NCBI GenBank assembly: GCA_029254005.1
Contig: JAQWYJ010000051.1
Location: forward strand, 1 to 32,092
Source: Porticoccaceae bacterium
GTDB taxonomy: Bacteria > Pseudomonadota > Gammaproteobacteria > Pseudomonadales > Porticoccaceae
Direction: 5' to 3'
DNA length: 32,092 nt
The notes under the pieces are model-generated. The model was not told where the DNA came from. It saw only the letters and a program-made list of their open reading frames with translations, and made no database searches. This document shows positions 1-32,092 of this stretch, piece after piece. Position 1 is the stretch's first letter. The number at the start of each line of letters is the position of its first letter. The position numbers were made by a program, and so were the translations under genes.

Positions 1-38
1 TGCAACACCCACCAAAGCTTGCTTTGAGTTTAAAGTGC

Positions 39-115
39 GGACCGGTAGTTCAGCTGGTTAGAATGCCGGCCTGTCACGCCGGAGGTCGCGGGTTCGAGTC
101 CCGTCCGGTCCGCCA
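39..115 (+). tRNA. tRNA-Asp (GTC anticodon)
   Basis: A full cloverleaf can be read by eye. The acceptor stem GGACCGG pairs with CCGGTCC, followed by discriminator G and an encoded CCA end. The D-arm region holds AGCTGGTTAGA. The anticodon stem GCCGG/CCGGA closes around the loop CTGTCAC, which contains GTC. The T arm GCGGG-TTCGAGT-CCCGT is canonical. The sequence is close to proteobacterial tRNA-Asp. Only 38 bases lie upstream in the window, so its promoter or a preceding tRNA may be cut off. Confidence 0.97.
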
Positions 116-854
116 TTAAGCACTTTTCAAAGCTCTGTTTATCTTCGGGGTGTTCTGGATTTTCTAGTTGAAACTCTGTGTTAAACTCACCATTCTGGTG
201 ACCTTTGTAACATTTCTTAAGTAACGCTAGTATGGTATTTTCGGCGCCAAACGCGTGCTTAATATTCCCTTTAATGCTCGACCGTGTAACCAACTCACTC
301 CACAGGTTTATAATCGAAAGTTGCGGTATTTATAACCGTCAAAGAAGTGCGTCACCAGGCAGCTATGGCAAACGGTTGGCTGATAGCATCGATCCACCCG
401 AACTCGCCCAATCTTTTCTGTGCAATATCGGCGAACTTTTTTGAATCTCGGTTAGTCGTCTCTTCCCTATGATTAACAGCTGACTTTACACCGTTTCTTT
501 GACCTATCTAATTGCGCAATTGGAGTATCAAAGGGCGTTTATACAAAATTACCCTGATGACAACGGAGATGTTAAGCATCAAGCAGCATGCCAACATCAT
601 CATATTTGTCTTAGTGCACAATAGCCTCCTGCTGACGTTATAAATGCTAATGTCAATGAGTACTACAACATTAAAATTAGCGAAACATATTTTTTACACA
701 GTTTGAGTTTATCTGTTATAGAACCTCTATACCGCGCCAATAACCTTATTTGAGCAGATTGCTTTTCTGTCACAATGCAGCCTTGGAATGTGATCATAGA
801 TGCTCCGTTATCCTGTGGCCAATTGCCATTTTTCAAATCAAATGGCAAGAGCCC
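116..854. other. Gene-poor stretch after tRNA-Asp
   Basis: No convincing gene is seen here. Open frames are short, lack good ribosome binding sites and look non-coding. Two peptides recall transposase fragments: a YNRQR string on the plus strand near 334-348, and a GCIVTEKQ-type string on the minus strand within 663-848. Both are too weak to annotate as genes. No second copy of the tRNA 3' end that would mark an integrated element was found by eye. Confidence 0.5.
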
Positions 855-1082
855 TCATCCGAAAAATAGTAAATACATCAAAGTTGCAATCCAAGTTATT
901 CCAAGTACTACATAGTTTGAGTCACGTTTTCTTTGTTCCTCAGCTTCTTCCCTACTCTTTTTTATATAACGTTCCCATTCTTCATCAGTTTTTATTTGCT
1001 CAAAATATTTAGTCTTCCATTTTTCAATTTCTCCGTACAGTCTTTCAATTTTTGTTCTTTGAATCTCTTCGAGGTCAGTCAT
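855..1082 (-). CDS. Small coiled-coil protein with C-terminal membrane anchor
   Basis: A 75-residue protein of no family I recognise. Residues 1 to about 54 are highly charged, rich in E, K, R and Q with almost no breaks, and should form a helix or coiled coil. Residues 56-74 (starting VVLGITWIA) are a single hydrophobic segment ending in LLFFG, so the protein is probably tail-anchored in the inner membrane with the charged part in the cytoplasm. A good Shine-Dalgarno sequence, AAGGAAAA, sits just upstream of the ATG, which supports a real gene despite its size. It stands alone: the nearest genes are the tRNA and a plus-strand gene starting at 1329. The role is unknown; small proteins of this shape often act as membrane-protein partners, but nothing here shows that. 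Confidence 0.6.
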   Translation of the reverse strand: MTDLEEIQRTKIERLYGEIEKWKTKYFEQIKTDEEWERYIKKSREEAEEQRKRDSNYVVLGITWIATLMYLLFFG

Positions 1083-1328
1083 TGGAATTTTCCTTGTGAT
1101 GATGTAAGGCTATTGATATAGCAAAAGTGAAACTCTTCACCATTTCTACCCTCTGTAACGGCTAAAGCTTAAATTGCCAGTATTTGTCTGTTTGTGTTCG
1201 CAAACTTGAACCACTACACTAGGGAAGATATTTCTGTCTGAAAAAAGCTCTAATGGATTACTCTTTCCTCACGGCACGTTGAAATAATCATGCTAATTAT
1301 CAATTTTTCTCAAGGGTGTACGGACCTA

Positions 1329-3923
1329 ATGAAACTTTTAGCTCACATACAATTCACCCTTTTTGCACTTTCAATGGTGGTTCTTTCATCTATTTCAGTC
1401 ACAGCCGCCAGCACTGATTGGGATTTTATTAATGCTCAAAAATGGTCCGGTGATGAGGTTGAAGGCTCTATTGAGTATTGCCAAAATAGCTCTCTTCGAT
1501 GGCTAACGCCTTTTTTGGATTTTGATGTCAACCTAGACAATGTAGACGACTTTTTAGTTGCCATTAGCTGCTATCAAGGAGAAAACCCTCGGGGAGAAAA
1601 ACATAACCTTGAGATGCGAGGTGCCTGGAAGATGTTCTGTAGCGATAAGGACGGTCATTACGACTGTACTAAGGACCTATTTGGGACTGATGTAATTGAA
1701 ACAACTGCATATGATGAAGATGCTGCGTGGTATGGAGGAGGTAATCCTTACATACATGTGCATGAGAAGCCAAGAGATTTAAATGGAGATGGCTATCCAG
1801 AGTTTTGGTATGCACTAAATAAGGACGATGGCCGCCCAGAATTTTTAGGCAGTGTGGAAGAAGATGCCGACCTACTTCTAGATCTATGTGAGCCTGCGCA
1901 CCCAGATAGATATCAGAGGGACTGCACTCGTCACTCTAAACAATCTATGTTAATGAGCAATCCAGATGGTACTTACGATGTCATTTTTCTTCCTTGGGAA
2001 CCGTTTTTAGCTCATGGAATGTTGGTGTTACCTAATCTGATCGGCACATTTGATCTTTTTGCCATGGCCTATGGACCATTTAAGCAAGCCAGGTGGAGCG
2101 ATGGCGAGTTTGTTGACGTGACGAATGAGTTTGAGCTGGACCCAAATTGGCATGATGTGTCATTTGGTGGCGCTCCCTACGGCAAAGTATTCAACCATGA
2201 AGATACGGTTTACGTTGTCCGCGCCGATACTCCTAATCGCTATCGACCAGAGTGGGTTAACGATGTTAACCATAGCGGATTTACACTTTGGAAATACACT
2301 CCAGAGGAGGGGTTCGCCTTCAGTGACGTCTACATCCCTGATGAAGCAGACGCCTTCAGATTCAAGATGCAGAGAGGGGATCAAATTGATACCGTGTTTG
2401 GCGCAACATTAAGAGGCCGGCCGACATATGATCCGCATTGGCATTTTTTTCATTTTGAAGTACTCGATGATACAAATGAGCCTGTGCTCATAGTACGACA
2501 GGAAGGTTTCACCACAGTAGGTGATGCATATCGAGCGCCGTATGACTCTTCATTGGTATATAAATTAGCGTCTTCGGAGGAATTAGAGACTGGAGGTGTT
2601 CTGACGAATAATCTTTTGTGGCCAGACAGCACGGTACAGGGATTTTTTGTTAGAAACGGCAAGCTCATCGAACGTGAATTACCAGTAGCTTCAGGAGATG
2701 CTCTCTCTGGCAACTACCATAAACTTAAGGATATAAATCAAGATGGTTTTTTAGATTTGATAGGAGAAGTTTACAACGAATTGCCTGCAGTCTGGTTAAA
2801 TAATGGCCAAGGCACTCTAGATCAAGTTTTTTTAGGGGACGTATTTCCGGACCTCATGAATGACGCCTCCTATTGGGACAAGACTGATCACAACATATGG
2901 GGATGGGGCGCGATGTTATACCCATTTTACAGCCCGAATAAATTGGATTTTTTATACTGGATTAAGGGATTTACTTTCCCTCCAGATGTTCTAAAGACTG
3001 ATGAGTTTGTGTATTCCCCTGGACAAATTGCTATTGCTACCGCTAAAAATTCACTCAATTTAGACAAAAAGTTTAGCCCTAAAGAGAGACATCTGCTTCA
3101 CGAGGTATGTCTTAGTAACGGTCTGACTCGAAAGCCTGGGTTTCAATTTTCTTGTTTAATGGGTACTCCCTTTCCTTATGATGAAAATCGAGACACTGAT
3201 GAAGATGGATATTTTGATCATTTAGACGCGTTTCGTTTTGACAATTCTGAGTGGCTTGATACTGATGATGACGGCATTGGAAATACCGCCGATTTGGATG
3301 ACGACGGTGATGGAGTGCTTGACACTCAAGAGATTACTGATGGAACCAATCCGCTTCTAACAGATACCGATTCTGATGGTGTTGACGATAGCTCTGATCC
3401 CTTTCCCACTGATATCCTCTATTCAATGGATTCAGACAACGACGGCATGCCTGATGCTTGGGAAACTAGCTTTGGTCTTAACCCTAATGACCCATCAGAT
3501 GCTATGAGCGATCAAGACAACGATGGCATGACTGCATTAGATGAGTTCTTGGCAGGGACTATTCCCTTAGGTTCGTTAGACATCGACGGTAATGAAAGCT
3601 ACGACGCATTAACTGACGGCCTACTCCTTTTAAGAAGTATGTTTGGATTGAGTGGCGAAGCTCTCACAATAGGATTAGTATCAAACGATGCTATCTTTAC
3701 CAACTCACAAGATATTGCGAAACGTATTGCTACGCTAAACGATCTTGCCGACATTGATGGCAACGGAAATATAGATGCACTCACAGATGGCCTACTAACC
3801 TTGCGCTACTTATTTGGTTTAGAGGGCGATGCTCTCGTTAAAGACGTGGTTGCAGATGATGCGACCAGAGTCACTGCGGAAGACATTGAAACTCACTTAG
3901 AGTCACTGGCACCAGACATTTAA
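1329..3923 (+). CDS. Secreted FG-GAP-like / thrombospondin-3 protein with paired EF-hand module
   Basis: A large exported protein (864 residues from this start). A signal peptide begins MKLLAHIQ and ends near SVTAA. An in-frame ATG at 1290 gives 13 extra residues, but the 1329 start places the signal peptide at the N terminus. Residues from about 30 to 600 contain scattered calcium-type acidic strings of FG-GAP/VCBS style (FDVNLDNVDDF near 65, DLNGDGYPEF near 150, DINQDGFLDL near 468), so a beta-propeller-like fold is plausible; I recognise no enzyme motif. Residues about 620-744 are thrombospondin type 3 repeats (DTDDDG, DDDGDG, DTDSDG). The last ~115 residues are two copies of an EF-hand-like module with DALTDG loops, shared with two other proteins in this window. 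It is convergent with the DUF1501 gene, 36 bases away. Surface or extracellular calcium-binding is likely; the ligand or substrate is unknown. Confidence 0.85.
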   Translation: MKLLAHIQFTLFALSMVVLSSISVTAASTDWDFINAQKWSGDEVEGSIEYCQNSSLRWLTPFLDFDVNLDNVDDFLVAISCYQGENPRGEKHNLEMRGAWKMFCSDKDGHYDCTKDLFGTDVIETTAYDEDAAWYGGGNPYIHVHEKPRDLNGDGYPEFWYALNKDDGRPEFLGSVEEDADLLLDLCEPAHPDRYQRDCTRHSKQSMLMSNPDGTYDVIFLPWEPFLAHGMLVLPNLIGTFDLFAMAYGPFKQARWSDGEFVDVTNEFELDPNWHDVSFGGAPYGKVFNHEDTVYVVRADTPNRYRPEWVNDVNHSGFTLWKYTPEEGFAFSDVYIPDEADAFRFKMQRGDQIDTVFGATLRGRPTYDPHWHFFHFEVLDDTNEPVLIVRQEGFTTVGDAYRAPYDSSLVYKLASSEELETGGVLTNNLLWPDSTVQGFFVRNGKLIERELPVASGDALSGNYHKLKDINQDGFLDLIGEVYNELPAVWLNNGQGTLDQVFLGDVFPDLMNDASYWDKTDHNIWGWGAMLYPFYSPNKLDFLYWIKGFTFPPDVLKTDEFVYSPGQIAIATAKNSLNLDKKFSPKERHLLHEVCLSNGLTRKPGFQFSCLMGTPFPYDENRDTDEDGYFDHLDAFRFDNSEWLDTDDDGIGNTADLDDDGDGVLDTQEITDGTNPLLTDTDSDGVDDSSDPFPTDILYSMDSDNDGMPDAWETSFGLNPNDPSDAMSDQDNDGMTALDEFLAGTIPLGSLDIDGNESYDALTDGLLLLRSMFGLSGEALTIGLVSNDAIFTNSQDIAKRIATLNDLADIDGNGNIDALTDGLLTLRYLFGLEGDALVKDVVADDATRVTAEDIETHLESLAPDI
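3579..3920 (+). repeat. Paired EF-hand-like module (C-terminal) of the FG-GAP-like protein
   Basis: Two tandem protein modules start at the first Asp of DIDGNESYDALTDG (3579) and of DIDGNGNIDALTDG (3750), exactly 57 codons apart. Each continues with a leucine-rich helix (LLLLRSMFGL, LLTLRYLFGL), then an ...GDAL... segment and a second short helix (DIAKRI, DIETHL). It resembles a dockerin type I half-repeat, but the acidic residue closing the loop is at position 13 instead of 12. Confidence 0.8.
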
Positions 3924-3959
3924 GGTGGATATGTTAGAATTTAATTATCTAATATGATA

Positions 3960-5354
3960 TCAAGAAAAAAGACCAAAATTGACATTATCAAAACGATTAT
4001 AAGTTGGAAAAATACCCGACATGTCTGAATCTGACAGACCAAACCAACGGGATAGATTTGCTGCATATTGTTCCACTGAGTATTGTGGTATAAAAGCCGA
4101 CTGATAAATATCAGGCGAGCCTATAGTAAACTCTGGCAGCGCTCCGATTACTTGCCCACCCTGAACGGGAGTGCCCATAACAAATTGATGGCCTCCCCAT
4201 CCATGGTCAGTTCCATTGGAATTAATTGAAATCGTGCGGCCAAATTCGGACTGTGTAAAAGTAACCACACGATCATCAACACCACGACCCTCAAGATCCC
4301 ACTGGAATGCTCTCATTCCATCAGCAAGTAGCTTCATCACCTTCGGAAATCCATCCGCCTGATTATCATGTGTGTCAAAGCCATTTAAGTGAACGTAAAT
4401 TACTTGCCGGTGGTGTCCTAGGCTCGGAGCGATCTCAATCAACTCTGCTGCACGCTTAAGTTGTGACGTAAATCTTTCAATAGAATCTCCATCAATTGTA
4501 TTACCCCAACTGTTTTCCGCTGTGGGATAGGAAACCAACGTAGTTGGTACTGTTGCCAAATCGCCCTGTAAAGATTGATTATTATTTACAGTTGAGTTCA
4601 CAATATTAATGAAACTTCTATCCAGGCTTCCACTACTTTTACTCGTAAGCCTATCGAAAACGTCTCGCAAAGGCAGATTTGAATTATCTTCCCAATTAAC
4701 ATATCGGCTTAAATTTTGAATACTTTCTGCACTTACTACAAATGGATTCAAAAACTGTCCGCGGACAAACTTTCTGGTATTCATCAAAGAAATATTATTT
4801 GGTACCTTTGCTGCGGAATTGTCAAACGCTTCTACTAGTCGACCGCCCCATCCTGTTTTTTCACCGACTCCAACAAATCCGGTTTGCCAAAGACTTTGAT
4901 GGTCTGAGTGAGATGCCATATATGGGGGGAGAATATTTTTATTTTGCTCGATCATAGCAAGGGTTGTGGGCTCCCTTAAAGGACCAACATTTGAGACCAC
5001 AGCAAGCTTTTCACTTTCAAATAATTCGCTAAAAGAACTTATGAAATCAGGGAATCCTACTTCACCCAAATCATCTGTCCTGGAGTAAATAGGCTGTATA
5101 GAATCTTTCTCATAAGTAAGATTTTGTCGAATATTCTTATAAGATTCGTACCCGGTATTGTCAGTTGGAACAAACAAAGAAACTGAATCAGCACCACCAT
5201 TTAAAAACACGCAGACTAACGTTTTATAGTCTCCAACAGATTTAGATCCATTTAGAAATTTTGCTACTACATCTAAGCCTGTGGAGAAGGCCAAATGCGA
5301 CCCACATAAACCAGCAGAGGCCAACCCAGACTGTAAAAATCTTCTTCTATTCAT
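3960..5354 (-). CDS. DUF1501 family Tat-exported protein
   Basis: A 464-residue protein of the DUF1501 family, which is related to the alkaline phosphatase/sulfatase superfamily. The N terminus, MNRRRFLQSGLASAG, is a twin-arginine signal, so the protein is probably exported folded, consistent with a metal-bound enzyme. Family hallmarks visible are VFLNGGADS near residue 50, HLNGFDTHDNQ in the middle, and TFTQSEFGRT followed by TDHGWGGH toward the C terminus; the D and H residues of the last two motifs are the likely metal-binding positions. It is the second gene of an operon with the DUF1800 gene: only 10 bases separate the upstream stop from this ATG, and the AAGG ribosome binding site overlaps that stop codon, suggesting coupled translation. 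DUF1800/DUF1501 pairs are common in bacteria but their biochemical role is not established. Confidence 0.9.
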   Translation of the reverse strand: MNRRRFLQSGLASAGLCGSHLAFSTGLDVVAKFLNGSKSVGDYKTLVCVFLNGGADSVSLFVPTDNTGYESYKNIRQNLTYEKDSIQPIYSRTDDLGEVGFPDFISSFSELFESEKLAVVSNVGPLREPTTLAMIEQNKNILPPYMASHSDHQSLWQTGFVGVGEKTGWGGRLVEAFDNSAAKVPNNISLMNTRKFVRGQFLNPFVVSAESIQNLSRYVNWEDNSNLPLRDVFDRLTSKSSGSLDRSFINIVNSTVNNNQSLQGDLATVPTTLVSYPTAENSWGNTIDGDSIERFTSQLKRAAELIEIAPSLGHHRQVIYVHLNGFDTHDNQADGFPKVMKLLADGMRAFQWDLEGRGVDDRVVTFTQSEFGRTISINSNGTDHGWGGHQFVMGTPVQGGQVIGALPEFTIGSPDIYQSAFIPQYSVEQYAANLSRWFGLSDSDMSGIFPTYNRFDNVNFGLFS

Positions 5355-5364
5355 AAGAATAACC

Positions 5365-7905
5365 TTATTTTTGAACTCTAAATTCTGGTGTTGTTATAAT
5401 CACATATAGCAATTCCTGCAGAAAAAAGTGACGCTCCATCTTGTCAGTAAAAGTATCACTCCAGGTCGGCCCTACCCCATCAAATGCCGGCCAATAATTA
5501 GGATCTGTGGCAAGAGCGAGCAATTCTGATTTGTAGTGAGGGCCCATATTATTGCCGGTCATATAAAGATTTAAGTAATCGACCACAGCCTCATAGCCCT
5601 CGTTTTCCCAACGCTTATCCAACTCTGAAAAGTCCCACGCTAGGGTAAACTGATCTGGATCGCTTCCATTTTTAATATCCCATTCCCATATATCTCTGGT
5701 AGTGAGCCAACGAAACATTTCTACATCATTGACGATACTTGCTTCTGTTGTGATTTGTAGCTCCGGCGCAACAAGCCCCATTTCAGCAATGTCACCAACT
5801 GGGGCAAAATCAGGTCTAAAGAAATTGAATACACTCTCTGCATAAAGTGCTCGTTGAGATGGCTCACCCGCCATTCTCGTCCATTTATGCGTACCTCGCG
5901 GATTATCCGGGCTTACGGTCTCTGGTGACAAAAGAGAAATATCAAAGAGACGATTTAAATGTGTTATCGATAGCAAGGGCTCTTTTACTTTTCCATAAAG
6001 TGGTATTTCAGCTTCGTTGGGGTTTCTTGCTTCTATGTCGAACAAAACTGCCTTAATGGTTGCACCTATATCACCGCGCACACCCTGGCCGTTATTATTA
6101 AAAACCGCACTCACACGAGCCACATACCCCGGGGTAGGATTGCTAGTCACTAGCTGTCTTATCAAGTGCATAGAGAAGAATGGAGCAAGATTTGGATGGT
6201 TAAACAAACTATCAATAACAGTTTTCACGGCATCTTTGGCGCTACCACCTGGAGGGATGAAGTACCCTCGCAAAAGGTTTTTCTCGGTCTTTTGATGAAT
6301 TTCGTCATAGGCCAACATTGGTTTTATTCCGATACCCCAGGCAATAGGAAAAGTATGGATACTTGAACTAAAGAAGGTACTTGGATGCACATCGTGGCCT
6401 CTCAGGTCATAGTACCAACCGGTTAATGCCGCAGCGTACTGAGTTATTGTCTCTTGATCGTATGTTTCAATGATGTCACCGTTGGCATCAAGTTTTAAAG
6501 AACCATCCTGATTTAATTCACTCAGGCCGATTGTAAAAAGCTGCATGACTTCTCGTGCGAAGTTTTCATCCGGGCGAATATTGTTTTCTGGATCTGCCTT
6601 AATATTGCCTAGCATACCGAGATAATGACCCATAGTGGGATGGAAAGTAACAGACTCTAACAGATCTCGGAAGTTGCCGAATGCATGCCTACCTAGAGTA
6701 TCCCAGTAGTCTGTAAATACTGTCTCTCTGTGCCCCAAATCAGTATCTCTTGATATGACAAAAAGCTGACTTAGCGCGTAAGTTACTCTATGCCGTAATT
6801 GGTCAGGACTATTTTGAGCTGTCTCAGAAAATAGCTCCACCAACCAATCCTGACCATTCTCATTTGAATCTATTTGATCAATCTCTTCAATCCAAGATGT
6901 TCGTCGCAACTCCGTCCACGAGCTAAAGGGCAAGGTAATTTGTTCATTGAACCATGCTTCACCACCCTTCTCTAAAAGGTCTTCAACTGATCGGACTGTG
7001 GGTCCAAAGGTTGCCTGAGTTAAAAATCGCACAGCATCAACATCACCATCAATCACACCAACAGGGGGCATTGTTGCGACATAAGCTGGCAATTGATCTG
7101 GTGTTGGCAACACAGGAGTGAAGATTTTGTCCACCGATGCTGTACCAAGATAACTATCAGTTACGGTAAGAGTTAATGTGTAGTTACCTATAGCATCGGG
7201 CCTAAAGCTTACTACTTCGGAATTAGTAGTATCTAACTCCGCAAGGGAGTAATTAGGGCGATCTAAGCTCCAATCGTACGTTAAAGTATGGCCCTCCTCA
7301 TCTGTACTGTTTTTCGCAGAGAAAGACGCCGCATTACCAGCTACAAACTCTTTAGAATCTAGTGCAATAACCGCTACGGGAGAAGAATTAGGTGTAACTC
7401 GGCTCTCAATTTTAGCGCTGATACCAGCTGCGGTGGTTATAGTGGCGTCATCGGCTAAGACCCCTGCGATTAGGGCATCACCCCTCAAACCAAACAAGTA
7501 CCTTAAAACAACCAATCCATCGGTTAAAGCGTCAACTTGACCATTACCATCAATATCTAAAAGAAGTCCTAATCGTGCAATACGCGCAGCAACAACATCA
7601 GAGGATTTATAGACTGCATCAGAGGCGATGGCTCCAGAAATTAATGCATCTCCAGTCAAGCCAAACATTCCTCTTAAGAGCAGCAATCCATCAGTTAAAG
7701 CGTCAAACTGCCCATTACCGTCGATATCAAAAGTAAGTCCGTCTGTAAAAATACTGTTGGGCTGCGCAACCGGTGTAGGTAGCTCCCCAATGTTGGCACG
7801 CTCAATGTTAGGAGAAAAACTCTCATCATCAGTAAATGCTAATCCAGAAAAAATTAGCATAAATGTGATGGCGCATCGTTTTAAATAGTTTTTAGAAATA
7901 ATCAT
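5365..7905 (-). CDS. DUF1800 protein with N-terminal paired EF-hand module and PKD-like domain
   Basis: An 846-residue exported protein. Residues 1-24 are a signal peptide (hydrophobic CAITFMLIFSGLAF). Residues 60-169 are two EF-hand-like modules (DIDGNGQFDALTDG at 60, DIDGNGQVDALTDG at 117). Residues about 175-265 look like a PKD/cadherin-like beta-sandwich (PVAVIALDS ... YTLTLTVTDS). The rest, about 285-846, is a DUF1800 domain: FLTQATFGP near its start, RHRVTYALSQLFVIS, the conserved DENFAREVMQLFTIGL, YAAALTGW, and a typical C-terminal LLYVIITTPEF. It is cotranscribed with DUF1501 downstream. No good Shine-Dalgarno was seen before the ATG. Having the calcium module at the N terminus, between signal peptide and main domain, is unusual relative to the other two carriers here, where it is C-terminal. 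Molecular function of DUF1800 is unknown. Confidence 0.9.
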   Translation of the reverse strand: MIISKNYLKRCAITFMLIFSGLAFTDDESFSPNIERANIGELPTPVAQPNSIFTDGLTFDIDGNGQFDALTDGLLLLRGMFGLTGDALISGAIASDAVYKSSDVVAARIARLGLLLDIDGNGQVDALTDGLVVLRYLFGLRGDALIAGVLADDATITTAAGISAKIESRVTPNSSPVAVIALDSKEFVAGNAASFSAKNSTDEEGHTLTYDWSLDRPNYSLAELDTTNSEVVSFRPDAIGNYTLTLTVTDSYLGTASVDKIFTPVLPTPDQLPAYVATMPPVGVIDGDVDAVRFLTQATFGPTVRSVEDLLEKGGEAWFNEQITLPFSSWTELRRTSWIEEIDQIDSNENGQDWLVELFSETAQNSPDQLRHRVTYALSQLFVISRDTDLGHRETVFTDYWDTLGRHAFGNFRDLLESVTFHPTMGHYLGMLGNIKADPENNIRPDENFAREVMQLFTIGLSELNQDGSLKLDANGDIIETYDQETITQYAAALTGWYYDLRGHDVHPSTFFSSSIHTFPIAWGIGIKPMLAYDEIHQKTEKNLLRGYFIPPGGSAKDAVKTVIDSLFNHPNLAPFFSMHLIRQLVTSNPTPGYVARVSAVFNNNGQGVRGDIGATIKAVLFDIEARNPNEAEIPLYGKVKEPLLSITHLNRLFDISLLSPETVSPDNPRGTHKWTRMAGEPSQRALYAESVFNFFRPDFAPVGDIAEMGLVAPELQITTEASIVNDVEMFRWLTTRDIWEWDIKNGSDPDQFTLAWDFSELDKRWENEGYEAVVDYLNLYMTGNNMGPHYKSELLALATDPNYWPAFDGVGPTWSDTFTDKMERHFFLQELLYVIITTPEFRVQK
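7399..7728 (-). repeat. Paired EF-hand-like module (N-terminal) of the DUF1800 protein
   Basis: Two tandem modules begin at residues 60 and 117 of the DUF1800 protein, 57 residues apart as in the other two carriers. Copy 1 has LLLLRGMFGLTGDALISG and copy 2 has LVVLRYLFGLRGDALIAG. Copy 1 resembles copy 1 of the plus-strand FG-GAP-like protein (RSMFGLSGEAL), and copy 2 resembles its copy 2 (RYLFGLEGDAL). Confidence 0.8.
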
Positions 7906-8470
7906 ATTAGCGTTTCATATAAAGTGTCAGCGCTACGACTGCCACAACACGATTAAAAAAATACAATTAAGCATATACAAAATTGATTTTAGTGTGCCCT
8001 TAAAAGTCAACTAAATCAATATTTTAACTAAATAATATGCCGTGTTTCTTTCTTGAAACTTAGGCAAATTATCACACTGAGTTAAAACTGCATGGTTAGT
8101 TCAGCTTGACTAGATTCGCGCTTGAAGAACCAGAGAGTACCGCTTTAACCCACACATGAATAGCTGTAAAGGCATGCGATCACGGCTAACCCCTCACGGC
8201 ATATTTTATCAAACTTGCGTTTGAATCTACCTTAGCTCTTATAAGTTAGAACTTATACAGCAAATCATGATCCAGCACATTTGAGTCATTGTATGCTTTG
8301 ACGTTGACAGTAGTCTCTTGTGATAGCAACCTAATCGCTATAATTTCGCAAAACTGTTGTAAATACGCTCTGCAGGTCAAAGAAATATAATCAAATATAT
8401 AGTACTAAACAGACTATTTGTAACATTTTTACTCTCAAATACATCGTTGACTGATTAAGTAACTAATGAG
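7906..8470. other. Non-coding stretch upstream of the DUF1800 gene
   Basis: AT-rich with frequent stops in all frames. It should hold the promoter of the DUF1800-DUF1501 operon next to 7906, but I could not pick out a convincing -35/-10 pair. No gene or RNA was recognised. Confidence 0.4.
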
Positions 8471-8473
8471 TAG

Positions 8474-8920
8474 ACGGCTGTTAGTAGATTTACAGATTTC
8501 TCAGAAAGCGCGGGTAAAATTGATGACCGTTTTGGCACAGTATAGGATTCACCTCGTTATCAAATAAAAACAAGCAATAGAATCTTCGCAACACCAGTAG
8601 TTAGAATTAGCACCTGTACAAATGGCGATAGTGTGACCATCATGGGTTACGCTATTGATGTGGGGCTTGAAACCTACAGGGCTATATCACTTCGAACTGA
8701 GTAGTATTTTCAAAACGCCACCTACGTTTTCATTGCTCCAACTTATGCCGAGGAAAAGTTTAATGCCGACGTAGGTCCAATTTTTGCAAGATCGAGGTTT
8801 TAGAATTCGGCGCAGCCGTTTTATACCGGGTATAGTTTTAGCGAAGGTGAAAAGTTGAACTTAGATATGTCTCTCGAGGACACTGATTTGGTTAGTGGTG
8901 GCTTAAAAGTTGATTTCTAA
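8474..8920 (+). pseudogene. Decayed outer-membrane beta-barrel (porin-like) gene, 3' part
   Basis: One reading frame runs about 149 codons and is interrupted by three in-frame TAG codons (8546-8548, 8702-8704, 8801-8803), yet keeps protein-like sequence across all of them. Recognisable pieces are SRFTDFSESAGKIDDRFG, YAIDVGLETYRAISL, PTYAEEKFNADVGP and YTGYSFSEGEKLNLDM, ending in GGLKVDF and TAA. Alternating hydrophobic residues and a terminal Phe are typical of the beta-signal of outer-membrane barrels, and DSPRYQ after the first stop recalls general porins. No start, signal peptide or ribosome binding site is found upstream; another TAG precedes the relic at 8471. I infer an old porin-like gene that lost its 5' half and gained nonsense mutations. 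The exact family cannot be named. Confidence 0.5.
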
Positions 8921-9078
8921 ACTGTTTTTTACGCCATAAAACAGATGAAAAGTAATCTAGCAACTTTTCTGAAGAGACGCTTTATCATCATCCTCATCCC
9001 TATCAGCTTAGAACTCTGGCTTGCCCGCCAAGATTCGTACCTTGTTAGGTTTAAGCGAGTACATTGTTTACCTAAACC

Positions 9079-9195
9079 TTAGACATTATTATAAGTACTA
9101 GCACAATCACTCAGCGATATTTGGCGTTCTGCAGGATTGTTAAGAATAATACCACCATCAAAATCAGTGACAATTGACAACCCTAGTGGCCCTCT
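9079..9195 (-). pseudogene. Possible histidine-kinase ATPase-domain remnant (C-terminal end)
   Basis: A 38-codon open stretch ending in TAA reads RGPLGLSIVTDFDGGIILNN followed by PAERQ. GLSIV and GG-I-L-N match the G2 box and last strands of the HATPase_c domain of sensor kinases (usual form GLGLSIV...GG.I.L.N), with several residues between them apparently deleted. It abuts the stop codon of the Sel1-repeat gene, which occupies where the rest of a kinase would lie. No start codon is assigned. The match is short, so this is a tentative relic rather than a gene. Confidence 0.35.
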
Positions 9196-9197
9196 GA

Positions 9198-10391
9198 CTA
9201 GTCACAAAATTGAAACGCAGACGCCAAACATTCTTTAGCGAGAGCTATTCCTTTGGCTACATCACCTGGAGCCATGTTCGCAGCCAGCTTCTGTAGATTA
9301 AAAGATGCTCCAGATTGGCCTGCAGTCTCTGCAATCGAATACCACTGATATGCTTTAATACTATTTTTGGGTGTACCCTGGCCATAGCGATAAGCATAAG
9401 CAATATTTAATTGCGCCAAGCCATATTGCTGGATAGCAGACTTTCTCAGCCAACCGAAGGCTTGTGTATCGTCTTGTTCAACTCCCTGACCCAAATGGTA
9501 CATAGATCCTATGTTTTTCTGCGCAATAGCATCGCCCTGCACAGCACTTTTCAAATACCATTGAACTGCAGTCTCATAACTACGCTCAACATAACGTCCG
9601 TTAAAATATAATATACCAAGATTGCGTTGTGCTACTAGATCGCCAGCACTGGCTGCTTTTTCTGACCATTCTAGAGCTTTAAGGCCGTCTATAGCTGTGC
9701 CAATACCATTCAAGTACATCTCCCCAAGTCGAGCCTGAGCGGCCACATAACCTTGTTCGGCAGCTCTGCTAAACCACATAAATGCTTTATCTAGATCTTG
9801 GCCAAGAAAAGACGGATCAACATAAATAGAACCCAATTCGAACTGCGCCCTCAAATTTCCCTGTTCGGCTGCTCGAAGGAACCAGTTAGTCGCCTCTTCG
9901 AGATTTTGTTCAAAAGCCACGCCAGTAACTAGGTATTCACCCACTCGAACTTGAGCGTCTACAAGACCCTGTTCCGCAGCGGATAACATCAAGTTAGCTA
10001 TGTCGGCTTGATTACTTGGAACTACCTTACCCTGTTCGTACATCAATGCTAGGTTATACTGAGCTTGGCCAAAGCCTGCTTCAGCCGCATCAGCATAAAA
10101 TTTTTCGGCTAATCGGTCATTCTCAGGGATCCCCAAGCCTTTTTCGTACATTTTGGCTAACTCAAACTGGCTCATAGTATGTCCCTGCTCAGCAGATTTC
10201 GAAAACCAGTTGATAGCTTCGTTGTTGTCCTGAGCAACATCTTTTCCAGAACGATAACTCGTTGCCACACCAAACTGCGCCTCTGGATCTCCGCCTTGAG
10301 CATTTTTTAGCATTGCTTCAAAGTCTGCGGCCGTAACTACACCACTTAGCGCTAGCATCATGGATAAACCCATTAATAATTTTTTACTCAT
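9198..10391 (-). CDS. Periplasmic Sel1-repeat protein
   Basis: A 397-residue protein with a signal peptide (MSKKLLMGLSMMLALSGVVTA, cleavage near AADFE). The remainder is a run of about ten Sel1-like (TPR-related) repeats of ~36 residues, seen in recurring AEQG...AQ..LG.(M/I)Y..G...(D)..A..W(F/Y) patterns such as SAEQGHTMSQFELAKMYEKG and AAEQGYVAAQARLGEMYLNG. Such solenoids mediate protein-protein contacts, in many cases in envelope signalling or assembly; the partner is not shown here. The C terminus ends in a Cys-containing tail (CLASAFQFCD). The start ATG has no Shine-Dalgarno of its own and is overlapped by a 9-codon leader ORF that does. A sigma70-like promoter lies at 10446-10473. It is divergent from the M64 peptidase gene, 252 bases away. 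Confidence 0.9.
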   Translation of the reverse strand: MSKKLLMGLSMMLALSGVVTAADFEAMLKNAQGGDPEAQFGVATSYRSGKDVAQDNNEAINWFSKSAEQGHTMSQFELAKMYEKGLGIPENDRLAEKFYADAAEAGFGQAQYNLALMYEQGKVVPSNQADIANLMLSAAEQGLVDAQVRVGEYLVTGVAFEQNLEEATNWFLRAAEQGNLRAQFELGSIYVDPSFLGQDLDKAFMWFSRAAEQGYVAAQARLGEMYLNGIGTAIDGLKALEWSEKAASAGDLVAQRNLGILYFNGRYVERSYETAVQWYLKSAVQGDAIAQKNIGSMYHLGQGVEQDDTQAFGWLRKSAIQQYGLAQLNIAYAYRYGQGTPKNSIKAYQWYSIAETAGQSGASFNLQKLAANMAPGDVAKGIALAKECLASAFQFCD

Positions 10392-10413
10392 AGTAACGTG
10401 CGGTTAGGTGCAT
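10384..10413 (-). promoter_or_regulatory. Short leader ORF overlapping the Sel1 gene start
   Basis: A 9-codon ORF (MHLTARYYE, stop TAA) starts six bases after a strong GGAG Shine-Dalgarno (10420-10423). Its last codons overlap the first codons of the Sel1 gene in another frame: TATGAGTAA contains both the Sel1 ATG and the leader stop. The Sel1 ATG itself has no purine-rich site upstream, so ribosomes probably load at the leader and reinitiate. Inference only. Confidence 0.45.
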
Positions 10414-10445
10414 GTTTGTCTCCAAAAAATTAACTACATCCCTTC

Positions 10446-10473
10446 ACTATACCCTGTTGAATATTTTGGACAA
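10446..10473 (-). promoter_or_regulatory. Putative sigma70 promoter of the Sel1 gene
   Basis: On the minus strand, -35 TTGTCC and -10 TATAGT are separated by 16 bases. A start about 7 bases further on would give a leader of roughly 25 bases before the short leader ORF at 10413. Confidence 0.45.
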
Positions 10474-10643
10474 CTCATATAGTCCCGTGCCTTCGAGTGA
10501 TCTAACATTCGCTATAGATTAAAATATTTATGTTTTAGGTTGAACGATCTTTTTTTATGTAAAGAAATAGTGACAATACCATTAATCTCTGTAACATTTT
10601 ACCCACTAGAACGTTAATACTTATATCAAAAGTCCTAATACAG

Positions 10644-12701
10644 GTGATTATGGCTACTCTACTATGCAAGACCCCATTTTTAGCTAAGCTTCGCATCGGC
10701 GTAATTTTTATATCTGTACTTTTGGCCAATGGGAGCAGTGCAGAGACAGATAAGTACCCAGTTAGTGATCGCCAAATCCCTAGTTTAACTAATCAAAAGC
10801 CATATCTTCTGCCAGACAAATTCTCTAGTGAAAAGACTAACCTCTCTGTCACCCCTATTGGCGATATAAACCCAGCTAATCGAATCACATTGGCAATTAT
10901 TGGTGATGGTTATATCGAAACTGAATTAACTACTCGCTATCAACCTATGGTTGATTCAACGCTAGATTATTTTTTCAATAATAAGCAAAAAACGGCTCCG
11001 TATCCTCGTTATAAAAATTTTTTCAACATCTACCGGATAGATATTTCAAGCAATGAGTCAGGAGTGGATGACTTAACTAATAATGTTTATCGTGACACCG
11101 CTCTGGGCGGCGAAAATGGATGTACCGACTACACCATTGGTATTTGTGGGGCAAATTGGTCCCTTGTGCATAGCGCGTTTAGACAAGCAGAACGACTCGG
11201 CTCATTCACTACAGATTGGCGTTTAGTAATGCTCAATGACAATTCCTATAACGCTGCAGCTCATTATCCTTCGGAGGGGCCATTACCGATCTATTCTGCG
11301 CATTATACGGGGCAATGGGACATGCGAGATATTGCCCTGCATGAGGGCGCTCATGCCTGGCATTATTTAGCTGATGAATATGGCGGTAATCCGGCCTTTT
11401 ACCCTTACTCAGAACCCAGCGAAGTGAATGTAACCACGAATTCTAATGGTACCAAATGGTCGAATTGGCTAGGTTTTACCATGCCAGATAGCTCTATTGT
11501 TGGGGCTTACGAGGGCGGTCGTTACTATGATCGCGGAATATATCGACCAACTGAATCAAGTAAGATGAATGGTGGCCCCGGCAATTGTCACTTCATTGGT
11601 AATAAATGTGGTCATAATGCCATAGCCATTGAAAAAATTATTCTAGACATCTATACCTTAGTAGACCCGATAGATTCATACACTGATAATGGTGAAATCA
11701 TCAGAGATCCAAAGTCCATTTCAATTGAAGTGATAGACTCAAACGTCATCCTTACAAATTGGTACATAGATGATCAACTTGTGCTAGAAAAAGCGGATAA
11801 CAGCATAGACATTGGTAATCTTATTTCTAGTGCTGGTAGCTATCAGATTTCAGTTAGAGCCTGGGACGAGGTAATTGACCATGCTTTCTCGGACAACAGC
11901 AATCCAAGTCCATTAGATTTTGTACGTAAAAATCTGGAGTCGTTGGAGCAGACTATCACATGGAGTATCGTCTTAGATGACAACGATAATGACCAAATTA
12001 TAAATATTAGCGACAATTGCGTTGATATTCCTAACAGTGACCAATTAAATACTGACAGTGACGAAGAAGGTGATCTCTGCGATCCAGATGATGATAACGA
12101 TGGCGTCGATGATCATGAAGATTCATTTCCAAAAGATCCCTTTGAATATGTAGACTCCGATGGCGATGGTGTGGGTGACAACAGTGATGTCTTCCCAAAT
12201 GACAGCTCAGAGTCAGTAGATACAGATGGAGACGGCCAAGGTAATAATGCTGATGCGGACGACGACGGCGATGGTGTTACTGACGAGCAGGAGCTAGTTG
12301 ATGGAACCGATCCGCTCAATCGATTTTCATGTATCAGCGACTGCTTTACCTTTGACATTGATGATAATGAGCAAACTCAAGCGCTCACAGATGGAATCTT
12401 AGTGATCCGCCACCTGTTCGGACTATCTGGTGAGTCCCTTATCAATGATGTTATTGCGCTAGATGCCGAGCGAGAATCTGCAGATGATATCATTCAATAT
12501 CTCACAGACGCAGACTCTGAACTTGACATTGATGGTGACGGAAATACGGATGCACTCACTGATGGTTTATTGCTATTACGATATCTATTCGGCATCCGCA
12601 GCGATGGTTTAATAACCGACGCTGTAGCGCCAGATGCGCAAAGAAAAACCGCACAGCAGATTGAAGAATACATTGACCTGCGAATTCTAACCAAAAAATA
12701 A
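10644..12701 (+). CDS. Secreted M64-family metallopeptidase with thrombospondin-3 repeats and paired EF-hand module
   Basis: A 685-residue exported protein. The start is GTG at 10644; an ATG two codons later (10650) is an alternative. A signal peptide covers about residues 1-33 (LRIGVIFISVLLANGSSA). Residues about 78-330 match the M64 (IgA peptidase-type) domain: ITLAIIGDGY near 81, then the zinc motif HEGAHAWHYLADEYGG with H233, E234 and H237, and D244/E245 in the family's LADEY string. Cysteines at GNCHFIGNKCG may form a disulfide. Residues about 445-562 are thrombospondin type 3 repeats (DDDNDG, DSDGDG, DTDGDG, DDDGDG with SFPKD/VFPND linkers). Residues 571 onward are the two EF-hand-like modules. 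The catalytic residues look intact, so an active calcium-stabilised extracellular peptidase is likely; substrate unknown. It is divergent from the Sel1 gene. Confidence 0.88.
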   Translation: MIMATLLCKTPFLAKLRIGVIFISVLLANGSSAETDKYPVSDRQIPSLTNQKPYLLPDKFSSEKTNLSVTPIGDINPANRITLAIIGDGYIETELTTRYQPMVDSTLDYFFNNKQKTAPYPRYKNFFNIYRIDISSNESGVDDLTNNVYRDTALGGENGCTDYTIGICGANWSLVHSAFRQAERLGSFTTDWRLVMLNDNSYNAAAHYPSEGPLPIYSAHYTGQWDMRDIALHEGAHAWHYLADEYGGNPAFYPYSEPSEVNVTTNSNGTKWSNWLGFTMPDSSIVGAYEGGRYYDRGIYRPTESSKMNGGPGNCHFIGNKCGHNAIAIEKIILDIYTLVDPIDSYTDNGEIIRDPKSISIEVIDSNVILTNWYIDDQLVLEKADNSIDIGNLISSAGSYQISVRAWDEVIDHAFSDNSNPSPLDFVRKNLESLEQTITWSIVLDDNDNDQIINISDNCVDIPNSDQLNTDSDEEGDLCDPDDDNDGVDDHEDSFPKDPFEYVDSDGDGVGDNSDVFPNDSSESVDTDGDGQGNNADADDDGDGVTDEQELVDGTDPLNRFSCISDCFTFDIDDNEQTQALTDGILVIRHLFGLSGESLINDVIALDAERESADDIIQYLTDADSELDIDGDGNTDALTDGLLLLRYLFGIRSDGLITDAVAPDAQRKTAQQIEEYIDLRILTKK
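12354..12692 (+). repeat. Paired EF-hand-like module (C-terminal) of the M64 peptidase
   Basis: Module copy 1 starts at 12354 (DIDDNEQTQALTDG) and copy 2 at 12525 (DIDGDGNTDALTDG), again 57 codons apart. Copy 1 is the most diverged of the six in the window: loop position 9 is Gln rather than Asp. Copy 2 keeps the full acidic loop and the LLLLRYLFG helix. Confidence 0.8.
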
Positions 12702-12789
12702 AAGGTTAAGATACTTTTAAACAAAGCCTATTTTTAGACGCACTAACCCTTTAAACTTGAAAAGCATTCATTGAAAACGGGATTTCAGC

Positions 12790-13197
12790 ATGGCTATTAA
12801 AATTGAACACCATTTGTTATTTAGCGCCGATGAAGTGTGGAGAGTTCTTGGTACACCAGATCGAGTCGACTGGGTTCCCGGCGTAAAAAGTTGCTTATTT
12901 GATGGTGAAGTCAGATGTCTTGATCTTCCCGGTGCCGGAACTATTAAAGAACGTATCTTGTTACGAGATAATAGCATTCGACGAATAGAGTACTCTTGTT
13001 TTGAATCCCCAGGAGCGCTGTTATCTCACCATGCTAGCATGCAAATCATTGAGTCTGAAAATGGTTGCACACTTCACTGGGAAGCTAATGTGGAACCCGT
13101 AGAAATCGAAAATTTTGTAAAACCCAGCATGCAAGGATCATTGGATCAGCTAGAAAAAGTACTGAGTAGCGAACGCAATAAGGCACTAAAGGAATAG
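12790..13197 (+). CDS. SRPBCC (START-like/polyketide cyclase-type) protein
   Basis: A 135-residue soluble protein with the SRPBCC fold pattern: an opening strand (IKIEHHLLFSADEVWRVL) leading into a D-x-V-x-W-V-PGV segment, central strands (GAGTIKERILLRD, IRRIEYSCFES) and a long C-terminal helix (MQGSLDQLEKVL). Members bind hydrophobic small molecules in a deep cavity and include coenzyme-Q-binding, cyclase and stress proteins; the ligand cannot be told here. No signal peptide, so cytoplasmic. The length fits the family. It lies 88 bases after the M64 gene on the same strand and is convergent with the serine hydrolase gene at 13314, so it may be its own transcription unit. Confidence 0.75.
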   Translation: MAIKIEHHLLFSADEVWRVLGTPDRVDWVPGVKSCLFDGEVRCLDLPGAGTIKERILLRDNSIRRIEYSCFESPGALLSHHASMQIIESENGCTLHWEANVEPVEIENFVKPSMQGSLDQLEKVLSSERNKALKE

Positions 13198-13313
13198 TCG
13201 ATAACACACCGCTATAGTCAAGCTGTCTAAATGAAAAGGCTGGTCAGTCACAACACATGGTTACAAGCAAAAACTTGCATCAAAGACGCCATCACTCGCC
13301 CTCCTGATACCGC

Positions 13314-14519
13314 TTAAATTAATGAATACAGCGCTTTTGACAAATTATTTGCAGTTTTATAAAGATCCGCAGACTGGTGCTGTTGATTGTTGAAAAACGA
13401 AAATCCAAGCTTTTTGTCCACATCACCAAAGGCAACTGCACCACCTACGCCGGTGTGGCCGAACATGTTCTTTTGACGACCAATAGGTGTCAACGGCGCA
13501 TTGATCATATGGCCTAAACCAAAGCGATAAGGCAGCCCAAATAAAACCATATCAGGTCCGCTCGAATGAACTTGACGCAGTAAGTCAATCGTCTTTAACT
13601 GAAGTACATCTATACCATCTCGACTGCCGCCGGTGCTTAATATGCCATACAACTTTGCTAGAGAACCGGCTACCCCATGACCATTTGCAGCAGGAACTTC
13701 AGCCATTCGCCACTCATTGCTATTCACAAAACTAATATCTTCAAATAGGCTAGCATCAAAAGCGATGGCGTTGTGATTTTCCATAACAGCATGTTTAACA
13801 TCTTTGAGCAGCTGCGGTAGCAAGAAATTGGGAATATAACGTAGCAATGAAAGCTGTGTAAAAGATGGCAAGGATTCTAGCAACAGCGTATCTGCGCAAC
13901 GTGACAGGTCTGACTCTGCTAATCCAATAGTAAAATCAAGCCCCAAAGGACTAGCAATTTCTTCTCTAAAATAAGTCCCCACTGAACGACCATCAATACG
14001 TCGAATCACCTCACCAACTAACCAACCGAAGGTAATTGCGTGATAGCCCTGAATACTACTTGGCTGCACAAATGGTGCTTGATGTGCTAATAAATCAGTA
14101 AATCTGTGCCAGTCCTGCCATTCATTCTGGGGAATATCATCCTGAAAGCCAAACATGCCAGCTCGATGACACATCAAGTCTAAAATAGTGGTATTTTCTT
14201 TCCCATTGCAACCGTATTCTGGCCAGTAAAACGATACGTTTTGGTTAATATCTAGCTTGCCTTGTTCAATTAATTGAGCCGCGCAAATAGCAGTTATACC
14301 TTTGGTTACTGACCATACGTTAACAAGTGTGTCTTGTTGCCACAACTGTGTCCGTTTTGCATCTTTATAGCCGCCCCACAAATCTACTACCAACTTACCT
14401 TCGTGCTCAATCGCAACAGATGCCCCGACTTCAAACTGTGATTCAATAGACTGCCTAAAGACTGTCTCGATTTTACTGAAACAAGGATCACAAAAACCAG
14501 ACACAACATTACTAACCAT
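13314..14519 (-). CDS. Serine hydrolase, beta-lactamase/esterase (EstB-like) family
   Basis: A 401-residue protein of the class C beta-lactamase-related family (PF00144). The nucleophile motif SVTK is at residues 70-73 (S70, K73), the conserved Tyr motif GYHAITFGWLVGE places Y159, and the third motif is FGHTG with H355, where beta-lactamases have KTG. An HTG/HSG third motif is typical of esterase-like members rather than true beta-lactamases. LMCHRAGMFG is the usual LLxHxSG signature. No signal peptide is seen, so it is probably cytoplasmic. The AGGGA ribosome binding site fits the ATG. It is the last gene of a five-gene operon, 19 bases after the metallo-hydrolase. Carboxylic-ester hydrolysis is the likely activity; the natural substrate is unknown. 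Confidence 0.88.
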   Translation of the reverse strand: MVSNVVSGFCDPCFSKIETVFRQSIESQFEVGASVAIEHEGKLVVDLWGGYKDAKRTQLWQQDTLVNVWSVTKGITAICAAQLIEQGKLDINQNVSFYWPEYGCNGKENTTILDLMCHRAGMFGFQDDIPQNEWQDWHRFTDLLAHQAPFVQPSSIQGYHAITFGWLVGEVIRRIDGRSVGTYFREEIASPLGLDFTIGLAESDLSRCADTLLLESLPSFTQLSLLRYIPNFLLPQLLKDVKHAVMENHNAIAFDASLFEDISFVNSNEWRMAEVPAANGHGVAGSLAKLYGILSTGGSRDGIDVLQLKTIDLLRQVHSSGPDMVLFGLPYRFGLGHMINAPLTPIGRQKNMFGHTGVGGAVAFGDVDKKLGFSFFNNQQHQSADLYKTANNLSKALYSLI

Positions 14520-14538
14520 AGTTAAAATCCCTAATTGA

Positions 14539-15543
14539 CTATTGCAACCAAATAATCTCCCCAGGCACGGGAGCTATAAAAAAATCATCTTGCAGCCCTT
14601 GTTCTAGCAATACTTCAGCCAATTTTTCACGAGGCTCTTTTATCGGTTCATCAGTTAAAATAAATGTACCCCAATGCATCCCAAATGATTTTGGCACTTG
14701 TAAGTCTAGAGCAATCTGGACAGCCTCAGCAGGATCAACATGTTGGTTTTTCATAAACCATCTTGGACTATAAGCTCCTATAGGAATAAAAGCGAAATCG
14801 GGCACCCCAAGACGTTCTCTAGTTTCAACAAAGTCCTCTGAATAACCGGTATCTCCAGCATGATAAAGTGCCAATTTTGGATGCTTCATAAACCACCCGC
14901 CCCACCAACTGCTATTGCGACCACTCAGTGCGCGCGCAGACCAATGCTGAACAGGCGTAAAAGTAAAATCAGTCTCACTAACACGCAGGTTCTGCCACCA
15001 TCTACGTTCGGTGACCTTCCTAAGGCCTGCACGTTCTAATAAAGCTTTATCGCCCTGAGGAACTAAAATTATCAAATCAGGGTTAATTTCTTGCAGCGCC
15101 AAAAGACTTGGTATGTCTAGATGATCATAATGATTATGACTTATCAGTACCACATCAATTTGAGGCAATTCCACTAATGGTATCGATGGCGGAATAAGTC
15201 GTTTTGGACCCGCCCAGCCAACTGGTGACGCACGCTGAGAAAAAATTGGATCGGTAACAATTGTTAGGTCACCATTATTTATAAGAAAAGTAGCATGTCC
15301 GATCCAAACTGAATAATGACTGGCCTTGGCAGGCAAATCACGCCATTGATCAGATACCTCGATAGCCTCGGGCTGAGGCGGCGAATCTTTAGTCCAACGC
15401 CACTTTAAAAACTCTTTAAAACTCTTCGGTGACGCCATTGGATCTGAATTATTAAAGTTCTCTGCCACACTACAAGACTGTGCAGTAAACGAAAAAAAAA
15501 CAATCGAAGCTACAATAATGATATGTTTTTTAGAAAAAAGCAC
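14539..15543 (-). CDS. MBL-fold metallo-hydrolase, NAPE-PLD-like
   Basis: A 334-residue zinc hydrolase of the beta-lactamase-fold group related to N-acyl-phosphatidylethanolamine phospholipase D. Visible motifs are GHATFLI near 82, TDPIFSQRASPVGWAGPKR at 97-114 (typical of this subgroup), the metal motif HNHYDH at 136-141, TPVQHWSAR, YHAGDTGY, and MHWGTF near the C terminus. The N terminus has a hydrophobic segment followed by AQSC, so it is exported, possibly as a lipoprotein, although the lipobox lacks the usual Leu at -3. The start is GTG, chosen because a very strong GGAGG lies just upstream. It is 25 bases after the Asp-box lipoprotein gene, within the five-gene operon. A lipid or phosphodiester substrate at the envelope is plausible. 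Confidence 0.88.
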   Translation of the reverse strand: MLFSKKHIIIVASIVFFSFTAQSCSVAENFNNSDPMASPKSFKEFLKWRWTKDSPPQPEAIEVSDQWRDLPAKASHYSVWIGHATFLINNGDLTIVTDPIFSQRASPVGWAGPKRLIPPSIPLVELPQIDVVLISHNHYDHLDIPSLLALQEINPDLIILVPQGDKALLERAGLRKVTERRWWQNLRVSETDFTFTPVQHWSARALSGRNSSWWGGWFMKHPKLALYHAGDTGYSEDFVETRERLGVPDFAFIPIGAYSPRWFMKNQHVDPAEAVQIALDLQVPKSFGMHWGTFILTDEPIKEPREKLAEVLLEQGLQDDFFIAPVPGEIIWLQ

Positions 15544-15568
15544 AGTCCCTCCTCCCCTGTATTTAATA

Positions 15569-16864
15569 TTAAAAAGACTGGAATTCTGAAAGATCTAACA
15601 TTTTAACATGCACTCTTCTCATGTCGCTATCACCCCCCGTCCAGGCCATCACTGCTACGTCGCCTTCCAGAACTAGCTGCGGCAACCCAACTTGACGTAA
15701 GAAGTTTACATCAATAACTCTTTTCATTGGACCAAGTACTCCTTGGCGATCAATGTAGCGCAAGTTCAACCCACCGGAATCTCCTCCGTCAGAGGTTACC
15801 CAGCTGACTACAAATCCTCGTTTGTTATCCGCAGCAAGCCCTATTTGACCCACCACATGCGCACCTTGATCTACTATGATCGGGTCTCTAAACTGAATTG
15901 TATCCTCATTTGAAAGCGCAAATTTGACCTCACCAAAACCTTTTGCTTCAGTGTACCACCCTACTCCTATGGCTTTATTGATGGATACAACGGATGGTCC
16001 GTTTACTGGACAACCGGCAATTTGCCAATCATCCTGAGCAACTCTCAGTGATCGACTCCATCGACCAGAATCTAATAATGAAAAGTGAATATCTCTGATT
16101 TCATTTTTACTACGATTGCGAAATACTGCGACGGCACCTAAGTGAGTTTGAGCAATATCTGTTTGACAACAGTCGCACACCAATCCATCGACAACTTGCT
16201 CCTGATAAAGAGAGCCATTGGCCTTAATTTTAGTCGAACGCAGCGTCATACCTCTGACATTATTTGTTATGGAGGGAGACGGATGGGACAAATGACCATG
16301 TCCCGCAACCATTTCTCGACCATCTAACCACACAGCGCCAATATCTTCACCTTCAGCAAAAAAACTAACGAACCCGTGCTCACTATCAGTTCCATCGGTG
16401 TGAGGTCTAAATGGCTCATTCCACGTGACCCCATCGTCTGTTGATAGGCTCATCCACACATCATAGGCAAATACTTTAGAATCTGTCATCACCAACCAAT
16501 GGGCGGCCCACAGGGTCTCTGTAAGCTGCACAACAGAGGGAAAATCTGCTCGATTAACCAGCCAATCATTACCTTTAGCAACGGTTGTCACGGCACCCCA
16601 TTGATTATTTTGCCGCCGCGTAAATTGAAGAGCTACTTGATCATTTTCGGTTTTCATCCAACTCAGGATTGCATTACCTTTTTGATCAAGACTGAGATTA
16701 GGAAATACCGAGTTATTCCCTGCGGGGAAACTCACACTAAGATCCAACTGGTTATCGAAAACATCCTCTAAACAAGCACTTAATACCAATGACAGAGTGA
16801 CTATGAAAACAACATTTAGACATCTGTGATAAATACTGATCATGCGTTTTATACTCAAATTCAT
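15569..16864 (-). CDS. Asp-box (sialidase-like) repeat lipoprotein
   Basis: A 431-residue protein with a lipoprotein signal: a hydrophobic stretch ends in LSAC with lipidated C31. The mature part is rich in short beta strands and has a clear Asp box, STDDGVTW at 141-148, so a six-bladed sialidase-type propeller is likely. A VCDCCQT string at 229-235 is striking, being three cysteines within four residues, and could bind metal or form disulfides. I do not see the arginine triad well enough to call it a sialidase. No good Shine-Dalgarno precedes the ATG; a second ATG lies seven codons in. It sits between the DDAH-like gene (36 bases upstream) and the metallo-hydrolase, so it is probably cotranscribed. 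Role: unknown envelope binding or hydrolytic protein. Confidence 0.75.
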   Translation of the reverse strand: MNLSIKRMISIYHRCLNVVFIVTLSLVLSACLEDVFDNQLDLSVSFPAGNNSVFPNLSLDQKGNAILSWMKTENDQVALQFTRRQNNQWGAVTTVAKGNDWLVNRADFPSVVQLTETLWAAHWLVMTDSKVFAYDVWMSLSTDDGVTWNEPFRPHTDGTDSEHGFVSFFAEGEDIGAVWLDGREMVAGHGHLSHPSPSITNNVRGMTLRSTKIKANGSLYQEQVVDGLVCDCCQTDIAQTHLGAVAVFRNRSKNEIRDIHFSLLDSGRWSRSLRVAQDDWQIAGCPVNGPSVVSINKAIGVGWYTEAKGFGEVKFALSNEDTIQFRDPIIVDQGAHVVGQIGLAADNKRGFVVSWVTSDGGDSGGLNLRYIDRQGVLGPMKRVIDVNFLRQVGLPQLVLEGDVAVMAWTGGDSDMRRVHVKMLDLSEFQSF

Positions 16865-16900
16865 TTAAATAGTAAGTACGTAGAAGACGCCAGACCCGCG

Positions 16901-17767
16901 TCAGCCACGGATCAAGGGCCGGGTCAAACAAGTAGGTCCACCCTCACCTTTTCGGCTGATATCTAGTCCTTTGTAAGTATAAACTTGACATCCTTGTTGT
17001 TCCAAAACCAATTTAACGCCAGGCAAATTAGCCAGCATAATAACTTTACGAGGGCCAATGGCAAGTACATTGCACCCCATCGTCAAGTACTCTTCTTCAG
17101 GTACTTCAACACAAGCTATCCCCAGATCAGATAGCCATTGAATGAACGAATCTGGTATAAAAGGGCGGTATACTAGCACTAGATCTCTATCTACCGGCGA
17201 TATAATTGACATCAGATGTAACACATCATCGGGATGATCAGGCTCAGGTAATGGCACTACATGTAAGTCAACACCAGTCCCCAAAATCGCGTGAAGCTGG
17301 TCAATCCCCTCCTGATTAGTGCGTGGACCAAGGCCCACAGCAGCATGATGCTCATCTATCCAAATAAAGTCTCCACCTTCTAGCGTACCAGGAGCGACGA
17401 TTCGCCCAGCGATCGTATGCCCATAGGACTCATAGGTCGACATATTTATGGTGGCTTCGGGGGTTCTTGTAGCGCGCCCCATATTACAAACAATAATACC
17501 CTCAGGACAGATCAGCGTACTGTCTCTGGGATAAATACTATCGATTGTAAGATTATCTGAGGCAGGAAGATCAATAATGTCTGCTCCGGTTGACTTCAGT
17601 AGCTGACGAAAACTATCAAATTCGATATAAGCATTATTGATATCTGGCATTGCGTGAAACCGCAAATTTTGCCATTCCTTATGCAACTTTTCTTGACTGA
17701 CAAACGCATTTTTCGAATCCCTAATAGCAATTTGCACTAAGGCTGAATATTCATTGTATTTATTCAT
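16901..17767 (-). CDS. Dimethylarginine dimethylaminohydrolase / amidinotransferase-family protein
   Basis: A 288-residue cytoplasmic enzyme of the guanidino-group-modifying superfamily. Motifs expected for DDAH/arginine deiminase relatives are present: YPRDS at 79-83, EGGDF at 130-134, the catalytic His in DDVLHL (H184), and the catalytic Cys in GGPTCLTRP (C280). The start at 17767 was chosen because it lies four bases after the permease stop with an AAAGG site upstream; an in-frame ATG at 17818 would overlap the permease gene by 47 bases. Known relatives hydrolyse Nω-methylarginines or arginine to citrulline. Pairing with an amino-acid permease immediately upstream supports uptake and breakdown of an arginine-like compound. 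Which guanidine is used cannot be read from the sequence. Confidence 0.82.
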   Translation of the reverse strand: MNKYNEYSALVQIAIRDSKNAFVSQEKLHKEWQNLRFHAMPDINNAYIEFDSFRQLLKSTGADIIDLPASDNLTIDSIYPRDSTLICPEGIIVCNMGRATRTPEATINMSTYESYGHTIAGRIVAPGTLEGGDFIWIDEHHAAVGLGPRTNQEGIDQLHAILGTGVDLHVVPLPEPDHPDDVLHLMSIISPVDRDLVLVYRPFIPDSFIQWLSDLGIACVEVPEEEYLTMGCNVLAIGPRKVIMLANLPGVKLVLEQQGCQVYTYKGLDISRKGEGGPTCLTRPLIRG

Positions 17768-17771
17768 ATAT

Positions 17772-19085
17772 CTAACCTTTACTCTCGATTCTAACCAGGG
17801 CATAAAACGGCATGCCAATCATAATAAGCATAAATGAGTAGAACACAATCTCAGCTCCTGCTCCCCAAATAGCAAAAAAGGAATATAAGAATGCGGCTAT
17901 GGATAACACTATAGCCCGTGTTCTCTTAGGACCTGGCTGATCTCCCTTTAAAAAGTAAAATTCTGCCACAGCCGAAAAAGTATATGCCATCAAGGTGGAC
18001 AATGTAGATAACATTGCCATAAACGTGAACGCTGCCACCAGGCCCTTAGTATAATTTAAGCATAATAGTAGCGAGATAAATCCACCCGACACTAAAAACG
18101 AAAAAACCGGAGTACCCGTCTTACTCAACTGTAAAAATGCAGTCGGCAACAAATGGTCCTTAGCAGCAGCCAGAGGCACTTGCCCAGCTGTTAATGTATT
18201 CGCATTAAGCGAACCCAATGTCGATATTAAGGCCCCAACAGTTATTATGGCGCCTCCTACTGGACCCATTACTTTAGTTGCTGCCAATGCAAAGGGCGCT
18301 GCAGAATTTTTGAGTTCGTCTGCAGGTACAACCAGAGTGATGGCAATGCTCACTAGAATGTATATAGCCAGTACCGTAAGTACTGATGCAATGAGAATTT
18401 TGGGAATCATAGTCTCTGGATTATCTATGTTGTCTGCGGGCACCGTTGCAGTCTCAATACCAACAAATGACCACATCACCAAAGTGGTAACCGTCGCAAG
18501 AAGTGCAATCGGATGCATTTCAGTTGGATTCATGGGAGGCAGATTTTCCAACTGCATATTAGTAAACCCTAATACTACGATAAACAGTAAAGGAAGTATT
18601 TTCAAAAGCGTCGTTACTACCTGAAAAGTACCACTTGTGGACACACTACGAACGTTAATAGCAATGACAGTCCAAACTAACAACAAAGCAACAACTAAAC
18701 TTGTCATTGACGAGTGTGTCACCGCAGGAACCAAAACACCGAGATAACCAACAAAAGCAATAGCAATACCTGAAACCGCAGCAACACATGCAATCCAATA
18801 AGTCCATGCTATCAAAAATCCAGCGAAATCGCCCAATCCCGCTTGGACATAAGCATAAGGTCCCCCCGACTTGGGAATTCGCTTCACTAACCGCGACAAA
18901 GACAGAGCTACCAGGAGTGTGCCAATACCCGCTGTTAACCAGCCTGCTAGACCTAACAGACCATAGGGTGCTAGCAGCGTTGGCATCATGAATACACCCG
19001 ACCCTATAGCACAGCCCACTGCAATTGACCAACCACGCCAAAAACCAATCTCTTTTTCACCGTTCCCACTTGCAGCTATGTTCAT
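17772..19085 (-). CDS. APC-family amino-acid permease
   Basis: A 437-residue inner-membrane transporter with about 12 hydrophobic segments. The N-terminal signature AIGSGVFMMPTLLAPYG is typical of the amino acid-polyamine-organocation superfamily, basic amino acid/antiporter branch, and PKSGGPYAYVQAGLG follows. The start at 19085 is preferred: it has an AAGGA site upstream and begins close to the first membrane segment; a GTG at 19124 would add 13 polar residues. It is the first gene of the minus-strand operon and is followed four bases later by the DDAH-like gene. Transport of arginine, methylarginine or an exchange with citrulline/ornithine is an inference from that neighbour. Confidence 0.88.
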   Translation of the reverse strand: MNIAASGNGEKEIGFWRGWSIAVGCAIGSGVFMMPTLLAPYGLLGLAGWLTAGIGTLLVALSLSRLVKRIPKSGGPYAYVQAGLGDFAGFLIAWTYWIACVAAVSGIAIAFVGYLGVLVPAVTHSSMTSLVVALLLVWTVIAINVRSVSTSGTFQVVTTLLKILPLLFIVVLGFTNMQLENLPPMNPTEMHPIALLATVTTLVMWSFVGIETATVPADNIDNPETMIPKILIASVLTVLAIYILVSIAITLVVPADELKNSAAPFALAATKVMGPVGGAIITVGALISTLGSLNANTLTAGQVPLAAAKDHLLPTAFLQLSKTGTPVFSFLVSGGFISLLLCLNYTKGLVAAFTFMAMLSTLSTLMAYTFSAVAEFYFLKGDQPGPKRTRAIVLSIAAFLYSFFAIWGAGAEIVFYSFMLIMIGMPFYALVRIESKG

Positions 19086-19124
19086 CGTTGAACCATCCTT
19101 TTTGATTACCCTATCATGCCCCAC

Positions 19125-19991
19125 AAAAAAGAGTGAAATACCTTTGTTATTTTTTACTCACTCGACAAAAGTAACAGGGCCTAATTTATCTTAGATTTCA
19201 GTATAAGCAACAACCATAATATCAACGCTTGGATCGTCACCTGGTCAGAGATTTTTTTGCCATCTTAACCTATATTTTATTGGTCAGTAGCCTGCGTTAA
19301 TTACCTATACCAAAACTAACTAACAATTTAAAAACCTACTGGTCTATTTAGTTTATTAGATCCCTCAAGACCATTATTGAATAAAACAAACTTTTAACCG
19401 ACATACCAAGTAGTTTAAAAACTCGGATAGGGACAATAAAAAATCATGTGATCAGCACCAAATCTTGCAAGAAAAAAGCCACATACTGGAGACCGTTTGC
19501 TAAATGCGAAGGATACGATTTAGTTGATCTGTTAAAGAATTAATCAGAGTATTAATCGGTTAGAACTGATCTATTTTGAAAAATCCTGAATCTTTGCAAC
19601 AGTTAGATTTTTCCTAGCAGTCGTAAAAACCTGCGTGCTCGCTAAAAAAACGGACGATATGAAGCACATTGGCGTTTCAATGCGATCTTGTTTCTATAAG
19701 AGTTTTAAGAGTTTTAAGAGTTTTGGCAAAGATGAAATCACACCGCATAAAGCGACCCTAATAGGGTTCCAAAAGTTCAACAAAACACCTCCCTAAAAAT
19801 TCACACTCTTATTGTGTATCTCAGCACTTTTCAAGCATGTTCTATTTTTAAACGCAAAAATCCAAGTATAGCTGAAAAATTAACATCAGCTTTTATTGCT
19901 ATTTGCCCCTAAATGATTTAGTTTCGAGACGTCTGTGAAAAAATCAAGTAAAAAATGACAGTTTGCAAAATAATTAATTCAGGGGTTTAAA
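19125..19991. other. Long intergenic region between divergent permease and TonB-receptor genes
   Basis: About 870 bases with no convincing gene. It should carry promoters for both flanking genes. Contents noted are a triple 9-bp repeat at 19697-19723 inside a 45-codon ORF (19659-19796) whose start, MKHIGVSMRSCFYKSF, faintly recalls a TetR-type helix-turn-helix, and a palindrome AGACGTCT near 19928 upstream of the receptor. The receptor ATG has an AGGGG ribosome binding site. Confidence 0.45.
19697..19723 (+). repeat. Triple 9-bp tandem repeat
   Basis: TAAGAGTTT occurs three times in a row, followed by TTTGG. The unit is a multiple of three and lies within a short ORF, where it reads as repeated Lys-Ser-Phe. 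Confidence 0.8.
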
Positions 19992-22517
19992 ATGAAAAAA
20001 ACATTTCTTGGAAGCAGCTTGGCATTTGCCATCGCTGCAACTTCAGGTGCAGTCTTATCAGCTGAGCTTGAAGAAATTATCGTAACAGCACAGAAACGCG
20101 CACAGAGCCTGCAAGACGTTCCAATATCGCTCACTGCTTTAAGTGGCTCTAAAATCGAGGATGCTGGCATAAACAGCTTTCATGATTTAGGGTCTTTTGT
20201 TCCTAATTTAAGTGTCACAGAAAACGCGGTGAATAGCATCATTTCCATGCGTGGTATTGGTGTTGGAGCCAATCAATCATTTGAACAGTCAGTGGGTATC
20301 TATGTTGATGGTATCCATTACGGGAAAAGCCGTCAGGTTCGAACTGGTTTATTTGATTTAGCACAGGTTGAAGTCTTGCGGGGACCTCAAGGGATCTTGT
20401 TTGGTAAAAACACCCTAGCTGGTGCAATCAATGTAACCTCCGCATCTGCTAATGTGGGCGATGCAATGAGTGGTAAAATCAACTATAGCCGTGAGAGTCT
20501 GGATGGGCAAATAATTGATGCAAATATTAGCGGATCCGTCTCAGATACATTGGCTTTGCGTTTTGCGGTAAGAGATCGCCAAGCAGATGGTTACTTAGAT
20601 AATAGTTTTGGGGCTACTAACATTTCAAATATGCCTACCACTGACGAACAACTGTGGCGACTTTCTGCAACCTGGGAGCCAACAGATAGCCTCAGTGTAA
20701 AGTTCAAACATGAACGCAGCGATTATGTGCGTTTGGGGTCGACTGCCGTAGTAACAACATTACAACCTCTAGAGAATATTGCAAATTCTAATGCATTAAT
20801 GTACGCGGTTATGGGCACATACTTCCCTACCACTGGCATAAATGCAGCCGCGGGCGATACTAGTGACGCATTCAGAGACGCAATTTCAATTGGAGGTTTA
20901 GCTTTATCTCAGTCACTGGGCCGTGATGCTGGAAAATTGGATGAAAAACCTGAGGGTACCGACACCCAGACTGCCGGCACGTCTCTTAATATCCAGTGGG
21001 AAATGGACAACGGTTATACCTTTACCTCAGTGACAGGCAATTCAGGTTATGAATATGAAGATGGTATCGATGCCGACTTCCTACCTGTTAAATTTATTGG
21101 TAGAAGTGACATTTCTGAGTATAGCCAAACGAGTCAAGAATTTAGATTGGCATCCCCAGTAGATCAAAAGTTTTCGTTTATCACCGGCGCCTATTGGCAG
21201 ACTCAAGATCAAGAAATTGATCGTCTCGTTGCAATTGACGGTACATTGGGGCAGCCAGGATTTATGTCGGCAGTTGTAGGTTGTCGTTCTTTTCTCAACA
21301 TTCCCGGTGGCGGCTGTATTGATGGCGTAACGTCTTTTGACCAAGTGGGTCGTGTTTCTAACTGGAGACAAGAGACTGATGCCTGGGCTGTATTCTTCCA
21401 AGGCACGTATGAGATCTCTGACAAACTAAGTCTGACGGCGGGTGTGCGTTATACTGAAGAAGAGAAGACTGTGCACGCACAAACAGATCTATCAATAAGT
21501 AATACTGGACTCGCCACTCCTTCGGCTAACCCGTATGCCGCTGCAATCCAAGCCGCTAGTTTTGGGTCTTGGGCACACGTATTTGACGAAGATCGTAAGA
21601 CTGACCAGTTAATGCCTGCTGTAAATCTCCAGTGGCAGCAGTCTGATGACAGTAAATTCTATATCAGCTACTCAGAAGGTTTTAAAAGCGGTGGCTTTAA
21701 TGCTGTAGATGACCAAAATCCAGCATTCCTTGCTGATGGAACTGTACTGAGGACAACGCCTGGACCTGGTTTTGAGTATGACGATGAAACCGCAAGCTCT
21801 GTTGAGATTGGTGGAAAGCACATACTGATGGATGGTGCTATGAGCTTCAACTGGGCTTACTTCGATAGTGAGTATATTGATCAGCAGGTTTCGACCTTCG
21901 TCGGTCTTGGATTTGTTGTTGCCAACGCTGCATCTTCAAATGTAAGTGGGATTGAAGCAGAAATAAAGTATCAGGCAAACGATAACCTAACCTTGGGTTT
22001 AAATATCGCTCGCCTTAATGGTAGTTATGCTAACTTTGATGCCGCAGGCTGTACTGCAACTCAAGCGTCTGCACTTTTAGGGGTTCTCAACGCAGGTACA
22101 GGTACTTCGGCCCTAGGCTGCGATGCTAAGTTTAACGCTGCAGGACAACAAACTGGTTCCGCGCAGGATATTTCTGGTGGGCAACAAGGTGCAGATTACA
22201 GCGGTTCTCTAACTGCTGACTATACTGCCCCTCTCAGCGATGGCATAGCGTGGTTCGTAAGCGGTGATATGAACTTCACTGATTACTTCTTTATGACGGG
22301 TGACCTTGATCCAATTGATGTGCAAGAAGCATTCAAAAAAATAAATATCAGAATGGGTTTGCGCGGTGATAACTGGGATCTCATGGTTTATGGTAAAAAT
22401 ATAACCGATGAGATTACCGCTCAGGGGGCATTTGATGTACCTTTGGCCTCTGGTTCTCACGCTCGTTATATGGATCCAGGTGCTATCTATGGTGTTCGTT
22501 TAGGTTATGATTTCTAA
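19992..22517 (+). CDS. TonB-dependent outer-membrane receptor
   Basis: An 841-residue outer-membrane receptor with a signal peptide (cleavage near VLSA-ELEE), a TonB box EEIIVTA at residues 27-33, and a plug domain with QDVPISLTAL, NLSVTENAVNS, SMRGIG, VEVLRGPQGILFGKNT and AGAINV. A long beta-barrel follows, with the standard closing YGVRLGYDF terminal Phe. It belongs to the general Sphingomonas/gammaproteobacterial type annotated by its IVTAQKR box. The barrel carries cysteine pairs in extended loops (VVGCRSFLNIPGGGC and AAGCTATQ...LGCDA) that may form disulfides in surface loops. The substrate is unknown; such receptors import iron chelates, glycans, cobalamin or hydrophobic compounds. It is divergent from the arginine-type operon and ends in a strong bidirectional terminator shared with the MAPEG gene. 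Confidence 0.96.
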   Translation: MKKTFLGSSLAFAIAATSGAVLSAELEEIIVTAQKRAQSLQDVPISLTALSGSKIEDAGINSFHDLGSFVPNLSVTENAVNSIISMRGIGVGANQSFEQSVGIYVDGIHYGKSRQVRTGLFDLAQVEVLRGPQGILFGKNTLAGAINVTSASANVGDAMSGKINYSRESLDGQIIDANISGSVSDTLALRFAVRDRQADGYLDNSFGATNISNMPTTDEQLWRLSATWEPTDSLSVKFKHERSDYVRLGSTAVVTTLQPLENIANSNALMYAVMGTYFPTTGINAAAGDTSDAFRDAISIGGLALSQSLGRDAGKLDEKPEGTDTQTAGTSLNIQWEMDNGYTFTSVTGNSGYEYEDGIDADFLPVKFIGRSDISEYSQTSQEFRLASPVDQKFSFITGAYWQTQDQEIDRLVAIDGTLGQPGFMSAVVGCRSFLNIPGGGCIDGVTSFDQVGRVSNWRQETDAWAVFFQGTYEISDKLSLTAGVRYTEEEKTVHAQTDLSISNTGLATPSANPYAAAIQAASFGSWAHVFDEDRKTDQLMPAVNLQWQQSDDSKFYISYSEGFKSGGFNAVDDQNPAFLADGTVLRTTPGPGFEYDDETASSVEIGGKHILMDGAMSFNWAYFDSEYIDQQVSTFVGLGFVVANAASSNVSGIEAEIKYQANDNLTLGLNIARLNGSYANFDAAGCTATQASALLGVLNAGTGTSALGCDAKFNAAGQQTGSAQDISGGQQGADYSGSLTADYTAPLSDGIAWFVSGDMNFTDYFFMTGDLDPIDVQEAFKKINIRMGLRGDNWDLMVYGKNITDEITAQGAFDVPLASGSHARYMDPGAIYGVRLGYDF

Positions 22518-22539
22518 TTAACCAGCCTAACACTGTAAT

Positions 22540-22567
22540 AAAAAGGACGGGCTTGCCCGTCCTTTTT
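22540..22567. terminator. Bidirectional intrinsic terminator
   Basis: The stem GGACGGGC / GCCCGTCC has a two-base loop and is flanked by an A-run on the left and a T-run on the right, extending the pairing to 13 bp. It sits between the convergent TonB-receptor and MAPEG genes and can stop transcription from both sides. Confidence 0.92.
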
Positions 22568-22589
22568 ATTTGTACCGCCAAATATTAGC

Positions 22590-23003
22590 TTAATGCAGTG
22601 TTCTCATCATCCCCAATAGCATGCCTAGTAAAACTAAATTGCTCAGCACAAATAATAAACCACGAGCCATAGTATTTTGAGAAAAGAGATGTATTCCAGT
22701 GTGCATAATACGCAATAACAGATAGGCCCAAGACAGCATAATTAGCGTCTGATCTTGAAGTCCTTGAATAAAACAAAAAATCGTCATTACATAATACAAA
22801 ACTGGCATTTCAAACAAATTTTGTATGCTATTTTTTATTATTTTTATATTATCCGGTGCGGTTGCGTATGGCATTAACGGAATACCTTTTGCCCACACTT
22901 GGTCTGGCCGACCAATTTTGATCGTCGCAAACATGTGAAAAAACATTACCATAAAAGTAACTAGTATTAAAAAATACGCTGGAACTAAAAAGTTTGCAAA
23001 CAT
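22590..23003 (-). CDS. MAPEG-family membrane protein
   Basis: A 137-residue integral membrane protein with four hydrophobic segments, matching the MAPEG family (membrane-associated proteins in eicosanoid and glutathione metabolism). The signature region NLFEMPVLYYVM near residue 62 fits the family's N-x-x-E-x-P motif, and a later SWAYLLLRIMHTGIH fits its W-Y-x-x-R-x-x-H pattern. Length is typical. A GGAG ribosome binding site lies seven bases before the ATG. Bacterial members are mostly uncharacterised; some show glutathione transferase activity. It stands alone, convergent with the TonB receptor. Confidence 0.88.
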   Translation of the reverse strand: MFANFLVPAYFLILVTFMVMFFHMFATIKIGRPDQVWAKGIPLMPYATAPDNIKIIKNSIQNLFEMPVLYYVMTIFCFIQGLQDQTLIMLSWAYLLLRIMHTGIHLFSQNTMARGLLFVLSNLVLLGMLLGMMRTLH

Positions 23004-23318
23004 AACAACACTCCATAAATTGGGATTAACTAACCTAAAGATTTTACAACTAAAGTCTCTTTTAATCTTAACTGCAACGACTCTAAGGCAGTGAATATAA
23101 CAGGGTGAGTCATAAAAATCGCTCTATTTTAAATCTGACAAAAAGCTAGGAATTAGGTAGCCACAACCGTAAAAATAACTTAGCAATATGTAAAGTCAGG
23201 ATTTTTAGGCGGTTATTATGTCCGTTTTTGTGACTATCTTGTCATCTTATGACAGTGCGAGTCTTTTAATCTACGCTATGATATGGCGTTGATTTTTTAA
23301 AAAATTAGATAAAACAGC
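23004..23318. other. Intergenic region before the PPIase operon
   Basis: About 315 bases between divergent genes, AT-rich, without ORFs. It holds a TGTCAT-CTT-ATGACA inverted repeat and a TATGAT -10-like hexamer at 23277-23282, likely part of the promoter of the downstream operon. Confidence 0.5.
23240..23254. promoter_or_regulatory. Operator-like inverted repeat upstream of the PPIase operon
   Basis: TGTCAT and ATGACA form a perfect inverted repeat with a 3-base spacer, about 65 bases before the ATG and 22 bases upstream of a TATGAT -10-like element. That position, near -35, suits repressor or activator binding. The binding protein is unknown. Confidence 0.3.
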
Positions 23319-24185
23319 ATGGGTAGAATAATTTCCATCTTCAAAGATCATAGTCGCATTTATGCGTCCATAGCCGGCTTGATCCTCGTTTTTACAGGGT
23401 CAAATTCGGCAATAAATTGGCCAAACTACCCATCAGATACCTTAGTCCTAGTCAATAAACGGCCCATTACTCAGACTGCTGTGCAACACGCCCGGCAACA
23501 ACTCATTAGCCAAACCAGACAGAACACCACGGCAATCCAAGACGGTCTAATTATCGAACGATTGATAGATGATGAGCTACTTTTGCAGCGTGCAGAGAAC
23601 CTTGACCTATTAAATTCAGATCCTGGGATTCGCAAACTACTCGCCCGCACGGCCATTCAAGAAATTATCAAAGATTCTATCTCTGAGGCCGTCAGTGAAT
23701 CACAGCTTCGCGCCTTTTACCTGGAACATCAAGACACGTTTCAAGAACCAAAGTTAGTCAAGCTTCAAGTGGCAAAATTTAGTGAAATGTCCTTAGCAAC
23801 AAAAGTTATACAAGACACTAAAAACACTAACTCTCTAAACAGTTCAGTTTTGCTCAATAATGTTGAAATGATGACAATACCTCAGTCAGCATTACCGGCA
23901 CACATGTTAAGACGCTATTTAGGCCCAAGCTTAGCAACAAAAGCGTTGTCTATGGAAAACAACCAAATATCAGATCCTATTGTTTTCCAGAAAGACATAT
24001 ATCTTATCCAAATATTATCTATACAACCAGCAACAACGATTCCTTTTGTCCAGGCCAAACCCGCTGTAATCAGAGAGTTTCGACGAAAAAATAGAGATAT
24101 TGCCTTACTCAACGCATTGAAAGCCCTACGTAAACAAAGCTCCATTGACATCAATACAACATTAGTTTACCAACTAGCTATCTAA
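23319..24185 (+). CDS. Membrane-anchored SurA/PpiC-like peptidyl-prolyl isomerase
   Basis: A 288-residue protein with one N-terminal membrane segment (residues about 15-32, YASIAGLILVFTGS). It then has a SurA_N-like helical chaperone region (VLVNKRPITQTAVQHARQQL ... LIDDELLLQRAENLDL) and a degenerate parvulin-like region (FYLEHQDTFQEPKLVKLQ ... ISDPIVFQKDIYLIQIL). The LIDDELLLQRA and ISDPI..F...YL patterns are typical of periplasmic PPIases of this group. Several parvulin active-site positions are not obvious, so isomerase activity is uncertain; it may act mainly as a holdase. It is the first gene of a tight run: the next gene starts 12 bases later. The ribosome binding site before the ATG is weak. 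Confidence 0.78.
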   Translation: MGRIISIFKDHSRIYASIAGLILVFTGSNSAINWPNYPSDTLVLVNKRPITQTAVQHARQQLISQTRQNTTAIQDGLIIERLIDDELLLQRAENLDLLNSDPGIRKLLARTAIQEIIKDSISEAVSESQLRAFYLEHQDTFQEPKLVKLQVAKFSEMSLATKVIQDTKNTNSLNSSVLLNNVEMMTIPQSALPAHMLRRYLGPSLATKALSMENNQISDPIVFQKDIYLIQILSIQPATTIPFVQAKPAVIREFRRKNRDIALLNALKALRKQSSIDINTTLVYQLAI

Positions 24186-24197
24186 GAGTAGAAAACA

Positions 24198-24689
24198 GTG
24201 TTCTTAACCGTTCAAAAAGACACAAACCACCGGGCGCTCATATTGTTGAGTAGTGGTGCTCTGCTCGGTATTTTCCTCGCCCTAATCGCACCTCGCTGGA
24301 TGGTATACCAAGAACAAGATGTCATAGCATCGGTTAATAATAGCGTCATTGATCAACAACAATATCATCAAGCATTATTATTGTTTAGCCAAGAAAAACG
24401 CCACACTGTTACCAATACAGACCGCATTCTAGTTCTAAATAAGCTGATTGAAGAAGAGCTGCTAGTGCAGTATGCCATTTCCATAGATGCTTTACGAAAA
24501 GATCCTATTACGCGACAACGCATCCTACAAACACTCCTAGATACACTTCAAAATCAATCATTTGATGACACCCAAACAGTCCAAAACGCTACTCTTAGGG
24601 ATTACATCAGTCAATTGCGAGAAAATGCAACCATCACCCGACTCAGCGTGACTGCGTACGTCGACCCATCAGATATTGAAAAGCCATGA
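24198..24689 (+). CDS. Short SurA_N-like membrane-anchored protein without PPIase domain
   Basis: A 163-residue protein starting at GTG. Residues about 15-33 form a membrane segment (ILLSSGALLGIFLALIA). The following region repeats the chaperone-like pattern of the gene before it: VIASVNNSVIDQQQYHQALL and LVLNKLIEEELLVQYAISID, compared with LVLVNKRPITQ and LIDDELLLQRAENLDL upstream. The parvulin part is missing altogether. This suggests either duplication of the neighbour with loss of the second domain, or a partner subunit. Its stop codon overlaps the next gene's start (ATGA), so translation is probably coupled with the HupE/UreJ-like protein. Role: likely a folding or assembly helper for an envelope protein encoded in the operon. 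Confidence 0.65.
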   Translation: MFLTVQKDTNHRALILLSSGALLGIFLALIAPRWMVYQEQDVIASVNNSVIDQQQYHQALLLFSQEKRHTVTNTDRILVLNKLIEEELLVQYAISIDALRKDPITRQRILQTLLDTLQNQSFDDTQTVQNATLRDYISQLRENATITRLSVTAYVDPSDIEKP

Positions 24690-25903
24690 ACACCAGATCA
24701 ACTAAAACTGTACTGACTATCATCAGCCTGTTGTTTTTTACTTCGTTTGTTCATGCACACAATCGCAGTCAGTCATTTTCAGATTGGACCATCACCAAGG
24801 ACAAAATTGCGGTTATTTTTACCGCTAAATCTCGGGAAATAACACGACTAAAGGATAACTATAAGGCCTCGCTAGATTCCATCTACCTAGACCATCTAAC
24901 AAAAACTGTAAAAGTGACGCAAGGTAATATTAATTGTCCAAGTACGGTCCCAGCAACCTCTTTGCCGTCACATTCTGGCACCCTGCGAATTGGCCTAGAA
25001 TTTCGTTGTGACCCGCAACTAGATAACATAAATATTTACGTTAATAGCTTTTTTCAAGTAGCGACCAGCCATGTTCATTATGCCAATATCAAGATCGATG
25101 GCGTACAATCTTACCAACACCTATTTACATCTCAACAACCTCAGCATAGCGTTAACGCTAGCTCAACAACCCAACCTAATGGACTAAGTACCCTTACACA
25201 ATATGTAGTACTGGGTATCGAGCATATCTTTGGTGGTATAGACCACATTGCATTCTTAATCGCGCTGTTATTACTACTAAGACAATTAAGAGAGTTGGCC
25301 TGGATGGTCGCCGGCTTCACTGTAGGCCATAGTCTGACCTTAGGAATGGCTACATTAGGTTGGATCATACCAGATCTTTTGGTCACAGAGGCCGCCATCG
25401 GTTTTACCATTGCAGCTGTGGCTGCTGAAAACGTCGCCATAACCACTGGTCGTTACCAGCAAATTGCTCTGGTTTCAGCAATAGGACTATTGCTTATAAT
25501 GCTTATCAAACTGATATGGGGCGCAGGACTAGCGCCTACGAGTATTTTTGGGCTCACTCTATTTACCTTAGCTTATCTTTGGAAGTCCCCCAACACTAAA
25601 GACAGCCAGCGACTCAAACTTCTGATAATTATTGCCTTTGGTTTAATTCATGGATTTGGCTTTGCCGGTGCTCTAACTGACACAGGACTATCAAATACTG
25701 CCGTAGTGTGGGCTCTTATTGGCTTTAACCTTGGTATTGAAATAGGTCAGATCTTCATTATTGCAACCGTATGGGTAGTACTTCAGTGGTTATTGATAAA
25801 GCAGTATGTACAGTCTGTCAGACTTATTGTTGATATTTTATCCGCATTACTCTGCGCACTGGGATTGTATTGGTTTATTGTCCGAAGTTACGCCATTATT
25901 TAA
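24686..25903 (+). CDS. HupE/UreJ-family membrane protein with N-terminal periplasmic domain
   Basis: A 405-residue protein. A signal peptide (SLLFFTSFVHAHN) is followed by a ~145-residue soluble, probably periplasmic, domain and then about six or seven membrane segments. Membrane motifs match the HupE/UreJ family: GIEHIFGGIDHIAFLI (H180, D186, H187), GHSLTLG (H215) and IHGFGFAGAL (H322). These His/Asp residues are the expected metal-contact positions; characterised HupE/UreJ proteins are linked to nickel or cobalt entry. The large N-terminal domain marks the longer subgroup. It overlaps the preceding gene by four bases and is followed 20 bases later by the DUF3604 gene. Metal supply to that enzyme is a reasonable hypothesis, not something the sequence proves. 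Confidence 0.85.
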   Translation: MNTRSTKTVLTIISLLFFTSFVHAHNRSQSFSDWTITKDKIAVIFTAKSREITRLKDNYKASLDSIYLDHLTKTVKVTQGNINCPSTVPATSLPSHSGTLRIGLEFRCDPQLDNINIYVNSFFQVATSHVHYANIKIDGVQSYQHLFTSQQPQHSVNASSTTQPNGLSTLTQYVVLGIEHIFGGIDHIAFLIALLLLLRQLRELAWMVAGFTVGHSLTLGMATLGWIIPDLLVTEAAIGFTIAAVAAENVAITTGRYQQIALVSAIGLLLIMLIKLIWGAGLAPTSIFGLTLFTLAYLWKSPNTKDSQRLKLLIIIAFGLIHGFGFAGALTDTGLSNTAVVWALIGFNLGIEIGQIFIIATVWVVLQWLLIKQYVQSVRLIVDILSALLCALGLYWFIVRSYAII

Positions 25904-25923
25904 ACAAAAAAGTGGAGTGTAGT

Positions 25924-28212
25924 ATGTTCAAGACGTTTTCTATAGTAATTGCAGTTGTAAGTCTGACTGGCATTCTTATTTTCACAAACCATGCACCTGA
26001 GGCCGTATATCGACTTTTCCCGGGCTATTTTGCTGACCCAACCAATGCTTGGGAAGACTCTCCTCTGTCTCCTGCTAATTCAACCCAAACGCGCCTGCCA
26101 GAGCAAGTAATAAGCACCCGTACAGCGTCCCGAGGTAACTTCCAAAAATCTGATAAACAAATCCTTTTTGGTGATACACATGTGCACACAACAAACTCAG
26201 CTGACGCATTCATGTACAGTTTACCCATGATGCATGGAGCTTCGGGCGCATATCCTCCAGCATTTGCCTGCGACTATGCACGCTTTGTATCCCAGTTAGA
26301 CTTTTATTTTCTAACCGACCATGCAGAGAGTTTCACTTTAAATCAATGGCGTGATGGCATAGAGTCGGTGCGACAATGCAACAGAACCGCCGGTGATGCT
26401 ATGAACCCTGATATCGTTGCCTTTATTGGCTGGGAATGGACGCAAGTTGGTACAGTAGCTGAAAATCACTACGGGCATCATAATGTTCTATTTAAGGATG
26501 ATGATCCCGTCAATCTACCGAGTCACCCAATAGCCTCAGTGGGTGTTGGCGTAGCCACTATCGCTGCTCGTTCAAACGATGGTAAACAGTCCGCTCTGTT
26601 AGGTTTGTTGGACCCTCGTCACAAAGATTATTACGCATCCTATAATACCTGGGTGGAACATATGGCCGGCACGCCAGTGTGTGACCCCACAGTGCCCAGC
26701 CCCCTGCTTCCAGCTAACTGCTATGAAAGTGCTGCAACACCGGGCGAACTATTTAAAAAACTTGATCAATGGGGTTTTGATAATATTGTAGTGCCTCACG
26801 GCACCAGCTGGGGATTCTATACACCTCCAAATGCTAACTGGATACATCAACTAACTAAAGACAATAGTGATGCGAGTAAAACGCGCCTAATTGAAGTTTA
26901 CTCTGGACATGGTAACTCAGAAGTATTTAGAAATTTTTCAGTTCGCAAGAAAAATAATGAAGGCCAATGGATCTGTCCAGAGCCTCAAGCAAACTATTTA
27001 CCTGCCTGTTGGCAAGCTGGAAACATCATCGAGCAACGTTGCCTGGCAGAAGGTATTGACGCACAAGAGTGCAATGGTCGTGCAAATCAAGCGCGCCATA
27101 ACTTCGTTCAGGTAGACACCATTTATGGCTTTATGACCGTACCCGGCAGTACCCCAGAAGAATGGCTTGATGCAGGCCAGGCACGAGATATATTTTTGCC
27201 CGCCTTTAATTACAAACCTGGAAAATCTGTGCAATACGGCCTTGCCTTACAAAATCTACAAGATCCTGAAACTCCACTTCGCAATAGATGGGGTTTTATC
27301 GGATCAACAGACACTCACTCTGCTCGTGCTGGGCATGGTTTTAAACAGCTGGATCGTACCAGTACCACTGATTCTACTGGCGTTAGAGACTCCTTCTGGG
27401 AATCGGTTTTTGCCAGTACTGCAGTGGTTCCTAAGGCAGCACCTAAGTCATTGACTGCAGATGAAATTGATCCTGTAAGCGCGAAAATATTTGCTTCGGA
27501 ATTCGAGCGAACTACCTCATTTTTAAATGCTGGTGGTATAGCCGCAGTCCATGCTCAGGGTCGAGATCGCGCGGCCATTTGGGACGCCATGAAACGTCGA
27601 GAAGTCTATGGTACCAGCGGTCACCGAATGTTACTTTGGTTTGATCTAGTAAATGATCAAAACAACATCCAACCCATGGGTAGCGAAATTACCATGAATA
27701 CTAACCCTAAGTTTAAAGCCAAAGTTGTAGGATCTTTCAAACAACTTGCGGGCTGTCCGGACTACGTTATAAAAACTCTTGAAGCTAAACGTCTAGAAAA
27801 AATGTCCTTAGGCGAGTGTTACCACCCCTCTGATGAGCGCTATCTAATTGAACGTATTGAAGTGATTAAAATACGGCCGCAGTCCTATACTACAGAGCCA
27901 GTAGCACCTCTTATTCAGGATCCATGGCGCACTTTTGAATGTATGCCCTCAAGCAATGGCTGTAGCATCGAATTTGAAGACCCGGATTTTGCAGACGACA
28001 ATAGAGATGCAGTTTACTATGTTCGCGCTCATGAACAAGCTATTGAAACCATCAATGCTGGCAATCTTCGCACCAACTTTGATACACAAGGTAATGCAGT
28101 GCAAACAAATCCCTGTTATGGAGACTATCGAACAGCTGAAAAAGATGATTGCCAAAAACCGCTGAGTCAACAAGCATGGTCGTCACCTATTTTTGTCGAC
28201 TACAAAAAATAA
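25924..28212 (+). CDS. DUF3604 exported metal-dependent hydrolase (PHP-like)
   Basis: A 762-residue protein of the DUF3604 family. An N-terminal membrane/signal segment (FKTFSIVIAVVSLTGILIF) suggests export or anchoring. Histidine/aspartate motifs as in PHP-type phosphoesterases are seen: FGDTHVHTTNSADA with H86 and H88, FLTDHAE at 130-135, GWEWTQ with NHYGHHN near 169-187, VVPHGTSWG, EVYSGHGNSE, FIGSTDTHSARAGHG and YGTSGHRMLLW. The metal centre therefore looks intact. The start at 25924 has a GGAG site; an in-frame ATG at 25870 would lie inside the upstream gene. The reaction is unknown for this family. It is the largest product of the PPIase/HupE operon and its likely client. Confidence 0.9.
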   Translation: MFKTFSIVIAVVSLTGILIFTNHAPEAVYRLFPGYFADPTNAWEDSPLSPANSTQTRLPEQVISTRTASRGNFQKSDKQILFGDTHVHTTNSADAFMYSLPMMHGASGAYPPAFACDYARFVSQLDFYFLTDHAESFTLNQWRDGIESVRQCNRTAGDAMNPDIVAFIGWEWTQVGTVAENHYGHHNVLFKDDDPVNLPSHPIASVGVGVATIAARSNDGKQSALLGLLDPRHKDYYASYNTWVEHMAGTPVCDPTVPSPLLPANCYESAATPGELFKKLDQWGFDNIVVPHGTSWGFYTPPNANWIHQLTKDNSDASKTRLIEVYSGHGNSEVFRNFSVRKKNNEGQWICPEPQANYLPACWQAGNIIEQRCLAEGIDAQECNGRANQARHNFVQVDTIYGFMTVPGSTPEEWLDAGQARDIFLPAFNYKPGKSVQYGLALQNLQDPETPLRNRWGFIGSTDTHSARAGHGFKQLDRTSTTDSTGVRDSFWESVFASTAVVPKAAPKSLTADEIDPVSAKIFASEFERTTSFLNAGGIAAVHAQGRDRAAIWDAMKRREVYGTSGHRMLLWFDLVNDQNNIQPMGSEITMNTNPKFKAKVVGSFKQLAGCPDYVIKTLEAKRLEKMSLGECYHPSDERYLIERIEVIKIRPQSYTTEPVAPLIQDPWRTFECMPSSNGCSIEFEDPDFADDNRDAVYYVRAHEQAIETINAGNLRTNFDTQGNAVQTNPCYGDYRTAEKDDCQKPLSQQAWSSPIFVDYKK

Positions 28213-28246
28213 AAATACAGACCATTTATTCCTTTGGGAGAACAAG

Positions 28247-29041
28247 ATGAGCAATAAAAGGGCATTAGTAACAGGGGCATCTGACGGCATAGGGCTGGCG
28301 TTTTGCGATATTCTTGCCGCACAAGGCTATGACTTGGTTTTAGTCGCACGACGCGAGAATAAGCTCAACCAAGTCGGTGCTGCATTAACCCAGCGCCATG
28401 GCATTACTTGCACCGTCATAGCCGCGGACCTATCCAAACCACAGGCCGCTCAACAGCTTTTTCGGCGCACCAATGAACAACATCTGAAGATTGACTTTTT
28501 AGTGAACAACGCAGGGCTTTTACACAATGGATTCTTCACAGAATTAAGCCTTACTGAGCAAGAACGTATGATCACCGTCAACGTACTCGCCCTGACATCA
28601 TTAAGTCATTTATACGCTAACGATATGGCTTCTAGAAATAAGGGTTATATTCTCAATCTTGCATCGCTAGCCTCTTGGATGGCCATTCCCAATCAGAATG
28701 TCTATGCCGCCACTAAAGCCTATGTTCTGTCATTTTCCCAAGCTTTAGGTAATGAAATGAATGCGGCCAACAGCGGCGTGGTGGTATCAGCACTTTGCCC
28801 CGGTTATACGGCGACCAAAATGATGGATAATCCAGAGCAAGGCGCTAAGCTGCATATTGCTAGTAACATGATCATGTCGGCAAAAGCCGTTGCAGAATCA
28901 GGCATTAGAGGCTGCCTTGCTGGTAAGAGTGTAATTGTCCCTGGTGTTGCCAACAAACTGGCCACAGGTATCACTCGCCTGCTATCCAAAACAATGCTAA
29001 CTCGACTGGTCGGCAGTTTTTACCGAAAAAATATGGACTAA
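28247..29041 (+). CDS. Short-chain dehydrogenase/reductase (classical SDR)
   Basis: A 264-residue cytoplasmic oxidoreductase. The cofactor motif TGASDGIG is at residues 9-16, NNAG at 87-90, the catalytic serine lies in LASLAS (140-143 region), and YAATK gives Y153 and K157. Basic residues in VARRENKL after the second strand suggest NADP(H). The pattern LVNNAGLLHNGFF and the C-terminal PGYTATKM are close to the DltE/YqjQ-type ketoreductase group. The start at 28247 has a GGGAG site; a start at 28193 would fall inside the DUF3604 gene. It begins 34 bases after DUF3604 and precedes an NAD-epimerase by 39 bases, so it is likely in the same transcript. The substrate is unknown. Confidence 0.92.
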   Translation: MSNKRALVTGASDGIGLAFCDILAAQGYDLVLVARRENKLNQVGAALTQRHGITCTVIAADLSKPQAAQQLFRRTNEQHLKIDFLVNNAGLLHNGFFTELSLTEQERMITVNVLALTSLSHLYANDMASRNKGYILNLASLASWMAIPNQNVYAATKAYVLSFSQALGNEMNAANSGVVVSALCPGYTATKMMDNPEQGAKLHIASNMIMSAKAVAESGIRGCLAGKSVIVPGVANKLATGITRLLSKTMLTRLVGSFYRKNMD

Positions 29042-29080
29042 CTCAGCGGCACAGCACTTTAATCGACTATTGAGGTATTT

Positions 29081-30061
29081 ATGAGCGAGAAAATAATTAA
29101 AAAGATACTCATCACCGGCGCCAATGGCTTTATTGGCAATGCATTGATGCGGTACTACCAAAACAATAATCAAGCGGTTGTTGGTGTTGATTTAGTGGGT
29201 AATGGCTCTGATATTATTAAGGGTGATGTTGCTAATCCCGAAACTATTGCAGATTTATTAGCACAGTGCGATGTTATTGTTCATACCGCGGCACTTGTCT
29301 CTAATGCCATGGCAGACAACGATATGTGGCAAGTGAACGTTTTGGCCACCAGCAATTTGATCGCCGCCGCAAAAAAATACAAAGTAAGACGTTTTGTACA
29401 AATATCTTCCATCGTCGTCTATGGCAACGACGCAGAGGGGGAACTTGACGAGAATCAACCAGTACACGCCAATGGCGGCAGTTACGTATTGACCAAATTA
29501 GCGTCTGAGCATGCAGTGCTTGCAGCTCAAGCTAACAGTGACATCGAAGTGGTTATCGTGCGCCCTGGCGACGCATACGGTCCTGGCAGTCGTCCTTGGA
29601 TCATTGCACCACTAGAAGCTATAGCAAAAAAACAATTTATGCTACCTGCTAAAGGCCAAGGCTTCTTTAGACCGATTTATATAGATGATTTAGTACGCGG
29701 AATTGCATTAGCCACAGAACATTCCGCTGCGACGGGAGAAATATTTAACCTATCTTGCGAAGGCTATATATCCACCAAAGACTATTTCACGCCACATTAT
29801 CAATGGATGGGTAAAAAAGGGCCTCTGCTAGTTTCAACTAAGCTTGCGCTCAGAGTTGCCGCCATCACCTCAATAGTGGCAAATCTGATGGGAAATCTTA
29901 ACGAAGCCTCTCCAGCAACAGTGGCACAGCTCGCCACCAAGAGTTGGTTTTCCATAAAAAAAGCCGAGCATATTCTTGGCTGGAAACCTGAAATAAGCTT
30001 TGATGAAGGAATGCAACGCTCTAAAAAATGGGCCTCAGATAACGGACTTTTAGACAAATAA
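29081..30061 (+). CDS. NAD-dependent epimerase/dehydratase (extended SDR, 3-beta-HSD-like)
   Basis: A 326-residue extended SDR. The Rossmann motif TGANGFIG is at 12-19, an acidic VDLVG after the second strand favours NAD(H), the family string HTAALVS is at 68-74, and the catalytic set is SS at 109-110 with YVLTK (Y135, K139). VVIVRPGDAYGPGSRPWI and FRPIYIDDLVRGIALA match steroid/sugar-type extended SDRs of the 3-beta-hydroxysteroid dehydrogenase group. A GAGG ribosome binding site precedes the ATG. It sits between an SDR and a cupin gene on one strand, forming a small redox cassette. The substrate (steroid-like, terpenoid or sugar) cannot be told. Confidence 0.9.
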   Translation: MSEKIIKKILITGANGFIGNALMRYYQNNNQAVVGVDLVGNGSDIIKGDVANPETIADLLAQCDVIVHTAALVSNAMADNDMWQVNVLATSNLIAAAKKYKVRRFVQISSIVVYGNDAEGELDENQPVHANGGSYVLTKLASEHAVLAAQANSDIEVVIVRPGDAYGPGSRPWIIAPLEAIAKKQFMLPAKGQGFFRPIYIDDLVRGIALATEHSAATGEIFNLSCEGYISTKDYFTPHYQWMGKKGPLLVSTKLALRVAAITSIVANLMGNLNEASPATVAQLATKSWFSIKKAEHILGWKPEISFDEGMQRSKKWASDNGLLDK

Positions 30062-30098
30062 CAGGTACTATTTTCCACAAAAATTAACAGGAGCAATC

Positions 30099-30458
30099 AT
30101 GTCTAAAAATCTAATGGACGTAGTAAATTTTGCCAACAGCTCGGCAGAAAGAGAGCACTATGCAACGCCAAAGGATCGCTTGGTTAAAGGTAACCCTGAG
30201 CAAAATAACATTCTTCACTTCTCTGCAGCGGAAAAATTCTTCGTCGGTGAATGGGGGGCAGAGGTTGGTTGCTGGAACGTTAATTATACAGAGAACGAGT
30301 ATTTTCAAATTCTTAGTGGCAAATCAATTTTACGTGATACGCAAGGTAATGAACTAACCCTTGTTGCTGGTGATAAAATTTGTGTCCCCGCAGGATTCCA
30401 AGGCGAATGGGAAGTAATAGAACCGACACAGAAAATATATGCGATTTATGAAGCCTAA
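30099..30458 (+). CDS. Cupin-domain protein (Cupin_3 / DUF861 type)
   Basis: A 119-residue single-domain cupin. The pattern GAEVGCWNVNYTENEYFQI LSGK, with the conserved E-Y-F...L-x-G, followed by LVAGDKICVPAGFQGEW, matches the DUF861/Cupin_3 group, whose members are often annotated as ureidoglycolate- or ethanolamine-related but mostly uncharacterised. An AGGAG ribosome binding site lies upstream. It starts 37 bases after the epimerase gene and is followed by 185 non-coding bases, so it probably closes the operon. The usual histidine metal ligands are not all evident, so it may bind a small molecule without metal. Confidence 0.85.
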   Translation: MSKNLMDVVNFANSSAEREHYATPKDRLVKGNPEQNNILHFSAAEKFFVGEWGAEVGCWNVNYTENEYFQILSGKSILRDTQGNELTLVAGDKICVPAGFQGEWEVIEPTQKIYAIYEA

Positions 30459-30643
30459 AACCTATGAACGTTCCCCTTTTTTGTCTCTTAGCGCAATACA
30501 ACAAGTGTCAATACTTGCCTAAACCTTAAAACTTAAGCCCGTCAAAAGGTAGGCAAAATTCATTACCAAGGTGTACTTAATTTTAACTACGTGCAACACT
30601 ATGAAAAGTTCCCAAATCAATTATCGAAAATAAGGTTGTCACT

Positions 30644-31921
30644 ATGCCCAGATTGTCACTGCCGCTTGCGTTACTTATGCTCGTTCAAATCGGTTGTAGT
30701 AGCGAGTCTGATGAGACAAAAAATTCAACAGACTTCGATCTATCACTACTAAATCAAGCCCAAATTATTCATGCTAATGCGTTGACCATAGATGCTCATG
30801 CCGATATTGAAATACCTGGCAAACCTTCCATGTATGTTGGTGCTGATGGACTGTCTAAAGTAACTCCCAAAAAAATGCAAGAAGGCGGTATCGACGCGGT
30901 TGTCATGTCTCTTGCCGTGGGCCCGATGCCAAGAACGCCACAAGGTTACAACAATGCCAAAACTATCGCGCAAACCAAACTTTCAGCAGTGAAAGCCTTG
31001 GTCGAATATCCAGCTAATAATACCGTCATCGCAAAAACCACTGATGAGTTATTATCGGCAAACGCCAACGGTAAGTCAGCACTTATTCTTGGTTTTCAAA
31101 ATGCATTGATTTTAGGTACAGAAATTAACTACATCGACTCCTTATATGAATCAGGAGTTAGAGTATTTGCGCTAACTCACATGGGCCACAACGACTTTGC
31201 AGACTCATCAAGAACCTTGTTTGATGGAGACACCGGCACCCGCGAGCCCGACGCCGAACACGAAGGTTTGTCAGTATTAGGTAAAAATGCCGTGCGAAAA
31301 ATAAATCAACTCGGAGGCATTATGGATATCTCTCAATTATCTACTGACGCCGCTATGCAAGTTATGGCACTTTCCGAAACTCCCGTCATTGCAAGTCACT
31401 CTAATGTTAAAGCCCTGACCAATGTCAGTAGAAATTTATCTGATAAAGAAATTGATCGTATTGGACAAACTAATGGCGTTATTCATGTAGCACCTTTCAG
31501 AGGTTACCTGTTTGATTCTGCCGATCCGGAAATGGATGCCAATATCCGCAAAATCAGGCGTGAATCGGGCATTGATGAATCTTATTTGTATCCCTTTGAA
31601 CTGTATTGGGAAATTGATGATCCGGTTATCAAAAAAGATTTTTTAACTCGTACTAGCGCATTGCTAGGCACCATAGGGATAGAAGAAATGCTCGATCATG
31701 TTGACTACATTGTAAAACGCATCGGTATTGACCATGTCGGCATTGGCACCGACTTCAACCATGGCAGCGGTATTATTGGCTTCAACGACGCTAGCGAGGC
31801 ACTAAATGTCACCGTCGAATTACTCAAGCGTGGTTACAGTGAAGAAGATATTACTAAGATCTGGGGTGGCAACTTTATGCGTGTTTGGAAAAAGGCCGAA
31901 ACGGCCGTCGATGGCCACTAG
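30644..31921 (+). CDS. M19 (renal dipeptidase-like) lipoprotein with altered metal ligands
   Basis: A 425-residue protein of the membrane dipeptidase family. The N terminus is a lipoprotein signal (LLMLVQIGC, lipid on C18). Family features are TIDAHADIE with H52 and D54, GVRVFALTHMGHNDFADSS with H179 aligned to the substrate-binding His of human DPEP1, PVIASHSN with H251, and IGTDFNHGSG near the C terminus. Two metal positions look changed by eye alignment: where DPEP1 has the bridging Glu125, this protein has GFQNA (Q152), and where it has His198 in a DxSH motif, this protein has MDISQ (Q230). It may bind one metal or act on other substrates. Its own AAGG ribosome site and a 185-base gap suggest a separate transcript. 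Exposure is periplasmic, membrane-anchored. Confidence 0.88.
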   Translation: MPRLSLPLALLMLVQIGCSSESDETKNSTDFDLSLLNQAQIIHANALTIDAHADIEIPGKPSMYVGADGLSKVTPKKMQEGGIDAVVMSLAVGPMPRTPQGYNNAKTIAQTKLSAVKALVEYPANNTVIAKTTDELLSANANGKSALILGFQNALILGTEINYIDSLYESGVRVFALTHMGHNDFADSSRTLFDGDTGTREPDAEHEGLSVLGKNAVRKINQLGGIMDISQLSTDAAMQVMALSETPVIASHSNVKALTNVSRNLSDKEIDRIGQTNGVIHVAPFRGYLFDSADPEMDANIRKIRRESGIDESYLYPFELYWEIDDPVIKKDFLTRTSALLGTIGIEEMLDHVDYIVKRIGIDHVGIGTDFNHGSGIIGFNDASEALNVTVELLKRGYSEEDITKIWGGNFMRVWKKAETAVDGH

Positions 31922-32004
31922 ACCCAAGCTGTAAAAAGATAGTCGCACGTTTTTTACGCAACATCTGACTGATTTAAAAAACCGCACATTCAACGTTACA
32001 GAAA

Positions 32005-32092
32005 AGAACAATAGAACAATAGAACAATAGAACAATAGAACAATAGAACAATAGAACAATAGAACAATAGAACAATAGAACAATAGAAGAAT
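32005..32092. repeat. 8-bp tandem repeat array (agaacaat)n
   Basis: Ten perfect copies of AGAACAAT run head to tail from 32005 to 32084, followed by one variant unit (agaagaat) at the window edge, so the true length is unknown. The array starts 84 bases after the M19 gene. The unit length is not a multiple of three, so copy-number change would shift any frame through it. On the minus strand no stop occurs in any frame; on the plus strand TAG appears in all frames. Confidence 0.95.

Follow-up and report, generated by a model that had tools for sequence, protein, structure and literature searches.

Described docking and sorting systems

Most of what is known of cohesin-dockerin assembly comes from anaerobes that degrade plant fibre. 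In the cellulosome, a scaffoldin with several cohesins is combined with dockerin-bearing cellulases, and the dockerin domain itself (PF00404) consists of two duplicated calcium-loop/helix segments. A marine gammaproteobacterium, Saccharophagus degradans, has two dockerin-like and six cohesin-like frames without a cellulosome, and a binding test was proposed for them (PMC2386152). In beta- and gamma-proteobacteria the sorting protease MrtJ forms a two-gene neighbourhood with one JDVT-CTERM protein, and cohesin is not mentioned in the available text describing it (PMC11980579).

Here, a module built of two 57-residue units is described from exported proteins of a Porticoccaceae bacterium. The pair is probably a divergent, enlarged dockerin which would dock these proteins on a surface cohesin in a calcium-dependent manner. 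The genus of this bacterium includes HTCC2207 (found in a named-genome scan, among the best 80 of 106 confirmed places), a cultured isolate of SAR92, a widespread clade of aerobic, marine, Gram-negative bacteria. Literature searches found nothing linking SAR92 to dockerin or to cohesin, and no report of a paired 57-residue module was found among the papers listed.

A paired module in three exported proteins

The window, meaning the whole stretch of 32,092 nucleotides analysed here, encodes three exported proteins that each contain two 57-residue units exactly 171 nt apart. As the first-pass annotation had stated, there are six copies marked by the motif ALTDG, two in each protein, and their spacing is exactly 57 residues in all three. 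Six-frame translation of the window places ALTDG only in the frames of these carriers, at positions 3606 and 3777 (+), 7701 and 7530 (-), and 12381 and 12552 (+). A profile made from the six copies scores each of them between E 1e-27 and 2e-29, and the six-copy pattern far exceeds chance.

Carrier 1 (1290..3923, +) is an open reading frame for an 877-aa exported protein with TSP3-like repeats and the module pair at its C-terminus. Its first copy spans 3576..3746 (+; profile E 9.9e-28) and its second 3747..3917 (+; E 2.2e-29), with the stop codon one residue beyond the end of the latter. This protein had been called FG-GAP-like, a name that was not upheld; there is no FG-GAP match, and Pfam gives only a TSP3_bac match below the cut-off (E 0.0055). 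The names proposed for the other two carriers agree with Pfam. The DUF1800 carrier (5365..7905, -) is an 846-aa exported protein in which the module pair lies near the N-terminus (copy 1, 7561..7731, -, E 7.9e-28; copy 2, 7390..7560, -, E 1.3e-28), followed by a PKD domain (PKD_4, E 1.1e-7) and DUF1800 (E 1.2e-71). Directly downstream of its gene a DUF1501 protein is encoded (3960..5354, -; E 8.9e-33), in which the six-copy profile found no module. The M64 carrier (10644..12701, +) is a 685-aa exported metallopeptidase (Peptidase_M64, E 2.3e-22) with TSP3-like repeats and a C-terminal pair, comprising copy 1 at 12351..12521 (+; E 7.3e-28) and copy 2 at 12522..12692 (+; E 2.5e-28), two residues before the stop.

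The six copies share 40-61% pairwise identity. Those in first position in carrier 1 and the DUF1800 carrier are mutually closest (0.58), as are the second copies of these two proteins (0.61). The earlier view that first copies resemble each other is true only in part, because the first M64 copy shows much the same identity to every other window copy (0.40-0.47). The profile found six more copies elsewhere in the genome, which thus holds 12 copies in six frames, always paired. Its carriers include a DUF1800 protein, an M64 peptidase, and a GH16-like protein.

The pair as one unit across genomes

The module pair behaves as one domain. Exactly two copies are present in 135 of 144 carrier frames and none has more, the loci in this count overlapping. 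Pairing is the rule, but single-copy carriers exist (L016, L020, L043, L044, L202, L203, and L212; L043 and L198 represent the same gene, as do L044 and L199). Similarly, the 57-residue period is the commonest value but is not fixed: measured by profile start it is 57 in 84 of 135 pairs, 56 in 23, 59 in 11, and takes other values in 17, some of which are clipped matches. On a tree of the copies, the two from one protein are sisters in only 10/254 cases, which argues against independent duplication, as anticipated. The copy-1 and copy-2 labels require 21 changes on this tree, where 100 shuffles need 85 on average. The pair may have arisen by one duplication, although the best single split of the tree assigns only 188/254 copies correctly to copy 1 or copy 2.

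The carriers look exported, as had been claimed. Among unique carriers whose frame start is intact, 87 of 100 were scored as having a signal-peptide-like start, compared with 147 of 336 other frames in those loci; the score shows enrichment only, because it is home-made and the control set holds secreted neighbours and spurious frames. Masking affects two of the 13 carriers it missed, and in some others a signal peptide is plainly visible. Pfam families, scanned in 49 of the 149 unique carriers, are mixed. GH16 occurs in 5/49, and no cellulase family is present among the families listed (25 of 47) for these 49 carriers. As many as 31 module matches were found in one genome. The module is also carried by loci from a viral collection (L126-L136), in which no cohesin was detected; Pfam searches of three of these loci gave nothing diagnostic. 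In one of the collection's loci, L132, the protein as a whole reaches 26.3 bits with Dockerin_1 (cut-off 22.9), but none of its stretches passes individually.

The position of the module was counted over 127 unique pairs: in 58 the pair ends no more than 20 residues from the C-terminus, in 46 it begins no more than 130 residues after the frame start, and 21 are internal, some of these in cut frames. Export together with the many strictly C-terminal pairs could point to a tag that a secretion or sorting machinery recognises, as with PEP-CTERM or the T9SS C-terminal domain. This explanation is improbable, given that the module also occurs near the N-terminus and internally, and that its predicted structure has neither a long hydrophobic segment nor a basic tail at its end. 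Moreover, a separate, known sorting signal and its protease are encoded in the same genome, and that signal sits on the cohesin protein described below. From the three roles first suggested for the module (sorting, anchoring, or docking), the evidence favours docking.

Likeness to dockerins

A profile of the pair, built from 116 of the 127 unique pairs, was compared with one of 28 classical dockerins, giving an HH probability of 96.3 and a score of 48.3 with both loop-helix segments in register. Forty column-shuffled controls reached a probability of at most 1.5 and a score of at most 13.9. Across the 116 pairs, the first, third, and last Asp of the calcium loop and the following Arg are 99-100% conserved in both copies. 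With Pfam at E <= 10, Dockerin_1 is the commonest match (66/116 pairs), its best E-value being 9.5e-6, and single relatives may exceed the Pfam cut-off.

The module resembles PF00404 in having two duplicated calcium-loop/helix segments per domain, in register, in often lying at the ends of exported proteins, and in sharing a genome with a protein of cohesin fold. It differs in length (about 115 residues, where the Pfam model has 57) and in its loop, which is not of the 12-residue EF type; in both copies one extra residue precedes the last ligand-type Asp, while the ligand-type Asp positions are retained. The label of classical dockerin was rejected, since the domain is longer and the window copies fall under the Pfam cut-off. 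PF00404 has no match in the window's genome at E <= 0.001, and the DUF1800 pair scores 13.9 bits against a gathering cut-off of 22.9. The same pair (7390-7737, -) was folded with a pLDDT of 95.8, and a Foldseek search with this model matched no solved fold, dockerins included, at E <= 0.001. In a sequence search of solved structures, the best 60 of 198 matches were mainly calmodulin loops, with E-values no better than 0.006.

Those calmodulin loops, the EF-hand_1 matches in 40/116 pairs (E <= 10), and the TSP3-like repeats ahead of the pair in carrier 1 and the M64 carrier would fit ordinary calcium repeats of TSP3 or EF-hand type, present twice by chance. This is very improbable. A TSP3 control profile scores 14.7, which is background, against 48.3 for dockerins, these being the only two EF-hand-type families compared; the copy number is almost always two, and the conserved ALTDG and R-x-x-F-G positions fall outside a simple loop.

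A candidate cohesin partner and its predicted surface sorting

The candidate partner of the dockerin-like pair is a divergent domain with a predicted cohesin fold. The domain from HTCC2207 is all-beta with ten strands (pLDDT 95.6), and in Foldseek its ranks 1-10 are all cohesins (E 6.6e-6 to 2.3e-5; TM-scores 0.48-0.66), the identity of chains within complexes being judged by length. A CLIPPER adhesin domain stands at rank 11 and PrgB Ig-like domains are in the top 50; the fold match alone is therefore not exclusive to cohesins. The domain departs from PF00963 in having a conserved acidic stretch resembling D-x-D-N-D-x-x-T-D.

Pfam Cohesin (PF00963) exceeds its cut-off in 5 of 50 genus genomes and does not detect the copy in the window's genome. 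The resulting statement that this genome lacks a cohesin was overturned by a clade profile, which finds the domain with an E-value of 5.5e-32. This profile was aligned from 39 of 55 matches (short, duplicate, and masked ones were left out) drawn from module-bearing loci and genomes, excluding G166 and G331, and it is therefore biased towards cohesins that accompany the module. Searched against the sequences of solved chains, the cohesin profile gave no match at E <= 10. Weak Pfam matches (E <= 1) were not counted as cohesins, because they also occur in a module-less genome (G042, E 0.015) and in the control E. coli.

The cohesin gene of the window's genome lies outside the window. Its product begins with a cohesin at the N-terminus, continues as a rod of HYR and Ig-like domains, and ends in a JDVT-CTERM signal (33.4 bits against an NCBIfam cut-off of 27) with a Cys motif, a hydrophobic stretch, and an Arg tail. 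An MrtJ sorting protease is encoded in the same genome (G000:C43; E 1.8e-28, over the cut-off). Both parts of the JDVT-CTERM/MrtJ system (NF033191, NF033192) are thus present; unlike the described pair of genes, in four genomes (G002, G046, G039, and G044) the JDVT-CTERM protein beside MrtJ bears a cohesin and a dockerin-like carrier forms a third gene. In HTCC2207 the carrier, cohesin, and MrtJ genes also lie side by side. The HTCC2207 cohesin is located at L076:9139-9576, and the gene immediately upstream has a module pair within L076:5908-8757. Separate cohesin genes also adjoin carrier genes in the distant genome G166 and in G023.

In the window's genome one cohesin domain was detected, on this protein, for six module frames, which counts against docking. 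In some relatives with reduced genomes, cohesins are instead located on lipoprotein-like proteins or on very large cadherin-repeat proteins. Only in some of these relatives do several cohesins occur per chain, up to four (L148).

Co-occurrence of module and cohesin

A search for a cohesin-like partner that varies with module number had been suggested at the outset, and a cohesin-type domain does co-vary with module presence and number. In the class, module and cohesin are confined to the same 3/369 genomes. In the genus (50 genomes), 21 have both, 11 the module only, one the cohesin only, and 17 neither (Fisher p 2.8e-5), and match numbers give a Spearman value of 0.73; the Fisher and Spearman values are optimistic, because genus genomes are related, fragments are counted among the matches, and one chain often bears both module and cohesin. 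The one genus genome with a cohesin and no module has a broken cohesin gene.

Eleven of the 32 module-bearing genus genomes have no detected cohesin, four of which are at least 90% complete (G003, G011, G016, and G024). In G003, G015, G025, and G032 a contig breaks off within a JDVT-CTERM frame, and the cohesin may therefore be unassembled; in G011, G016, and G024 its absence is not accounted for by contig ends. Among 14 more module-bearing genomes, reached via other loci and without G166 and G331, seven have no such cohesin.

These genomes are one reason to consider that module and cohesin-like domain are co-inherited in one exported toolkit without binding each other, the module being a structural cap or spacer at protein ends, stabilised by calcium. 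The frequent placement of pairs near either protein end and the occurrence of cohesin and module on one frame in 30/74 cohesin frames (loci overlap) would also fit. A cap needs no partner, however, and separate cohesin genes adjoin carrier genes in the seven genomes named above; the restriction of both domains to exactly the same three class genomes is a further argument against it, and the near-invariant motif in both copies would suggest recognition. This alternative is regarded as unlikely, although less so than a sorting tag or ordinary repeats, and docking on the cohesin is preferred.

A proposed docking system in marine plankton

Each pair would form one enlarged dockerin, in which each of two calcium-loop/helix segments leads into a short helix and then a long one. 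Secreted enzymes and other exported proteins would carry this dockerin as a plug. The socket would be the divergent cohesin domain, borne by another exported protein that is anchored at the cell surface. In the window's genome, MrtJ would cut the JDVT-CTERM signal of the cohesin protein, and calcium-dependent capture would retain the DUF1800, M64 peptidase, and GH16-like carriers on the outer surface. This capture could keep hydrolysis products near the cell. The modules and their pairing, the predicted folds of both domains, the in-register likeness to dockerins, the co-occurrence, the neighbouring genes, and the sorting signal with its protease were observed, whereas we infer the physical binding, its dependence on calcium, the location at the outer surface, and the benefit to the cell. 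These bacteria probably dock secreted proteins on their surface. The overall interpretation of the first-pass annotation is supported.

The proposed arrangement differs from the cellulosome in that the window genome's cohesin protein has a single cohesin and the carriers are mixed. In Saccharophagus degradans too, dockerin-like and cohesin-like frames occur in a marine gammaproteobacterium; the genomes described here differ in having up to 31 module matches each, carrier genes next to cohesin genes, and a surface-sorting system. A broader reading, towards which we lean slightly, is that the SAR92 clade has a full cohesin-dockerin display system with a new dockerin architecture and a surface-sorted receptor. 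In some reduced genomes the high module numbers, lipoprotein anchors, cohesin-module adaptors, and multi-cohesin cadherin-like scaffolds would then amount to a machine akin to the cellulosome in plankton that is aerobic, streamlined, and Gram-negative.

Docking is directly testable in HTCC2207, because the carrier, cohesin, and sorting-protease genes are found together there. If true, it would assign a role to some JDVT-CTERM/MrtJ pairs and to a module that is unannotated, and would offer protein engineering a new plug-and-socket pair. It would also explain how plankton cells stop their secreted hydrolases from diffusing away.

Paired modules in the window and in its own genome

The first-pass annotation had claimed six copies of a 57-residue EF-hand-like module with an ALTDG motif in the window. 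All six were found in place, two per protein: one carrier has 877 residues and TSP3-like repeats, the second is a minus-strand DUF1800 protein, and the third is an M64 peptidase. In all three the copies are spaced exactly 57 residues apart. The module pair is real; when the three whole carriers were scanned against Pfam and NCBIfam (E up to 1), it was covered by no model. Between two of the carriers lies a Sel1-repeat protein (9198-10391, nine repeat matches in Pfam), itself without the module, and the 1.3 kb from the DUF1800 gene to the Sel1-repeat gene (7906-9197) contain no open frame of at least 100 residues.

A profile made from the six copies (A1) was then used for the proposed search of the window's own genome (2.55 Mb, 94% complete), where it recovered 12 copies in six frames, two per frame. 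On contig C13 the pair directly follows a signal-peptide-like start, in a frame with two GH16-like stretches (read from the sequence by eye), while contig C54 holds a TSP3-rich carrier cut by the contig start. The last is a 136-residue frame (G000:C78:2742-3149, L015) whose pair is short and degenerate-looking, perhaps a decayed carrier gene.

Distribution of the module

At E <= 1e-5 the module was matched in 32 of 94 genomes (relatives and own), all within the window's own genus (50 genomes), and in 0 of the 44 genomes that lie outside this genus in the same family or order. In the class sample it occurs in 3 of 369 genomes (the window's own, G166 and G331). Among the 12 genus genomes of 1.2-1.7 Mb, seven hold 13-31 copies, one holds two and four hold none; a genus genome of 2.3 Mb has 25.

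Carriers outside the genus (best 80 of 106 confirmed places in named genomes) include a Prochloraceae cyanobacterium (G459), in which frames lacking an obvious signal peptide end in, or close to, a module pair (L086, L120), one of them with RTX-like repeats by eye; this genome also holds two cohesins of the clade-profile type. A plasmid of Pseudanabaena PCC 7367 (NC_019690.1:7446-7553) matched part of one module (E 8e-3, with a query that had one residue wrong). In eleven putatively viral contigs from the IMG/VR collection (L126-L136) the modules mostly lie early in large frames, their two copies farther apart, and a search of these eleven for cohesin found none.

The pair as one domain

Exactly two copies were found in 135 of 144 module frames (loci partly overlapping, 11 from the viral collection), one copy in nine and more than two in none. 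Three of the nine single-copy frames are truncated at locus ends, four look truly single (L016, L020, L043, L044), and the others are L069 and L074. The 127 unique pairs divide into 58 at the C-terminus (pair end at most 20 residues away), 46 near the frame start (pair start at most 130 residues in), 21 elsewhere (some in cut frames) and two with no assigned class.

It had been proposed that the pair was duplicated once and then spread as a unit. In a tree built from 254 copies, 21 changes of the copy-1/copy-2 label suffice, whereas 100 label shuffles needed 85 on average and never fewer than 70. Just 10 of the 254 copies have the other copy of their own protein as sister, the grouping that independent duplication would produce. 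Because label changes and same-protein sisters are both few, the pair mostly moved as a unit. It may have arisen more than once, as the best split of the tree puts 62 second copies, with a single first copy, apart from all others.

Kinship with dockerins

AlphaFold2, given an alignment of 116 pairs, predicted a fold (pLDDT 95.8, pTM 0.87) with loop, 12-residue helix, short helix, loop and longer helix in each unit. Foldseek of this model against solved structures returned none at E <= 0.001. In profile comparison with 28 Pfam-type dockerins of the class, the pair scored 48.3 (probability 96.3), with dockerin segment 1 on copy 1 and segment 2 on copy 2. Control comparisons gave 0.4 for module against cohesin and 0.6 for cohesin against dockerin; 40 column-shuffled dockerin alignments scored at most 13.9, and TSP3 repeats 14.7. 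Moreover, Dockerin_1 was the most frequent Pfam match at E <= 10 (66 of 116 pairs, best 9.5e-6). Unlike dockerins, the module has one more residue per loop and about two dozen more residues between segments. It is dockerin-like, and is not counted as a member of PF00404.

A candidate cohesin-like partner

The Pfam Cohesin model found nothing in the own genome; five of the 50 genus genomes, all within the seven richest in modules, have a match above its cut-off. A clade profile (A4, 39 domains from the Pfam-positive genus genomes and from loci around modules) detected cohesin-like domains in 22 of 50, including the own genome (E 5.5e-32). The domain of HTCC2207, a SAR92 isolate of the genus, has a predicted fold (pLDDT 95.6) for which cohesins fill ranks 1-10 among solved structures, followed by a CLIPPER adhesin domain at rank 11.

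The first-pass annotation had asked whether a cohesin-like or sorting partner co-varies with module number; cohesin co-varies with module presence. Modules occur in 21 of the 22 cohesin-bearing genus genomes. The exception, G028, has a cohesin gene with stops (G028:C43:111058-111516, L205) and no module, which resembles ongoing loss of the system. Both are present in 21 genomes, modules only in 11, cohesin only in one and neither in 17 (Fisher p 2.8e-5, optimistic because the genomes are related); at 90% completeness or more the counts are 17, 4, 1 and 8 (p 6e-4, likewise optimistic). The class sample is a cleaner test: A4 found cohesin in 3 of 369 genomes, the same three as the module. The profile contains no G166 or G331 sequence, but its make-up favours cohesins located close to modules. 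With the own genome left out and all genomes treated as alike, the same two of 368 would be hit by chance once in 67,528. A cohesin was detected in seven of 14 further module-bearing genomes and in the other seven none.

Gene order and anchoring

In HTCC2207 one 9-kb stretch holds a carrier, a cohesin protein and MrtJ, the sorting protease for the C-terminal signal JDVT-CTERM. In G002, G046, G039 and G044 the carrier and MrtJ genes form one run, from which the cohesin gene diverges. G166 has a trypsin-like carrier next to a cohesin protein that bears Calx-beta domains, each the sole one found there. Reduced-genome members have lipoprotein-like cohesin proteins (L146, L149, L145, L211; lipobox by eye), a cadherin-repeat protein bearing four cohesins (L148), and chains that hold both module and cohesin, which make up 30 of the 74 cohesin frames (with overlap among loci). 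Five carriers divergent beside a cohesin gene (L198, L199, L202, L203, L212) have a single module copy each, and those of L202 and L203 show collagen triple-helix repeats (Pfam); speculatively, a collagen trimer would gather three half-units.

The own cohesin protein (1592 aa, G000:C13) has a signal-peptide-like start and its cohesin at residues 39-193, and further carries cadherin-like, six HYR, Invasin_D3/Big_1 and choice-of-anchor U domains and a JDVT-CTERM signal. Of the 50 genus genomes, 23 have this signal (19 above cut-off). MrtJ exceeds its cut-off in 25 of 50 (own E 1.8e-28), namely 22 of 32 module-bearing versus 3 of 18 module-free genomes. MrtJ/JDVT-CTERM pairs are described in beta- and gammaproteobacteria (PMC11980579).

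A putative surface-docking system

Against docking stand 11 module-bearing genus genomes without a detected cohesin. In four (G003, G015, G025, G032) the cohesin may be absent from the assembly rather than the genome, because a JDVT-CTERM frame runs off the contig end. No such explanation applies to G011, G016 and G024 (at least 90% complete), where the A4 search found none; in G016 carriers and MrtJ share one contig on which cohesin was not found. Moreover, with one cohesin detected in the own genome versus six module frames, carriers would have to compete for the scaffold or be spread over many copies of it. JDVT-CTERM frames number five in this genome (C13, C106, two on C110, C112), one of 4105 residues, and cohesin was detected in that of C13 only; since two others are cut at contig starts, there may be a second cohesin.

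In the open-licence literature SAR92 was not found together with dockerin or with cohesin, and such a system may have been described in other papers. For Saccharophagus, PMC2386152 reports a few dockerin-like and cohesin-like frames, for which its authors proposed binding tests. The best reading of the module pair and its partner is a divergent cohesin-dockerin system for surface docking, in which binding is putative.
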